Source of the DNA: Aquificaceae bacterium
Lineage (GTDB): Bacteria; Aquificota; Aquificia; Aquificales; Aquificaceae
Direction: 5' to 3'
NCBI GenBank assembly: GCA_026981975.1
Contig: JALSHV010000013.1
Coordinates: 1-64,000, forward strand
DNA length: 64,000 nt
Shown here: piece by piece, positions 1 to 64,000 of the stretch
Layout: every line of letters starts with the position of its first letter
Position numbering within the stretch: position 1 is the stretch's first letter
Notes under the pieces: generated by a model
Told to the model about the DNA's origin: nothing
Database searches by the model: none
What the model saw: the letters and a program-made list of their open reading frames with translations, nothing else
Translations under genes and position numbers: made by a program

Positions 1-23
1 AGGTCTTTATTTCAAAGGTGAAT

Positions 24-101
24 TCAAATCTTTGAATGGCTGAATCTCTGAAAAAAGTTTTCAAGGAAATATTTCAGGTCCTCTACTGTATTAAGTCTCA
101 T
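24..101 (-). pseudogene. 25-codon ORF, possible nucleotidyltransferase remnant
   Basis: An ATG overlapping the end of the HEPN gene opens a 25-residue frame (starting MRLNTVEDLKYFLENF) that stops at a TGA near the window edge. It sits where a further member of the MNT/HEPN cassette could lie, and another frame stays open to the edge, so it may be a frameshifted or truncated gene. It is too short to assign; an unrelated chance ORF is equally possible. Confidence 0.2.
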
Positions 102-504
102 TCATTACACTCTTTGCTATGCTGAGGTATCCTTTTACCGTATCAATTGCCCTTTGTGCATCTTTTTCTGTGTAATATTCCTCGGGTATGATATCCATTG
201 AGCCGTAAAAAGCTGTTTCTCTCTGACTTCTGAGCCATTTACTTTCAGTTTTTAATTTTCTAAGCTTCTCTCTTACACTTTCCGGAAATCTATCTATGTT
301 TTCCAAGATTATATCGCTCACATCGTGCCACTTGGGAGGCTCTATACCTACCTTGATGAGGATAGCCTTCTGCAGTAGTTCAACTATTTCCTGAGCTTCT
401 CTTACCACATCAGCAAAGTCTTCCCTTTTTACAAACTCCTTGAGTATTTCAGCTCTTATTTTTGCCCTCTTGTAGTAGCTATCTGCAAGGGAGATGTTTA
501 CCAT
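91..504 (-). CDS. HEPN domain protein (toxin-like partner of MNT)
   Basis: A 137-residue, all-helical HEPN-domain protein, the usual small partner of a minimal nucleotidyltransferase (MNT). The middle of the protein (about residues 36-66, with AQEIVELLQKAILIKVG and a conserved Trp-His pair) matches the common PF05168-type HEPN pattern, and an Arg-rich stretch with Tyr residues follows near residue 93. It lacks the RX4HXY motif present in the second HEPN protein of this cassette. The ATG shares one base with the stop of the upstream MNT gene, so the two are translationally coupled. HEPN proteins are often RNases; activity here is inference. Confidence 0.75.
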   Translation of the reverse strand: MVNISLADSYYKRAKIRAEILKEFVKREDFADVVREAQEIVELLQKAILIKVGIEPPKWHDVSDIILENIDRFPESVREKLRKLKTESKWLRSQRETAFYGSMDIIPEEYYTEKDAQRAIDTVKGYLSIAKSVMNET

Positions 505-950
505 CAGGGGAGTACCTCAAAGTAAGGCATGGGCTTATCGTGGTATATGAGTTTTTCCCTTTTAAATTTCTTTAGATCAGATAAAAACTTTCTAAAAACC
601 CCTTTATCGTAAAGCACAATGAACTCCGTTTTCCAGAATATGGGCATCCTTACTGTAAGGTGATTTATGTCCAAGAATATGGGAGAAATGAATGTGTTTA
701 TACGGAGTTTTTTGAGATCTTTGAGGGTTTTCAGGTTTTCTTCCACACAGCTGTAGTATAGAGAAAACTCTTCATAACTGCCTCTGAAATTCTTGAGTAT
801 GTAAATAACATCAACATCGGATTCGGGTGTGTTGAGTCCGCTGGCAACGGAGCCGAAAACTACAAGTGAATATAGTCTATCTCCGAAGCAGTTAAGAGAT
901 CTTTCCTTAAGCTCCTCAAGTAGCTCTTTGATAAGTTCTTTATAGCTCAA
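504..950 (-). CDS. MNT-type minimal nucleotidyltransferase 1
   Basis: A 148-residue nucleotidyltransferase of the pol-beta fold. The signature GSX10DXD is visible near residues 33-47 (GSVASGLNTPESDVD), which binds metal and nucleotide. In type VII toxin-antitoxin pairs of this kind the MNT protein AMPylates and silences its HEPN partner; that role is assumed from family knowledge. The start is a TTG preceded by a GAGGTG ribosome-binding site five bases upstream. It overlaps the next HEPN gene by one base. The C-terminal half is longer than in the shortest MNT proteins and holds several aromatic residues of unknown role. Confidence 0.8.
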   Translation of the reverse strand: MSYKELIKELLEELKERSLNCFGDRLYSLVVFGSVASGLNTPESDVDVIYILKNFRGSYEEFSLYYSCVEENLKTLKDLKKLRINTFISPIFLDINHLTVRMPIFWKTEFIVLYDKGVFRKFLSDLKKFKREKLIYHDKPMPYFEVLP

Positions 951-964
951 ATTTACACCTCAAC

Positions 965-1375
965 TTAAGTATAACTTTTTATGGCTTCATATACCGCCTT
1001 GAAGGTGTCGTAAACTTCCTCCTTTTTTATTAGTTTATAAATTTCTTTTGCCTTTTCCTCATCGTAAGTGTGAACAAGTGCGTTTCTGAGTTTTATCATT
1101 TCAGCAAGGGTAGGTTCGTATTCTTCCTTTACTATACCCTCTTTTATTAAAGCTCCGAAGCAGGATCTGGGAGAGTAGCACTCTATTCCCCTCAACTCAA
1201 GGAAATCTTTTATACACTTCCACATAGCTTCGTAAGTGTATTCAAATCTCTTTGTTGTTATTTCTATCAGGAATTCCTCCGAGAAGAAATTTTCCAATTC
1301 CTTTGATTTCAGGATTTCCTCATATCTTCTAAACGCCTTCTCAAGCTTTCTAAAAGATCTTTTGAACTTTTCCAG
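965..1375 (-). CDS. HEPN protein of HI0074 family, probable non-canonical start
   Basis: The HI0074-type HEPN partner of the upstream MNT. Its C-terminal half has RNALVHTY, the RX4HXY motif whose Tyr is the AMPylation site and whose Arg/His are RNase residues in characterised pairs. With the first conventional start (TTG at 1297) the protein has only 110 residues and lacks the first helix. The frame stays open upstream and encodes a fitting helix (EKFKRSFRKLEKAFRRYEE) back to a CTG at 1375, six bases after a strong GGGAGG site; no ATG, GTG or TTG exists between that and the upstream TAA. I therefore give 136 residues with a CTG (or ATT at 1381) start. It overlaps the MNT gene by 67 bp. A sequencing or real frameshift is the alternative. 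Confidence 0.65.
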   Translation of the reverse strand: MEKFKRSFRKLEKAFRRYEEILKSKELENFFSEEFLIEITTKRFEYTYEAMWKCIKDFLELRGIECYSPRSCFGALIKEGIVKEEYEPTLAEMIKLRNALVHTYDEEKAKEIYKLIKKEEVYDTFKAVYEAIKSYT

Positions 1376-1666
1376 ATCAATCCTCCCTCTAAAATCTCCT
1401 TCAGAAAGCTCAAATCTTTAACTTCTGCAAGATCAACCAAATCTATGTCCCTCAACATGGGTAACTCTTCCACAGCTTCCATTATTTTTGCGTAAGTAAA
1501 GGGATCTATCCTTTCGCCAAGATAAATTGCCACATCTATGTCAGAAGTCCTCTTTAGTTTCCTCTCTGCAGCAGAGCCGAAAAATATTAAAACATAATCT
1601 TTATCTTTCAGAACTTTTTCCAGTGCCCTTGATATCATTTCCATATAATCCTGGGGTGTGTAACTT

Positions 1667-1683
<17 letters not shown>
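1309..1683 (-). CDS. MNT-type minimal nucleotidyltransferase 2
   Basis: A 124-residue minimal nucleotidyltransferase with a clear GSX10DXD signature (GSAAERKLKRTSDID, about residues 36-50). It is first of the four-gene MNT-HEPN-MNT-HEPN cassette in the direction of transcription. Its start overlaps the end of cysQ by 17 bp, so the cassette is probably co-transcribed with the sat-cysQ genes. The last 17 residues, past the family core ending near GGLIW, are basic and coincide with the overlap with the HEPN gene, so they may be under little constraint. The antitoxin-like role is inferred from the pairing. Confidence 0.8.
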
Positions 1684-4185
<2,502 letters not shown>

Positions 4186-4234
4186 CTAATACCCTTGAAC
4201 GGGAACTATTAAAACACAGCGAAGTTATTGCTAC

Positions 4235-4276
4235 AAGTGAATTTTCACTTATAAGGGTTTATAAGCATAGACTCAA
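4235..4276 (-). promoter_or_regulatory. sat promoter with overlapping palindromes
   Basis: On the minus strand TTGAGT (4271-4276) and TATAAG (4248-4253) are separated by 17 bp, a good housekeeping promoter for sat. Two perfect dyads overlap it: CTTATAA-4-TTATAAG (4248-4265) in the spacer and -10 box, and AAGTGAA-2-TTCACTT (4235-4250) at the -10 and start region. Such placement suits repressor operators. The word TATGCTTATAAA (4258-4269, minus strand) recurs upstream of hdrC1. Confidence 0.5.
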
Positions 4277-4279
4277 ATT

Positions 4280-5800
4280 TTAAGGGGGAATTTCTTGTAT
4301 TCTGAATTGAAGAGCTTGTGCTATGTGTTCTGCTCTTAAGAACTCACTTTGCTCAAGATCTGCAATGGTTCGTGCTACTTTAAGTAATCTGAAGTAAGCT
4401 CTACCGGAGAGGTTGAATTTGTCTACAGCACTTTTCAGCAGTTTCTTTGCTTCTTGGTTCATCATATTAATACAATAGGATTCTACCTGTGCATTTGTCA
4501 TTCTGCCGTTAAAATCTGTAACGGAGTTTTTAAAACGTTCTCTTTGGATTCTATACGCTGTGAGAACTCTTTCCCTTACGGTTTTGGAATCTTCCCCCTT
4601 GAAATTACCTAGAAGATGCTCTTTTTCTATCGGATCTACCCAAACTGTTAGATCTATACGATCCTTTATAGGTCCAGAAATTTTAGTGTTGTAGTTCCTT
4701 ATCTGGATAGGAGTGCAAGTGCAGTTTTTAAAGGGATTACCAAAATTACCACAAGGACAGGGATTCTGAGCTGTTATAAGGGTAAAACGTGCGGGGAAAC
4801 GCACCCTTCCTTGGGCTCTTGATATATTTATATAGCCGTCCTCCATAGGTTGGCGTAGGACTTCTATTGTTCTTCTGCTGAATTCCGGAAGTTCATCAAG
4901 AAACAAAACCCCTCTGTGAGCTAAGGAAACTTCACCGGGTAGTGGATTGGAGCCACCTCCTATTATAGCTACCTCTGAAGCGGTGTGATGAGGGGAGCGG
5001 AAGGGTCTGCTCTTTACAAAACCCTCTTCTAATAAACCAGCGACACTGTAAATCCTGCTTACTTCAAGAGCTTCGTCAAATTCAAGAGGAGGTAAGATTG
5101 TGATTATTCTCTTGGCAAGCATTGATTTTCCCGAACCCGGAGAACCTATCATTGACAAGTTGTGTCCTCCTGCGGCACATATCTCCAAAGCTTTCTTGGG
5201 AAGTGTTTGCCCTATAATTTCTCCGAGATCACACTGAAAGTTTAAATCTTCTGAGGGAGGGGTGATCTTTAAAGGATTTATCTCTTTTTCTCCTTGTAGA
5301 AATAAAACAATATCTTCTAAAGTTCCAAAGGCGTATGTTTCTGTTCCCTTTACAATTGCTCCTTCTGCACCGTTTGACGCTGGTAAAATAAACTTTCTGT
5401 AGCCTGAGTTTTTAAGAGATATAACTATCGGTAATACACCGCTTACCTTGTTTAAACTACCGTCTAAGGAAAGTTCACCTAAGAAAACAAATTCTGTAAT
5501 TTTTTCTTGAGGGATTAACCCGCTTATTGTCAAAATTCCCACTGCTATAGGTAAGTCGTAAAGGGTTCCCTGTTTTTTAACACCAGAGGGAGATAGGTTC
5601 ACCGTTATTCTTTTTTGGGGAAAGGGATACCCCAAATTCTTAATGGCACTTTTTACCCTGTCTTTGGACTCTTTAATAGCTGTATCAGGTAAGCCTACTA
5701 TGTTAAAAGAAGGTAAACCTGGTGATATGTCTATTTCTACATCTACTTCAAAGCCTTCTATTCCCCATACGCCCCCGCTCTTTATCTTTACAAGAGCCAT
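4280..5800 (-). CDS. comM: ComM/YifB-family AAA+ ATPase
   Basis: A 506-residue Mg-chelatase-related AAA+ protein, full length for the ComM (YifB) family. The N-terminal Lon-protease-like domain (about 1-170) is followed by the ATPase with P-loop GSPGSGKS near 218-225, a Walker B (VLFLDELPEF) and a C-terminal domain with a Cys cluster loop (NPCPCG, then CTC). In naturally competent bacteria ComM is a helicase that promotes branch migration of incoming DNA, so it suggests competence. The start codon lies 2 bp after the stop of the small PepSY-like gene, making an operon. Confidence 0.88.
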   Translation of the reverse strand: MALVKIKSGGVWGIEGFEVDVEIDISPGLPSFNIVGLPDTAIKESKDRVKSAIKNLGYPFPQKRITVNLSPSGVKKQGTLYDLPIAVGILTISGLIPQEKITEFVFLGELSLDGSLNKVSGVLPIVISLKNSGYRKFILPASNGAEGAIVKGTETYAFGTLEDIVLFLQGEKEINPLKITPPSEDLNFQCDLGEIIGQTLPKKALEICAAGGHNLSMIGSPGSGKSMLAKRIITILPPLEFDEALEVSRIYSVAGLLEEGFVKSRPFRSPHHTASEVAIIGGGSNPLPGEVSLAHRGVLFLDELPEFSRRTIEVLRQPMEDGYINISRAQGRVRFPARFTLITAQNPCPCGNFGNPFKNCTCTPIQIRNYNTKISGPIKDRIDLTVWVDPIEKEHLLGNFKGEDSKTVRERVLTAYRIQRERFKNSVTDFNGRMTNAQVESYCINMMNQEAKKLLKSAVDKFNLSGRAYFRLLKVARTIADLEQSEFLRAEHIAQALQFRIQEIPP

Positions 5801-5802
5801 GG

Positions 5803-6066
5803 TTATCTTTCTCTGTTTTTATAAAATCTGATTATCTCTCCACTGTTTGCCTGTAGAATAATATAACCTTCGGTTCCTTTGATTTTCCAGAAACATTCCC
5901 CTGTTCTTTTAGATTTACTTATCCACAGTTTGAAGGGTTTACCTACATAGTCCCTTGCTATATCCAAGGCTTGTTCTGCTCTGATTGCATCTCTTATACA
6001 ATCGTAGTAACTTCCACCGTGCGATAAACCATAAGCGAACACGAGCAAAGCGAGAAGAACCTTCAT
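5803..6066 (-). CDS. small exported PepSY-like protein
   Basis: An 87-residue protein with a short hydrophobic N-terminus (MKVLLALLVFAYGLS) resembling a signal peptide, then about 65 residues with the PepSY-like pattern: an AEQALDIA helix, a WKIKG strand and an ANSGEIIRFY end. Two Cys residues could form a disulfide. A strong ribosome-binding site (AGGAGGGGG) precedes the ATG. The start lies only 22 bases after the CCA end of tRNA-Asn, so the mRNA appears to follow the tRNA on one transcript. Function unknown; PepSY domains often modulate peptidases or bind the cell surface. Confidence 0.65.
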   Translation of the reverse strand: MKVLLALLVFAYGLSHGGSYYDCIRDAIRAEQALDIARDYVGKPFKLWISKSKRTGECFWKIKGTEGYIILQANSGEIIRFYKNRER

Positions 6067-6088
6067 CTTTACCCCCTCCTTTTATCAA

Positions 6089-6164
6089 TGGCTCCGGGGG
6101 AGGGATTCGAACCCCCGACCAGGTGGTTAACAGCCACCCGCTCTGCCAGCTGAGCTACCCCGGA
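6089..6164 (-). tRNA. tRNA-Asn (GTT)
   Basis: A 76-nt cloverleaf on the minus strand. The acceptor stem pairs TCCGGGG with CCCCGGA, the discriminator is G and the CCA end is encoded. The D-arm has AGCTCAGCTGGCAGAGC, the anticodon stem GGTGG/CCACC encloses CTGTTAA with anticodon GTT (Asn), and the T-arm has GGTTCGAATCC. The high GC of the stems fits a thermophile. Confidence 0.97.
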
Positions 6165-6174
6165 TCAAGCTTAA

Positions 6175-6203
6175 ATTTTATTCCTCCCTTGATTAAAAAT
6201 CAA
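6175..6203 (-). promoter_or_regulatory. tRNA-Asn promoter
   Basis: On the minus strand TTGATT (6198-6203) and TAAAAT (6175-6180) are exactly 17 bp apart, and the -10 box ends 10 bp before the first base of tRNA-Asn. The -35 box lies over the end of dnaB, inside a small inverted repeat (CTTGATT-3-AATCAAG, 6188-6204) that spans the dnaB stop codon. No U-tract follows, so a terminator is not supported. Confidence 0.6.
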
Positions 6204-7587
6204 GTTCATAGTCTTCTTCCGAAATTTCTTCTTCAAATATTTCCTCTTCAGCACTGCTTAAGGGTGTGGTTAACGAAGCAAATTTGGCGTAGTCTTTTAT
6301 AAAGGCTACCTTAACTATTCCAGTTGGTCCCTGTCTTTGTTTCGCCACTATTATTTCTGCAATCCCTTTTTCTTCAGGTGATGGATTTTTCTTGTAATAT
6401 TCGGGTCTGTGGAGGAATACTATTAAATCTGCATCTTGTTCTATTTGTCCAGATTCCCTTAAGTCTGCAAGCTGAGGTCTTTTATCACTTCTGTGTTCTA
6501 CCTGTCTTGAAAGCTGAGCAAGTGCCAGAACCGGTATGGACAGCTCCTTGGCGAGAGCTTTAAGATTTCTGGAAATTTCGGCGACTTCTTCTTGACGGGA
6601 GGCTTTTCTTACAGGTGATCTGAGCATCTGTAGATAGTCAACGGTTACAAACTCAACCCCCTTTTCTTTTTTGAGTTTTCTTGCTTTGACTCTAAGCTCC
6701 GTTGTTGTAAGAGAAGGAGAATCGTCTATATAGATCTCCGCCTTGGAGAGTTCTAGAGCTGAGGAAAGAAGTTTTTCTTTTTCTTCTTCTGTTATGTATC
6801 CGGATCTCAACTTTTGAAGAGATATTTCAGCCATACTGGATAGCATTCTCAATACTAGCTGTTCTTTACTCATTTCAAGGGAAAATACGCCTACAGCTTT
6901 TCCTTCCGTAAGAGCTATATGATGCACAAGGTTTAACATAAAGGAAGTTTTTCCCATACCTGGTCGTGCTGCTAAGACTATTAGCTCAGAGGGGTGAAAT
7001 CCTGTTGTCATCATATCCAATTCTGTAAAACCTGTTGAAAGTCCTGTAACCAGTCTTTCGGTTTTTCTGAATTTATCTATCATGTTTATTACTTCTCTGG
7101 CTATATCTTTTATATGATGGTAGTGGGTTACCGTAGTTTTTTCGGAAATTTCAAATATCTTTGATTGAGCTATTTCCATTACTGTATTAAAATCTTGAAT
7201 TTCTTTTATATCCCTTATGAGATTCACGGAAAGTTCTAAGATGGCTCTGAGTCCTGCTTTTTCCTTAACTATTCTACAGGCAGTTTCAAGAGTATTAAGT
7301 GGTGCGGCTTCTTCGTATATGGAAAGTATCCAGTCAAAGGGTAACTTTTCCTCGTATCCTTGTCTTCTTATATAATCTCTGAGAACTACTTCGTCCCAAG
7401 CGGATCCGTGTTCTTGCCACAGTTTTACAATAACTGAAAAGAGAAGTTTATGTTCTTCAATGTAAAAATCTTCTTCACTCAGATATTCTAAAACCGTAGG
7501 TATATTTTCAGGATCGGCAAGCATAGTTCCCAAGACAGATCTCTCCGCTGACTCATCATAAGGAGGTTTAATATTTGTAGGAAACAT
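6193..7587 (-). CDS. dnaB: replicative DNA helicase DnaB
   Basis: A 464-residue DnaB-type hexameric helicase. It has the N-terminal helical domain (about 8-105), a linker, and the RecA-like ATPase with Walker A ARPGMGKTS near 208-216, Walker B TVDYLQM, and the QIEQDADLIVFLHRP arginine-finger region. The length and lack of an internal insertion argue against an intein. The gene follows ridA by 10 bp; no ribosome-binding site is obvious and TAAATT lies 7 bp before the ATG, so an extra leaderless transcript is possible. The loader DnaC is also encoded in this window (39275-39997). Confidence 0.95.
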   Translation of the reverse strand: MFPTNIKPPYDESAERSVLGTMLADPENIPTVLEYLSEEDFYIEEHKLLFSVIVKLWQEHGSAWDEVVLRDYIRRQGYEEKLPFDWILSIYEEAAPLNTLETACRIVKEKAGLRAILELSVNLIRDIKEIQDFNTVMEIAQSKIFEISEKTTVTHYHHIKDIAREVINMIDKFRKTERLVTGLSTGFTELDMMTTGFHPSELIVLAARPGMGKTSFMLNLVHHIALTEGKAVGVFSLEMSKEQLVLRMLSSMAEISLQKLRSGYITEEEKEKLLSSALELSKAEIYIDDSPSLTTTELRVKARKLKKEKGVEFVTVDYLQMLRSPVRKASRQEEVAEISRNLKALAKELSIPVLALAQLSRQVEHRSDKRPQLADLRESGQIEQDADLIVFLHRPEYYKKNPSPEEKGIAEIIVAKQRQGPTGIVKVAFIKDYAKFASLTTPLSSAEEEIFEEEISEEDYELDF

Positions 7588-7597
7588 AAACTTTAAT

Positions 7598-7978
7598 TTA
7601 GTTCTTGAAAGCCATAAACTCCATTTCTATATCAGCGGATAATGGAAGTTCGGCTACACCAACTGTAACACGCACAGGCAAAGGCTCTATTCCTTTGAAA
7701 AAGTCTTCATACACAGAATTAAATTCGGGAAACATTGATAAATCGGTCAAATATACGGTTACCTTGACTACGTTATTCTTTGAGAACCCCGCCGCTTTTA
7801 GGATCTCTTCAGTATTTTTAAGTATCTGTTTTACTTGTTCCTTAAAATCTTTCTTAAGCTTTCCCGTGGAAGGATCTATACCTATTTGTCCTGAAATGAG
7901 AAGTGAATTCCCTACTTTTATAGCTTGGGAATAAGGTCCTACAGGCTTAGGAGCTTTTTCGGTATATATCCCTTCCAT
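7598..7978 (-). CDS. ridA: RidA family reactive-intermediate deaminase
   Basis: A 126-residue RidA/YjgF/YER057c protein, the standard length. It begins with the conserved AP-PVGPYSQA segment and has the substrate-binding Arg in PVRVTVGVAELP near residue 104. RidA hydrolyses reactive enamine/imine intermediates, such as 2-aminoacrylate from PLP enzymes, protecting amino acid metabolism. It lies 3 bp downstream of dnaK, between dnaK and dnaB. Confidence 0.92.
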   Translation of the reverse strand: MEGIYTEKAPKPVGPYSQAIKVGNSLLISGQIGIDPSTGKLKKDFKEQVKQILKNTEEILKAAGFSKNNVVKVTVYLTDLSMFPEFNSVYEDFFKGIEPLPVRVTVGVAELPLSADIEMEFMAFKN

Positions 7979-7981
7979 CTT

Positions 7982-9868
7982 TCAGTCCACCGGTTTTGCA
8001 TCTACTACGTCATCTCCTCCTTCCTTTTTTCCGCTGTTTCCTGAACCTTTACCAGCGGATTCGTAAAGGTGAGAACCTATTTTAGAAGATATTTGAAGCA
8101 CTTTGTCCATCATTGTTTTTATCTCTTCAAGATTTTCTGCTTCTTGAATGACTTTTTTCGCAGATTCTATTACTTCTTGTGCGGACTTTACATCTTCCTC
8201 AGGTATTTTTTCTTTATTTTCTTTTATTATCTTCTCAAGATTGTAAACGAGCTGATCTAATTGATTTTTTGTTTCTATTAGTTCCTTCTTCTTCTTGTCT
8301 TCTTCCGCATGGGCTTCTGCTTCTTTTACCATTTTCTCTATCTCTTCTTGGGTTAATCCGGAAGAAGGTTGTATTCTTATGGACTGTTCTTTTCCTGTGC
8401 CTGTATCTTTTGCGGTAACGTGCAGTATGCCGTCCGCGTCTATATCAAAACACACCTCTATCTTAGGAACACCTCTGGGAGCAGGTGGGATACCTGTCAG
8501 GTAAAACTTTCCCAGAGATTTGTTGTCCTTGGCAAGAGGTCTTTCTCCTTGAAGAACGTGTATTTCTACTTCTGTTTGAAAATCAGCAGCTGTGGTAAAA
8601 ATCTCACATTTTCTGTAGGGTATGGGAGTATTTCTGGGAATAAGAACAGTCATAACACCGCCGTAGGTTTCTACACCTAAGGAAAGCGGAGTAACGTCCA
8701 CAAGAAGTATTTCCTTTACTTCTCCGGAAAGAACTCCCGCTTGAATGGCAGCTCCTACGGCAACTACTTCATCGGGATTAACTCCCTTGTGAGGTTCTTT
8801 ACCGAAGAATTCCTTTATTTTCTGTTGAACAAGAGGTATTCTAGTAGAACCACCTACTAAAACTATATCGTTTATATCCGTAGGACTGAGTTTTGCGTCT
8901 TCTAAAGCCTTTTTAACTATGTCCATAGTTCTGTCTATAAGATCTCTTATCATCTCTTCCAATCTTGCTCTGGTGAGTTTTTTCTGTAAATGAAGGGGCT
9001 GGTTTGTGTTGGGATCTATGGTAATAAACGGTAGATTTATTTCCGTTTCAAGTTTAAAAGATAGCTCTTTTTTAGCTTGCTCTGAAGCTTCTTTTAACCT
9101 TTGAAGGGCTGTTTTATCCTTTTTAAGATCTATTCCAGTTTCTCTTTTAAACTCCTCTATTAGCCATTCCATTATTCTTTCATCAATATTAGCTCCGCCG
9201 AGGTGTGTATCTCCGCTCGTTGCTTTTACTTCTATTACTCCTTCACCACCTTCTAATATGGAGACGTCAAAAGTTCCACCTCCGAAATCGTAAACCAAAA
9301 TTTTTACATCGCTTTTCTTATCAAGTCCATAGGCGAGAGCTGCGGCAGTTGGTTCGTTAAGAATTCTTAGAACTTCAAGACCCGCTATTTTACCAGCGTC
9401 CTTTGTAGCTTGTCTTTGTCTTTCGTTAAAGTATGCCGGAACTGTTATTACAGCTTTTGTTATTTTTTCCCCTATGTAGGCTTCAGCGGCTTCTTTTAAC
9501 TTTCTCAATACGTAAGCTCCTACCTCTTCGGGTCTTACCTTTTTGCCTGCATTGGGTATATCAAAAGCTGCGTCTCCTTTATCATCTGCAACCACTTTAT
9601 AGGAAACCCTTTTAACTTCTTCCTTTACTTCTTCAAACTTTCTACCTATGAATCTTTTGGATTCGTATACGGTGTTTTCTGGATCAAGGACAGCTCTTCT
9701 TTTTGCTGGTTCTCCTACCAGTATTTCTTTTTCTTTGGTCCACGAAACTACCGAAGGTGTTAACCTTGCTCCCTCTTGGTTAGGTATTACAACTGCTTCA
9801 TCTCCCATCATAACCGCTACAACAGAGTTAGTGGTTCCCAAATCTATACCTAATATCTTTTCCGCCAT
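7982..9868 (-). CDS. dnaK: molecular chaperone DnaK (Hsp70)
   Basis: A 628-residue Hsp70. The N-terminal ATPase domain opens with GIDLGTTNS (about 6-14) and carries [12 protein letters not shown] and the VGGSTRIP motif; the substrate-binding domain follows from about 390 ([14 protein letters not shown]), and the C-terminal lid ends in a Gly/Asp-rich tail. grpE and dnaJ are not adjacent. A textbook promoter (9901-9929) and a GGAGG ribosome-binding site precede the ATG. No CIRCE repeat is seen upstream, so HrcA control is not supported. Confidence 0.97.
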
Positions 9869-9900
9869 TTTTATACCTCCTTCTGTTTTCCGTAAAAGAT

Positions 9901-9929
9901 ATTTTAAATCTTTAGTATATTATTGTCAA
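9901..9929 (-). promoter_or_regulatory. dnaK promoter (sigma-70 type)
   Basis: On the minus strand a perfect -35 TTGACA (9924-9929) is followed after exactly 17 bp by TAAAAT (9901-9906), about 32 bp before the dnaK start codon. AGGAGG lies just before the ATG. This is the best match to the housekeeping consensus in the window. Confidence 0.75.
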
Positions 9930-9958
9930 GTTTTATAAAAAGAAGCTTATAAGGCGGT

Positions 9959-10510
9959 TTACCTTCCCTCTAAGGTGAACCTTATTATTTCTAAAAGAGT
10001 CAAAAGCGTCTTCTTTACATCTTCTTTACTTTTAGCGGATAACGGTATTACAGGTATTCCTTCTTCATCTGATATATCAAGAGCAAACTTAACGTCTTCC
10101 GGAGTCCACGCATTGGGCATATCTTGTTTGTTAGCTCCCACCACTATGGGAACAGGAAAGCGTGATTGGAAGAAGTTTATTATCTTACGAGCTTCGTGAA
10201 AGGTCCGCGGATCTGTGCTGTCCACAAGAACAATTATTCCCAAAGCACCTTCTCCAAGGATTTCCCACATAAAGTCAAATCGGGATTGCCCGGGTGTTCC
10301 AAACAGATAAAGCTCGTGTTCATCGTCTATTCTTATCTTTCCAAAGTCCATAGCTACTGTTGTGTAGTCCTTAACGTTCTTCTCCATGGCTGTGGAAGTT
10401 TTTCTTTCCGTTGCTACGGTTTTTATTTCACTTACCGTATTTATAAACTGGGTTTTACCTGCCGCAAAGGGTCCTGCGACTACTATCTTTATCTTCTTAA
10501 GTTCCTTCAT
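9959..10510 (-). CDS. small Ras-like GTPase (MglA/Rup-type)
   Basis: A 183-residue small GTPase of the prokaryotic MglA/Rup group. P-loop GPFAAGKTQF at about 13-22, switch II region FGTPGQSRFDF near 70-80, the N/TKxD motif as NKQD near 126, and a SAK-like motif near 158 (LSAKS). Such GTPases pair with roadblock/LC7 proteins that act as GAPs and set cell polarity or motility in other bacteria. Here a roadblock protein and a DUF4388 protein lie immediately upstream in the same operon, 8 bp apart. The output in this organism (for example pilus-driven movement) is inference. Confidence 0.85.
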   Translation of the reverse strand: MKELKKIKIVVAGPFAAGKTQFINTVSEIKTVATERKTSTAMEKNVKDYTTVAMDFGKIRIDDEHELYLFGTPGQSRFDFMWEILGEGALGIIVLVDSTDPRTFHEARKIINFFQSRFPVPIVVGANKQDMPNAWTPEDVKFALDISDEEGIPVIPLSAKSKEDVKKTLLTLLEIIRFTLEGR

Positions 10511-10518
10511 CTTTAGTT

Positions 10519-11211
10519 CTAAAGCTGTTTTATCTTTTCTATTATCTTGGCAAGTAAATCAAGAGTTATTGAGGGTTTTTGAATTTTCTCTTTTCTCTTT
10601 CTGCGTATTACACCAGCTGCCAATAAGCCGTAGAGAGTTCTGTCAACGGTAAGTTTATCAAGATCCGCTTCTTTCCTTATGCTTGCTACTGTTCTGCTTC
10701 CGTTTACTAAGGATAAAACCTTTTTTTCTTCTTCTGTAAGCTTAATTTTTCCTGTTTTTAACTCCGCTTCTGGAGACTTTTCAAAAATCAAAAGCTCATC
10801 TGAAATTTTTCTCTCTACTTCTTCTTCTGTCAGAAGGCGTGCAGAGCGCATTATGAGTTCTTCTACGGGATAGAAAACCGGTATATCGCTATCGTATTTT
10901 ATAAAGCCGGGAGTGAAGGAAAAAATTCCTTCTTTTTGGTTTAATCTTGGAAGGAAAAATCTTTCTATGGTTTTGTGAATGTCCTCTTTTCTTATTCTCA
11001 GCTTATTTATGAGTTGATCAAAGTTTCTGTCTGTATATACTCTAAAAACCTTATCAACAGGACGGGCAAATACAAGTTCTCCATCTTTCACGTAATAGGC
11101 TACTATCATATCTTTCCATTCAACCAGCAAAACACCGCTTTTTTTATCTTTTGCAAGAACTTGAAGGATATCCGCAAAACTGAAAGTATTAAGATCTCCC
11201 GTCAGAGCCAT
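10519..11211 (-). CDS. DUF4388 domain protein
   Basis: A 230-residue soluble protein. The N-terminal 100 residues match DUF4388 (PatA N-terminal-like): it starts with LTGDLNTFSFADILQVLAKD and contains a GELVFARP strand. The C-terminal part (about 150-210) looks like a small winged-helix-type domain (VLSLVNGSRTVASIRKEAD). DUF4388 proteins commonly occur beside gliding or polarity GTPases and response regulators. It sits between the roadblock gene (3 bp upstream) and the GTPase gene, so it is probably a partner of that switch. Confidence 0.72.
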   Translation of the reverse strand: MALTGDLNTFSFADILQVLAKDKKSGVLLVEWKDMIVAYYVKDGELVFARPVDKVFRVYTDRNFDQLINKLRIRKEDIHKTIERFFLPRLNQKEGIFSFTPGFIKYDSDIPVFYPVEELIMRSARLLTEEEVERKISDELLIFEKSPEAELKTGKIKLTEEEKKVLSLVNGSRTVASIRKEADLDKLTVDRTLYGLLAAGVIRRKRKEKIQKPSITLDLLAKIIEKIKQL

Positions 11212-11214
11212 TTA

Positions 11215-11571
11215 TTAACCTATAGCTTCTTTGAGCTGGGCTTGGGCTTTTCTTATTTCCATCAACAAAAGACCTAACTTCGCTTCATTACTGGCTAAAA
11301 CAGTAAGCACTGCATCTTGTCCTATTCCTGTGAGAACTATATATCCTTCTTCTCCCTTTATGGTTATCTGTTCTAATACACCCTTTTGAAGTTCCTCTGT
11401 TACCTTTTCTCCGAGGGAAAGAATTGCTGCACTCATGGCAGCTACTCTATCTTCCTCTATACCGGGTTTTAATACCGCAGCAATAGGCAGGCCATCAGCA
11501 CTTACCAAAACTGCTCCTTCTAAGCCTGAACTTTTAATGAGTTCCTGCAAAACTTTTTCATATCTGTCCAT
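11215..11571 (-). CDS. roadblock/LC7 domain protein (MglB-like)
   Basis: A 118-residue single-domain roadblock/LC7 protein. It begins MDRYEKVLQELIKSSG and has the GLEGAVLVSADGLPIA strand and an AAMSAAILSLGEKV helix typical of MglB-like regulators. An in-frame GTG at 11610 would add 13 residues, but they lie in the GC-rich structured element upstream, so I choose ATG at 11571. That ATG sits in a small hairpin (TGTCC/GGACA around the codon) with no clear ribosome-binding site. Roadblock proteins act as GAP or scaffold for the small GTPase encoded two genes downstream. Confidence 0.82.
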   Translation of the reverse strand: MDRYEKVLQELIKSSGLEGAVLVSADGLPIAAVLKPGIEEDRVAAMSAAILSLGEKVTEELQKGVLEQITIKGEEGYIVLTGIGQDAVLTVLASNEAKLGLLLMEIRKAQAQLKEAIG

Positions 11572-11590
11572 GGCGGACACACCCAGTTTA

Positions 11591-11683
11591 CCGAACCACC
11601 CTTTCCACACGGTTCGGTGCCGGGCTATTTATACCCCGCCCTGAAAAGGTGTCCAGATACCCGGCAGGCGGCATTTGGACACC
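11591..11683 (-). other. GC-rich structured intergenic element before roadblock operon
   Basis: This 93-bp stretch is about 60% GC in a roughly 40% GC neighbourhood. On the minus strand it can form GGTGTCCA/TGGACACC (11648-11683) with an inner 5-bp AUGCC/GGUAU extension and 8-nt loop, then CCGAACC/GGTTCGG (11591-11617). A 7-bp alternative pairing TGCCGGG/CCCGGCA (11660-11666 with 11618-11624) could compete. A promoter-like TGGACA-16-TATAAA (11628-11655) overlaps. It may be a terminator plus promoter and leader hairpin, or a structured regulatory RNA. No match to a known riboswitch was recognised. Confidence 0.5.
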
Positions 11684-11684
11684 C

Positions 11685-12398
11685 TCATTCTATATCTTTA
11701 AAAAACTTAAGCTCAGCTTCTATTTTTTCCTCAGTAATTATCAACTTTTTCACACCCTCCTCCAATCTGCGGACATCTATTTTATCGCCTTTTTCTTCTA
11801 AAAGTAAAGCTATACTATGGAGTTCTGTGTTCAATTCCGAAAGGAGTTCCTTAATTTTCGTTATTTTAGATCTGTGAATTTCACAAACCTGTTGTATGGC
11901 TTGTCCTATAGCACCCACCGGATCTAAACCTACGGGGAAGTTGGCTTTCATGTAACCCTCTTCCATTTTCTCTAAAGCACTGAGAATTTGGCGTGTGTTT
12001 TCCGAAATGGTATCTATTTGATCTTCCAAGTCCTTTATCTGCCTTTCGTATTTTTCTTCAAAGTTGTTAACCAGATCTTTAATACTGTTAATTATACCCA
12101 GCATTTCTTCATGAATGGGAACGGGAACTACTGTTTTCCCTTTGTGTTTTTCTTCTAAAAGCTCTATTATGTATAGAATTCTGGCAAAAAGTTCTTCTAA
12201 TTTACCTTTTGTCCACATTATATTGAAGAATATCCATACTGTAGATATAAGAAACCCTAGTCCGAAAGATGTGTAAAAACCGATCTTTCCAATAAAGTAA
12301 AGAACAAGGGAAATAAATAGCCCCAGCATGAGCGAAGAAAGAATGTAAAACCTAAGAAGCTCCCCCGCCAGTGATGATAATTTTGGTGTTTCTACCAT
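11685..12398 (-). CDS. membrane-anchored coiled-coil protein, unknown function
   Basis: A 237-residue protein with two transmembrane helices near the N-terminus (about 16-36 and 40-62) and almost no periplasmic loop, followed by a long charged helical region with heptad character, as in the HAMP and signalling stalk of degenerate chemoreceptors. No catalytic or receptor domain is visible. It lies between ilvN and the roadblock/GTPase genes on the same strand and could be a membrane anchor for that module; this is inferred from position only. Confidence 0.6.
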   Translation of the reverse strand: MVETPKLSSLAGELLRFYILSSLMLGLFISLVLYFIGKIGFYTSFGLGFLISTVWIFFNIMWTKGKLEELFARILYIIELLEEKHKGKTVVPVPIHEEMLGIINSIKDLVNNFEEKYERQIKDLEDQIDTISENTRQILSALEKMEEGYMKANFPVGLDPVGAIGQAIQQVCEIHRSKITKIKELLSELNTELHSIALLLEEKGDKIDVRRLEEGVKKLIITEEKIEAELKFFKDIE

Positions 12399-12458
12399 TC
12401 TTCCTCCCTTTTGAGTCTCTTATGTTTCTAAAATCGTCCTGATAACTTTTTTTTTCAG

Positions 12459-13040
12459 TCATTCCCCTGTTTGTTCTTCTGTAAAGAGATCTCTCTTCAT
12501 AGCGACTTTTCCTGTTCTTGCCATTTCTTTAATACCAAAAGGTTTCAAAAGTTCTAAAATAGCTTTTATCTTATCCTCATCACCTGTGACTTCAATAGTG
12601 TAGGTTTCAGGAGACACATCTACAACTTTACCTCTAAATATTTCTACGATCCTGAGAACTTCATCTCTTACCCTTGAAGTAGGTGTGTGAACTTTTATAA
12701 GTAAAAGCTCCCTTTCTACGTGGGGTATATCTGTTATATCTTTAACCTTCAGGGTGTCTATCAATTTCCTGAGCTGTTTTACTACTTGATCAATAACTAT
12801 ATCATCTCCCACAACTTCAATTGTCATGCGGGATATGCCCGGTTCATGAGTTTCTCCCACGGAAAGACTCTCTATGTTATAACCTTTTCCCGCTATTAAA
12901 GTGGCTATCCTTGCAAGAACTCCTATTTCATTTCTCACTCTTACGTTTATTATATGTTTGCGAGTTTGTCCCTTCTTCGTCTGTCTGAGCTTCGGAGCTT
13001 TTGTTACTGTTATATCCGTTGAACCTATGGTGTCTCCCAT
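12459..13040 (-). CDS. ilvN: acetolactate synthase small (regulatory) subunit
   Basis: A 193-residue IlvN/IlvH protein. After a charged leader, the ACT domain starts at about residue 28 ([21 protein letters not shown]) with the NIESLSVG segment that binds valine in the family; a second ACT-like C-terminal domain follows from about 108. It modulates the catalytic subunit IlvB, encoded 10 bp upstream, at the first step of branched-chain amino acid synthesis. Confidence 0.93.
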
Positions 13041-13050
13041 TTTTTCTTCC

Positions 13051-14802
13051 CTATCCTACAAGATACATGGTTTCCGCTTCTGTTCCTCTTCCGTCTTCTA
13101 CTATCATATCCCTATAGGATTTTCCGGGAGGAACCATAGGAAGGACATTTTCCTCCCTATCTACAACAAAGTCAAGGACAACGGGTCTGTCTTGTATTTT
13201 TACCGCTTCTTCTAAGATTTCTCTTACTTCTTTTGGTTTCTCCGCTCTGAAACCGATCGCTCCCATAGACTCTGCCAGTTTTACAAAATCTGGTTGAATT
13301 TCTAAATTTACTTCGGAGTATCTCCTATTGTAAAAAAGCTCCTGCCACTGCCGAACCATACCCAAATAGGCGTTGTTTATAATGGCTACCTTTATAGGCA
13401 CTTTATACTGAACAGCCGTGACTATTTCCTGCATAGTCATCATAAAGGAGCCATCTCCGTCTATGACAAAAACTTCCCTGTCGGGTTTTCCTATTTTTGC
13501 TCCTATACCGGCGGGTAGACCAAAACCCATTGTTCCCAAACCACCCGAACTTAGAAATTGGCGTGGAAAGGAGTATTTGTAAAACATTGCAGCCCACATC
13601 TGATGTTGTCCTACACCGGGAACTACTATTGCTTCTCCTTTGGTTACTTCGTATATCTGCTCTATTACATACTGTGGTTTAATAACTTTTTTAGAGTTTT
13701 TATACGTTAGAGGGTGGAGTTTTTTCCACTTTTCTATTTGCTCAAGCCACTTTTCCCTTTCAGCCGGCGAATGAATCTTTGCATTTCTACGTTTTATCTC
13801 ACTTAACAGCTTTTTTAAAACTATTTTCACATCTCCTACTATGGGTATATCCACTACAATATTCTTTGATATAGAAGCAGGATCTATATCTATGTGAACT
13901 ATCTTAGCGGTGGGTGCAAATTCGTCTATTTTGCCAGTAACTCTGTCGTCAAATCTCGCACCTACTGCTATTAGAAGATCACAGTTGTATACCGCCATGT
14001 TTGCGTAGTAAGTGCCGTGCATTCCCAGCATTCTGAGAGAAAGCGGGTGGTTCTCCGGAAAAGCTCCTTTACCTTGTGTTGTTGTAGTTACTGGTATTTT
14101 CATGAGTTCCGCTAACTCTATCAGTTCCTCTTGAGCTTCTGCATTAACAGCACCTCCACCTACGTAAAGAACCGGCTTCTTGGCGGACAGAATTAAATCA
14201 ACAGCTTTCCTTATTTGTTGAAGATTCCCTTCTACATGGGGTTTGTATCCCGGCAGGGCTTTTTTTACTTCTTCAAGGGAAGGCACTTTACTGTTGGTGA
14301 GTTGTTGAGTTATATCTTTGGGAATATCTATAAGCACTGGTCCGGGTCTACCCGTTTTTGCTATATAAAAGGCTTTTCTTATAATTAAGGAAAGTTCTTC
14401 AATATTTCTTACAAGAAAGCTGTGTTTTGTAATAGGACGGGTTATACCTATAATATCTACTTCTTGAAAAGCATCATTCCCTATCATATGGGTAGGAACC
14501 TGTCCTGTTATAACCACTAAGGGAACGGAATCCATGTAAGCGTCTGCTATGGGAGTTACTATATTAGTCGCACCGGGTCCTGAAGTTGTCATAGCAACTC
14601 CAACTTTTCCCGTAGCTCTTGCATACCCTTCAGCCATGTGTCCCGCACCTTGCTCATGACGTGCTAGTATATGCCTTATTTCTCCATCTCTGTAAAGAGC
14701 ATCGTAGACTTCCATTATTGCTCCACCGGGAAGCCCGAATATGGTATCAACTCCTTCTTCTTTCAGTGTTTCTATTACCAGCTCCGCACCCTTTCTCGTC
14801 AT
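13051..14802 (-). CDS. ilvB: acetolactate synthase large subunit
   Basis: A 583-residue thiamine-diphosphate enzyme condensing two pyruvates to acetolactate (or pyruvate with 2-oxobutyrate). The catalytic Glu lies in [18 protein letters not shown] (near 50), and the ThDP motif runs from GDGSFMMT to [11 protein letters not shown] (about 448-480), with the acetolactate-synthase Trp in VRQWQ. The FAD domain lies in between. It forms an ilvB-ilvN operon, and ilvD of the same pathway is at 20104-21774. The gene diverges from atpA. Confidence 0.95.
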
Positions 14803-14872
14803 TTTTCGTTTCTCCTAAAGTGCTAATATATTAAATAATGTGTTAGGAATTCTTAAGTTCAAGTTCCTGTGT

Positions 14873-14878
14873 TATAAT
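14873..14878 (+). promoter_or_regulatory. probable atpA -10 box
   Basis: A perfect TATAAT lies 29 bp before the atpA start in the 104-bp divergent ilvB/atpA gap. The -35 at 17 bp (TTCTTA) is weak. A GGAGGT ribosome-binding site precedes the ATG at the expected distance. On the other strand a TTGAAC followed by AT-rich sequence could serve ilvB. Confidence 0.45.
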
Positions 14879-14906
14879 TTCCCTGCACAAATCTGGAGGT
14901 TCTGAT

Positions 14907-16418
14907 ATGGGAATGCTCAGTTATGAAGAAGCTTTAGAGATTTTGCGCCAGCAAATAGAAGAGTTTTCCGCAGAAGCTAAAATGGAAGAGGTAGGAGTTG
15001 TTTACTACGTAGGTGACGGTGTCGCCAGAGCTTACGGACTTGAAAATGTAATGGCTATGGAGGTAGTGGAGTTTGAAGGAGGGGAAAAGGGTTTAGCTTT
15101 TAACCTTGAAGAGGATAACGTAGGTATAATTATTCTGGGAAGTGAAACGGGAATAAGGGAAGGTTCTGTTGTAAGAAGGACGAATCAAATTCTGTCCGCT
15201 CCTGTGGGTGAAGGGCTTATAGGGAGAGTTATAAATCCCTTGGGAGAACCCCTTGACGGTAAAGGGCCTGTTCAATACGAGTATTTGTCTCCTGTAGAGA
15301 AAATAGCTCCGGGCGTTGTTAGTAGAAAACCTGTTCACGAACCTCTTCAAACAGGTATTAAGGCAATAGATTCCATGATTCCCATAGGAAGAGGACAAAG
15401 AGAGTTAATAATAGGGGACAGAGCTACTGGAAAGACAACAATTTGTATAGATACGATTCTCAATCAAAAAGACACGGACGTTTACTGTATATACGTTGCA
15501 ATAGGACAGAAAAGATCTACTACTGCCAGAATTATTGAACTACTTGAAAGAGAAGGTGCTATGGAATACACCACCGTAGTGGTTGCTTCTGCAACTGATC
15601 CTGCTTCTCTTCAATATCTTGCTCCTTTTGTGGGTTGCACTATTGGGGAGTATTTCAGGGACAATGGCAAACACGCTCTTGTTATTTACGACGATCTTTC
15701 AAAACACGCGGAAGCTTACAGGCAACTCTCTCTACTTATGAGAAGACCTCCCGGTAGAGAAGCATTTCCCGGAGATGTGTTCTACCTTCACTCCCGCTTA
15801 CTGGAAAGAGCTGCTAAGCTTAAAGATGAATTGGGTGGAGGATCTTTAACTGCACTGCCTATAATAGAAACCAAGGCGGGAGACGTAGCTGCCTATATAC
15901 CTACAAACGTTATATCCATTACAGATGGGCAGATTTATCTTGAGCCAGATCTTTTTAACAAAGGTGTAAGACCTGCAATAAACGTAGGACTCTCCGTATC
16001 AAGAGTAGGTGGTGCGGCTCAAATAAAGGCAATGAAACAAGTAGCGGGAACATTGAGATTGGATCTTGCCCAGTTCAGAGAACTTGAAGCTTTTGTGCAA
16101 TTCGCTTCAGAACTGGATAAGGCTACTCAGCAAACCATAAACAGAGGAATGAGATTAGTAGAACTCCTTAAACAAGAACCCTATAATCCCCTACCAGTTG
16201 AGAAACAAATAGTGGCAATATTTGCGGGAACAAACGGCTACTTAGACGACTTGCCTGTAGAATCTGTAAGAAAATTTGAGAAGGAGCTTTATACTTTTTT
16301 GGATACGGAAAGAAAGGATATACTTCAGGAAATAAGAGAGAAAAAAACCTTAGACGATGAGTTAAAAGAAAAGATAAAGAAAGCTTTGGACACTTTTAAG
16401 TCAAAATTTGTTCCGTGA
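14907..16418 (+). CDS. atpA: ATP synthase F1 alpha subunit
   Basis: A 503-residue F1 alpha subunit. The P-loop is GDRATGKTT (near 170-178), with the alpha/beta signature [13 protein letters not shown] near 365-377 and the arginine finger in that region. It builds the catalytic hexamer of the F-type ATP synthase. No other clear F1Fo subunit gene is adjacent, in keeping with scattered ATP synthase genes in Aquificaceae; an AtpR-like protein is encoded separately at 40526. A DUF72 gene overlaps its stop codon by 4 bp. Confidence 0.97.
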
Positions 16419-17248
16419 AGAATTGTATTTCAGTAAATATAGGGTGTAGTGGCTTCTCTTACAGAGATTGGATAGGTGTTTTTTATCCGCAAGGTTTAAA
16501 TTCAAGTGATTTTATAACATTCTATGAAAAATTTTTCAATATTGTTGAAATAAACTACAGCTTTTACAGTATGCCGAATTCTTCTACAATGGAAAATTTT
16601 GTAAATAAAACAAAAAGATTAAAATTTGCAGTTAAAGCTTACAGAATCTTTACCCACAACAGAAAGTATTCCCGAAGTGATAGAGATAAATTTCTAAAGA
16701 GTTGTGAACCTTTACTGGAAAGTGAAAGGTTTATAGCATTCCTGTTTCAGTTCCCTCAGAGTTTTTATTATTCTCTTGAGAATATGGAATACATAAAGAG
16801 ACTTTCGGAAAGCTTTGAAGGATATCCGAAGGTTTTGGAAGTAAGGAGTAGGAGCTTCGCACGCGCAGAGTTTTTTGAAGAAGTGGAAAGCCTTGGTTTT
16901 TCTTTGGTAAACATAGACGCTCCTAAGGTTAAGGGGATAATAGTAGGACCGTGGAAGTCTATTGGGGAGATAAACTATATAAGACTCCACGGTAGGAATG
17001 CTGAAAAATGGTTCAACTCGGAAGATTCTTATGAAAGATATGATTATCTTTATTCAACAGAGGAAATCACTTGGATAGGGAATAAAATTAAAAGATTGTG
17101 TTCGGGGAAGGAAACTTATGTATTTTTTAACAACCACTACCGTGGTAAATCTCTCTTAAACGCTTTACAGCTCAAAGAATTCTTTGGAGAAAAAGTTAAA
17201 ATACCTGCAGCTCTTAAAGGATTGTTTTCCACTACATTATGGGAGTAG
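16415..17248 (+). CDS. DUF72 (YecE-like) family protein
   Basis: A 277-residue TIM-barrel-like DUF72 protein. It starts with the family strand [17 protein letters not shown] and has [23 protein letters not shown] and YIRLHGR segments in order. The family is widespread and biochemically unassigned. It starts with a GTG that overlaps the atpA stop (GTGA), so it is coupled to atpA translation, but no functional link is evident. Codon use is more A/T-rich than in atpA. Confidence 0.8.
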
Positions 17249-17297
17249 AAATTGATTAAGAAATTTCATATATTATTATATTATTGGAGGTGTAGAA

Positions 17298-17708
17298 TTG
17301 AGAAGGTATTTGCTCAAATCTAAAATTCACAGACTAAAAGTGACCGGTGCGGATCTTCATTACGAAGGTAGCTTATCCCTTGATATAGAGCTTATGGAAA
17401 CAGCGGATCTTATACCCTTTGAAAGGGTGGAGGTTTACAACATAAGCAACGGAGCGAGATTTTCCACTTACGTAATTCCCGCACCTAGATTTTCAGGAGA
17501 AGTGCGTTTGAACGGTGCGGCAGCACGCCTCGGAACCAAGGGTGATCTTATTATCATAGCTTCTTACGGAGAATACGAAGAGGAAGATTTAAAAGACTAC
17601 AAACCAATTCTCGTTTACGTAGATTCCAATAATAAGGTAAAAGAGGTAAAAGGATCTGCGGAGATTGAAAATGTACAATGTTCCTTCCCTGACACCGCAG
17701 GAAGTTAA
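17298..17708 (+). CDS. panD: aspartate 1-decarboxylase
   Basis: A 136-residue pyruvoyl enzyme proenzyme making beta-alanine for pantothenate and CoA. The self-cleavage site Gly24-Ser25 lies in HYEGSLSLD at exactly the usual position; the essential Lys9 and Arg residues of the first strands are present, and Tyr58-equivalent and GAAARL segments follow. The start is a TTG with a good GGAGGTG site five bases upstream; the ruler-like position of Gly24-Ser25 supports it. The C-terminal tail overlaps the rhodanese gene by about 38 bp. Confidence 0.93.
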
Positions 17709-18003
17709 AGAAATCCTTGAAAAGGAAAAGGGTAGAGTAGTTCTTTTAGATGTGAGAACACCACGGGAACACAAGCAGTTGCGGATTCCTAATTCTGTGC
17801 TGTTACCCTTAGATGAGCTTAGATACAGGTATTCGGAGTTACCACCGGATAAAAAGTATATAGTTTACTGTAGAAGTGGGGAAAGAAGCACTTTTGCTAC
17901 TTTTTTCCTTAGACATATGGGTTACGATGCTTACAATCTTACGGGGGGGATAATTCGCTGGTCTTATGAAAAAGAAGGTGATCGTGGAGATACCTCGCGG
18001 TAA
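17671..18003 (+). CDS. single-domain rhodanese-like sulfurtransferase
   Basis: A 110-residue rhodanese domain with the active-site Cys67 in VYCRSGERS, preceded by [18 protein letters not shown]. Such proteins carry persulfide sulfur. An upstream TTG at 17665 is possible, but ATG at 17671 has GGAG spaced before it. It overlaps panD at its start and converges with obg, overlapping its 3' end by 40 bp. It could feed sulfur to TusA/DsrE and sHdr encoded elsewhere in this window, although it is not in that operon. Confidence 0.85.
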
Positions 18004-18995
18004 ACTTTCCACATTAAGTTCTTTAGTTTGGAAATGTTTTCTCCACTTAATGCTGATATAGCTATAAAATCGTAACCCTTAGCGGTAAAGTATTTTTCAA
18101 GTTCTTTGAGCAAATCTTTATCGGAAAGAGAGTCTATTTTATTTGCGACAACTATTTGAGTCTTCTCCATAAGTTGTGGATTGTAAAGTTTAAGTTCTTT
18201 GTTTACTATCTCAAAAGCTTTTAGCGGATCTATTTGCCGATTATCTGAAACATCTATAAGGTGTAGTAGTATTTTGGTTCTTTCTACATGTCTGAGGAAC
18301 TCATATCCCAAACCTGAACCTTTATGAGCGTTTTCTATAAGACCGGGTATGTCCGCTATTGTAATTTTATTCTCTTCATCAATTTGAAGAACACCCAAAT
18401 TAGGCGCTACGGTTGTAAAGGGATAACTGCCGGTTTTAACTCTCGCTCTTGTAAGTTTTGTCAGCAGAGTTGACTTACCAGCATTGGGAAGACCTATTAT
18501 ACCTACATCGGCAATTAGTTTAAGTTCAAGAATTACCCATCTTTCTTCCCCTTCTTCTCCCGGCTCCGCATACCGGGGAGTCCTGTTGATCGGAGTTGCA
18601 AAGTGAGCGTTACCCTTACCTCCTCTACCACCCTTTGCGATTATGCACTTTTGTCCTTCTTCTGTTAGATCGCATAAAAGGATTCCGCTCTTTGCATCTT
18701 TGACAACTGTTCCTAAGGGAACGTAAATTATTAAATCCTCTCCGTCTTTCCCCTTCTTGTTTTTTCCTCCACCAGGTTTACCGTTCTGTGCTTTAAAGTG
18801 TTTCTTGTATTTAAAGTCAAGAAGACTGTGTTTACTACCGGTAGCTATCAGTATGACATCACCGCCTTTACCACCATCTCCACCCGCAGGTCCGCCCTTT
18901 GGTCTGAACTTCTCACGCAGAAAGGCAATCGCTCCGTTTCCTCCTTTTCCTCCTTTCACGTAAATCTTTACCCTATCTATAAAATCAACCATCAA
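17964..18995 (-). CDS. obg: GTPase Obg
   Basis: A 343-residue Obg. The glycine-rich Obg fold (about 1-158, GGKGGNG and GGPAGGDGGKGGD) is followed by the GTPase domain with P-loop GLPNAGKST near 167-175, DIPGLIENAHKGSGLG, and NKID near 288. It lacks the longer C-terminal domain of some homologues. Obg associates with the large ribosomal subunit and links nucleotide state to ribosome assembly. It is the last gene of the obg-phosphoesterase-ilvD-trmD run. Confidence 0.94.
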   Translation of the reverse strand: MMVDFIDRVKIYVKGGKGGNGAIAFLREKFRPKGGPAGGDGGKGGDVILIATGSKHSLLDFKYKKHFKAQNGKPGGGKNKKGKDGEDLIIYVPLGTVVKDAKSGILLCDLTEEGQKCIIAKGGRGGKGNAHFATPINRTPRYAEPGEEGEERWVILELKLIADVGIIGLPNAGKSTLLTKLTRARVKTGSYPFTTVAPNLGVLQIDEENKITIADIPGLIENAHKGSGLGYEFLRHVERTKILLHLIDVSDNRQIDPLKAFEIVNKELKLYNPQLMEKTQIVVANKIDSLSDKDLLKELEKYFTAKGYDFIAISALSGENISKLKNLMWKVYREVSPRSPSFS

Positions 18996-19003
18996 AAATA
19001 TAT

Positions 19004-20107
19004 TTAGGGTTTAGTCCCTTCAAGAACAACCACCACTACGTCTGGAGGTGAGAGTAATCTCATGGGAGGTCCACCTGTTCCTACACCTTTGCTGACTATT
19101 ATGAATTTATCTTTTCCGAGTTCTTTTATACCCCTGTCAGTTTCAAAAATAACTCGTAAAATTGTATATCCTACGAAAAAGAGTATCCCGCCATGGGAGT
19201 GCCCTGCAAGCACTAAATCTATGTAAGGAAGGGAGGATTTATCTACTTCAGGTCTGTGTTTTAAAAGAATTGTATAACGGGATGGATCTGTTGTTTTTAG
19301 GATTTCTTTCTCTTCTAAAAACACTTTATAGCCCAGTCTTTTGCCGTCTGGATCGTCTATACCTACAAGAGTAATATAGTTTCCTACATTTACTACTTCG
19401 CCTCTTAAAACTTTAAACCCTGAACTCTTTAAAAATTCAAGGGATTGCTCTAATCCTACGTAGTATTCGTGATTTCCCACTACTGCGTATTTACCCAGAG
19501 GAGGTTTCATGCTGGCGAGCATATGAGAAAGATGTGCAAATCCGGAAGTATTTCCGTCCACTATGTCCCCTGTTGCTACTACAAGATGGGGTTTTTCTTT
19601 TTTGTAGACTTTTAACACCATATTTATTCTGTTTTCTCTCATCAGCGGTCCTAAGTGAAGATCTGAAATGTGGAGTATTTTTATCCGCTTCCCAGCAGGT
19701 ATTTTTTCAGTCTTTAAGGTATACTTTTCTACTTGCAAAAAGTAAGTTTCTAAATGGCTATAAAGACTCAGAAAAATAGCAGATACAGTTGCAGTTTGTA
19801 AAACCTTCTTGGGAGGAAACCCTTTGAATTTGCTGAGGATTTCCAAAAACAAACCGCTTAAGAAAAAGTATATTATAAAACCCATCCAGAAAAGACCCGG
19901 CACCGCTATTAATCGGGCTAAACCTATAAAGCCAGCTCTGTCAAGAGCTTTCCACAGAGCGGGAGAAATAACTAATACTGTAAGGATAAGTCCGATTAAG
20001 ACTCTGTTCCTTTTTGAGAAGTTAAGGGCTAACGTTAGCTTACGATACAGATAGTAGTGAAGAAAAGAATATATAAGGAAGAAAACGGGAACAAATAAGG
20101 TCATCAA
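19004..20107 (-). CDS. membrane-anchored metallophosphoesterase
   Basis: A 367-residue protein with about four N-terminal transmembrane helices (up to residue 115) and a C-terminal calcineurin-like phosphoesterase domain of the YkuE/YaeI type. Metal motifs in order: [29 protein letters not shown] and AGHSHGG, so the site looks intact. Substrate unknown; lipid-linked phosphates or UDP-diacylglucosamine-like compounds are family possibilities. It overlaps ilvD by 4 bp and is followed by obg after 8 bp. Confidence 0.85.
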
Positions 20108-21774
20108 ATTTCATCGGAAAGAATTGCACCCTTAGAAGCGGAGCTAACCAGCTTTGCATACCTTCTGAGCCAAGGGCTGGGAATATCTTTTTTCTTGGGT
20201 TTAAAATTTTTCAGCCTTTCCTTGAGTTCTTTTTCGTCTATCATAAGTTCAAGCCGACGAGCGGGTATGTCAATCAGTATTTCATCTCCATCGCGAACAA
20301 TACCTATGGGTCCTCCCACCGCAGCTTCCGGTGCTACGTGTCCTATGCACGCTCCACGTGTTCCGCCTGAAAATCTACCGTCTGTTATCAAAGCCACACT
20401 CTCTCCCAAACCCATTCCCATTATTGCAGAAGTAGGAGAAAGCATCTCTCTCATTCCCGGTCCTCCTTTGGGTCCTTCGTATCTTATAACTACTACATGT
20501 CCTTCTTTTACTTTTCCTCCAAGAATCCCCTCTATTGCTGATTCTTCCGAGTCAAAGCATATAGCTTTACCTTTAAAGCGTAGCATTTTTTCAACAACCC
20601 CTGCAGTTTTTACCACCGCACCTTCCGGTGCTAAGTTTCCAAAAAGGATAGCTATTCCCCCTTCTTCTGAATATGGATTCTCCAAATTTCTTATCACTTT
20701 TCCTTCCGGATCTGGAGCGGAGTTTACTATTTCTCTAAGAGTCTTTCCGCTTACAGTCTTCCTGTCCAAGTTTATCAGTTCTTCCTTTTTTGAGAGTTCC
20801 TTCAAAATAGCTGGGATTCCTCCCGCCTTATCAAGATCTTCTATGTGATAGTTAGAGGAAGGTGCTATTTTACATAAGGTAGGAGTTCTCTTTGAAATTT
20901 CGTTTATTTTTGAAAGGTCAAACTCTATACCCGCTTCACGCGCTACTGCAAGTAGATGTAAAACTGTATTAGAAGAACCTCCCATTGCTATGTCTACTGT
21001 AAAGGCATCTTGTATAGCTTTTTCTGTGATTATATCCCGTGCTTTTAAGTTCTCCTGTGCAAGAGCTACTATTCTTCTACCCGCTTCCCGTGCGAGTGTT
21101 TCTCTACGTGGATCTACAGCCGGGATTGTGCCGTTTCCGGGAAGAGCTATGCCAAGCACTTCTGCTATACAGTTCATTGAATTGGCGGTAAACATACCCG
21201 CACAGCTTCCACACGTGGGACACGCGTTTTCTTCTATTTTCTTCAATTCCTCCTGAGTTATCTGTCCTGCCTCTAACTGTCCTATTCCTTCAAAAACGGA
21301 GATTAAGTCTATTTTTCTTCCGTTTATACTTCCTGCTAACATGGGACCTCCGCTTATGAAAATAGTAGGAATGTTTACCCTTACCGCTCCCATCAGCATA
21401 CCGGGAACTATCTTGTCACAGTTCGGTATGCATAAAAGAGCGTCAAGTTGGTGAGCTTGAACCACTGTTTCTATGGAGTCCGCTATTAATTCCCTTGAAG
21501 GAAGGGAATAGTGCATACCATAATGTCCCATTGCGATTCCATCATCTACTCCTATAACGTTGAACTCTATAGGAACTCCACCTGCTTTTCTTATTTCTTC
21601 TTTTATCGGTTCTACAAAATCTCTTAAATGGACATGACCGGGTATTATGTCTGTGTAGGAATTGGCTATTCCTATAAAAGGTTTGTTAAAATCTTCCTCT
21701 GTTAAACCACATGCTCTTAAAAGAGCCCTGTGAGGCGCTCTTTCTATTCCTTTCTTAATTGTATCACTTCTCAT
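20104..21774 (-). CDS. ilvD: dihydroxy-acid dehydratase
   Basis: A 556-residue IlvD that dehydrates 2,3-dihydroxy acids to 2-oxo acids in valine and isoleucine synthesis. Cluster-binding Cys residues occur in CIPNCDK (near 118) and in [16 protein letters not shown] (near 190-205), and the metal Lys/Asp segments and [10 protein letters not shown] are present. It lies apart from ilvBN and overlaps trmD and the phosphoesterase gene by 4 bp on either side. Confidence 0.96.
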
Positions 21775-22547
21775 AGATCTGATTTTAGCATACGCTTTTC
21801 TCTTTTATTGAGCCATTCTTCAAAACTAAATCCTTTTTTAATAGCGTTTACTATCTCCTCTTCCAAAGAATTCAAATCCTGCGGAACAAGCTGAGGTCTT
21901 TTCTTAAGAGTGTTTTCTATTCTATGCCATAACTTCCAAAGTTCTATTAATCTGTGATTACCAGACAGAAGTATCTGAGGCACTTTCATTCCTTTGTATT
22001 CCCGAGGTCTTGTATATACAGGGTATCCCAACCATCTGCTTTTAAAAGAATCTTCCTTCAGACTTTCAGGATCACTCAAAACACTTGGAATAAGACGGCT
22101 TATCCCTTCTATAAGAGTAAGAGCTACCAGTTCTCCCCCTGAGAGTATGAAATCTCCTAAGGAAACTTCCTCATTTACAATTTTCTTAACTCTTTCATCT
22201 ATACCTTCATAGCGTCCGCATATTATCGCAATTGTTTTTTTACATTTCAATTCTTCCAAAAACTTCTGATCTATCTTTCTACCCCAGGGTTCCGTGATCA
22301 ACACATAGGGTTTTCCGTATTCGGAAACTATTGACTCATAAGCTTCAAATATGGGTTCAGGTTTTATCACCATTCCGGGAAATCCGCCGTAAGCCTCATC
22401 GTCAACTTGACCTTTGGGAGCGAAATCTCTAAGATTAAGCGTGGAAATCGTCACTTTACCTTTTTTTATAGCTTGATTTACTATTCCCACTGAGCAGTAG
22501 CACTCAATTACAGAAGGGAAAAGTGTAAGAATAAAGAAATGTATCAT
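21771..22547 (-). CDS. trmD: tRNA (guanine-N1)-methyltransferase TrmD
   Basis: A 258-residue SPOUT methyltransferase that forms m1G37 in t[18 protein letters not shown] (near 53-67), the trefoil-knot sequence [13 protein letters not shown] (near 109-121) and [13 protein letters not shown] (near 135-147) are the diagnostic segments; the catalytic Asp lies in the C-terminal helical domain. It is not in an rplS-rpsP context as in many bacteria but is sandwiched by 4-bp overlaps between a recombinase and ilvD. Confidence 0.95.
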
Positions 22548-23416
22548 TCCTTTTCCATGAAATTTCTAACAAGCTCTTGTGCTCTTTTTTGACTAAACCT
22601 GTAGTAGGTTTCTATTGTAGTTTTTATATTGGAATGACCGGCAAACTCTTTTACTATTTCTACCGGAAAACCGCTGTTAACAAGGTTTGTTATGTAAGTA
22701 TGTCTGAAGCTGTGAATGCTAAAAGGAATACCCAACCTTTTAGAGAGCCTATCGGTGTAAACCTGTAGAACTCCTCTTTTTACGGAAAAGTTTTCTTCAT
22801 AATTCTCTATCCAGCTGAGCATTTTTCGGGTTATTCTGTGAGTTTCATCTCTGTTAGGAGCTAAAAGAGGAGCTAATCTTCCTTTTTTTCTTTTTGTCAT
22901 ATAAGCGTCTAATTTTATCCACAAGATACCACTTTTGTCTAAGTAGAAGCTATTTCTACCTAAGTGTTCAAACTCACCTAATCTTATACCGCTGTAAAGA
23001 AAGAGAGAATATATCTTTTCATATTTTTTTCCTTTAACAGCATTAAAGATCCTTTCTACTTCCTCCTTAGTAAGGGCTTTGGGATAACAAGTTCCCTTTT
23101 TGGTATTGAGCTCTTCTCGTAATTCTTCTATTGCCTGCTCTATATCGGTGTATTTATCTCTGTTTATATATTCTCTTCTGAGAAGAAATTTAAAGAAGTG
23201 TTTGATGGCTGATAAGTTCGCTAAAAGAGAGGAAGGTCCTAAGGGTGAACTGTCCACGTATTTAAATATCTGGGAAGAACTTATTTGCAAAAGAGCTTCT
23301 TCGCTGCGGATTCCTGTTGTATTCAGAAAGCTTAAAACATGTCTTATATAGGTTTCAGTAGTGCGTTGGCTTTTTGTCCTTTCAAGATTTTTCCTCCACA
23401 ACTCCAAAACTTCCAT
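22544..23416 (-). CDS. tyrosine recombinase (Xer/integrase family)
   Basis: A 290-residue tyrosine recombinase starting at MEVLELWRKN. The N-terminal SAM-like core-binding domain (1-110) precedes the catalytic domain with Arg in YSGIRLGE, the HSFRHTYIT box, GHSN and the nucleophile in TYYRFS, so the R-H-R-H-Y set looks intact. Upstream in-frame codons extend the ORF into mobB and are not credible. No att sites, phage genes or insertion ends are seen. It may be the chromosomal dimer-resolution enzyme or a domesticated integrase. No ribosome-binding site is visible. Confidence 0.82.
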   Translation of the reverse strand: MEVLELWRKNLERTKSQRTTETYIRHVLSFLNTTGIRSEEALLQISSSQIFKYVDSSPLGPSSLLANLSAIKHFFKFLLRREYINRDKYTDIEQAIEELREELNTKKGTCYPKALTKEEVERIFNAVKGKKYEKIYSLFLYSGIRLGEFEHLGRNSFYLDKSGILWIKLDAYMTKRKKGRLAPLLAPNRDETHRITRKMLSWIENYEENFSVKRGVLQVYTDRLSKRLGIPFSIHSFRHTYITNLVNSGFPVEIVKEFAGHSNIKTTIETYYRFSQKRAQELVRNFMEKE

Positions 23417-23429
23417 AATAAATAATATT
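23417..23429. promoter_or_regulatory. 13-bp divergent spacer, possible bidirectional leaderless promoter
   Basis: Only 13 AT-only bases separate the recombinase and mobB start codons. Each strand offers a -10-like hexamer (TAAATA on plus, TATTAT on minus) about five bases before the ATG, and neither side has room for a ribosome-binding site. Transcripts would start at or next to the start codons. Based on pattern only. Confidence 0.4.
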
Positions 23430-23858
23430 ATGAAAGTTATAACAATAGCGGGATACCACAATAGCGGTAAAACCATTTTGGTGGAACAACTTGCTCGGAA
23501 ACTGCTTGAGAAAGGTTACAGAGTGGGATACGTAAAGCACGATCCTAAGGATCATGGTGTAACAGATAAGGAAAATTCCGATACCCATAGACTTTTTAAG
23601 ATTCTTCCTAAGGTAGCACTGTCTTCTCCCCTAAAGCTTACACTCTGGGAAAAGAGAGACGACGATCCCTTAAAGTTACTGAAAGAATACTTTAGTGATT
23701 GTGATGTGGTTTTGTTAGAAGGTTACAAATCTTACAAAAATATACCTAAAATTGTTCTTGGAAATTTAGAAGCACAGGAAGTTCTGCTCAGAATTGATAA
23801 AACAGTGGATATTGATCATATTATTAAGGTGATAGAGGAAATGGAGGAGAATTTATGA
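23430..23858 (+). CDS. mobB: molybdopterin-guanine dinucleotide biosynthesis protein B
   Basis: A 142-residue P-loop protein of the MobB family. It opens with MKVITIAGYHNSGKTILVEQL (P-loop near 7-15), then GYRVGYVKHDPKDH, DTHR and DVVLLEGYK, the usual MobB segments. MobB assists MobA in attaching GMP to molybdopterin. I start at ATG 23430 where homology begins, rather than at the earlier GTG. moaC of the cofactor pathway is at 46182. Confidence 0.88.
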   Translation: MKVITIAGYHNSGKTILVEQLARKLLEKGYRVGYVKHDPKDHGVTDKENSDTHRLFKILPKVALSSPLKLTLWEKRDDDPLKLLKEYFSDCDVVLLEGYKSYKNIPKIVLGNLEAQEVLLRIDKTVDIDHIIKVIEEMEENL

Positions 23859-24427
23859 TGAGATGCTTGGAGCATCGCGAGCTATGCCCTTTCTGTCATA
23901 GAATAGCTTTAAGAGTATGTGAATATTCAGAACCTTATCCGCGTGTAGAGGCTAATTGTGAATGTTGTGGTTACAAATCTTACGATATTCCTATGAAGCT
24001 TGATCGTGAAACCTTTTTTAATATCCTTGATAAACTCTCCTGTAAGGAAATAGGTAGAGTGTGTATAGATGACAGATGCGGATCGCGTGACATTATAAAG
24101 TTGTTACAAGAAGGCAGGTATGTGGAATACCGTTGTCTTGAATGCGGTGCTGAATGGAACAGTGAAGAAGTGCTTAAAGCTATAAAAAGAGCTAAGACTA
24201 TTCAACCTTATATAGCAAACGGTTCTAATCTATTGGAAGTTCTAAGAGCAGGTGAGGGAGAATGTCCTCTGTGTGGTTGGGATATAGGACACCTGTATGA
24301 GGGTTACGCGGTGGAGATAAAGTGTCCCGTATGTGGTTATCACAACGAATTCAAGGAAGAATTTCCTGAGAAAGAACCTCCTCCAGAAGTATGCGCTCGT
24401 TTTGAAAGGCCCGAAGAACCCGGTTAA
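23855..24427 (+). CDS. multi-zinc-ribbon protein, unknown function
   Basis: A 190-residue protein with repeated Cys pairs: CPFC and CECC in the first 40 residues, CLEC in the middle, CPLC and CPVC near the end, plus single Cys residues that could complete three or four zinc ribbons or knuckles. The rest is helical and acidic, with no catalytic domain. It overlaps mobB by 4 bp, so a link to metal or cofactor handling is possible, and its 3' end overlaps the EAL/HDOD gene by 4 bp head-on. I do not recognise a named family. Confidence 0.6.
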   Translation: MMRCLEHRELCPFCHRIALRVCEYSEPYPRVEANCECCGYKSYDIPMKLDRETFFNILDKLSCKEIGRVCIDDRCGSRDIIKLLQEGRYVEYRCLECGAEWNSEEVLKAIKRAKTIQPYIANGSNLLEVLRAGEGECPLCGWDIGHLYEGYAVEIKCPVCGYHNEFKEEFPEKEPPPEVCARFERPEEPG

Positions 24428-25656
24428 AGACGTAATATTTCACCCGCTTTTTCCTGAGCTTCCATAACCCAATTGTTCAGTTCAAAGGGCATAACTCCTA
24501 ACCTTTGAGCTAAGTCTTCTACTGCTTTTTCTAAGGGTTCTTTCCCCGCTTCAAGAGCTTCTTCAAGAAAGATAGCTTCTCTTAAAACTTCACTTAGATC
24601 TTTATTTTTACCTGTATAAGCGTCTATTATTTCTCTGTCTATGTTTACCTCTGTAAGGAACTCAACTTTATCTACACCTAAAATTTTGTCTATAAGAGAA
24701 AACAACCCTGCTAAGTAAGCTTCGTTTGTTAAAACGGGAATTTTCCGTTTAGCTAATTGTTCTGCTAAGATAGCTCTTATAAGGGATTTTTTCCATAGAA
24801 TAGGGTTTTCAACAGAAACGTAATCGTTGGTGGCTACAAGAAGGGTAAACTTTTTGAGATTTTCCATTCCCAAATAGGCACATGCCTGTATGAGATCTTT
24901 TATTTCTTTTCTGCGGGAGAAATAAGCGGAGTTTACAAATCTCAAGAGTTTGGCAGACATTCCCACATCACTGGCTATAACGTTGGCAAAATCCTTTATA
25001 CTTTGAGCGGTATTAAGTGTTGCTATCATTCTCATTAGGGTGGCTTTTAAAAAGGGAGCTATTTCAAACTCTTTTATAAGGGTAGGTTCACCCAAGTAAT
25101 TTCCTTCAAAAAGATCTCCCAAAGGTTTTACTTCTTCGTAATCTTTCTCACTTTCTATGTTGGAAATTAAAACTTTCTTGTTGTTTCTCCTTACAGCGGA
25201 GGATTTACCTTCGTCTATACTGTTTGCTTTAAACACAACTACCGAAGCCTTTTCCAGAAGTCCAAGATACTTAGGAGAGTAGAGCTGTTCTGTTATGGCT
25301 ACAACACCTCCTCTATTTTTAAGCTCTTCAATCCTTTTCAAAGCGTTAGCGTATATAGTTTTACCGGTTTCTACTTGAGGAGGGATTATTTTAAAGACTA
25401 TTCTGTCTATTGTCAGAAGATCCAGTGTTTTATTCAGAATTGAGTCAAGAGTTACACTTATTATAGTTTTCTTACCTTCCGAAATTCGCTTTACTCCAAG
25501 TTCTCCAACTAACTCCGCTATTATAAAAGTAGCTTTGTTGTAAGGTATATCCTTAGGATACTCTTTTAAATCGTGTGTTCTTCTCAGATACACTTCATAG
25601 CCGAAAATGTTTCCTTCAATATCAAATACTGGTTGTCTTATTATAGCGAAGCTCAT
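24424..25656 (-). CDS. degenerate EAL + HDOD signalling protein
   Basis: A 410-residue YuxH-type protein: an EAL-like barrel (about 1-195) and an HDOD domain (about 200-400, with [18 protein letters not shown] and [13 protein letters not shown]). The first EAL motif is replaced (GYEVYLRR), and metal-binding acidic residues are not evident, so c-di-GMP hydrolysis is unlikely; it may be a scaffold or sensor. Its ATG overlaps the end of glyA by 35 bp, making it the distal gene of the sHdr/glyA run. Confidence 0.82.
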
Positions 25657-26908
25657 TAATCCTATCCCTCAGCTCAGGATAAAGCGGGAATTGCTCACAC
25701 AATTCCCTAACTTCTTCTTTTACTTCCTTTATAATCTTATCGTTGTCTATGTTTTTTACAACCCTTGAAATCATCTTGGCTATGAGTTTCATCTCTTCTT
25801 CTTTCATTCCTCTCGTGGTTAGGGCGGGAGTTCCTATTCGTATTCCGCTCGTTTTCGTAGGAGGTAGAGGATCACCCGGAACAGCGTTTTTGTTAACAGT
25901 TATACCCGCTTTGCTTAGGGTTTCTTCTACCTGTTTTCCCGTTAGTCCTTTATCTCTCAGATCAACAAGGACAATATGAGAATCCGTTCCACCGGTTACT
26001 ATTTTAAATCCTTCCTTTATAAGTTCTTGTGCAAGAGTTTTGGCGTTAATCACTACCTGCTTAGCGTAATCCCTAAACTCTTGAGTCATTGCTTCCTTAA
26101 AAGCTACAGCCTTAGCGGCTATAACGTGCATAAGAGGTCCGCCTTGAAGTCCGGGAAAGACGCTTTTATCTATTAATTTTGCAAACTCTTTCTTACACAG
26201 TATAAAACCGCCACGCGGTCCTCTTAGAGTTTTGTGAGTTGTAGAGGTTACAAAATGAGCATAAGGAACAGGATTTGGATACTCTCCCGCTGCTATTAAA
26301 CCTGCATAGTGAGCCATATCCACTACAAGGTAAGCTCCTACTTCATCTGCTATTTCTCTCATCTTTTGCCAATCAAATACCCTTGGATAAGCAGAAGCAC
26401 CTCCGATTATAATCTTCGGTTTGTATTCCTTTGCCAATTTGAACATATGATCGTAATCCACAAGTTCTGTGTGCGGATTAACGCCGTAGTGAACAACTCT
26501 ATACAGTTGTCCGGAAAAGTTTACTTTTGCTCCGTGAGTAAGGTGTCCTCCGTGAGAAAGATTCATACCCATTATCATGTCACCGGGATTGAGAAGAGCC
26601 ATATAAACCGCCATATTTGCTTGAGATCCTGAATGGGGTTGCACATTTGCATGCTCCGCACCGAACAGCTTTTTGACTCTTTCTATAGCTAACTGCTCCG
26701 CAATATCAACAAATTCACAACCACCGTAATATCTCTTTCCGGGTAATCCTTCTGCGTATTTATTGGTAAGAACACTACCAGTTACTTCCATTACCGCTAT
26801 GGAAGTAAAATTCTCAGAGGCTATCATTTCTAAGTTATAAAATTGTCTATTAAACTCCTTAGCTACCGCTTCAAATATTTCGGGATCTGTTTTAAGGAGG
26901 TGTTCCAT
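25622..26908 (-). CDS. glyA: serine hydroxymethyltransferase
   Basis: A 428-residue PLP enzyme interconverting serine and glycine with transfer of a one-carbon unit to tetrahydrofolate. The PLP Lys is in [14 protein letters not shown] (near 225-238); [16 protein letters not shown] and [11 protein letters not shown] are the other family segments. It follows the radical SAM gene by 12 bp but has its own TATAAT six bases before the ATG, suggesting an extra leaderless transcript. Confidence 0.96.
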
Positions 26909-26914
26909 AGATAA

Positions 26915-26920
26915 ATTATA
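26915..26920 (-). promoter_or_regulatory. possible leaderless glyA -10 box
   Basis: A perfect TATAAT on the minus strand ends six bases before the glyA ATG, at the end of the radical SAM gene. Initiation about seven bases downstream would fall on the start codon. The -35 region is poor and no ribosome-binding site is visible between the two genes. Confidence 0.4.
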
Positions 26921-27922
26921 TCAGATACTTAATGCAAAAGAGACAGCAGAACAACAGTTAGTAGAAATAACAGGTTCTAAACTCATATTTTTTGCTAGTG
27001 TGTATACACCCTCCGCGGGAAAGGTTATTCCATTAACACCCGCTATAAGAGCATAAATATCAAATCTTTCTCTTTCTTGTCCAGCAGGGCGTGCACAGCC
27101 GATAACTATAGGCGTGTGGGGTAATTTTTTTCTAGCGTAAAGAAAGATTTCCGCACTTTCCTCTGGTGAGGGTGGTTTGATAAGTTGAAAGTTTGACTTT
27201 CCGTAGTAAGGCATAATAGCCACCAGCACCAGCGCATCAACTCCGACTTTTGCTATCATATCTATAGCTTTGAATTCTCCCTTTATCTTTCCGTAATGGA
27301 GTCCTATTACAATGTGTGGAACTACTTTTAAATCTGCAGATTTTAGGAGTTCAAGAGATTTCTGATAATCCTCAGTTTTTCTGAAAGGAAGCTTGTATAC
27401 AGAAGCTATTGTTTCGTTATCTCCTATTACGTCTAAAAGAACAGCATCTACACCTGCTTGCTTAAGTCCTGCTACGTAATCTTCATCTACAAGACCTACA
27501 TGACAGGTTACTGTCAGATTGAGTTCCTCTTTAAGAATTTTCATAGTTCCGAAAAAGTTCTGTAAAGGAACAAAACCTCTTTTATCTGAACCGCCTGAAA
27601 TTAAAACTCCACTTATGCCTTTTTCTTTAAGGGAGCGACACGTTTTTAAGAGTTTTTCTGGAGTTTCGGCAGGAATCATATGCCACAAAATCTTTCCCGC
27701 ACAGTGATCACACATAAGCTCACAGAACTTTCCAGTAACGGATATGTCTACGAATCTGGGAGAATTCTTTACGGAAAAGTCTTCAACTTCGTAATACTTA
27801 AAACCGGGACTGTAAAAGAAAACTTTCTTACCGAAATTCTCAAGTTTTATTTCAAACCCTTCAAAAAGTTTGTTTACAAGTTCTTTATTTAGTCTTTCAA
27901 CTGATGTTTTGAAATTAAGCAC
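26921..27922 (-). CDS. radical SAM protein, probable LipS-type sulfur insertase for LbpA
   Basis: A 333-residue radical SAM protein. The cluster motif is CX3CX2C (C67, C71, C74 in FCELMCDHC), followed by GVLISGGSDKRG and a barrel ending with an Asn-Cys-Cys pair near the C-terminus. It lies directly downstream of lbpA (8-bp overlap). In sHdr organisms lipoate on LbpA is made by two radical SAM proteins, LipS1 and LipS2, so this is likely one of them; which one I cannot say. No lipoate ligase gene is adjacent. A biotin-synthase-like function is the alternative. Confidence 0.7.
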   Translation of the reverse strand: MLNFKTSVERLNKELVNKLFEGFEIKLENFGKKVFFYSPGFKYYEVEDFSVKNSPRFVDISVTGKFCELMCDHCAGKILWHMIPAETPEKLLKTCRSLKEKGISGVLISGGSDKRGFVPLQNFFGTMKILKEELNLTVTCHVGLVDEDYVAGLKQAGVDAVLLDVIGDNETIASVYKLPFRKTEDYQKSLELLKSADLKVVPHIVIGLHYGKIKGEFKAIDMIAKVGVDALVLVAIMPYYGKSNFQLIKPPSPEESAEIFLYARKKLPHTPIVIGCARPAGQERERFDIYALIAGVNGITFPAEGVYTLAKNMSLEPVISTNCCSAVSFALSI

Positions 27923-28361
27923 ATTTTACACCCTTTTCTTCTGCCACTTTCCTCAGAGCTTCTACCGCTTCTGTGCCTTTCATTAAAGCGTTTATATCCT
28001 CTGGATTTGAGGGTTTCAGTTTGACTACCCAGCCACGACCGTAGGGATCATCGTTAATAAGAGCTGGTGTGCTTTTTAATTCTTCATTTACTTCCAGTAT
28101 TTCTCCTTCAAAGGGAGAGGGAACAGGACCTACCCACTTACCGCTTTCTATTGTCGCTACGCTTTTCCCTTTCTTGACAGTTTTCCCCACCTTCTTCGGA
28201 GTATAAGCGACTAATCTTCCTGCCATAGCAGCTGCTATTGAGGTTAAACCTACCGTATAAGTGCCGTCACCGTTATCCTTTACCCATGTAAAGGCATTTG
28301 CTTCTGGATCAATATGGTAGAGTAAGTCCTCAGGAACTAAGCAACCGTTCACTTCCGCCAT
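27915..28361 (-). CDS. lbpA: lipoate-binding protein LbpA of the sHdr system
   Basis: A 148-residue GcvH-like protein with the lipoyl-accepting Lys75 in IESGKWVGPV and the GcvH fold around it (VAYTPKKVGKTVKKGKSVAT before, PSPFEGEILEVN after). No glycine-cleavage genes accompany it; it sits at the end of the sHdr operon, which defines LbpA, the lipoate carrier required for sulfur oxidation in Hyphomicrobium and relatives. A strong AGGAGGTG site precedes the ATG. Confidence 0.92.
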   Translation of the reverse strand: MAEVNGCLVPEDLLYHIDPEANAFTWVKDNGDGTYTVGLTSIAAAMAGRLVAYTPKKVGKTVKKGKSVATIESGKWVGPVPSPFEGEILEVNEELKSTPALINDDPYGRGWVVKLKPSNPEDINALMKGTEAVEALRKVAEEKGVKCA

Positions 28362-28400
28362 CTTTCACCTCCTGTTGTAATTTCCTAAGATTATTCTATC

Positions 28401-28802
28401 TCAGAAAACCAAAAGCTTATCCGCCTTCATAGTTCTCAAGGCAAATTCACTGGCTGGCACTATACCGTCAAGTTCGGGAATTAGATCTTCTTCTGATAAA
28501 CCAAGGGAATCCACAGCCTGCCTGCAGGAGTAAAATTTAACACCTGCTTGTTTGGCGTCTTTCATAAAGTCGTAAACGGTTTTAAGCTTTTTACCTTCTG
28601 GGCTGTAACAGTTACCTTCTTGTGAAGGACATATTCTCTCCGCTATACCTTTCCTGATTAGATTTGTTCCGTCCATATTGAAGAACATTTCAACGTCCGC
28701 TTCATTAGCGGACATTATGGCAGCTATGTAAAAAGGTGAAGCACATCGCCACGGAGTTTTAGGACCGCTTGTCATAAGTATGATTATTTTTATCCCCTCC
28801 AT
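28401..28802 (-). CDS. DsrE-family sulfur carrier (between hdrB2 and lbpA)
   Basis: A 133-residue DsrE/F-fold protein starting at MEGIKIIIL, with GAGG eight bases upstream; an earlier start would overlap hdrB2. The conserved region GVKFYSCRQAVDSLGL contains the Cys expected to carry persulfide in active DsrE proteins. Two more Cys residues (ICPSQEGNC) lie in an insertion loop. Its place inside the sHdr operon suggests sulfur transfer to or from the complex or LbpA. Confidence 0.82.
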   Translation of the reverse strand: MEGIKIIILMTSGPKTPWRCASPFYIAAIMSANEADVEMFFNMDGTNLIRKGIAERICPSQEGNCYSPEGKKLKTVYDFMKDAKQAGVKFYSCRQAVDSLGLSEEDLIPELDGIVPASEFALRTMKADKLLVF

Positions 28803-28812
28803 TTTTAAAACC

Positions 28813-29799
28813 TCAAACAATCCCTAAGCGTTTGAGTGTAGGGAGAGGATCGGAAAGATTGTCTTTGAGTTTTACATCAGAAACGGAGTAGCCGAAAGCA
28901 AGTCCGAGAAGTTGGGTAAAGTAAGCAGCGGGAGTATCTGCGTTTGAAACGCCTTTCATGAGAAGTCTATGTCTATACATTTCAAGAGAAGCGTGGCATA
29001 GGGGGCATTCTGTAGCTATTATGTCAGCACCTTTTTCCTTAGCTGTTTGTAAAATCATTTGAACGAATTTTTCCGATACCTGTTCATCAGAAAGGGAATG
29101 GGGACCTCCGCAACATTGTGTGTGCATAGGTTCTATTTCTACACTTTCCGCACCTGCGGCTTCTAAGAGGGCTTCCATATAGTAAGGTCTTTCATCGTCA
29201 TCTGCTGTTTCTCTCATACGATTTCTGCTTTCCTGCTCTGCTCCGTGGGCATAGGTGCGAGCGTAAAAGTGAGGTCTTGTGTAAAGACAACCGTAGTAGC
29301 TTGCTATTCTAAGACCCTTTAAGGGCTTTTTTGTTCTTTCTTTTACTCTTTCCGGTCCGGCTTCGTGGTATATCCACTCTAAGAGGTGGTAAGTGTGAGG
29401 TATTTCTCTTAAAGGATCAACTCCCGCTTCTTCCAAGAGGCGGTTTACTTTTTCAAGAATTTCCTTGTCCGTTTCTAAAAAGTATTCCGCTCTTTGAAGT
29501 GAAAAGGAACAACCGTTACAGGGAGCTATTATGGCACTGTGCCCTTGTTTTCGGGCAAGGGACATATTTCTGGCGTTCAGGAGTATTGTTCCCCAAAAAG
29601 TTACATTTTTAGTTTCCATTGCACCACAACAGTTGTAATCTTCTATGTAATCTAGTTCAAGTCCGAGTTCTTTTGTTACTAATCTTGCCGATACATCGTA
29701 AGCTCTTGAGGCTCCTTCCAGAGAGCAACCCGGGTAGTAAGCTACTCTTTTTCCTATACCGCCTAAGGGAGGTTTTCTTACTCTTAGCTCTTGCATCAT
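28813..29799 (-). CDS. hdrB2: sHdrB2, CCG-domain subunit
   Basis: A 328-residue HdrB-type protein with two CCG domains. Visible Cys motifs: YPGCSLEG, DYNCCGAMET and PCNGC in the first half; YYGCLYT, HTQCCGGPHS and ECPLC in the second, enough for two non-cubane [4Fe-4S] clusters. HdrB carries the disulfide or thiol active site in heterodisulfide reductases, and in sHdr it is thought to act on protein-bound sulfur. It lies 10 bp downstream of hdrC2. Confidence 0.92.
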   Translation of the reverse strand: MMQELRVRKPPLGGIGKRVAYYPGCSLEGASRAYDVSARLVTKELGLELDYIEDYNCCGAMETKNVTFWGTILLNARNMSLARKQGHSAIIAPCNGCSFSLQRAEYFLETDKEILEKVNRLLEEAGVDPLREIPHTYHLLEWIYHEAGPERVKERTKKPLKGLRIASYYGCLYTRPHFYARTYAHGAEQESRNRMRETADDDERPYYMEALLEAAGAESVEIEPMHTQCCGGPHSLSDEQVSEKFVQMILQTAKEKGADIIATECPLCHASLEMYRHRLLMKGVSNADTPAAYFTQLLGLAFGYSVSDVKLKDNLSDPLPTLKRLGIV

Positions 29800-29809
29800 T
29801 ACATACCTC

Positions 29810-30571
29810 CTATGAAACAGATGTTCCTTCTTCTTCTAATACTTTTCTCAAAACTTGTTTGAATCTGTTCCACTCTTTTGTTTTTGGATGAAACAGCATG
29901 TGCTTTGCATTGAGTAGCAGAAACCCTATGTTCATATTCTTCAAAGGCTTCAGTGCCAATTCTTTAAGCCATTGGGGAATGTTTCCCATGAAGGGAATGG
30001 GTTTTTTCAGCAATGGATCCTTTGTTACCCTGTATCCTTGCTTTTCTATCCAACCAAAGAGAAGTTCTCCGTCTTCTATTCTTCCGTATTGGTAAACAGC
30101 GTCAAAGAAAAACTTATCAAATTTCTTGGAAGGATACTCTTCTATAAGTCCTCTCTTTGACATAGCTTTGAGAATTGCCTTTACTACTTCTTCTACGAGA
30201 ACTCCCTTAGGACATCTATGGGTGCATTTGTGGCAGGAAACACATCTCCACATTACATCTGTGTATTTCTGAAGTTCATCAAGAAGTCCCAAGCGAGCAA
30301 GATGGATAAAATGTCTTGGATTGTATCTTTCATCCCAGTAATTGTGAACAGGACAGGAAGCTGTGCAGTAAGAACACTGATAGCACTGGAGGATTGTCTT
30401 TCCTTCTGGTTCTTCCATAACCTCTTTTAAAAACTTAAGATCGTAGTCCTGAACTACCCTTGGCAGTATTATGAGATTCCAATCACCGGATATATCTATA
30501 CCGTCTATGAGAAGTTTGTCTTTTCTTAAAACCCTTTCGGGATCAATCAAACTCTTTTCGTGAATTGCCAT
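29810..30571 (-). CDS. hdrC2: sHdrC2, ferredoxin-like iron-sulfur subunit
   Basis: A 253-residue HdrC-type protein with two [4Fe-4S] motifs: CYQCSYCTASCP (near 61-72) and CVSCHKCTHRCP (near 110-121). It would move electrons between HdrA flavin and HdrB2. The C-terminal half is helical. It is preceded by the Hyp gene and followed by hdrB2 with short gaps. Confidence 0.92.
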   Translation of the reverse strand: MAIHEKSLIDPERVLRKDKLLIDGIDISGDWNLIILPRVVQDYDLKFLKEVMEEPEGKTILQCYQCSYCTASCPVHNYWDERYNPRHFIHLARLGLLDELQKYTDVMWRCVSCHKCTHRCPKGVLVEEVVKAILKAMSKRGLIEEYPSKKFDKFFFDAVYQYGRIEDGELLFGWIEKQGYRVTKDPLLKKPIPFMGNIPQWLKELALKPLKNMNIGFLLLNAKHMLFHPKTKEWNRFKQVLRKVLEEEGTSVS

Positions 30572-30583
30572 GTCTGAACCTCC

Positions 30584-31333
30584 TTAAGTGTAGTTTAAAG
30601 GGGTGTAAACCCCCAAGAGTCTTCTTGCTATACTAATAGCGGGAGGGAAAAACCCCTTAGCACTGTGCATTGTAGAAAGGGTCATGTAATCCACGTAAAT
30701 AGCGTATATAGTAGCTAAGAATATATCCACAAAGAGAAATCCCTTAGCCTTCACACCAAAGCTTTCAAGTTTATCAGCTAACTGAAGGTATATACGGGAA
30801 AACTGGTTGTAATTTTCTCCGTACATAAGTTTTCCCTTACCGCCTGTAGGCGGTTCTTCTTTTAGAAAAACTACAGCTCCTGTTTCGGTTTCTGGATCCC
30901 ATATCCAGCTGGTCCATAGGATTTGATCCTCTGGGAATGTGAAGTGAAGTAAATCGGCAGCTGTATCTTTTGCAGATTTTGTTTTTAAACCTCTTATTTT
31001 TCGGGAAAAGTTTTCTACTTTTTCCTCCCAACTCTTTGCTTCTCCGTATAAGAGATCACTGATAGCTTCTCTGATTTTTTTTATTCCTGTTTCTTCTATT
31101 ACTCTTTTACTTTTCCTGCGGGTGGGAAATATGTGTGTGAATATAAGCTCCGCTTCTTCTTCTCTCAGAGAAGGAAGATTTTCCTTTGAGAGTAAATTCT
31201 TAAATAAGAATGATTTTTTTACCAAATCTCCGTAAAATTGTTGAAGAGTATTTTCTCCTTCTGCCATAAGTTTAAAGAGATAATCTCTTATTAAGAACTC
31301 ATCTAAGCTTGTGTATTCGGAGCTGTTCATCAT
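30584..31333 (-). CDS. sHdr-associated Hyp protein
   Basis: A 249-residue protein without a single Cys, so not an iron-sulfur protein. It occupies the position of the conserved hypothetical gene between hdrA and hdrC2 in sHdr operons. The N-terminal half is helical and charged; the C-terminal part has Pro/Gly-rich and hydrophobic stretches (GFLFVDIFLATIYAIYV) that may be a buried core rather than a membrane span. It overlaps hdrA by 4 bp. It may be a structural or assembly part of the complex. Confidence 0.8.
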   Translation of the reverse strand: MMNSSEYTSLDEFLIRDYLFKLMAEGENTLQQFYGDLVKKSFLFKNLLSKENLPSLREEEAELIFTHIFPTRRKSKRVIEETGIKKIREAISDLLYGEAKSWEEKVENFSRKIRGLKTKSAKDTAADLLHFTFPEDQILWTSWIWDPETETGAVVFLKEEPPTGGKGKLMYGENYNQFSRIYLQLADKLESFGVKAKGFLFVDIFLATIYAIYVDYMTLSTMHSAKGFFPPAISIARRLLGVYTPLNYT

Positions 31334-32388
31334 ACCGTTACCTTTGCACCTATAAAAGCAAGTGCTTCTACTGCTGCTGCTTCTCCTTCTGAGAGAGAAG
31401 ACTCTATATCTATGGGTCCCTTACAGGCACCTGCTATGAATACTCCGGCTTTCGGGGAAATTACGTTAGATCCACTCTCTTGTGCGGGTATTAAGAATTG
31501 GCTGTCTGGATCTTGAGCTAAATCTAATATACGAGCTATCTTTTTTGTTCCTTCCGAAGGCTCCATGCCCAGAACAAGAACCACAAGATCCATTGGTATC
31601 TCAGCAGGTCTTTTGACTATAGTATCTTCGTGCTTTATTCTCAGCTTACCATCAGAATGGCTGTAAGTTATCTCTGCTATTCTCCCTCTTACGTATCTTA
31701 CACCGTATTTTTCTTGTGGTTCCCAATAAAAGGGATATTCCCAAGTGCCGTAGGTTCTTACATCCATGTAGTAGCAAAAGACTTCCACCTGAGGATACTT
31801 TTCCCTTATCTCCGAAGCTTGTAACCCCGAAAGGGCGCAACCGTATCTGCAGCAGTGAACATTTGTAACTCCGAGCTGTCTATCTCTTGATCCTACACAA
31901 AATACAAAAGCCATACGTTCTGGAAGCTGACCGTTGGAAGGTCTGTAAAGCCTTCCTTCCTTAGAGAACATCTGTTCAAGTTCAAGATTTGTTATAACGT
32001 CTGGAAATATCCCGTAGCCGAGTTCTCCCTTTCTTCTGGGATCAAAGTGTTGAAAACCGGTTGCTACTATTATGGCTGCTATTTCCAGTTCTTCACCATC
32101 AGAAAGTTTGACTTTAAAATCAGGAGCTGTTCCTTCACAGGAAACAAGTTGAGTGTTTAACTTTACTTTAACAGAAGAGCTTCTTTGAACTTCCTCTATA
32201 TAAGGTGCAAGAACTTGTGAAGGTGTCATCTTTCGTGGAATAAGAGTGTGGTATCCTTCAAGGATAGGTCTTCCACCAAGGGTGTTTTCTTTTTCCACAA
32301 GAACAGTAGGAATTCCTAATTTTCCGAGAGTTTTAGCTGCCGAGAGTCCCGCTGGGCCACCTCCTATAACCAGCACAGTCTTTGCCAT
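31330..32388 (-). CDS. hdrA: sHdrA, FAD subunit
   Basis: A 352-residue flavoprotein starting with the dinucleotide-binding motif VIGGGPAGLSAAKTLG, with a CCRYGCALSG region near 175 that holds HdrA-type cluster Cys residues and a final FAD-binding motif (AGVFIAGACKGPIDIESS). It is about half the size of methanogen HdrA, as usual for sHdrA, which lacks the extra ferredoxin domains. It would be the electron-splitting or transfer centre of the sHdr complex. Confidence 0.92.
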   Translation of the reverse strand: MAKTVLVIGGGPAGLSAAKTLGKLGIPTVLVEKENTLGGRPILEGYHTLIPRKMTPSQVLAPYIEEVQRSSSVKVKLNTQLVSCEGTAPDFKVKLSDGEELEIAAIIVATGFQHFDPRRKGELGYGIFPDVITNLELEQMFSKEGRLYRPSNGQLPERMAFVFCVGSRDRQLGVTNVHCCRYGCALSGLQASEIREKYPQVEVFCYYMDVRTYGTWEYPFYWEPQEKYGVRYVRGRIAEITYSHSDGKLRIKHEDTIVKRPAEIPMDLVVLVLGMEPSEGTKKIARILDLAQDPDSQFLIPAQESGSNVISPKAGVFIAGACKGPIDIESSLSEGEAAAVEALAFIGAKVTV

Positions 32389-32402
32389 TTTTAACCTCCT
32401 TT

Positions 32403-33740
32403 TTATGATCTGAAAAGAGGCATATCCGCGGTAGCGGATCTTTTTCTTCTAAAGCCGTCAGATGTTTTGCTGTAAGGTTCGTAAAGATCGTATTTTTTGA
32501 AGAATTCCATAAGCTCTTCGTATTTGCCCTGTTTTTCAAGTTCCGATATGTGCTTTACCGTTTCTTCCCATTCTTTTTTTAGTTCTTTCCAGTTCTTTAT
32601 TCCCATTTTTTCCAATAAGGGTTCGTAGTTGGAGCAGTTCCAGTAAAGTTGAACCACTTTAAAAGGGTGTGCTCCGCAAGCTAAGGCGGAAAACATAACA
32701 TCGGACATAACCGCTACGGGGTGATACATACCGTGAGCTTTTCCTATCCACTGATTTTTCTCAAAAGTTGTTGTGCAACCTGTATCATGGGTTATTATTA
32801 CATCTGCTTTTATTTCTTCTGCTATTACTTTCAATTTTCTCTGTATAGCAAAGGATCTTGTAAATTCTCTTTCGGTGAGTATGTGTCTGAATCCGAATCC
32901 ACAACAGTCATACCAAGTAGAGTAATCCACTACTTGAGCGCCGATGGCTTTCATTACAGCAGTAGAAGCGGCAGGTCTTTGCCCTCCGTAAACTTCTGGA
33001 TCGTAGGGGTAATCGTCAGCCATCATTTTCCAAACATGGCAAGCACCGTGAATAGCAACTCTTACGTTTGAAACGTCTATGCCCTTTGCTTTCCCCTCTT
33101 TTTCGTAAAGTTCTTTTATCTTGTAGCGGTTTGCGTGAACCCACTCCGAATAGTGAACAATCTCCTGAGGTATAACTATTCTTCCGTCTTCTGTTAGTCT
33201 GCCGAGCTTCTTTAATATAGGCTTTACAGCTTCTCTCAGTTCTCTATTAAATATCAGCTGTTCACGGGTTTCTTTGTAAGAACCGAAAGATGTGCCGCAA
33301 TGGATTAAGGGATAATATCCTGTTTTCCACGCTTGATGCATATTTCTGAGCCACACAGCAGCAAGCGCTACCGGGTTTGAAGTTCCTGAACCGTGGTAGT
33401 TCCAAGCAGTGCAGGAGGTTTGATGGGGTTCGTTCATATAGTCGTATCCGAATTTATTCATAAACCAAAAAACCGAAGCGGGGTATCCGGGTATATTACC
33501 ACACTGTCCACAGGATTTGTGATGCCAGATCTTTGTAGTAGGAATAGTTTTTATTCTTCCTGTTCTTGTGAGAACTTCTACCGGTTTGTTTTCTTCTGTT
33601 ATTCTGTAAACCAGAATTTCTCCCTTTTCTTCAAGTTCATACATTTCTTCAAAGAGATGATCATAGTGAGAATGTCTGTTTATTACGGGAAAGGGAATTG
33701 GATCCGCATACTTAAGATAGGGACTTTTTGCGTGTCCCAT
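32403..33740 (-). CDS. hdrB1: sHdrB1, CCG-domain subunit
   Basis: A 445-residue HdrB1 protein, larger than HdrB2 as in other sHdr systems. Cys-containing segments include CGQCGNIPGYPAS, TSCTAWNYHGSG, HCGTSFG, GACHVW, WYDCCGFGFRH and THDTGCTTTFEKNQW, consistent with CCG-type cluster binding and an active-site region. The C-terminal 80 residues form a charged helical tail. It lies 13 bp downstream of hdrC1. Confidence 0.9.
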   Translation of the reverse strand: MGHAKSPYLKYADPIPFPVINRHSHYDHLFEEMYELEEKGEILVYRITEENKPVEVLTRTGRIKTIPTTKIWHHKSCGQCGNIPGYPASVFWFMNKFGYDYMNEPHQTSCTAWNYHGSGTSNPVALAAVWLRNMHQAWKTGYYPLIHCGTSFGSYKETREQLIFNRELREAVKPILKKLGRLTEDGRIVIPQEIVHYSEWVHANRYKIKELYEKEGKAKGIDVSNVRVAIHGACHVWKMMADDYPYDPEVYGGQRPAASTAVMKAIGAQVVDYSTWYDCCGFGFRHILTEREFTRSFAIQRKLKVIAEEIKADVIITHDTGCTTTFEKNQWIGKAHGMYHPVAVMSDVMFSALACGAHPFKVVQLYWNCSNYEPLLEKMGIKNWKELKKEWEETVKHISELEKQGKYEELMEFFKKYDLYEPYSKTSDGFRRKRSATADMPLFRS

Positions 33741-33753
33741 AATACACCTCCTT

Positions 33754-34479
33754 TTAATCTTCTTCTTCCATAAGTTCTTCCCAGCGCTCCTCGTTCTCCT
33801 CTACTATATCCATGATGACGTTGTAAAGGTTAGGATCTATCTTTTCAAGCATTTCAAAAATACCCGCTTCTCTCCAAATGGTGTACATTTCCATTGCTGT
33901 TTCAAGAGAAACTTCCCATGCTGTTTTCACGGATTTACCTACATCAAAAGGTATAGCCATTCTTTTAGCTCTGAGGTTTTGCATATTGTCCAACATCTTT
34001 GGTCCCCAATCGGGAAAGAAATCGGGCTGAAGCATATCTGCAGATAGCTGATTTCCCGAAGTCATAACTTTAAGAAGAACCCTACCGTATGGTTTAAGTA
34101 AATCCTTGGTGGCTTCAAAAGCGTTTCTGACAGCTACTTCTCTCATTATTATGACTAAACCGCCGGGGTTGTTAACAAAGGGACACCTTATCCAGCAGGT
34201 AAAACATTGGGAACAAGCCCATATATATTCATGCATCATGTCGTAGATAACTTCTATATCTTCTTCCATGAAGCGTTGAACTATTTCCCGTGGTGAATAG
34301 TCAAAGAAACGATTTGAAGGACAGGAGGCGGTGCATGCACCGCAGTTCAAACAGCCGAATAAAAATTCCTTGAATCTGAAATCTGACTTGACTTCTTCGT
34401 ATATTCTCACTTTTTCTTCCCAAGGGACTTCTTTTGTTCTCTCCGATACGGGTATGTTATACCCGTAGGATTGGCCTTC
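33754..34479 (-). CDS. hdrC1: sHdrC1, ferredoxin-like iron-sulfur subunit
   Basis: A 241-residue HdrC1 with two [4Fe-4S] motifs: CLNCGACTASCPSNRFFD and CSQCFTCWIRCPFVN. I choose the second ATG (34479): the six preceding codons contain the ribosome-binding site itself (GGAGGTG), so the apparent ATG at 34497 is too early. The preceding 100-bp gap holds a possible internal promoter and the word shared with the sat promoter. Confidence 0.92.
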   Translation of the reverse strand, partial: EGQSYGYNIPVSERTKEVPWEEKVRIYEEVKSDFRFKEFLFGCLNCGACTASCPSNRFFDYSPREIVQRFMEEDIEVIYDMMHEYIWACSQCFTCWIRCPFVNNPGGLVIIMREVAVRNAFEATKDLLKPYGRVLLKVMTSGNQLSADMLQPDFFPDWGPKMLDNMQNLRAKRMAIPFDVGKSVKTAWEVSLETAMEMYTIWREAGIFEMLEKIDPNLYNVIMDIVEENEERWEELMEEED

Positions 34480-34555
34480 CATAATAAGCACCTCCAAAGC
34501 ATTTGCTTACATTTACTAAGTTAGCCTTTTCTGGAATAGTTCTCCAAAAAATTTT

Positions 34556-34585
34556 GTTATAGTGATATAAAAATATGCTTATAAA
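34556..34585 (-). promoter_or_regulatory. possible internal promoter and motif upstream of hdrC1
   Basis: On the minus strand TTATAA (34579-34584) and TATAAC (34556-34561) are 17 bp apart in the dsrE-hdrC1 gap. Overlapping the -35 on the plus strand is TATGCTTATAAA (34574-34585), identical to a 12-bp word in the sat promoter. TATAAAAATATGCT (34566-34579) is also found, in opposite orientation, in the tusA promoter palindrome. Confidence 0.4.
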
Positions 34586-34595
34586 ACTATAAGAG

Positions 34596-35021
34596 TCAAA
34601 GGGATATAACAGCATACTCTCCGCTCATCAGCTTATCAAGAAAGGCAGCACCCCCTATTATTCCATCGCAGAGTTCTTCATTAACATCTTCTTTTTTATA
34701 CATGTCGGTTAGATCAAGTGACGGCACACACAGGTATATTTTTACTCCTGCCTCCTTTGCCATGACTATAAAGTCATAAATAGTCTGATCTACACCGGGT
34801 CTTACTTTTACCTTTTTCGCATTATCTTTCATTAGCAGAAAACCTGCTTCTGAAGTTATTATCATTTCAACTTCGTAATCCATAGTAGTTGCAGCGGTTG
34901 CTAAAAAGAAAGGTGCTCCCGCCTGAGGGTTTATAAGCTCTCCGGTTACCGGATCTGCTCTTTCAAAAAAGGGAACAGTTAGAATATAAAAGAGCAGTTT
35001 CTCATACTCCTGTCCCGCCAT
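34596..35021 (-). CDS. DsrE-family sulfur carrier (upstream of hdrC1)
   Basis: A 141-residue DsrE/F-fold protein. The segment GVKIYLCVPSLDLTDM has the conserved Cys of sulfur-carrying DsrE proteins, aligned with FYSCRQAVDSLG in the other small DsrE of this operon. It lies between dsrE3A (23 bp upstream) and hdrC1. A GAGGTAA ribosome-binding site precedes the ATG. It probably relays sulfane sulfur toward the sHdr complex; the specific subgroup is not determined. Confidence 0.82.
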   Translation of the reverse strand: MAGQEYEKLLFYILTVPFFERADPVTGELINPQAGAPFFLATAATTMDYEVEMIITSEAGFLLMKDNAKKVKVRPGVDQTIYDFIVMAKEAGVKIYLCVPSLDLTDMYKKEDVNEELCDGIIGGAAFLDKLMSGEYAVISL

Positions 35022-35044
35022 GATTTACCTCCTTGAAAACATTT

Positions 35045-35593
35045 TCAAACAAAAAGCAGCATCGGCTTATCAGCTTCAAGAACGTAATTTATAAAAGTCG
35101 CTGCTCCACCGGGTGGTTCTAACCCTTCTATCAAATCTTCGTATTTGTATCCGAACAGCTCCATAGTCATCTGGCAAGGTATCATTTTGACTCCCGCTTC
35201 CTTGCAGAGTTCCACAAGTTCTTCAACAGAAGCTACACCGTGATCCTTCATAGTTTTTTTCATCATAGAGGTTATAAAGTCTGTCATTCCCGGAATAACT
35301 CCCATAATCTGAGGAGGTCCTGGTAAAAGGGTTTCTATCAATCCAGCCAGTTGTCCTGCTATAGGAGTTTTTTTTACAGAAGGAGGAAAAGCCATAGGCA
35401 TTGCCGGGTTTCCCACAGAGGACATCTTCAGGTGTTTTATCTTTTCTTTGTGTATTATATTCAGACCGTAGAAGGTAAAAAATACGGCAGTTTCTACACC
35501 TAGGGACGCTGCGGTAGAGGCAAGTATAAGAGGTGGATACGCCCAGTCAAGTGTTCCCTTAGATGCTATTATGGCAAATCTTTCAGAAGGCAT
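35045..35593 (-). CDS. dsrE3A: DsrE3A-type sulfurtransferase
   Basis: A 182-residue DsrE3A-like peroxiredoxin-fold protein. The first half (IIASKGTLDWAYPPLILASTAASLG) and the conserved Cys140 in GVKMIPCQMTMELFGY are characteristic; a second Cys lies at 130. DsrE3A works with TusA in moving sulfane sulfur in thiosulfate and sulfur oxidisers. It is 15 bp downstream of tusA. Confidence 0.87.
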   Translation of the reverse strand: MPSERFAIIASKGTLDWAYPPLILASTAASLGVETAVFFTFYGLNIIHKEKIKHLKMSSVGNPAMPMAFPPSVKKTPIAGQLAGLIETLLPGPPQIMGVIPGMTDFITSMMKKTMKDHGVASVEELVELCKEAGVKMIPCQMTMELFGYKYEDLIEGLEPPGGAATFINYVLEADKPMLLFV

Positions 35594-35608
35594 TTACTCA
35601 CTCCTCCC

Positions 35609-35845
35609 TTAGGCTTTTTTCCTGATGTAAAAGATGTATTTACCTTCTTCTTCCACGGTTTCAAGGAGTTCATTGCCAGTCCTTTGGCAAAAGGCAGGTA
35701 TGTCTGCCTTTGAACCGGGATCTGTAGAAATAACTTCTAAAATCTGACCTCCTTGAAGATCTTCAAGAGCTTTTTTAGTCTTAAGCACAGGTAAAGGACA
35801 GTTAAGCCCCGAAGTATCCAAGGTTTTATCTGCTGTGATCCCCGC
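35609..35845 (-). CDS. tusA: sulfur carrier protein TusA
   Basis: A 78-residue TusA with the CPxP motif (C17 in LNCPLPVLK), whose Cys accepts persulfide. As for hdrC1, the earlier in-frame ATG (35863) contains the ribosome-binding site GGAGGTG, so ATG 35845 is chosen. It is the first gene of the sHdr operon and lies behind a promoter covered by a palindrome. Confidence 0.93.
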   Translation of the reverse strand, partial: AGITADKTLDTSGLNCPLPVLKTKKALEDLQGGQILEVISTDPGSKADIPAFCQRTGNELLETVEEEGKYIFYIRKKA

Positions 35846-35866
35846 CATAATCAGCACCTCCATCTG

Positions 35867-35906
35867 ATCTAAATTAGATTATCAGCATATTTTTATAAGC
35901 TGACTA
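35867..35906 (-). promoter_or_regulatory. sHdr operon promoter with two palindromic operator candidates
   Basis: On the minus strand TAGTCA (35901-35906) and GATAAT (35878-35883) are 17 bp apart. The spacer and inner edges of both boxes form a dyad, TCAGC-N-TAT-N4-ATA-N-GCTGA (35882-35903). A second dyad, ATCTAA-A-TTAGAT (35867-35879), covers the predicted start site. This layout fits repression by a dimeric regulator such as the ArsR-type sHdrR known elsewhere; no such gene is in the window. Confidence 0.5.
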
Positions 35907-35954
35907 CTACTTTTACTAATAATCGGATAAAGGAAGGTTATAGTTTAGGAAGAG

Positions 35955-37340
35955 TTAGGAAATTAGTTCCTCAAGTCTTTCTTTCAGAACTTGGTAAGTT
36001 ATCTGGCGAATGATCTCTTCTACATTAATACTCTCTAAGATGTTCCTTATTTCATTTCTGATTATATCTTCTGCTATTTCTCTTACCTGAGAAATTTTAC
36101 CCTCAAGAACTTCTGTAAAGATTTGCTTTAATCTTTCATCGGAAAGGGATTTTTTAAGTGTGTCTTCTAAAAGCTTATCAATTTCAACTTGCATATCGGC
36201 TTTTGTGTTTATCTCTTCCTCAGCTTTGGAAGGTTCTGACTTAAGTTGTTGTTCTTCAATTACCCTTTCAAGAGCTGAAAGGGCTGGGATTTCTTCTTCT
36301 TCTTCTTTTGGAAGTTCAGTAGAAATTTCCTCTTGAGGAGATTCTTCAATTTGTTGAGTTACTTGTTGATCTTCTATAGGAAAACTTTCTAAGGACGGAA
36401 TTTCTTCTGATTGTTCGGTTATTTCATCGGTGGGTTGGGCTTTACTGAACAACTCCTCAGCTACTTCCTTTATTCTTTGGGGATCAGTGTCACGGGATAA
36501 AGCTTCTTTATAAGTAAGGGGTATGCTGTCAACGTTTATAGGAAATAAATCGTCTATCAAAATCAAATACGCTTTTTCTGAAAGCTTAGGATCTGCTGAC
36601 ATTTCTATAAGTCCTTTCTCTGCTATAACTCCCGAAATAGCGTCAAATACTATCAGATCCGCATCTTTTCCTTCTTCCATGGCTTGTTTCACGGTTTTAA
36701 CGTTGCGGATTTCATAATCCGCTCCAAAGGCAGAAGCTACAGAATCTACAAGGGTTTGATCAAAGGAAACTATGAGTATCTTCTCCAGTGTTTTTTTCGG
36801 TTCTTCAGTCTTTTCTGTTTGCTTTTGAGCTTCAATTTGAGTTTGTGGGGGTTCTTCTGTTGAGCTTTCTATTTCTTTTATCACCTCTTCAATATCAGTA
36901 GGAACGTCTTTTATTTCTTTTTCTTCCTCAAAATGGGTGGGTTCTATTTCAAACTCAGTGGAAGGTTGTTGGGGGGGTTCTTCAACTTCAAGAACGGGTT
37001 CTAAGGGGAATTCCTCTAACTTTCGCACAATCTCCTGTGGATTTTCGTCTCTTGGCACGAGTAGTTTTTGAGGGACTATTATGTTTCCCTCATCAACGGG
37101 GAAAAGTTCATCGTAGAGAATTATATAGCGGGCATTGCTGAACTTTTTAGTGTAGAGTGTATTTATGTCCTCTTCCGAAATCGCTCCGGAGATGGCATCG
37201 TATATAACGCCTTCTATATCGGAAGGCATCATTTTTATAGCTTCTTCCGTATTTTTTGCTACATGAAGCTCGTGATCGGAAAAAGCTTTTTTCAAATCTT
37301 CCACCAGTGTTTTGTCAAAAGAAACCACAAGAACCTTCAT
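35955..37340 (-). CDS. tandem receiver-like protein with coiled tail
   Basis: A 461-residue protein made of two similar receiver-like domains (about 1-115 and 187-300; both start VSFD-TLV and contain YDAISG or FDAISG and DELFP or DDLFP), an acidic Pro/Glu/Gln-rich linker between them, another after the second, and a C-terminal amphipathic helix (about 380-461). The duplicated Asp in DAISG could be the phosphoacceptor equivalent, but the usual Lys and metal-site pair are not clear. No output domain is seen. It overlooks the sHdr operon from upstream on the same strand. Confidence 0.65.
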   Translation of the reverse strand: MKVLVVSFDKTLVEDLKKAFSDHELHVAKNTEEAIKMMPSDIEGVIYDAISGAISEEDINTLYTKKFSNARYIILYDELFPVDEGNIIVPQKLLVPRDENPQEIVRKLEEFPLEPVLEVEEPPQQPSTEFEIEPTHFEEEKEIKDVPTDIEEVIKEIESSTEEPPQTQIEAQKQTEKTEEPKKTLEKILIVSFDQTLVDSVASAFGADYEIRNVKTVKQAMEEGKDADLIVFDAISGVIAEKGLIEMSADPKLSEKAYLILIDDLFPINVDSIPLTYKEALSRDTDPQRIKEVAEELFSKAQPTDEITEQSEEIPSLESFPIEDQQVTQQIEESPQEEISTELPKEEEEEIPALSALERVIEEQQLKSEPSKAEEEINTKADMQVEIDKLLEDTLKKSLSDERLKQIFTEVLEGKISQVREIAEDIIRNEIRNILESINVEEIIRQITYQVLKERLEELIS

Positions 37341-37351
37341 ATCTACTCACC

Positions 37352-37942
37352 TCACTTTTTACTTAATTTATTAAGGATACTGTCCACAACTTTTCTCATT
37401 TCTTTTAAACTTTCATCTGGAAGTATTTTTACTGTTGCCAGTGTTAAGCGAAGGGCTTTAAGACGATTTACAAGATCTTCTGTCAGTTTTCCTTCTTGCA
37501 TTGTTTCAAATTCTTTTACAGTAAAGTAAACTATACTCAAATACAGAAGAAGACTGGCGACCAGCAAGCCTGTATAGAAAGGCTGCTCACTTACGAAAAT
37601 AAAGTAGTCTGTAAGGCTTAATTTCTTAATATAAACATCTAAGTTACCCTCTTTAAGGAGGGTATTTATGCGGGTATAGTCTTCCGTTTTTAAAAAACTG
37701 CTAAAATTAGAACTTATAATTTTCCTACCAGTAGGCTTTTCTGTATAGACTACGATGGTATATGTGGGGAAGGGAATATCTATTTTTTCTAACCCTTTAT
37801 TCATATTAATTAAAAAAACGTTTACATTTGTCATTATTTTCTTTTCTCTATCACTTACGTAAGATGAAAAAGATATGAAAAAAGCGGCTGTTACAAACAG
37901 TAAAAGGAAAATCCACAGCGCGAAAACTATCCCTTTGCGCAT
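37352..37942 (-). CDS. membrane protein with periplasmic domain, unknown function
   Basis: A 196-residue protein with a transmembrane helix at about 7-28, a roughly 100-residue external domain, a second helix near 125-145 and a cytoplasmic helical tail of 50 residues. The topology resembles a small sensor without a catalytic domain. It lies 11 bp upstream of the tandem receiver-like gene and 1 bp after pmbA, so it may work with the receiver protein. No family recognised. Confidence 0.55.
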   Translation of the reverse strand: MRKGIVFALWIFLLLFVTAAFFISFSSYVSDREKKIMTNVNVFLINMNKGLEKIDIPFPTYTIVVYTEKPTGRKIISSNFSSFLKTEDYTRINTLLKEGNLDVYIKKLSLTDYFIFVSEQPFYTGLLVASLLLYLSIVYFTVKEFETMQEGKLTEDLVNRLKALRLTLATVKILPDESLKEMRKVVDSILNKLSKK

Positions 37943-37943
37943 T

Positions 37944-39269
37944 TCAGTTTCCCCCTATTGCAACCTCCCTTACAAGCACAGAAGGTGATCCTACATTTCC
38001 GTAAAACTTTAAATCGTTCCCCACTGCAACTATTTTATTCCATAAATCAAGTATATTACCAGCTACGGTAATTCCCCTGACAGCGTGCAGTGGTTTTCCT
38101 TTTCTGTAGAGAACGCCGGCTGCTCCTAAGGAAAACTCTCCTGAAACTGTATCTACGGTGTGTAATCCCATAAGATCTGTAATAAGAAGAACTTCCTCTT
38201 CTGAAGCCAAAAGTTCTGTTAAGCTACTGTTGCCTTCCTTCACGTATAGATTTGTAATTCCGCAGGTAGGAGGAGACTTAAAGCTTTGTCTTTTGGAATT
38301 GCCTGTAGCTTTTTCTCCTGTCAAGTTAGCAGTGTATAAACTGTGCAGGAATCCCTTGAATACACCTCTTTCTATTAAAACATTCCTACCCTGTGGAATT
38401 CCCTCATCATCGTAAGGGACAGTGGCAAATCCTTGTTCCCTTGTGCCGTCATCTACAAGGGTAAGGACTTCCGCTCCTATTTTTTCTCCAACTCTGTCTT
38501 TCAGAAGTGTTTTTCCTTTAACGAGGGAATCTCCTAAAAAGAGAGAGGAGAAGGCTTCCGCAAGGGTAGCAAAACTGTCTCTGAAAAAAACTACAGGCTT
38601 TGAACCAGTGGATAAACTTTTAGGATTAAGAAGTGAAACGCTTTTGAAAACAACATCATGGGCTATTTCTTCTGGTTTAAGTTCTGAAAACTTTCTTGTG
38701 CCTCGGTATTCCCAGGATATTGCTGAATCTCCTGCCTCTTGAGCTAAGGTTGCTATTAGCACTGTGTAAAACGTTCCTCTGTAATAGAAGTGAACTCCGT
38801 ATGAATTGTAAAGTTCCACTTCAAGTATTCTTTCTGTAAAACTTGTTTTTCTAACTCCTTTAATTCTGAGATCTAATTCCTTGGCTTTCCTTTCCAAGCT
38901 TAAGGTGAATTCCGTTTTAGCTTCTGTGGAGAGTTCTGTTCCTTCTTTATCAAAGAATGATGTGCAGCGAGATTTTTCCAGTTTATCAATGAGAGTATTC
39001 CCTTTGTCTTGGGGTTGTAGATCACAGATTTCCATGGCTTTGACAACCGCTTCTTTTATACTATCTTCCTCTTCTGTAGAAGTGTAGGAAAAACCTATTT
39101 TATTGTTCTTCAGAACTCTTATACCTATTCCTGTTTCTTCCGAAGTTGTTAAGCTTTCCAATGATTCCGAAGAGGTTTCTATACTGAGCTTTTTACATCT
39201 TTGAATAAAAATTTCATAGTTGTATCCTTCCTTTATAAATCTTTCCACTGTTTTTTTAATCTTTTCCAT
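37944..39269 (-). CDS. pmbA: metalloprotease-related protein PmbA/TldE
   Basis: A 441-residue member of the TldD/PmbA family. It has the N-terminal ferredoxin-like region and a C-terminal domain with PVVFFRDSFATLAEAF and VPYDDEGIPQGRNVLI. The HExxxH metal motif of TldD is absent, pointing to PmbA (TldE), the non-catalytic partner in peptide maturation and proteolysis. tldD is not in the window. Confidence 0.85.
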   Translation of the reverse strand: MEKIKKTVERFIKEGYNYEIFIQRCKKLSIETSSESLESLTTSEETGIGIRVLKNNKIGFSYTSTEEEDSIKEAVVKAMEICDLQPQDKGNTLIDKLEKSRCTSFFDKEGTELSTEAKTEFTLSLERKAKELDLRIKGVRKTSFTERILEVELYNSYGVHFYYRGTFYTVLIATLAQEAGDSAISWEYRGTRKFSELKPEEIAHDVVFKSVSLLNPKSLSTGSKPVVFFRDSFATLAEAFSSLFLGDSLVKGKTLLKDRVGEKIGAEVLTLVDDGTREQGFATVPYDDEGIPQGRNVLIERGVFKGFLHSLYTANLTGEKATGNSKRQSFKSPPTCGITNLYVKEGNSSLTELLASEEEVLLITDLMGLHTVDTVSGEFSLGAAGVLYRKGKPLHAVRGITVAGNILDLWNKIVAVGNDLKFYGNVGSPSVLVREVAIGGN

Positions 39270-39274
39270 TCCCT

Positions 39275-39997
39275 TTAAATTTTATTATGCTTTCTGCGAT
39301 CCCTTCCTTGTAAGTATATGACTTTAGTCATTTCGTATATACGCGAAACTGTCCCAGCACCAAGTCTGTCCGCCATGAGGGCTTTTGGCACGTCTATATC
39401 CTCTACTATTTTCTTCAGTTTCTTATTTTTCTTCTCTTCTCCTGTGAGAGAAAAATTAGTTGTTATAAGGGTGCTTTTTAGATTGTTATACCTATAAGAG
39501 ATAATGTATGAGATCATTTCTCTTTGCCATTCTGAAAGTCTTTCACTGCCCAAATCGTCCAAAACTATAAGGGGAAGATCAAGAAGAGTTTTTATAGCTC
39601 TGGCGCTTTTCCCTTCCTCCATAAGAGCTTTCAGTTTATAAATCAGATCCTTGGTATCAAAGAATCTACCTCTTATTCCTTTTTCCCTGTATATCTTTTT
39701 AAGAACTCCCACCACCAGATGGGTTTTGCCTATACCCGGTGGTCCTATCAGTGTAATACCGTATCCTGTTGAAGGTTCATAGGAAGAAGCGTATATATAC
39801 ACTTCCTTATAAGCGTCACTTTCGGAGGGATTTTCACACATGTAATTGTCCAACTCCGCATTCCAGAATCTTCTGGGAATACCTAAGATTCTGTTAATAT
39901 CCTCTTCCGAAAACCTACAGGAACAAGGGGAAACCTTGCCTTCTTTTTCTTTCAAAAAACCCGTTCCTTTGCACTTTTCACAGTGAGTTTCCATCAA
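39275..39997 (-). CDS. dnaC: DnaC-type helicase loader / AAA+ ATPase
   Basis: A 240-residue AAA+ protein with an N-terminal zinc-binding region (CEKCKGTGF then PCSC), Walker A GPPGIGKTH (near 84-92), Walker B VLDDLGSE and an arginine-rich sensor region. It matches the size and architecture of the Aquifex aeolicus DnaC protein that loads DnaB. dnaB is encoded at 6193-7587. It overlaps pgsA by 4 bp. Confidence 0.9.
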   Translation of the reverse strand: MMETHCEKCKGTGFLKEKEGKVSPCSCRFSEEDINRILGIPRRFWNAELDNYMCENPSESDAYKEVYIYASSYEPSTGYGITLIGPPGIGKTHLVVGVLKKIYREKGIRGRFFDTKDLIYKLKALMEEGKSARAIKTLLDLPLIVLDDLGSERLSEWQREMISYIISYRYNNLKSTLITTNFSLTGEEKKNKKLKKIVEDIDVPKALMADRLGAGTVSRIYEMTKVIYLQGRDRRKHNKI

Positions 39998-40506
39998 GGA
40001 TAATTTAATCCCGTTTGACTTCTTTTAATATAAGTGCGGACGTAATCGTAAACAGAAATATAAGCAACCGCTATGGCTACCCATAGTAAATAACTTCCAG
40101 TTCCTGTTCCCCTAATAAGTAAAAGAACCGAAGAGAATTCAAGAAAGGTTTTCAGTTTTCCTAAGGGAGAAGCGGAAATAACCACTCCTTGTGATACCGC
40201 AAAGCCTCTTAAAAAGGAAATACCAAATTCTCTTAAAAGTAGCAGTATTACAGGAAAAGAACTAATTCTGCCTACATCTACAAGAGCGATAAGAGCTGAC
40301 AATACAAATATTTTATCCGCGAGAGGATCAAGGAGCTTTCCCCATGAGTTTTCTTCTCCGTTTAAACGGGCTATTTTTCCGTCTACCGCATCGGATAAAG
40401 CACCTGCAAGAGCTATTAGGAAAGCAATTTGATATTCCTCCTTGAGAATAGCAAGAACTAAGGGGAATGTGACAATAATCCTGAATAAAGTCATGAGATT
40501 TGCCAT
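39994..40506 (-). CDS. pgsA: CDP-alcohol phosphatidyltransferase (phosphatidylglycerophosphate synthase)
   Basis: A 170-residue membrane enzyme with the full family motif DX2DGX2ARX8GX3DX3D (DAVDGKIARLNGEENSWGKL then DPLAD, near 39-62) and about five transmembrane helices. It most likely makes phosphatidylglycerophosphate from CDP-diacylglycerol and glycerol 3-phosphate; another acceptor alcohol cannot be excluded. It is the first gene of the minus-strand run and diverges from the AtpR-like gene across 19 bp. Confidence 0.88.
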   Translation of the reverse strand: MANLMTLFRIIVTFPLVLAILKEEYQIAFLIALAGALSDAVDGKIARLNGEENSWGKLLDPLADKIFVLSALIALVDVGRISSFPVILLLLREFGISFLRGFAVSQGVVISASPLGKLKTFLEFSSVLLLIRGTGTGSYLLWVAIAVAYISVYDYVRTYIKRSQTGLNYP

Positions 40507-40525
40507 ACGGTTAAAATTATAAAGT
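40507..40525. promoter_or_regulatory. 19-bp divergent spacer with bidirectional -10-like sequence
   Basis: The pgsA and AtpR-like start codons are 19 bp apart. The spacer contains GTTAAAATTATA: reading left it gives TATAAT nine bases before pgsA, reading right TAAAAT and TATAAA just before the other ATG. No ribosome-binding site fits on either side. The same 12-mer occurs between the divergent genes at 53138/53155. Confidence 0.45.
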
Positions 40526-40783
40526 ATGGAGGTTTTTATTTCATTTCTTGTAGGTTTTATTTCAGGACTACTTTACAACGAACATCTCTATAGACAGACA
40601 ATAATCTTTCCGGCAAAAAACCCTTTTTTTTCCTTCTGGGTGAGAATTTCCTTGCTTGGAGTAGTTTTATATCTGGTAGTTGTTCACTTTTCTTTTAAGG
40701 GAGTTGTTGTATTTCTTATTGCTAATTTAGTAGCACGCTTTATTCATATTATCTTAAGAGGATTTGTAATTGTAAGATATTAA
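40526..40783 (+). CDS. small membrane protein, AtpR-like (ATPase subunit)
   Basis: An 85-residue hydrophobic protein with three predicted transmembrane helices. The pattern, including VARFIHIILRGFVIVRY at the C-terminus, resembles AtpR-type subunits associated with Na-translocating F-type ATPases (ATP synthase subunit I-like). The match is by pattern only. The gene starts with ATG without a ribosome-binding site, opposite pgsA, and is followed by another small membrane protein gene after 1 bp. No ATP synthase gene is near. Confidence 0.5.
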   Translation: MEVFISFLVGFISGLLYNEHLYRQTIIFPAKNPFFSFWVRISLLGVVLYLVVVHFSFKGVVVFLIANLVARFIHIILRGFVIVRY

Positions 40784-40784
40784 G

Positions 40785-41168
40785 GTGGAAGCTCTGAACA
40801 GCTTACTATTACTTCTCAATGAACCTTTGGTGCAGTTTTTTCTATGGGTTGCGGTGCTTTACATAATAGCTGCTATTTTTGTTGACAGAAGAGTTTCCTT
40901 TTGGATCTCAAGTATAAGTGCTACTTACTTTTGGGTAAAAACACAAGATCCCGCGGTAGCTTTGAGAGCATGGTTTGTAGTTTTGGCTGTATTTACAGTT
41001 GTTCTTATTGCAAGATATCTGTTTCACATGAACATAGTTCTTTTCTTAAAAGGAAAAAAAAGATGCCCTATGTGTTGTGAAGAAGCTTACAGAAAAGCAA
41101 AGGTGTGTCCCCATTGTCACTACAGTTTTACATCGGAAAGCGATGAATGCAGGGAAGACAAGTTTTAA
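40785..41168 (+). CDS. membrane protein with C-terminal zinc ribbon
   Basis: A 127-residue protein with two or three transmembrane helices (within about 10-84) and a short C-terminal zinc ribbon, CPMC and CPHC, followed by an acidic tail. It starts with GTG. Hydrophobic proteins ending in a zinc ribbon are often membrane-linked regulators or assembly factors, but no function can be given. It is probably co-transcribed with the AtpR-like gene. Confidence 0.6.
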   Translation: MEALNSLLLLLNEPLVQFFLWVAVLYIIAAIFVDRRVSFWISSISATYFWVKTQDPAVALRAWFVVLAVFTVVLIARYLFHMNIVLFLKGKKRCPMCCEEAYRKAKVCPHCHYSFTSESDECREDKF

Positions 41169-41186
41169 TGTAAGATAATTCCTGTT

Positions 41187-42614
41187 ATGACCTATGAAGC
41201 GGTTATAGGATTGGAAATACATGTCCAAATGGATACTTGCACAAAACTCTTTTGTTCTTGTAAAGTTGAATTCGGGGCACAACCTAATACCAACGTATGT
41301 CCTGTGTGCTTAGGAATGCCCGGTTCCTTGCCTGTCCTTAACAGAAAAGCAGTGGAATACGCTGTAAGGGCAGCCATAGCCCTTAACTGCACAGTTCACA
41401 AAAAATCAATTTTTGCAAGAAAAAACTACTTTTATCCGGATCTTCCAAAGGGATACCAGATTTCTCAGTATGAGAAACCCTTAGCAACTGGGGGTTGGTT
41501 GGAGATAGAACTACCCGAGAAGACTCTAAAAAGGATAAGAATAAGGCGTCTTCACATAGAAGAAGATGCTGGTAAAAACGTCCACGAAGGAGAAAAAAGT
41601 TTTGTGGATCTCAACAGAGCGGGAACACCGCTTATGGAAATAGTTACAGAGCCTGATATGAGTTCTCCTGAAGAAGCAAGAATTTTTCTTGAAACTCTTA
41701 GAAATCTAATGAGATACACAGGGGTGTCAAAAGCGGATATGGAAAAGGGACAGCTTCGTTGTGATATAAACGTATCTGTGAAACCTAAAGGATCAAAAAT
41801 CTTAGGGACAAGGACAGAAATAAAAAACGTAAATTCCTTTAGATTTGTTCAAAAAGCACTTGAATACGAAATAGAACGGCAGATAAAGGTGATTTCAAAA
41901 GGCGGTGAAGTAATTCAAGAAACCAGAACCTTTGATCCTTCTACAGGGAAAACTTATTCTATGAGATCAAAAGAAGAAGCAGAAGATTACAGATACTTTC
42001 CTGATCCAGATTTGCTCCCTCTTATTCTAAAGGAAGAATGGATAGAAGAGATAAGAAAAAGCATGCCTGAACTTCCTCATCAGCGCCTTGAAAGATTTTT
42101 AACAGATTACTCCCTTGGAGAGTATGAAGCTCGTATTCTAGTTCAAAACAAGGATCTCGGAGATTTTTTTGAAAATGCTGTCAAAGAAGGAGGAGAACCA
42201 AAAACAGTGGCAAACTGGTTGATAAACGATTTGCTCGGGCTCTTAAGAGAAAACCAGAAATCTCTGGAGGAGTCTCCTGTAACTCCTTCTTCTCTGGCAG
42301 AACTTGTTAACCTTATCAAGGAAGGAGTTATCTCAACAAAAATAGGAAAGGAAATTATAAAAGAAATGTTTGAAACAGGTAAAAGAGCATCACAAATTGT
42401 GGAAGAAAGAGGTTTAAGACAAATAACCGATAAATCCGCTTTGGAGGAAGTAGTTATCAAAGTGATAGAGCGCTTTCCTGCTGAGGTGGAAAGGTATAAA
42501 AATGGAGAAACTAAGCTTTTAGGTTTTTTTGTGGGTCAAATTATGAAAGAAACAAGAGGAAAAGCGAATCCTAAGCTTGCAAACCAAATTTTGAGAGAAA
42601 TTTTGGGAGGGTGA
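41187..42614 (+). CDS. gatB: Asp-tRNA(Asn)/Glu-tRNA(Gln) amidotransferase subunit B
   Basis: A 475-residue GatB, which with GatA and GatC amidates misacylated Glu-tRNA-Gln and Asp-tRNA-Asn. Cys motifs near the start (LFCSC and VCPVCLGMPGSLP), the cradle domain with YFYPDLPKGYQISQY, and a C-terminal YqeY-like domain ending in GKANPKLANQILREILGG are diagnostic. gatC is separate (49725-50009); gatA is absent from the window. No ribosome-binding site; GATAAT lies seven bases before the ATG. Confidence 0.95.
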   Translation: MTYEAVIGLEIHVQMDTCTKLFCSCKVEFGAQPNTNVCPVCLGMPGSLPVLNRKAVEYAVRAAIALNCTVHKKSIFARKNYFYPDLPKGYQISQYEKPLATGGWLEIELPEKTLKRIRIRRLHIEEDAGKNVHEGEKSFVDLNRAGTPLMEIVTEPDMSSPEEARIFLETLRNLMRYTGVSKADMEKGQLRCDINVSVKPKGSKILGTRTEIKNVNSFRFVQKALEYEIERQIKVISKGGEVIQETRTFDPSTGKTYSMRSKEEAEDYRYFPDPDLLPLILKEEWIEEIRKSMPELPHQRLERFLTDYSLGEYEARILVQNKDLGDFFENAVKEGGEPKTVANWLINDLLGLLRENQKSLEESPVTPSSLAELVNLIKEGVISTKIGKEIIKEMFETGKRASQIVEERGLRQITDKSALEEVVIKVIERFPAEVERYKNGETKLLGFFVGQIMKETRGKANPKLANQILREILGG

Positions 42615-42616
42615 AT

Positions 42617-44005
42617 ATGAAGGCGGTTATTCTGGCAGCAGGTTTGGGAACAAGATTTAAAAGTGAAAAACCGAAGGTCCTTCATCACATTTTGGGTAAA
42701 CCGATGATCTGGTATGTAATAAACGCAGTCAGGAAAGGAGGAATAAAAGATATAGCTGTTGTAGTAGGATACAAGGCTGAGGAGGTTATGGAAACTGTAG
42801 GGGAAGAAGTGAACTTTTACCTTCAAAGTAATCCAAAGGGAGGAACCGCGGAAGCGGTTCTTGCTTCTATAGACTTTTGGAGAAATGAAGAGGATTATCT
42901 GTTGGTAATAAACGGAGATTCTCCTCTTATAAAACCTGAGACTGTAAAAAACATGCAGAGATTTCTCTTCATGGTGGAAGAATACGAAAAAGTTAAACTG
43001 GGTGGAGTAATACTGACATCTTTCCTTTCAGATCCCACTGGATACGGCAGAGTTGTAAAGGAAGAAGGAACAGATAGAATTGTGAAAATAGTAGAGGAAA
43101 AAGAAGCTTCTCCTGAAGAAAAAAGTATAAGAGAAGTGAACGGTGGAGTTTATATGTTTTATATTCCCTACCTTCTTGAAGCTCTTTTTAAGATTAAACC
43201 CAGTGAAAAAACAGGGGAGCTTTATCTGACTGATGCGGTTGATTATATGGTGCGTAAGGGATACGAGATAAGAAGTTTTCAAGCTTCGGAACCCACTGAA
43301 ATACTTGGAGTAAATACCAGATGGGAACTGAGTTTTGCGGAAAGTATAGTCAAATTAAAACTTATAAAATATTGGGCTGAAAGAGGAGTTACCGTTCACT
43401 CTCCAGAAACGGTATGGATAGAACCAGATGTTGAATTGGAAGAAAACGTGGAGATTTTCCCAGACGTTATGTTAAAAGGTAAAACCCGAATAGCTAAGAA
43501 TACGGTTATTCATAAAGGATCTATAATAGAGAATTCCGTTATAGGAGAAAATGTGAACGTTTATCCTTTCTCCTACATAAAGGACAGTAAGGTTGAGAAA
43601 GGAGCTGTAGTAGGTCCCTTTTCCAGAATAAGGGAGCAAACTGTTGTGGGGGAAAAAGCCGAGGTAGGGAATTTTGTAGAGATTAAAAAAAGTATTATCA
43701 GTAGAGGAGTTAAAGCAAAACACCTTGCTTACATAGGAGATGCTCATGTGGGAAAGCAGGTTAACATATCGGCAGGTGTTGTAACCGCCAATTACGATGG
43801 AAAAGAAAAACATAAAACCTTCATAGGCGATAACGCTTTTGTGGGAAGCAATTCCCTTTTAATAGCTCCCCTGAGTCTGGGAGATTTTTGCTACATAGCA
43901 GGAGGTTCGGTTATTAGCAAAGATATACCATCTGGAGCGCTTGCTATAGAAAGGTCAAGGCTAAGAATCTTGGAAGGAAAGGGTAAAAAGAAGTTGGAAA
44001 AATAA
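42617..44005 (+). CDS. glmU: bifunctional GlmU (UDP-GlcNAc pyrophosphorylase / GlcN-1-P acetyltransferase)
   Basis: A 462-residue GlmU. The pyrophosphorylase domain opens MKAVILAAGLGTRFKSEKPK (near 1-20); the acetyltransferase domain from about 250 is a left-handed beta-helix with hexapeptide repeats and ends in CYIAGGSVISKDIPSG. It makes UDP-GlcNAc for peptidoglycan and lipid A. The ATG at 42617 is six bases after GGGAGG; the GTG at 42611 is less likely. Confidence 0.95.
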   Translation: MKAVILAAGLGTRFKSEKPKVLHHILGKPMIWYVINAVRKGGIKDIAVVVGYKAEEVMETVGEEVNFYLQSNPKGGTAEAVLASIDFWRNEEDYLLVINGDSPLIKPETVKNMQRFLFMVEEYEKVKLGGVILTSFLSDPTGYGRVVKEEGTDRIVKIVEEKEASPEEKSIREVNGGVYMFYIPYLLEALFKIKPSEKTGELYLTDAVDYMVRKGYEIRSFQASEPTEILGVNTRWELSFAESIVKLKLIKYWAERGVTVHSPETVWIEPDVELEENVEIFPDVMLKGKTRIAKNTVIHKGSIIENSVIGENVNVYPFSYIKDSKVEKGAVVGPFSRIREQTVVGEKAEVGNFVEIKKSIISRGVKAKHLAYIGDAHVGKQVNISAGVVTANYDGKEKHKTFIGDNAFVGSNSLLIAPLSLGDFCYIAGGSVISKDIPSGALAIERSRLRILEGKGKKKLEK

Positions 44006-44919
44006 TGAAATTAGCTGCTTTAGATATAGGCTCTTATTCTGTAAGGTTATTAATAGCGGAGATTTCTAACGGAGACATAAAGATTCTTCTTGAAAAGGGA
44101 GCTATAACTTCCTTGGGAAGCGGTCTTAGATCAGAAGGTTATCTTAAACCTGACAGGATTGAGGAAACCCTTAAAGTTTTAAGACACTACAAAGAAGACG
44201 TAGAAAGATTAGGAGTAGAATCCGTCTTTGCGGTTGCTACGGAAGCTATAAGAAGAGCTAAGAACGGTAAGGATTTTATTGAGCTTGTGAAAAGGGAAAT
44301 CGGCTTTGATGTAGAGTTAATAAGTCCGGAAAAGGAAGGAAAATTGGCTTTTTTAGCAACCGCTTATTCACTCAAACCAAAAGATCCGTTTCTGGTTGTG
44401 GATCAGGGCGGAGCTTCTACGGAATTTATATACGGTTCGGATTTCAAAGCGAAAAAAATAATATCACTACCCATAGGGATTGTTAATCTAACAGAAAGCT
44501 TTTTAAAGCACGATCCTCCGCTTGATACGGATATAGAGAATCTATTTAACTTTTTAAGAAGAAAAATACCTTCTCTTAAAGAGAATATACAGGAAATTAT
44601 AGGCTTAGGGGGAACTATAACAACAGTAGCAGCTCTTGAATACGGTGTGTATCCCTACGAACCACAGCGGATTCATGGAAAAAAGTTATCTCTTGAAAAT
44701 CTTGAGCACTGGTTTAAAGAACTTGTTAATCTGCCTTCCCATGTAAGAAAGGAGAAATACAGACAAATAGAAGATAAAAGAGCAAAGGTCCTACCTGCGG
44801 GTATAGCTATGTTTATAGAAATACTGAGAACTTTTGGTAAGGATAAACTCACCGTAGGCGATTGGGGTGTAAAACACGGAATTATAGTTAAATATATCTT
44901 GTCAAAAGGTATCAAGTAA
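44005..44919 (+). CDS. ppx: Ppx/GppA-family phosphatase
   Basis: A 304-residue actin-fold exopolyphosphatase/guanosine pentaphosphatase. The phosphate-binding motifs DIGSYSVRLLIAE (near 6-18), ATEAIRRAKNG, DQGGASTEFI and GLGGTITTVAAL are present. It lacks the C-terminal HD domain of E. coli Ppx, as do many short homologues, so polyphosphate or pppGpp may be the substrate. It overlaps glmU by one base and the convergent FecR gene by 18 bp. Confidence 0.88.
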   Translation: MKLAALDIGSYSVRLLIAEISNGDIKILLEKGAITSLGSGLRSEGYLKPDRIEETLKVLRHYKEDVERLGVESVFAVATEAIRRAKNGKDFIELVKREIGFDVELISPEKEGKLAFLATAYSLKPKDPFLVVDQGGASTEFIYGSDFKAKKIISLPIGIVNLTESFLKHDPPLDTDIENLFNFLRRKIPSLKENIQEIIGLGGTITTVAALEYGVYPYEPQRIHGKKLSLENLEHWFKELVNLPSHVRKEKYRQIEDKRAKVLPAGIAMFIEILRTFGKDKLTVGDWGVKHGIIVKYILSKGIK

Positions 44920-45606
44920 ACGGAATTCTTCTTCTATATCTGGCGGTATGGGTATATCCCTAACCTCACTTCCGACTATAATGACACCGCTACCGGCTTT
45001 TAGTTCAAACTCCTTTACAAATTCTCTGAACTCTTTTTCGGTTTCTTCTTTAAATCTTTCATATTCTTCCATTTGCTTTTTCATTTCTTTTTCCGCTTCT
45101 TGCCTGAACTCTTCAAACTCTTCCTTTTCCCGCTTTTTATACCTTATAAATTCTCCCACTATTTTCCTTACTGTAAGGTGTCCTTCCTTAAGGAATATCC
45201 CTATTCTTTCTTCTTCAGCGGATATCATAAAGCGGGTTCCCTTTATTCCTATAATTACGGATTTTACTCTTACCTTTAATCCTCTACTCTCTCCCCTTTT
45301 CCTTATTTGAAAAACAGCTCTCCCTTTTTCAAAGTTGACCCTATCAATATCTTCTATGTATAGAATACTGTTTTCCATGAGAACCAGTTTGTTAACTCCT
45401 AAGAGTTTCACAAAAGCTATGGAAGCAAAATCTGTTTTCAAAACGTCCTTTACGTAAAGCTCAGAAGGAACTTCTCTGATCAGAAGTCCGCTCAGAGATC
45501 CTTCTCTGTAAAGTTTTACTTTTCCTCTTTTATTTACAACATCTCCCGCCTTTTCTGTAGATAAAACTGTCCCTACAATAAACAATAAAAACACCAGTAG
45601 TTTCAT
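44902..45606 (-). CDS. exported FecR-domain protein with coiled coil
   Basis: A 234-residue protein with a signal peptide (MKLLVFLLFIVGTVLS), a FecR-type domain (about 30-145; LKTDFASIAFVKLLGVNKLVLMEN and RVKSVIIGIKGTRFMISAEE) and a Glu/Lys-rich coiled coil (about 150-205) before an acidic C-terminal end. FecR domains are common in envelope signalling and surface proteins. No TonB receptor or ECF sigma factor is adjacent, so classical Fec signalling is unlikely. It overlaps ubiX by 4 bp. Confidence 0.72.
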   Translation of the reverse strand: MKLLVFLLFIVGTVLSTEKAGDVVNKRGKVKLYREGSLSGLLIREVPSELYVKDVLKTDFASIAFVKLLGVNKLVLMENSILYIEDIDRVNFEKGRAVFQIRKRGESRGLKVRVKSVIIGIKGTRFMISAEEERIGIFLKEGHLTVRKIVGEFIRYKKREKEEFEEFRQEAEKEMKKQMEEYERFKEETEKEFREFVKEFELKAGSGVIIVGSEVRDIPIPPDIEEEFRLLDTF

Positions 45607-46181
45607 GTTTTACTCCCACCCTTCCATTTATTATAAAGATTGTGGGGAATTTGTAATAGATCAAAAACTTTACCCACTACAAAATCAACAATGTCTTCCA
45701 CAGTTCGGGGTTTGTGATAAAAAGCGGGGCTTGCTGGTGATACAATAGCACCTGCTTCAGTAGCTTTGAGCATGTTTTTTATATGTATCTTTGAAAAAGG
45801 CATTTCTCTTATCAGAAGAACAGTTTTGACTCTTTCTTTCAAAGCAACTTCACACACTCTGTGTATTAAATTGTCGTTTATCCCGTTTGCAATACTGGCA
45901 AGGGAACTCATTGAACAAGGCATAACAAGAACACCCTTGTAATCTTTAAGAACTGAACCACTTGAGACAGGAGCAGTCATATCTCTGTTGTCGTAAAAGA
46001 GAGCTTTTGGGAACTCTTCCATTAGATCCTTCGGTTGTTTACCGAGTTCTTCTTCTATAACAGTCCAACCTGTTTCAGAGACTATTACTTCTACCGTGCT
46101 TAGTCTGTTTAATTCCTTAAGAGCCCTATACCCGTAAATAACACCGCTGGCTCCTGTTATGCAAAGAACGTATTTATCCAT
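45603..46181 (-). CDS. ubiX: flavin prenyltransferase UbiX
   Basis: A 192-residue UbiX that makes the prenylated FMN cofactor for UbiD-type decarboxylases. It has GASGVIYGYRAL near the start and the MPCSMSSLASIANGINDNLIHR and IREMPFSKIHIKNMLKATEAGA segments. An AAGGAG site precedes the ATG. A UbiD partner is not in the window. It may serve quinone synthesis. Confidence 0.93.
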   Translation of the reverse strand: MDKYVLCITGASGVIYGYRALKELNRLSTVEVIVSETGWTVIEEELGKQPKDLMEEFPKALFYDNRDMTAPVSSGSVLKDYKGVLVMPCSMSSLASIANGINDNLIHRVCEVALKERVKTVLLIREMPFSKIHIKNMLKATEAGAIVSPASPAFYHKPRTVEDIVDFVVGKVFDLLQIPHNLYNKWKGGSKT

Positions 46182-46940
46182 CTAAACTATACTCCTTAAG
46201 ATCCCTCCGAAAGTTTCAAAGAAAAAGCGTATTTTTTCTTCTGAAGGAGGAAAAATCAAAACTAATCTTCCCTGTCTGTCTTTACCTATTCTTATCTCTG
46301 CGTCAATTTGGGAGGGATTTCTTTTAAAATCGTAAAGTGCCACTACACTTTCAAAAGAGTTTATTCTTTCTTTAATTTCAAAGGGTTCGCCTACTATGAT
46401 CAGTATTGAAGCATCTTTTGAAAACTTAGCCCCTAAGTTTTCCATATAGGAATGTATAAGATTCCCAAGTTTTTCAAAGGGAGATAAAACGTTAAAAGTA
46501 ACTCCTTTCAAATCCTTATACCAGTCGGATTTTCCTCCTTTTTTGTCTATGAGCTTTATTTCTTCTATTACCATAGTATCGTCCAGAGCTTTACACATGT
46601 CATACACATTAAGCAAAGCTAAGCTTACTGCTGTAAGGGCTTCCATTTCATAACCTGTTTTAGCGATTCCTCCTACTTGTGAGAAAACTTCAACTCTGTC
46701 CTCTCCTACGTGAACTTCTAAACTTATGAAATCCACGTTTACAGGGTGGCAGAAGGGGAGTAGCTCGCTTGTTTTTTTCGCAGAAATAATACCAGCAAGC
46801 TCTGTAGCGGATTTTAGATCTCCCTTAGGAAGTTTTTTTTCTTTTATAAGAGATACAGTTTCCTTTTTAAGTAAGATTCTTCCGTAAGCTCTGGCTTCTC
46901 TTAGAGATTCTATCTTTTTACTGATATCTACCGGTCTCAT
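46182..46940 (-). CDS. moaC: MoaC with C-terminal extension
   Basis: The first 145 residues are MoaC, which converts the GTP-derived intermediate to cyclic pyranopterin monophosphate. Active-site segments are present: LPFCHPV (62-68), GYEMEALTAVSLAL (97-110), YDMCKALDDTM (113-123) and KKGGKSDW. An extra 107 residues follow (total 252; usual about 160). The extension has alternating strands and helices (SILIIVGEPFEI, GRLVLIFPP) but no motif I recognise; it is too short and lacks signatures for a MoaB/MogA fusion. Confidence 0.88.
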   Translation of the reverse strand: MRPVDISKKIESLREARAYGRILLKKETVSLIKEKKLPKGDLKSATELAGIISAKKTSELLPFCHPVNVDFISLEVHVGEDRVEVFSQVGGIAKTGYEMEALTAVSLALLNVYDMCKALDDTMVIEEIKLIDKKGGKSDWYKDLKGVTFNVLSPFEKLGNLIHSYMENLGAKFSKDASILIIVGEPFEIKERINSFESVVALYDFKRNPSQIDAEIRIGKDRQGRLVLIFPPSEEKIRFFFETFGGILRSIV

Positions 46941-47620
46941 TCTTCTCCTCCGGAGAATTTATCTGCAAGTTTGTTAATTATTGAAAGAATTTCCTTCAAA
47001 ACAGTTTCTAAACTTTTATCGGTTGTATCTATTATCACAGCTTCCTCGGCAGTTTTGAAGGGATATTTTTCTCTTTCTGCATCTCTTTTGTCTCTTTCTT
47101 TTATACGCAGGAGAACTTCTTCATAGGATAAGTTCTTTCCGAGTTTTTTGAGCTGTTTCCACCTCCTTTTAGCCCTTTCCTCTTGACTTGCGGTTATAAA
47201 GAGTTTTAAATCCGCATCGGGAATTATGTGAGTTCCTGCGTCTCTACCTTCTACGATAATTTGTCCTTTACCGATAATTTCTCTGAATCGCTTGTTTATA
47301 TGTTCTCTAAACTCAGGAACTGTTCCTACAAGAGAAGCTACTTCCCCTACTTCTTCTCCTCTAAGTTCGGTGTTCAGCGGATTCCCCGCTACGTATATGT
47401 GAGTTTCACCCAAGGCAGGTTCTACTCTTATGGTTGCCATAAGGGGTTTTAATAGTTCCCAACGTAATTGAGGAACATTACCGTATCTTTTTAAAACCAA
47501 ATAAGCAATTGCTCTGTAAGCTAAACCTGTTTCAAGGTAAGGAATCCAAAGCTTCTTAGAAAGCTCCTTGGCTACCGTGCTTTTACCACTACCTGCTGGT
47601 CCATCTATGGCTATTCTCAT
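46937..47620 (-). CDS. cmk: cytidylate kinase
   Basis: A 227-residue (d)CMP kinase with the P-loop GPAGSGKST (near 7-15), VEGRDAGTHIIPDADLKLFITA (near 125-146) and the Arg-rich lid. It phosphorylates CMP and dCMP for nucleotide supply. It overlaps moaC by 4 bp. TAAAAT lies nine bases before the ATG, so an additional short-leader transcript is possible. Confidence 0.94.
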   Translation of the reverse strand: MRIAIDGPAGSGKSTVAKELSKKLWIPYLETGLAYRAIAYLVLKRYGNVPQLRWELLKPLMATIRVEPALGETHIYVAGNPLNTELRGEEVGEVASLVGTVPEFREHINKRFREIIGKGQIIVEGRDAGTHIIPDADLKLFITASQEERAKRRWKQLKKLGKNLSYEEVLLRIKERDKRDAEREKYPFKTAEEAVIIDTTDKSLETVLKEILSIINKLADKFSGGEE

Positions 47621-47632
47621 AGATAGAGAATT

Positions 47633-48727
47633 TTAAAGGGTAACTCCTCCGGAGGATATACCTTTTAGCTTGAGTTCAAGATCTGCAGGTTTTGAAGCAT
47701 ACAGTAAGGCTGTGTGATAGTCTATCAAGCCCTTTCTGTAAAGCTCTTCAAGGTGCTGATCAAAGGTTTGAGTTCCATAAGCGGCTTTCCCTTTTGCTAT
47801 AAGTTCGGGAATTTCATCAATCCTGTCTGGATCAAGAAGAGCTTCTTTAACAGCACCTGTGTTTAGCATTATTTCTACAGCCGGTATAGCGCCTTTTTTA
47901 TCAGCTCTGGGTAGAAGTCTTTGGGAAAACACAGCTACAAGAGTGCTAGCGAGCATCTGTCTGATTTGTTCCCTTACTTCCAGTTTGAACATTCCTATAA
48001 GTCTGTTTACCGTTTCCTTAGAATCTAAGGTGTGTAAAGTGGAAAGAACAAGATGTCCGGTTTCCGCCGCTTGCAGGGCTATCTCTGCTGTTTCTGTATC
48101 TCTAATTTCTCCTACCATAATAACATCTGGATCTTCTCTTAAAGCAGCTCTTAATCCCCTTGCAAAACTCTGCGTATCTAGTCCCACTTCTCTCTGAACT
48201 ATAAAGCAGTTCTTATCTCTGAGTAAATACTCTATAGGATCTTCTATGGTAACTATTACTTTTCTGAAAGCTTTGTTTATTTCTTCTATAAGAGAAGCCA
48301 AGGTGGTGGATTTACCTGATCCCGTGGGACCCGTAACGAGAACAAGCCCTTTGCTGTGGGAAAGAACAGTCTTTAGAATTACCTGTGGTAAGTTAAGGGT
48401 ATTAAAAGGAGGAATATCAAAAGGAATAACTCTAAAAGCCATTCCCGGTGTTCCTCTTTGTCTGTAGACGTTTACCCTAAACCGTGATACTTTGGGAAGG
48501 GAATAGGAAAGATCTATCTCTCCCCACTCTTCAAACTCTTTTCTCTTCTTTTGACTCTTACCTACTACTTCATCAAAGAACAATTGGAAGTGGTTACTGT
48601 CTATTATCGGAAACTCTTCATCAACCACCAATCTTTTGTGAATTCTGTAAACTGGCCGTGAACCAACCTTCAAATGAATATCCGAAGCTTCTTTTTCAAT
48701 TGCCTTCTTTAGAATCAACTGCAGCAA
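47633..48727 (-). CDS. pilT: type IV pilus retraction ATPase PilT
   Basis: A 364-residue PilT with Walker [10 protein letters not shown] (133-141), the Asp box, Walker [21 protein letters not shown] and the His box LSTLHT. It powers pilus retraction for twitching and DNA uptake. The start is uncertain: the frame begins with TTG codons at 48727 and 48718, inside the last codons of recA (overlap 23-32 bp), and no ATG lies before the conserved [12 protein letters not shown]. ComM at 4280 is consistent with pilus-based competence. Confidence 0.9.
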
Positions 48728-49721
48728 GACCCGCTACCTCCCTGATTTTTCTTTCTATATCAAGAGCTAAATCAGGATTTTCCTTAAGGAATCTCTTTGC
48801 CTGTTCTTTCCCTTGCCCTATTCTTTGCTCACCGTAACTATACCAAGATCCGCTTCTTGTTATAACTCCCTTAGCTACCGCTACGTCTATTAAATCGCAC
48901 AACTTACAGATACCTTCTCCGTAAATCATATCAAATTCAGCTTCTTGGAAAGGGGGAGCAAGTTTGTTCTTTACCACTTTAACTTTTACCCTGTAACCTA
49001 TTTTTTCATTACCTTCCTTTATATCTCCTTGCCTTCTTACTTCAAGCCTCATGTCCGAAAAGAATTTTAAAGCACGCCCGCCGGGTGTAGTTTCCGGATT
49101 GCCGTAAGTTATTCCTATCTTTTCTCTAATCTGGTTTATGAAAATCAAGGCGGTATTGCTTTTGTGAACTATACCTTTCAGTTTTCTAAGAGCTTGGGAC
49201 ATCAACCTTGCTTGCTTACCCACCTGTGCTTCTCCCATATCCCCTTCAAGTTCGTCTTTCGGAACTAATGCTGCTACTGAATCTATAACTATTACATCAA
49301 CAGCTCCACTGTTTATAAGGTTTTCCGCAATCTCCAGAGCTTGTTCCCCGTAATCAGGTTGAGAAACGTAAAGATTTTCAACGTCAACACCGAGATTCCG
49401 GGCGTATTTAGGATCTAAAGCATGCTCTGCATCTATGAAAACCGCTACACCGCCTTCTTTTTGAGCTTGAGCTATCACATGCAGAGCTAAGGTTGTCTTA
49501 CCCGAGGATTCTACACCGAAAATCTCTACAATTCTCCCTCGTGGTATACCTCCTATTCCCGTAGCTATATCAAGAGCTAAGGAGCCGGTGGAAATAACGT
49601 CCACTTTTATGCTTTCAGCAGCTCTTAAGGGCATTATGGCTCCCTTTCCGAACTTCTTTTCTATGTTTGCAATAGAAACTTCAAGAGCTTTTTTCTTTTC
49701 GCTGAGAACTTCCTGTGCCAT
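48696..49721 (-). CDS. recA: recombinase RecA
   Basis: A 341-residue RecA with Walker [10 protein letters not shown] (near 68-76), Walker [11 protein letters not shown], and the L2-region [26 protein letters not shown]. It forms filaments on single-stranded DNA for repair and recombination. It is 3 bp downstream of gatC and overlaps pilT. The C-terminal tail is short. No LexA-type box was recognised upstream. Confidence 0.97.
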
Positions 49722-49724
49722 AAA

Positions 49725-50009
49725 TCAAACCTCCACAATTCGCGGAACTACAATAAATCCCCCTTCCCTTTGAGGAGCGTTTTTCAGAGCTTCTTCCCTA
49801 TCCAATGAACCTTTCTCTTTATCATCTCTCATAGGAGTTGTTTCAGATTCCTGAATATAAGGTTCTACATCTGAGGTGTCAAGCTCATTGAGCTGTTCTA
49901 CAAAGTGTAGAATATCACTTAACTGCTTACGGAAAGTATTTACCTCTTCTTCTGTTAAACTGAGGCGTGATAACTTTGCTACTCTGCTCACCCATTCTCT
50001 ATCAACCAT
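49725..50009 (-). CDS. gatC: amidotransferase subunit C
   Basis: A 94-residue GatC starting MVDREWVSRVAKLSRLSLTEEEV, with the family end (TTPMRDDKEKGSLDREEALKNAP). It stabilises the GatAB amidotransferase. It is not beside gatB (41187-42614), showing the scattered organisation common in Aquificaceae. It diverges from lpxB across 39 bp. Confidence 0.93.
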   Translation of the reverse strand: MVDREWVSRVAKLSRLSLTEEEVNTFRKQLSDILHFVEQLNELDTSDVEPYIQESETTPMRDDKEKGSLDREEALKNAPQREGGFIVVPRIVEV

Positions 50010-50048
50010 AAAAAATAATTTAAAATAGGATTAGGATAAAATCCATAT
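50010..50048. promoter_or_regulatory. 39-bp divergent gatC/lpxB spacer
   Basis: This AT-rich spacer has TAAAAT seven bases before the lpxB ATG on the plus strand and TTTAAATTAT about six bases before the gatC ATG on the minus strand. Neither gene has a ribosome-binding site. It fits the compact, possibly leaderless, divergent promoters seen at three other places in the window. Confidence 0.4.
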
Positions 50049-51170
50049 ATGCGTAAAAGAGTATTCATATCAGTTGGTGATATATCGGCAGCTAACTACG
50101 TTTACAACATTTTTAAGGAAGGATTTGAAGACTACGAGTTTTTCGGCATTACAGATGATAGATTGGAATCCATAGGTATAAAAAGTATAGCTCGTATATC
50201 GGATATATCAGTAGTCGGCTTAGCTGAAGTTTTACCAAAAGCAAGAAAAATTTGGAGAACTTATATAAGAACTACAAGGGTTTTGAGCAGATGCCATGTT
50301 CTCATAGCATGTGATGCACCCGGCTTTAACTTAAGGCTTATAAAAACAGCCCGCAGATTGGGTGTTAGAAAAGTGATTTACTTTATATCACCTCAAATAT
50401 GGGCGTGGAAGCCAAAAAGAGCTAAGACTATAGCGCAATATGTTAACGATATGATCGTAATCCTTCCCTTTGAAAGGGATTTATACAGTAAGTTTGAAGG
50501 AAGGAGTTTTCGCGTTCACTACGTCGGACATCCTCTTGTAGATCTTGTTAATACTCCTCTGTCCGAAGAAGAAATAAGGCAAAGACTATCACTTAAGGGA
50601 ATTGTTTTAAACATGATGCCCGGCAGTAGGTGGAATGAGGTAAGAAAACACGTTCCTCTTTTAAAGGAAACACTGAAAGAAATTCTTAGAAGAGAAGAAG
50701 TAGAAGCTTTGATACCCACTTTTAAGGAGTTCGTGGAATTTATCCGAGCGGAAATAAAAACTCTACCTGTAAAAGTAATCACTTCAGAAGACATTCCAAC
50801 TCCTGCTTATAGCTCTATGAAAGTAGCTGACTTTTCACTAATAGCGTCGGGGACTTCCTCCTTAGAAGCGGGAATTGTAGGTAGCCCTCATTTGGTTTTC
50901 TATAAAGTTAACCCTATTACTTATGCCTTAGGTAAATTTATAGTAAAAGTATCAAGTATAAGTTTAGTAAATATTATCTCAGGAGAAAAGATTGTTGTAG
51001 AAAAAATAAATCCTTCCGCAAAAGAACTCGCTTCTTTAACCTTAAATTTTTTAAAAAATAAAGAAGTTACTGAAGTTCAAAGAAAAAACCTTCTAAAATT
51101 GCGTAAAATGTTGGGAGAAAGAGGAGTAATTGAACGCTTGAGATCCCTTTTTACAGAACTATTATCTTAA
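50049..51170 (+). CDS. lpxB: lipid-A-disaccharide synthase
   Basis: A 373-residue GT19 glycosyltransferase that joins UDP-diacylglucosamine and lipid X in lipid A synthesis. VIYFISPQIWAWKPKRAKTI (near 114-133), MPGSRWNEVRKH and SLIASGTSSLEAGIVGSPHLVFYK are diagnostic. The N-terminal GEASGD-like motif is divergent here (SVGDISAANY). lpxD is at 61572, so both support an LPS outer membrane. Confidence 0.92.
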   Translation: MRKRVFISVGDISAANYVYNIFKEGFEDYEFFGITDDRLESIGIKSIARISDISVVGLAEVLPKARKIWRTYIRTTRVLSRCHVLIACDAPGFNLRLIKTARRLGVRKVIYFISPQIWAWKPKRAKTIAQYVNDMIVILPFERDLYSKFEGRSFRVHYVGHPLVDLVNTPLSEEEIRQRLSLKGIVLNMMPGSRWNEVRKHVPLLKETLKEILRREEVEALIPTFKEFVEFIRAEIKTLPVKVITSEDIPTPAYSSMKVADFSLIASGTSSLEAGIVGSPHLVFYKVNPITYALGKFIVKVSSISLVNIISGEKIVVEKINPSAKELASLTLNFLKNKEVTEVQRKNLLKLRKMLGERGVIERLRSLFTELLS

Positions 51171-51174
51171 AACT

Positions 51175-51834
51175 ATGGCGGATCTTGAAGTAATAGTTTT
51201 AATAGCTACTTCCCGTATATTGGAATTCATAGGAATTGTAGTAACCATTTTTTTGATGTTTAGGGGATACAAGGCAAGGTATATTCTTATAGTAGGTGGT
51301 ATTGTTTTATTCAGTATTTTGATAAGTCTTACGGGATTGTTTTACCGAGAATACATTCACTTCATAGCCTTAGCGGACGTTATTATAACTTCTATAGTTC
51401 TCGGAGGAGTTATACTCTACGTTTCCAAAAATCCAGAGAAGGCAAGGGATTTCACTCCTCCGGACAGCGTGAGATGTCCTGTTTGCAAAGTGCTTATAGT
51501 AAAAGAGGAGGAAATCTGCACCATGAGGATAGGACATCATACTTACTACTTTGACAGTTTTGATCACATGGTAAAGATGATGAAGGAAATAGACTTTTTT
51601 ATTGAGAGAAACAGCATTCCAAAGGGGAAAGTAAGGGACGTCTTTGTAAAAACAAAAGATACGGGCAGATGGATAAGAATAGAGAAAGTGAAAGTTCTTG
51701 AAAAGGAAGGTGTTTACTACGCTTATGAAAAGCTACCCGAAGGTGAAGAACACAAAGATTTAAAGGAACTTTTCAACAGATTTAAGAACAAGCTCAGGGG
51801 TAACGGATCGCAAACACTCAAGGGTTCCTCTTAA
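51175..51834 (+). CDS. membrane protein with NosL-like domain
   Basis: A 219-residue protein with three transmembrane helices (about 1-105) fused to a cytoplasmic domain resembling NosL: CPVCKVLIVKEEEICTMRIG, then FDSFDHMVKMMK and a DTGRWIRIEKV strand. NosL-type domains bind copper and help nitrous oxide reductase; here the Cys-Met-His residues could bind metal, but no nos gene is present. It may assist metal delivery to an oxidase. It overlaps the convergent glycosyltransferase gene by 75 bp. Confidence 0.65.
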   Translation: MADLEVIVLIATSRILEFIGIVVTIFLMFRGYKARYILIVGGIVLFSILISLTGLFYREYIHFIALADVIITSIVLGGVILYVSKNPEKARDFTPPDSVRCPVCKVLIVKEEEICTMRIGHHTYYFDSFDHMVKMMKEIDFFIERNSIPKGKVRDVFVKTKDTGRWIRIEKVKVLEKEGVYYAYEKLPEGEEHKDLKELFNRFKNKLRGNGSQTLKGSS

Positions 51835-52707
51835 GCATTTCTTTGGATTTGGAGAACACGGAGAGCAATCAGCGGGATTTCTCACAAACTCCCCGATAAG
51901 GGGATAAAAACCGTATTCCGGTGAAGTAGCTGTATAAACAGTTATAGCCGGCACTCCTAAGGCGTTTGCTATATGCACCGGTGAGGAATCGTTAGAGATT
52001 ACAAGACGAGCTCCTTTGATAATTCCCATCAGCTCTCTTAGACTGGTTTTTCCTACAAGGTTTTTAAAGTTTCCTTTGAGCTTTTCTGCCTTGAATTTAT
52101 CTGAAGGTAGTCCTGTAATCACAATCTCATAACTTTTCCCTATTGCCTTTATCAATTGATTCCAACCTTCTATATACCACTCTTTAAGGGGAAAATTTGA
52201 AAAGGGATTAACAACAACGTAAGTTCCACTGCGCAAATTGAACTTCCTTAGAACTCTTTCTGTTTCTTCTTCTTCTAAAAAAAGAAGAGGATCTTTTAAA
52301 TACTTTTCTACATTAAGGGGGCTGAGAAGTTGCAGATTTCTTTCCACTTCGTGAAGTTCCCATTTGTGAGGAATCTTATCAGTAAAAACAACGGATAGTT
52401 CCGATCTGTCAAAACCTATACGCCTTTCTATTCCTGAAAAGCCTATTATCAGAGCTGTTCGTAGGGATCTGTGGGGAACTATAGCAATATTACAGATTTT
52501 GATTTTATTTACAATAGAAAAGCTTTCAATCAGTCCCTTTGAGAAGGGAAGTAATGTTATTTTGTAACCTTTTAGTAAATCTTTTATAAAGGGTCTTCCT
52601 ACAAACAGAATTGAAGCGTTGGGGAAGTTTTCCTTTACGGTTCTTATTAAGGGTGTTGATAAAACTACATCTCCTAAGAACGCGGTTTGCCAGATTAAGA
52701 ACTTCAC
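51760..52707 (-). CDS. glycosyltransferase family 9 (heptosyltransferase-like)
   Basis: A 315-residue GT9 protein of the ADP-heptose:LPS heptosyltransferase type. FLGDVVLSTPLIRTVKENFPNA at the N-terminus (Asp13-type catalytic position), VVNPFSNFPLKEWY in the middle and the donor-binding NDSSPVHIANALGVPAITVY near 245-264 are diagnostic. It probably adds a core sugar to lipid A; whether heptose is used is unknown. It overlaps the upstream small gene by 4 bp. Confidence 0.85.
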   Translation of the reverse strand: MKFLIWQTAFLGDVVLSTPLIRTVKENFPNASILFVGRPFIKDLLKGYKITLLPFSKGLIESFSIVNKIKICNIAIVPHRSLRTALIIGFSGIERRIGFDRSELSVVFTDKIPHKWELHEVERNLQLLSPLNVEKYLKDPLLFLEEEETERVLRKFNLRSGTYVVVNPFSNFPLKEWYIEGWNQLIKAIGKSYEIVITGLPSDKFKAEKLKGNFKNLVGKTSLRELMGIIKGARLVISNDSSPVHIANALGVPAITVYTATSPEYGFYPLIGEFVRNPADCSPCSPNPKKCLRGTLECLRSVTPELVLKSVEKFL

Positions 52708-53138
52708 TTTTTATCAATAGTATAAGGTGAGATATCCGCTATATACCAATTATTTCCCTCCTTTATAAGGATAAAATTAAACAGCTTTTCCAATTCGTTT
52801 TTATCTTCTATTTTCACTCTAACCTTAAGAGTGTTCTCATTTATAGATTGTATGTTTTCCACGTGTGCATCTTCTATATTAGTTCCCATTGAACTCAGAA
52901 GGCAGGCGAGAATTTCTGAAGGTTTCATTTCTGTAAGTTCAAAGGGAAGTTTTACATCTTTAATCAGATTATCTCTAAAAGAAGGGTGTAAATACTTTAA
53001 AGCGGACATGCCTTTTTTCTTTTTTATATACTTTATAAAGTGTTCTACACTCTCAGAAGCATTATCGTAAGGTTCAGTGCAAGCCTTTATTCCCAGAAAA
53101 AGGACAATACTTAAGGAAATTAATACCGCACGCTTCAT
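52704..53138 (-). CDS. small exported protein, possible lipoprotein
   Basis: A 144-residue protein with an N-terminal hydrophobic segment and Cys20 (MKRAVLISLSIVLFLGIKAC), a marginal lipobox, followed by a domain of about 115 residues shaped like NTF2-fold DUF4878-type lipoproteins (SALKYLHPSFRDNLIKD, EGNNWYIADISPY). I start at ATG 53138; earlier codons run into pntAA. It overlaps the glycosyltransferase gene by 4 bp. Function unknown. Confidence 0.65.
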   Translation of the reverse strand: MKRAVLISLSIVLFLGIKACTEPYDNASESVEHFIKYIKKKKGMSALKYLHPSFRDNLIKDVKLPFELTEMKPSEILACLLSSMGTNIEDAHVENIQSINENTLKVRVKIEDKNELEKLFNFILIKEGNNWYIADISPYTIDKK

Positions 53139-53154
53139 GTTAAAATTATACACC
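53139..53154. promoter_or_regulatory. 16-bp divergent spacer with bidirectional -10-like sequence
   Basis: Sixteen bases separate the start codons of the exported protein and pntAA. The spacer has GTTAAAATTATA, also present at 40507-40525. On the minus strand TATAAT is six bases from the ATG; on the plus strand TAAAAT is eight bases from the pntAA ATG. There is no ribosome-binding site on either side, suggesting leaderless mRNAs. Confidence 0.45.
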
Positions 53155-54306
53155 ATGTTTATCGGTGTTCCCAAAGAGACGTATCCCAACGAGAAGAGAG
53201 TAGCTTTAGTTCCCCCTGATGTTAAAAAACTTAAAGAAAAAGGTATAGAGGTAATAGTGGAGTCAAAAGCTGGAGAAAAAGCGGGTTTTCCCGATTCTGA
53301 ATATGAAACAGCTGGAGCACAAATAGGTAAAAGAGAAGAAGTTTTTGAAAAATCTCAGATTCTTTTAAAAGTGAAGGGTTTGGTTGCAGATAAAGAGAAT
53401 TTTTTGAAGGAAGTGGATAATTATAAAGATAAAACGGTTATAGGATTCTTAGAACCTTACGGCTTAAAGGATATAGAAAAAGATCTTAAAAAGCTCAATC
53501 TTACCGCCTTTTCCATGGAGCTTATTCCCAGAATAACAAAAGCTCAAAGTATGGACGCTCTTTCTTCAATGGCAACGGTAACGGGTTATAAGGCTGTTTT
53601 GATAGGAGCTAATCTCTTACCCAAGATGTTCCCTATGCTTATGACAGCAGCTGGCACTGTGCTACCCGCAAAGGTATTCGTAATAGGTGCGGGGGTTGCA
53701 GGACTTCAAGCAATAGCAACTGCTAGACGATTAGGGGCGGTAGTTTCAGCATACGATATCAGACCTGCTGTTAAGGAACAGGTTACCAGCTTGGGAGCAA
53801 AGTTTGTGGAACTCGGACTTGAAAGTAGTGCTACAGAAGATAGGGGAGGATACGCTAAGATGATGGGTGAGGAGTTTTACCGTAAACAAAGGGAGGTTAT
53901 GGGGGAAGTTTTAAAAGACAGTGATTTAGTAATAAGCACAGCGGTAGTTCCCGGCAGAAAAGCTCCAGTTTTGATAACAGATGAAATGGTAAAAAACATG
54001 AAGAGAGGATCTGTTATTGTGGATCTTGCTGCAGAAAGAGGAGGCAATTGTGAACTGACTATTCCTGGAAAGACAATTGAAAGACACGGTGTAAAAATAG
54101 TAGGTGCTGTTAACCTTCCCTCTGAAATTCCTTATCATGCTAGTCAGATGTATTCAAGAAATCTTATAAACTTTCTCAGTCTAATAATCAAAGAGGGAAG
54201 GTTAAGTATAAACAAAGAGGACGAAGTAGTGCGTGAAACCTTGCTTCTTGAAAAGGGAGAGCTTGTAAATGAAAAGATTAAAAACTTCCTGCTGGAGGGG
54301 AATTAA
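53155..54306 (+). CDS. pntAA: NAD(P) transhydrogenase alpha subunit 1
   Basis: A 383-residue soluble NAD-binding subunit of the proton-translocating transhydrogenase, split from its membrane part. It starts at MFIGVPKETYPNEKRVAL, where homology begins; RVALVPPDV, the Rossmann motif VIGAGVAGLQAIATARRLGA (near 173-192) and the TAVVPGRKAP loop follow. It couples the proton gradient to NADPH formation with the next two genes. Confidence 0.95.
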   Translation: MFIGVPKETYPNEKRVALVPPDVKKLKEKGIEVIVESKAGEKAGFPDSEYETAGAQIGKREEVFEKSQILLKVKGLVADKENFLKEVDNYKDKTVIGFLEPYGLKDIEKDLKKLNLTAFSMELIPRITKAQSMDALSSMATVTGYKAVLIGANLLPKMFPMLMTAAGTVLPAKVFVIGAGVAGLQAIATARRLGAVVSAYDIRPAVKEQVTSLGAKFVELGLESSATEDRGGYAKMMGEEFYRKQREVMGEVLKDSDLVISTAVVPGRKAPVLITDEMVKNMKRGSVIVDLAAERGGNCELTIPGKTIERHGVKIVGAVNLPSEIPYHASQMYSRNLINFLSLIIKEGRLSINKEDEVVRETLLLEKGELVNEKIKNFLLEGN

Positions 54307-54587
54307 TGGAAGATTTTATCCTTTACTTTACCGTATTCGTCCTTTCTATGTTCGTTGGATTTGAGGTTATTACAAAAGTTCCTCCTACACTACATACACC
54401 ACTTATGTCTGGATCCAACGCTATATCTGGCATTACCATTGTCGGTGCTCTTATCTCCGCTGGTTCTCATCACAGCACATTAACGACAATCTTGGGCTTT
54501 ACAGCTCTTGTTTTTGCAACTATTAACGTAGTGGGAGGCTTCATGGTAACTCACAGAATGCTTCAAATGTTCAGGAGGAAAGACTGA
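54306..54587 (+). CDS. pntAB: NAD(P) transhydrogenase alpha subunit 2 (membrane)
   Basis: A 93-residue membrane subunit with three transmembrane helices. VGFEVITKVPPTLHTPLMSGSNAISGI is the conserved signature. Its ATG overlaps the pntAA stop by one base. It forms part of the proton channel with PntB. Confidence 0.94.
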   Translation: MEDFILYFTVFVLSMFVGFEVITKVPPTLHTPLMSGSNAISGITIVGALISAGSHHSTLTTILGFTALVFATINVVGGFMVTHRMLQMFRRKD

Positions 54588-54589
54588 GT

Positions 54590-55963
54590 ATGGAAAAGCT
54601 TGTTGTTAATCTGGCGTATATTGTTTCCGCCTCTTTGTTCATCTTTGGTCTTAAAGGATTATCCCATCCACGCACCGCAGTAAGAGGCAATATGCTCGGC
54701 GCTTTGGGAATGTTCATAGCGGTTTTGATTACTCTTGTAGATAAAAGGATAGTAGATTACTCAACTCTTATATTGGGATTAGTAATAGGTGCAGCTGTAG
54801 GAACATTTTTAGCACTTAAAGTTCAAATGACAGCTATGCCTCAACTTGTGGCTGTATTCAATGGTTTAGGAGGTGGAGCTTCCGCATTGGTTGCGGGATC
54901 TGCTCTTTATGAAGCAGTTAATCCCAATACTGTTTTTGCAACAGCTTCCGCTCTTTCAGGTATGATAGGAGCGGTTACTTTTTTTGGAAGTGGAGTTGCC
55001 TTTGCGAAGTTACAGGGACTTATAAAAGAAAGACCTATAAGATTTTCAGGAGAACAGGCAACAAAAGCTGTTCTTTTAGTTGTAGCTCTTCTGTTGAGTT
55101 ACAAGCTTGCCCTATCACCGGATAAAACTTATCTGTTTTGGTTCATACTGATAGTTTCTTCTGTTCTGGGTGTGCTTTTGACTATAGCTATAGGCGGTGC
55201 TGATATGCCTGTGGTTATCGCTCTTTTAAATTCCTATTCGGGATTGGCAGCATCGGCGACGGGATTTGTTTTAGAGAACAATGCCCTTATAATTTCTGGT
55301 TCTCTTGTAGGAGCTTCTGGAATTATCCTTACCAATCTTATGTGTAAAGCTATGAACAGATCTCTTTTGAATGTTCTCTTCGGAGGATTCGGTGAAATTG
55401 TTTCCACCCAAGAAGATGATGTTTACGCCGGTAAGGTTAAAGCAACATCTCCTGAAGAGGTAGCTCTTCTGTTAGAGGGTGCTAGAAGAGTTGTTATTGT
55501 GCCCGGTTACGGAATGGCAGTAGCTCAGGCTCAGTATGCGGTTAGAGATCTCTACAATCTTTTAGAAAATCAAGGAGTTCAGGTGGAATTCGGAATTCAC
55601 CCTGTTGCTGGTAGAATGCCGGGACACATGAACGTTCTCCTTGCAGAGGTTGATATTCCTTATGATAAGATGAAGGAACTTGAGGATATAAATCCTCTTT
55701 TTGAACAAACAGATGTGGTTATCGTGATAGGAGCAAATGATGTGGTTAATCCTCTTGCCAATACAGATCCTAAAAGTCCTATAGCTGGTATGCCTGTTTT
55801 GGAAGTATGGAAAGCTAAAACCGTAGTGGTTATAAAAAGAAGTCTGAGTCCCGGCTTTGCAGGTATACCAAATCCTTTGTTTACCATGGACAATACCCTT
55901 ATGCTGTTTTCAGATGCCAAAAAAGCTCTTCAGGAGATAGTAACCGCTTTGAAAGAAAGTTAA
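54590..55963 (+). CDS. pntB: NAD(P) transhydrogenase beta subunit
   Basis: A 457-residue subunit with about nine transmembrane helices (1-260) and a C-terminal NADP(H)-binding domain (VVIVPGYGMAVAQAQYAV near 300, HPVAGRMPGHMNVLLAEVDIPYD and IGANDVVNPLA, and KRSLSPGFAGIPNPLF). It completes a three-gene pntAA-pntAB-pntB set, typical of bacteria other than enterics. The likely role is NADPH supply for reductive carbon fixation. Confidence 0.95.
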   Translation: MEKLVVNLAYIVSASLFIFGLKGLSHPRTAVRGNMLGALGMFIAVLITLVDKRIVDYSTLILGLVIGAAVGTFLALKVQMTAMPQLVAVFNGLGGGASALVAGSALYEAVNPNTVFATASALSGMIGAVTFFGSGVAFAKLQGLIKERPIRFSGEQATKAVLLVVALLLSYKLALSPDKTYLFWFILIVSSVLGVLLTIAIGGADMPVVIALLNSYSGLAASATGFVLENNALIISGSLVGASGIILTNLMCKAMNRSLLNVLFGGFGEIVSTQEDDVYAGKVKATSPEEVALLLEGARRVVIVPGYGMAVAQAQYAVRDLYNLLENQGVQVEFGIHPVAGRMPGHMNVLLAEVDIPYDKMKELEDINPLFEQTDVVIVIGANDVVNPLANTDPKSPIAGMPVLEVWKAKTVVVIKRSLSPGFAGIPNPLFTMDNTLMLFSDAKKALQEIVTALKES

Positions 55964-56003
55964 AATCTATTAATATATGGTTTAAAAATCTGGAGAGGTT
56001 GAG

Positions 56004-56783
56004 ATGGAAGGAAAAAAATGGAAAACAGCAATAACCCAACACTTAGATCACGAAGTTTATATAAGAGGATACAGACTTTTAGATCTTGTCGGTAACTTGA
56101 GCTTCTCACAGGCAATATACCTGATTCTTAAAGGTAAACTCCCTACAGAGGCGGAGTCAAAGATGATGGAGGCTATATTCGTTTCCGTCATAGATCACGG
56201 AATAGCTCCTCCCTCTGTAATATCAGCACGTGCGGTAGCCAGCGGTGGAAATGCTTTAAACGTAGGAGTAGCCGCAGGTGTGATGGCTTTCGGATCTGCT
56301 CACGGGGGTGCTTTGGAAGACGCCATGAAATTCCTTCAAGAGGGAGTAAAATCCCAAAGATCCGTGGAAGATACAGTCAGGGAATACCTTTCCACCAAGA
56401 AACCCATACCGGGATTCGGTCATAGATACTATAAAGACTTTGATCCTAGAACAAAAAGGCTTTTTGAACTTGCTAAGAATTACGGTTTCTACGGGAAACA
56501 CTGTGAGTTTGCTCAGCAAGTAGAAGAAGAAATATTTAAACAAAAAGGTAAGAGGATAGTTCTTAATGTAGATGGTGCAATAGCGGCGGTGGTTTCGGAA
56601 ATGGGGTTTGACTGGAGATTGGGAAAAGGTTTTTTCATTATAGGAAGAGTTCCCGGTCTGGTTGCACACGTTTACGAGGAACTCACCACAGAAAAACCCT
56701 TCTCTAAGAGATTGAGTTCCGAGGAAATTGAATACACGGGTATTGAACCGAGAGAATTACCAGAGGAATTTAAAAAGGTATGA
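56004..56783 (+). CDS. ccl: citryl-CoA lyase
   Basis: A 259-residue citrate-synthase-like protein, much shorter than citrate synthase (about 430). The conserved His is in the GSAHGGALEDA segment (near 92-102) and the GFGHRYYKDFDPRTKRL segment (near 137-153) follows. It matches Ccl of Hydrogenobacter and Aquifex, which splits citryl-CoA into acetyl-CoA and oxaloacetate in the two-step citrate cleavage of the reductive TCA cycle. The citryl-CoA synthetase genes are not in the window. A GGAGAGG site precedes the ATG. Confidence 0.9.
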   Translation: MEGKKWKTAITQHLDHEVYIRGYRLLDLVGNLSFSQAIYLILKGKLPTEAESKMMEAIFVSVIDHGIAPPSVISARAVASGGNALNVGVAAGVMAFGSAHGGALEDAMKFLQEGVKSQRSVEDTVREYLSTKKPIPGFGHRYYKDFDPRTKRLFELAKNYGFYGKHCEFAQQVEEEIFKQKGKRIVLNVDGAIAAVVSEMGFDWRLGKGFFIIGRVPGLVAHVYEELTTEKPFSKRLSSEEIEYTGIEPRELPEEFKKV

Positions 56784-57283
56784 AAAAAAACATAGCTTAC
56801 GGTCTTGGTATTCTTCTTATAGCTCTTCTTTTATACATGAGCTTGTTTACCAACTCCCAAGTGCAGACAGTGGGCTTTAAACCCGGAACGGAAGCTCCCG
56901 CCTTCACTTTAAAAACCTTAGAAGGTAAGGAAATATCCCTGAAAGATCTCAGAGGTAAAGTTGTCTTACTCAATTTCTGGGCAACGTGGTGTCCTCCCTG
57001 TAAAGAAGAAATGCCACTGTTTGCGGAAGTGTATGAAAAATACAAAGACAGAGGCTTTGAGATTCTTGCTGTTTCTACAGATACAAAGCCGGAAACAGTT
57101 AAGAAATTTGTAAAAGAGTATAAATTTCCATTTCCTATTCTAATTGATGACGGGAAGATTTCGGAAAAATACCGCGTTCAAGGATTGCCAACTTCATTTC
57201 TTATAAACAGAGAAGGAAAAATAGTAAAGGTAAGACTTGGGAAATACAAAGAGATAGAAGAAGATCTTAAAGATATTCTTTGA
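56780..57283 (+). CDS. TlpA/ResA-like membrane-anchored thioredoxin
   Basis: A 167-residue protein with an N-terminal membrane anchor (about 5-24) and an external thioredoxin fold with the active site WATWCPPCKEEMP (near 70-82). The CPPC motif and the ETVKKFVKEY insert suit a ResA/TlpA-type reductase for cytochrome c or Cu-centre assembly. The context before heme A and oxidase genes supports a role in oxidase maturation. It overlaps ccl by 4 bp (ATGA). Confidence 0.85.
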   Translation: MKKNIAYGLGILLIALLLYMSLFTNSQVQTVGFKPGTEAPAFTLKTLEGKEISLKDLRGKVVLLNFWATWCPPCKEEMPLFAEVYEKYKDRGFEILAVSTDTKPETVKKFVKEYKFPFPILIDDGKISEKYRVQGLPTSFLINREGKIVKVRLGKYKEIEEDLKDIL

Positions 57284-57307
57284 TTTTTTGTTTTATAATT
57301 TTACAGC

Positions 57308-57499
57308 ATGGGGGGTAAAAAAAGAGATGTCGGAAAAATCCTTTTAGGCTTAGCGGTAGCAGGTATTGCCTTCTTTTCCTTTTTCTTTACTATTTATCAG
57401 TTTTCTAAGCATCCGGAAAACAGGGAGCATTTTATAGAAAAGCTTCGTAATGTAAGAAACGAAGCTCCGCTTCCTGTTCCAAAAAGAAAAGGAGAGTAG
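57308..57499 (+). CDS. small single-span membrane protein
   Basis: A 63-residue protein with a basic N-terminus, one transmembrane helix (about 10-32) and a charged tail rich in Lys and Pro. It lies just before ctaA with a 2-bp gap, which suggests a small oxidase-related subunit or assembly protein. TATAAT is eight bases before the ATG and no ribosome-binding site is obvious, so the ctaA-ctaB group may have its own short-leader promoter here. Confidence 0.6.
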   Translation: MGGKKRDVGKILLGLAVAGIAFFSFFFTIYQFSKHPENREHFIEKLRNVRNEAPLPVPKRKGE

Positions 57500-57501
57500 C
57501 C

Positions 57502-58392
57502 ATGGTCAAGAACCTGCTTGTTTTATCTATACTTTTCACTTACATTCTTATGGTTTTTGGAGGTATAGTTACCTCCACTGGTTCTGGTCTGGGGTGTCCT
57601 GATTGGCCCTTATGTCACGGACAGTTACTTCCTTTTCAACTAAAAGAGGAAATTCCCACTCCACCGGCTCCTCTTGTGGTAGAAACAGAACTTCAGCCGT
57701 GGATAGAGCAAACTCACCGAATTCTTGGAGGAATTGCGGGATTGTTCATGTTAGCTTCTTTAATAGCTATATGGAAAAGGTATATGGGATTCCCGCGTAA
57801 AGCAATGGTATGGATATTCGTATTCCTTATACTGGAAGCTCTTTTGGGAATGAGGGTTGTAGTTACAGAAGCACCTTTGCTTAGGGAATTACTCCATTAC
57901 ATATATACTACTTCTCATCTGATTCTCTCTGTAATGATACTTTCAGGACTTACCTTCGCCTTTTACGCGGTTTTAGAGAAAAGGGAAAGTAAACCTTTAA
58001 TGCCCTTTGCGGAAGCTTTCTATATTCTTGTAATGTTCCAAATTCTTGTAGGAATATTGGTGCGTTACGTTAAAGCAGCAGATTTTAACTTATTCTCCTA
58101 TTTGTTTCACATAATGCTCGCGATGGGATTGGTTATCTTCAGTCTTTATATAATGTTAAAGAGATTTGATAAATACAGTTTTATCACCTTCCTTCTTATA
58201 AGCGCTCAAGCGACAGCTGGAGTTGCTACTGTTCTCACGAAACTCTTTCTCCCTGTGCTTTTCTTTCATATAGCTATAGGTTTTCTTTTAGTAATTTGGA
58301 TATCCTACTTAGTGGCTCCGGAATTGCTTAAAGATAAAGAGATTAAGGTTATTGAAACTCATACAAGTGAAGAGGGGGCATCTGTATGGTAG
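57502..58392 (+). CDS. ctaA: heme A synthase (CtaA/Cox15 family)
   Basis: A 296-residue membrane protein with about eight transmembrane helices. The signature VFGGIVTSTGSGLGCPDWPLC (residues 13-33), conserved heme-ligand His residues (QTHRILGG, HYIYTTSH, FHIMLAMG, FFHIAIGF) and paired Cys in the first loop (CPDWPLC) are present. It oxidises heme O to heme A for aa3-type oxidases. Confidence 0.9.
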   Translation: MVKNLLVLSILFTYILMVFGGIVTSTGSGLGCPDWPLCHGQLLPFQLKEEIPTPPAPLVVETELQPWIEQTHRILGGIAGLFMLASLIAIWKRYMGFPRKAMVWIFVFLILEALLGMRVVVTEAPLLRELLHYIYTTSHLILSVMILSGLTFAFYAVLEKRESKPLMPFAEAFYILVMFQILVGILVRYVKAADFNLFSYLFHIMLAMGLVIFSLYIMLKRFDKYSFITFLLISAQATAGVATVLTKLFLPVLFFHIAIGFLLVIWISYLVAPELLKDKEIKVIETHTSEEGASVW

Positions 58393-59270
58393 AGAAGAGT
58401 GTTTCTTACACTTCCACTCTTAGGGATTATTTAATATTGACTAAACCAGGCATTGTAACTCTTGTTCTTATAACAACGCTGGGAGGAATTTACATAGGAT
58501 CTCGCGGAAATATGGATACCGCTGTAATATTCTGGACACTCCTAGGAACGGGATTTGCAGCGGCGGGTTCCGCTGTTCTTAATATGGTCTTAGACAGAGA
58601 TGTGGACAGTCTCATGGAAAGAACTTCTACAAGGCCTCTTCCGAGGGGAGCGGTAAATCCAATTAACGCGGTTGTCTTAGGTGTATCACTTCTTATAGTT
58701 GCCTTTACACTTTTGAGTTTTTTCGTGAATCTCATCGCAGCCATTCTTGCTATGTTTGCTTCTTTTACGTATGTTTTCTTATATACCTTTATCCTTAAGA
58801 GAAAAACTCCTATTGCGACGGAAATAGGAGGTATATCAGGAGCTTTGCCACCTGTTATAGGTTATGTTGCTTCCACTGGTTCTTTTGATCTTAAAGCTCT
58901 AACGCTTTTTCTCATAATGTTTATGTGGCAACCTCCGCATTTTTGGGTTCTCGCTTTAAAATACAAAGAGGACTACGAGCGGGCGGGTATTCCAACTCTT
59001 CCCGTGTCAAGAGGTGTAAAAATAACAAAACTCAAAACTCTGCTTTATACGGTATCTTTGTTGCCTTTAAGTGTAATTCCCTATATGATAGGTATGGCAG
59101 GAATTTTGTATTTAGTTACCGCTATAGTTATAAGTATTCTTTACGTCATTCTGACATTAAAGTTTCTCTTTTCTGATAAAGAAGAAAGTATGAAACTCTT
59201 CTTTTTCTCTATACTCTACTTAGCCATTCTATTTACTGTTCTTATAGTGGATCTGGTGAAAGATGTATGA
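58386..59270 (+). CDS. ctaB: protoheme IX farnesyltransferase (heme O synthase)
   Basis: A 294-residue UbiA-type prenyltransferase with the first Asp-rich motif as NMVLDRDVDSLMERTSTRPL (near 61-80) and the second region YKEDYERAGIPTLPV (near 196-210), plus about nine transmembrane helices. It converts heme B to heme O, the step before CtaA, whose gene overlaps it by 7 bp. Confidence 0.94.
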   Translation: MVEKSVSYTSTLRDYLILTKPGIVTLVLITTLGGIYIGSRGNMDTAVIFWTLLGTGFAAAGSAVLNMVLDRDVDSLMERTSTRPLPRGAVNPINAVVLGVSLLIVAFTLLSFFVNLIAAILAMFASFTYVFLYTFILKRKTPIATEIGGISGALPPVIGYVASTGSFDLKALTLFLIMFMWQPPHFWVLALKYKEDYERAGIPTLPVSRGVKITKLKTLLYTVSLLPLSVIPYMIGMAGILYLVTAIVISILYVILTLKFLFSDKEESMKLFFFSILYLAILFTVLIVDLVKDV

Positions 59271-60556
59271 GAGCATGGTTTCTGCTCTTTATCTTGTCAA
59301 TAGGAGCGGGCGGTTTTTTTGCTCTTCTGGTAGCATTAGCGAGAACACCGATAGTAGCGGATTTTATACCTCCTCAACTTTTCTATCATTGGCTTATAGG
59401 TCATGTTGATTCAGCTCTTATAATAGGCTTTTTATCTTTTCTTGTTTTTATATGGCACAGATATCTTGGAGAACACAGAGGGAGTTACGATTACATATTA
59501 GCTTATCTTGGTTGTTTTTTTCTGTTTATCTGTGCTCTTTTCGGTCTGGGAACTGCTGTTCATAACAACTACGTTCCTACAATAGTTCATCCTTTTTTCT
59601 TTGCGGGTATCGGTTTGTTCGGAGCAGGTTATGCTCTTTCCGCTCTCCGTTATACACCTCCTGCAGTATCCGATTTTTACAGTAAAGATATTTTTAAAAA
59701 TATTTTATATATCTCTATACTTCTTTCTGTTCTGTTCCCTATAACTTTTTTGGTTTCTTATTACAAAACTCCGCAAATGGAAGAGTATTACTTGTATTAC
59801 GAAAGGCTTTATTGGTTACCCGGTCACATACACCAATTTATAAACGCATCACTTCTTATTGTGGGTTGGCTACTTTTAGCAAATCTTACTGGATTTAAAA
59901 TGCCTTCTGTATTTCGTTTTGTAAACTTTTTGTTGATTCCCTTCCCTGTTGTTTATTTTCTTTTACAAATTTTCGTTGAAGACAGTATTTCTCCCTTTGT
60001 TAAAAACATAACAACAATAGGCTATGCGGTGGGTATAGGAATACCAACACTTTCCTATGCCTTTTATCTTTTGTTAAAAGTAGCTTTTAGAAAAGGTTTT
60101 TACAGCACAATCTTAGGTCTTAGTGTTCTTATGTATTGTTTGGGAGCTTTAATGGGATATATGATTGTGGGATCAGATTTGAGAATACCCGCCCATTATC
60201 ACGGAGTTATAGCCAGCATTCTTATAACCCTTATGGGACTTACTTTCTACTACTTAAAAGAACTTCGCTTTATCCGTGAAGTTCCCTCCTTTGTAAGAAT
60301 ACAACCTTATTTATACGGAGCTGGAATGTTTCTTTTCGTATTAGGGCTTTTTTGGGCGGGCGTTTACGGCGCACCGCGAAAAACTTTTGGAACAGGATAT
60401 ATAGAATCTCTTAAGGTCTATCTGTTTATGGTTGTAATGGGTATAGGGTCCCTTCTTTCTGTGGTAGGAGGTGTTGTTTTTGTTTTGTTTGTTCTATCTT
60501 CTATAATTAGAAGGCATGAGTTTGAAGAAAAGAAAAGAGCACAACAGAAAAACTAA
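59267..60556 (+). CDS. heme-copper-oxidase subunit I-like protein lacking the CuB His pair
   Basis: A 429-residue protein with about 12 transmembrane helices and the outline of oxidase subunit I. The low-spin heme ligand corresponds to H46 in HWLIGHVDSALIIGF, and H310/H312 in IPAHYHGVIAS match the AHFHY pair. H187 in WLPGHIHQF matches the first CuB ligand, but the HH pair expected around residues 230-240 is replaced by hydrophobic residues (YFLLQIF), and the cross-linked Tyr is missing. It is therefore unlikely to reduce O2; it may bind heme or help assembly. It overlaps ctaB by 4 bp. Confidence 0.7.
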   Translation: MRAWFLLFILSIGAGGFFALLVALARTPIVADFIPPQLFYHWLIGHVDSALIIGFLSFLVFIWHRYLGEHRGSYDYILAYLGCFFLFICALFGLGTAVHNNYVPTIVHPFFFAGIGLFGAGYALSALRYTPPAVSDFYSKDIFKNILYISILLSVLFPITFLVSYYKTPQMEEYYLYYERLYWLPGHIHQFINASLLIVGWLLLANLTGFKMPSVFRFVNFLLIPFPVVYFLLQIFVEDSISPFVKNITTIGYAVGIGIPTLSYAFYLLLKVAFRKGFYSTILGLSVLMYCLGALMGYMIVGSDLRIPAHYHGVIASILITLMGLTFYYLKELRFIREVPSFVRIQPYLYGAGMFLFVLGLFWAGVYGAPRKTFGTGYIESLKVYLFMVVMGIGSLLSVVGGVVFVLFVLSSIIRRHEFEEKKRAQQKN

Positions 60557-60641
60557 TTTGCTATTGGCTCTCATGCTAAGCATTTTCGCCCTTATTACGT
60601 ATATAATGACTTTTGTAATAGTTCATTTATTGAGAGAGTAA
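60516..60641 (+). CDS. 41-residue single-span membrane protein
   Basis: A short ORF overlapping the end of the oxidase-like gene by 41 bp and sharing its last A with the ATG of the next gene (TAATG). It encodes 41 residues: a basic N-terminus (MSLKKRKEHNRK) and one transmembrane helix, ending in an LLRE tail. It resembles the small oxidase assembly proteins found in similar clusters. The tight coupling on both sides supports a real gene. Confidence 0.6.
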   Translation: MSLKKRKEHNRKTNLLLALMLSIFALITYIMTFVIVHLLRE

Positions 60642-61051
60642 TGGGATACGAAGTATTGACTCTTCTAAGCCTTACCACTATAGGATTGAGCGGAATTCTT
60701 ATCTTAAGCGGTCTTGTTCTTGTAAAAAAAGGAAAAAAGGAATTACACCGTAAAGTTATGCTAACCGCTTCCTTTTTAGCTTTACTGTTTTTGATCTTTT
60801 ACGGACTTAAGTATCTGCTTTATCCTCCCAAGTTATATCAAGGATCTTACAGGAGTCTTTACCTTTTTGTAATGATCTCTCACTCTATACTGGCAACCGT
60901 TAATATACCCTTGGCAGCAATTACAGTTTTCTTAGGCTTTACTAACAGACTTTCAAAACACAGGAAAATAGCTCCCATCACGGCCGTTGTCTGGATATAC
61001 GTCGCTCTGAGTGGTTGGGCTATATTTGCTCTTCTCAAAGTGGGAGGGTAG
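60641..61051 (+). CDS. DUF420 membrane protein
   Basis: A 136-residue protein with four transmembrane helices and the DUF420 pattern: His residues in KKELHRKVMLTA, MISHSILA and NRLSKHRKIAP could be heme or copper ligands. DUF420 proteins are frequently encoded beside heme-copper oxidase and heme A genes and are thought to aid oxidase maturation. It follows the 41-residue protein with one-base overlap. Confidence 0.82.
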   Translation: MGYEVLTLLSLTTIGLSGILILSGLVLVKKGKKELHRKVMLTASFLALLFLIFYGLKYLLYPPKLYQGSYRSLYLFVMISHSILATVNIPLAAITVFLGFTNRLSKHRKIAPITAVVWIYVALSGWAIFALLKVGG

Positions 61052-61077
61052 ATAAAATTTATAAAAGGAGGTTGAAG

Positions 61078-61575
61078 ATGTTAATACTATTCTTTCTATC
61101 ACTGGGACTGATCTTTTCAATTTCTTACGCCTTGAACTTCGCCTGTGTTGATACCAATCGCATATTACAAGAGTCAAAGTTAGTAGCCAAGGCGCAGGGG
61201 GAACTCAGAGATAAACTTATAGAATTTCAAACTCAGTTAACAACAAAAGAACGGAAATTAGAAGAGTTAAAAAAACAAATAGAGAGTAAAGTTATTTCAA
61301 AACAAGCTAAGGAAGAGAAAATGAAAGAATATGAAAGGATAAGGTCAGAAGCCCAGCAACTTCAGGAAAAAGCTCAGCGTGAACTGGAGGAAATGAAGCA
61401 ACGCCTTGAAAACATGGTTTATAACAGAGTAAAGGAAGCAGCTCAGAAATTAGCTCAGAAAAAAGGATTTAACGGAATATTGGACTGTGCGGTCTTTATT
61501 TATAAGAATCCAGAAATAGATGTTACAACTGAGGTTATAAAAGCAGTAGATGCACATCTGGACAAACAAAAATGA
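61078..61575 (+). CDS. skp: periplasmic chaperone Skp/OmpH
   Basis: A 165-residue OmpH/Skp protein with a signal peptide (MLILFFLSLGLIFSISYA) and a long coiled coil (about 35-130) typical of the tentacled trimer. It begins mature sequence with NFACVDTNRILQES. Skp escorts outer membrane proteins through the periplasm. GGAGGT precedes ATG 61078; an upstream GTG-like start is not needed. It overlaps lpxD by 4 bp, as in many skp-lpxD operons. Confidence 0.88.
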   Translation: MLILFFLSLGLIFSISYALNFACVDTNRILQESKLVAKAQGELRDKLIEFQTQLTTKERKLEELKKQIESKVISKQAKEEKMKEYERIRSEAQQLQEKAQRELEEMKQRLENMVYNRVKEAAQKLAQKKGFNGILDCAVFIYKNPEIDVTTEVIKAVDAHLDKQK

Positions 61576-62543
61576 AACTAAGAGAAATAGCTCATCTGTT
61601 AGAAGGGGATCTTAAAGGAGATCCGAATGCTGAAGTTCAAGGAATATCCTCTCCGCAAAGATCCAGAAAAGGAACAATAGTATTCTGTAGAGACAAAAAA
61701 GAAATAGAAGAAGCTATAAAGGGAAATCCTACAGCACTTGTAACCTCAATTGAAACGGAATATCACTCTTATATAAGAGTAAAAGACGTTCGTTATGCAC
61801 TGGCGTTATTCTTAGATAAGTTCTTTCCAGAAAGACACCCTTCTGGAATATCACCAAGATCCGTAATAGGTGAAAATGTAACCATAGGTAGAGAAGTGTA
61901 TGTGGGAGACTTTACCTATATAGGAAACAACGTTACCCTGGGTGATGGTGTCAAAGTTTACCCTTTAAGTTACATAGGGGATAACACAGTGGTGGGAGAA
62001 GATACTATCATATTCAGTGGAGTTCACATATATCCTAATACGGTTATAGGAAAAAAAGTTAGGATTCATAGCGGGGTTGTTATAGGAGCGGATGGATTCG
62101 GATATTGTATAGGAAAGGAAGAGATAAAAAAGCTTAATCATATAGGAAATGTTATCATAGAAGATGAAGTAGAAATAGGAGCGAACACAACAGTGGATCG
62201 GGCGCTTATAGATTCAACACTTGTAAAAAGGGGGACAAAAATTGACAATCTTGTAATGGTAGCTCACAACTGTCAAGTGGGAGAGGAAAATATAATCGTA
62301 GGACAATCGGGTCTTGCGGGTAGTGTTAAGACGGGAAAAAGGGTAACACTTGCGGGACAGTGTGCTGTAGGTGATCATATAGAAATAGGTGACTTTGTGA
62401 CAGTGGTAGCGAGGGGAGCTGTTTCAAAAAACCTTGAAAGTGGTAAGATATACGGGGGTGGAATACCGGCAATGGAATGGAATAAGTGGAAAAGGATATA
62501 CGCCATGATAATGAAGCTTCCCGAAATCTTTGGAAAAAAATGA
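61572..62543 (+). CDS. lpxD: UDP-3-O-acylglucosamine N-acyltransferase
   Basis: A 323-residue LpxD. The N-terminal uridine-binding domain (about 1-90) is followed by a left-handed beta-helix of hexapeptide repeats; the catalytic His is in VMVAHNCQVGE (near 229-239), and a C-terminal helix ends the protein. It performs the third step of lipid A synthesis. It shares an ATGA overlap with smc. Confidence 0.94.
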   Translation: MKLREIAHLLEGDLKGDPNAEVQGISSPQRSRKGTIVFCRDKKEIEEAIKGNPTALVTSIETEYHSYIRVKDVRYALALFLDKFFPERHPSGISPRSVIGENVTIGREVYVGDFTYIGNNVTLGDGVKVYPLSYIGDNTVVGEDTIIFSGVHIYPNTVIGKKVRIHSGVVIGADGFGYCIGKEEIKKLNHIGNVIIEDEVEIGANTTVDRALIDSTLVKRGTKIDNLVMVAHNCQVGEENIIVGQSGLAGSVKTGKRVTLAGQCAVGDHIEIGDFVTVVARGAVSKNLESGKIYGGGIPAMEWNKWKRIYAMIMKLPEIFGKK

Positions 62544-64000
62544 GAGCCTATATAGAAAAAGTAGTAGTAGAGGGATTTAAATCTTTCGGCAAGGAGAGGA
62601 AGGAGATACCACTCGGCAAAGGATTTATTTCCATAGTAGGACCTAACGGTGCGGGAAAGTCAAATATAGGAGATGCTATATCTTTTGCTCTTGGAATAGT
62701 CACTACAAAAACACTCAGAGCAAAAAATCTTTCTTATTTGATATTTTCAAAAGACGGTGATAAGGCGGACTACGCTTATATAGAAGTCCACTTTAAAAAC
62801 GAAGGGCTTTTCCCTCTTGAAGAGGAGAAGGTAATCGTATCCAGAAGAGTAACCCAAGATGGAAGAAGCACTTTCAAAGTCAACGGATTAACTGTAAGGG
62901 AAAGAGATCTTAGAGATTTTCTTTCTAAAGCGGGAATATATGAAAACGGTTATAACGTGGTTCTTCAAGGGGACATAGTGAAATTTCTCAAAATGACTCC
63001 CGTTGAAAGAAGAAAGGTAATAGAAGACGTAGCGGGAATAAGTGAATATGAAGAGAAAAAACAAAGAGCTATAAATGATCTCGCAGAAGTGGATATAAAA
63101 ATAAGAGAACTTAAACTTCTCCTTGAAGAATTAACTCTTCAACTTGAGCGTCTTAAAGAAGAAAAAGAACGTCTGGAGCGTTACAGAAAACTGAAAGCTG
63201 AAAAAAAAGAAACAGAAGCTCTTATCATTTCTCATGAAATAAGAAAACACAAAATTCAAGAAGTAAAACAGAGTGGAGAATTGAACTCTATTCGGGAAAA
63301 ATTAGATAAGATTAAAGAAATTTTAAAAGAAAAAGAGGAAATTTTAAAATTAAAAGAAGATGAACTTAAAAAATTAACAGATCAGCTTTTACCTTTTAAA
63401 GAAAAATTAGGTAAAATCTCTTCTGACTTGGAGCATATAAGCAGAGAAATAGAATTGAAAAGAAGTAGGAAAAATGAAATACTTCATGAAAAAGAAAAAG
63501 AATTGAAAACTTTAAGTTACCTAAAAAAGGATATGGATACACTCATAAAAGAAAAAGAGTTTCTTGAAAAAGAGATAGAACTTAGAGAAAAGGAACTTGC
63601 TGATATAAAACTCAGAGAAGAAGAAGTATACTCTGAACTTAAGAAACTTGATGAAAAATTAAAGGTTTCAATAGAAACAGCTCAAAGAGTGGAGGAAAAA
63701 GAGAAACAGCTCAAAGATGTTATAGAAAATAAAAAAGAGGAAGAGAATAATCTTAAATTGAGTTTAAAAGAGTTAGAACTTAAAATAAATCAAACTTTTG
63801 AAGAAATAGAAAAGCTCAGGCAAGAAAAGGAAGAATTTGTGCGCAAAAGGGAGATATCTTTATCAGAAGCGGAAAAATACAGAAAAATGAAATCAGTGGA
63901 ACAAGATATTTTGAAAAAGGAAAAAGAGTATATGAAAAAACTTGAAGAAGAATTAAAAGAAATAAGGAAAAAATTAGAAGACCTATTAAAGACAAAAGGA
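62540..64000 (+). CDS. smc: chromosome segregation protein SMC (5' part, runs off the window)
   Basis: The frame opens at the ATG overlapping the lpxD stop and stays open for 487 codons to the window end. Residues 1-160 form the SMC head: the Walker A is GPNGAGKSN (near 34-42), followed by VSRRVTQDGRSTFKVNG and the QGDIVKFLKMTPVERRKVIEDVAGISEYEEKK helix. The rest is Glu/Lys-rich coiled coil. The hinge and C-terminal head are outside. SMC condenses and segregates the chromosome. Confidence 0.95.
   Translation, partial: MRAYIEKVVVEGFKSFGKERKEIPLGKGFISIVGPNGAGKSNIGDAISFALGIVTTKTLRAKNLSYLIFSKDGDKADYAYIEVHFKNEGLFPLEEEKVIVSRRVTQDGRSTFKVNGLTVRERDLRDFLSKAGIYENGYNVVLQGDIVKFLKMTPVERRKVIEDVAGISEYEEKKQRAINDLAEVDIKIRELKLLLEELTLQLERLKEEKERLERYRKLKAEKKETEALIISHEIRKHKIQEVKQSGELNSIREKLDKIKEILKEKEEILKLKEDELKKLTDQLLPFKEKLGKISSDLEHISREIELKRSRKNEILHEKEKELKTLSYLKKDMDTLIKEKEFLEKEIELREKELADIKLREEEVYSELKKLDEKLKVSIETAQRVEEKEKQLKDVIENKKEEENNLKLSLKELELKINQTFEEIEKLRQEKEEFVRKREISLSEAEKYRKMKSVEQDILKKEKEYMKKLEEELKEIRKKLEDLLKTKG

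Follow-up and report, generated by a model that had tools for sequence, protein, structure and literature searches.

What is the GC-rich, strongly foldable stretch that precedes the gene for a roadblock-like protein in this Aquificaceae genome, and does it belong to that gene? A sequence-only reading of the window (the whole 64,000-nucleotide stretch of DNA analysed here) had marked positions 11591-11683 as a GC-rich foldable element, probably a structured RNA, and had treated it as a leader of a roadblock/GTPase operon. The features to which we refer below all lie on the minus strand and are listed in the direction of transcription.

11685..11687, minus strand: TGA stop codon that ends an upstream ORF of 237 aa and lies immediately next to the element
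11590..11684, minus strand: whole element (core of P1, P2 and P3 plus the P4 hairpin), with BLAST and covariance-model copies in the same genome
11677..11683, minus strand: 5' strand of P1, GGTGTCC, paired in the genome's own copies
11667..11671, minus strand: 5' strand of P2, CCGCC, with a compensatory C-G to G-C change
11659..11665, minus strand: 5' strand of P3, GCCGGGT, found by RNAalifold, with CG/TA/GC exchanges at pairs 2 and 3
11648..11654, minus strand: 3' strand of P1, GGACACC, paired in the genome's own copies
11636..11640, minus strand: 3' strand of P2, GGCGG, with the same compensatory change
11626..11635, minus strand: conserved loop GGTATAAATA between P2 and P3, pattern NN[T/A]ANAA[A/G]TA
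11619..11625, minus strand: 3' strand of P3, GCCCGGC, with the same exchanges, again from RNAalifold
11590..11618, minus strand: P4 hairpin, ACCGAACC..GGTTCGGT, variable in sequence, 3' of the core in most own copies and missing in a few
11580..11584, minus strand: GGGTG, a possible replacement Shine-Dalgarno (SD) sequence, placed by its correspondence to the right end (CCAGGTG) of long copies
11215..11571, minus strand: gene for the roadblock-like protein downstream of the element, ATG at 11571-11569, orthologues 88-96% identical in congeners

A foldable element between two genes

The GC content of the 90-nt bin 11580-11669 was 0.589, against about 0.3-0.45 in the surrounding sequence. The minus strand of the element folded to -57.1 kcal/mol, compared with -41.9 +/- 3.9 kcal/mol for dinucleotide shuffles (z -3.94), and none of 200 shuffles folded as well. 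The plus strand also folded well (z -3.87), so the strand cannot be read from folding alone and is set instead by covariation, G-U pairs and the orientation of the genes. These data bear out the GC-rich element, whose proposed ends fit the stems, and the downstream ORFs (roadblock, a 230-aa protein and a GTPase) are as first described. The expectation that no known riboswitch class would fit also held, as an Rfam search of the window at gathering and relaxed thresholds returned no family at threshold. The best sub-threshold match, to the FMN riboswitch (E 3.9), was judged to be chance.

The core is a predicted RNA of three crossing helices

Sixteen copies of the element from the same genome could be aligned and share the core GGTGTCC-AAAT-GCCGCC-T-GCCGGGT-n-GGACACC-n-GGCGG-GGTATAAATA-GCCCGGC, usually followed by P4 and then by a start codon. 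The strands occur in the order P1 P2 P3 P1 P2 P3, which means that each helix crosses the other two. Among these copies, 97% of pair cells were standard pairs and 14 cells were changed on both sides; the covariation score was reached by none of 500 shuffles. A wider set of 168 parsed elements gave the same picture. P1 helices of at least 6 bp were formed in 98% of them, versus 37% when the partner strands were swapped, and 126 distinct P1 helices of this length were present. For P3, the paired fraction of unique pairs was 0.927, whereas shuffled pairings had a mean of 0.762 and a maximum of 0.813. RNAalifold, which draws no pseudoknots, picked this long-range helix unaided. G-T pairs are common in P3 (T-G in 57 of 168 elements at pair 7, G-T in 11 of 168 at pair 1).

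The first pair of P2 exchanges C-G and G-C in 4 of the 16 own copies and in 32 of the 168 elements; the invariance of P2 is partly by construction, because the search pattern anchored all of it apart from pair 1 and the parser favours well-paired anchors. Four A/T positions of the loop between P2 and P3 were invariant across all 168 elements. Taken together, the compensatory changes indicate that the core folds as an RNA in which three helices all cross one another, as judged from its sequence. Covariation in the 168 elements also links the base that precedes P2 with the second base of the loop (A is matched by A and G by G), possibly through a non-standard contact. Four copies (L028, L047, L121 and L204) have no evident P4, and in some of these a strong SD sequence directly follows the core.

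Much of the original fold can be recognised in this model. The sequence-only reading had called for an alignment in search of compensatory changes and had named a lack of covariation as grounds for refutation; the changes were found, which upholds its structured RNA; its first stem (GGTGTCC/GGACACC) and its second hairpin (ACCGAACC/GGTTCGGT) are both present. The pairing TGCCGGG/CCCGGCA, which it drew as a competing alternative, is real but is the conserved crossing helix P3, and the hairpin that it drew over the ATG appears in the single-sequence minimum free energy fold but is not a conserved part of the element. The second crossing helix, P2 (CCGCC/GGCGG), the abutting TGA and the genome-wide repeats did not figure in it.

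Copies in the same genome and their spread

BLAST placed the element at 16 sites in its own genome (G000), and a covariance model gave 18 strong matches. One copy (G000:C24:39101-39166) precedes an iscA-like gene and has a core 98% identical to that of the window copy over 66 bases. An additional weak match (G000:C13:70436-70503, E 0.008) lies on the same contig as the window, past its end. Near-identical cores within one genome carry different P4 hairpins and flanks, which could reflect gene conversion of the core instead of fresh insertion. Judged by eye, cores are more alike within a genome than between orthologous loci, pointing to gene conversion or repeated insertion.

The covariance model matched 86 of 136 Aquificota genomes, in 23 of 30 genera. 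Outside Aquificota, a DNA pattern scan found the core in at least Fervidicola, Thermovorax, Tepidanaerobacteraceae, Caldicoprobacter, Carboxydothermus, Desulfobacterales and Thermodesulfobacteriaceae; among the matches listed these hosts are thermophiles, including thermophilic Firmicutes. A pattern match in Gluconobacter (L159) was judged to be chance. Viral contigs contained no match to the core pattern, and a phage origin was rejected on this ground. No description of the element was found in the main text of a survey of Aquificales ncRNAs (PMC4227106), nor in an incomplete library of open-access papers. Searches for literature on TnpB or IS605 with SD targeting returned nothing relevant.

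The element precedes start codons of unrelated genes

In four genomes, every copy checked had a start codon no more than 100 nt downstream, on its own strand (74 of 74; 18/18 in the own genome, and 35/35, 16/16 and 5/5 in the others). The distance from element to start codon was mostly 30-45 nt, although single distances may be off as the ORF finder picks one start per copy. The downstream genes, named from their translations, are unrelated and often housekeeping genes (ftsZ, hfq, rpmF, rpsT, ppa, rpoA, rho, fusA, infC, acpP and others), and a riboswitch for one pathway was rejected on this ground. At two loci, neighbouring genes of a cluster each have their own copy: an HdrB-like gene and the adjacent iron-sulfur gene in G050 (L120), and two paralogous genes in G063 (L126).

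We compared this locus with that of congeners. The gene was present in 39 of 41 genomes searched, and the element was absent from the locus in all 16 other congeners examined. Nearly all of these 16 have instead a strong, AAGGAGG-like SD sequence 5-10 nt before the ATG, for example TGAGGAGGTTCGTCAGTATG in G008. Nine other loci of the own genome followed the same pattern when set against G009 and G010, two congeners that lack the element there. On average the longest stretch matching the consensus SD sequence was 4.3 nt in the own copies and 7.9 nt in these two congeners, so the native site seems to be weakened or replaced on insertion. In several own copies the putative substitute ribosome-binding site is weak, and the window copy is among them: its longest match to AAAGGAGGTGATC, at the GGGTG site, is GGTG. 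Because the congeners lack the element and have a strong SD sequence in its place, the window copy is, by this comparison, an apparent lineage-specific insertion at the ribosome-binding site of the roadblock gene. The suggestion that it is a leader dedicated to the roadblock/GTPase operon is therefore not sustained, since the same element precedes unrelated genes and is missing from this locus in 16 congeners; an inserted element accounts for both.

TnpB-type transposons end in long copies of the element

Other genera and phyla contain long copies of the element, and these are the 3' ends of TnpB-type transposons. Long copies have an upstream extension with GGTTAG and a hairpin with the loop C[C/T]TGG, and they end in ACCAGG. 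The ORFs upstream of them matched TIGR01765 and TIGR01766 above cut-off and guided_TnpB partially and below cut-off. A profile of the TnpB-related ORFs matched Cas12f and IS605 OrfB chains, whereas a phmmer search with one TnpB against the PDB gave no match. The predicted structure of a TnpB-related protein (mean pLDDT 74.9, with a low-confidence C-terminal tail) was nearest to Cas12f and TnpB complexes. In selected genomes the element follows 35 of 42 TnpB-related ORFs. The association is not universal, as G051-G056, congeners of G050, have up to 12 TnpB relatives of the same clade and no listed element match; their right ends may differ. Upstream of one solo element, in a Tepidanaerobacteraceae MAG (L185:4591-5496), lies an IscB-like ORF with RRXRR and HNH domains, either a chance neighbour or a second nuclease association. 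A Y1 transposase lies beside one copy (L162), and none was found in four of the eight genomes searched, the own genome included. TnpB-only members of the IS200/IS605 family are known, so the absence of a Y1 transposase is compatible with membership.

Where the left end (AACAGTTG) was found, the host flank next to it was typically GGAGG, and the right flanks were variable. The start codon lies about 3-9 nt past the CCAGG right end, and joining the two flanks of long copies gives a normally spaced SD sequence and start codon. A simple test for a GGAGG-type flank was passed by 21 of 29 listed long-copy cases, and some of the others look like false left-end matches. GGAGG may be host flank or part of the left end; its variation and the spacing fit the former. 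Long copies show the pattern of IS200/IS605 insertions, with a set target motif beside the left end only and no obvious target duplication.

Origin and possible function of the solo copies

These observations led us to the view, to which we give a probability of roughly two in three, that the window element is a mobile RNA element in solo form, descended from the right end of a TnpB-type (IS200/IS605-like) transposon, and that such an element targets SD sequences and leaves a new leader in their place. We suppose that the transposon reads the SD sequence (GGAGG) as its left-hand target motif, which would explain both the position and the orientation of the element. The structured right end would serve as the guide RNA scaffold of TnpB, with the start of the host gene as guide, by analogy with known TnpB systems. 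After insertion the right end (CCAGG; GGGTG in the window copy) may replace the ribosome-binding site, and the insertion would be tolerated because the right end stands in for that site. Solo copies could then be retained as leaders, and at some of the loci their RNA structure is probably under selection.

If so, the apparent target motif of a transposon is the ribosome-binding site itself, and the RNA of its right end lets the cell survive insertions before essential genes. The family would also account for GC-rich foldable leaders before unrelated Aquificota genes. A broader picture is possible, though less likely than not: a previously undescribed RNA class of three crossing helices, RNA-guided and SD-directed transposition in thermophiles, replacement of housekeeping ribosome-binding sites, and conversion of the element into a permanent leader once the nuclease is lost.

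Neither the left end nor the P0/P5 part of long copies is present in solo copies. The own genome has no TnpB of the element-linked clade, no PF01385 match and no Y1 transposase, and contains two weak TnpB fragments only; the window copy is for this reason classed as derived from a TnpB transposon and not as a complete one. G050, a complete genome in a single contig, has 35 solo copies, none of the element-linked TnpB clade, and five other TnpBs with one Y1 transposase. The element fold is kept in G050, and rpoA leaders from two genera within a family retain it too, P3 having changed in a compensatory manner. Selection thus seems to act on the RNA even in the absence of the transposon, and genomes rich in solo copies that have no TnpB of this clade would record the passage of a transposon RNA into a host 5' leader.

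The same data could be read in another way, which we regard as possible though the less favoured: the element may be an exapted cis-regulatory or stabilising 5' leader common to housekeeping genes, for example in protection of mRNA 5' ends or in a global response to a signal or protein. The retention of the fold in the own genome, in G050 and at rpoA agrees with this, as does a TATAAT-like box just 5' of P1 in several copies. So do the common targets: rpmF, hfq, ppa and rpsT are shared by the own genome and G050 (p about 5e-4), and three of the four targets of G008 are shared with the own genome (p about 5e-6), both values resting on a simple model of 1600 equally likely genes. Some targets are shared by genera more often than expected, for which vertical descent or selection would account as well as mobility. 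However, the window copy is missing in all 16 other congeners examined, the downstream genes have no common pathway, and the strong SD sequences of abundant proteins could bias insertion to the same genes.

We consider it unlikely that the element acts by DNA-level folding alone, as single-stranded hairpins read by a Y1 transposase with no role for RNA. Transposases of the IS200/IS605 family are known to recognise subterminal secondary structures (PMC6006769). Yet G-T pairs, which are acceptable in RNA, are common in P3, and three crossing helices with an invariant loop exceed a transposase hairpin; moreover, every copy examined is sense to its downstream gene, and half of the genomes searched yielded no Y1 transposase.

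A far less probable possibility is that the inserted RNA excises itself and rejoins the native SD sequence to the start codon, as IStrons are excised via a group I intron (PMC4227781). Exact removal of a long copy, from after GGAGG to after CCAGG, would indeed restore normal ribosome-binding-site spacing, but no Rfam intron or ribozyme family matched in the window or at seven loci with long or related copies, and solo copies have no intact upstream SD sequence to rejoin. The terminator followed by a promoter that had been offered as the plain alternative has a GC-rich stem between two genes in its favour and is scarcely credible, as no terminator- or promoter-like site lies inside the element, nearby promoter-like sites are no commoner than chance, and a terminator has no need of crossing helices with compensatory change.

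Comparison with known systems

The mobile RNA element that we propose most resembles the guide RNA of TnpB (omegaRNA or reRNA) and the right end of IS200/IS605 transposons. Long copies lie 3' of a TnpB-related gene, are structured and are directly followed by host flank, so that the position of the element fits a guide directly 3' of the scaffold, a function that would be analogous to that of omegaRNA. The left-end target motif without obvious target duplication is a further likeness. The element departs from these systems in that the majority of its copies are solo and carry neither tnpB nor a left end, in that the motif targeted resembles an SD sequence, and in that the TnpB clade matches the zinc-binding TNB domain only in part.

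IStrons, in which IS605 or IS607 is combined with a group I intron (PMC4227781), provide a parallel in that a transposon RNA makes insertion tolerable to the host gene. No group I intron was detected here, and the remedy that we propose is a substitute leader and ribosome-binding site instead of splicing. Riboswitches and cis-regulatory leaders in Rfam are likewise structured 5' leaders with pseudoknots and conserved loops, but the present element matches no Rfam family, precedes unrelated genes and is lineage-specific at the window locus; with its crossing helices, the fold is a strong candidate for a family of its own there. Like MITEs and REP elements, it is short, multicopy, non-autonomous and foldable. 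It differs from them in that the copies examined lie in one orientation just before start codons and have a crossing-helix RNA fold that is conserved across phyla.
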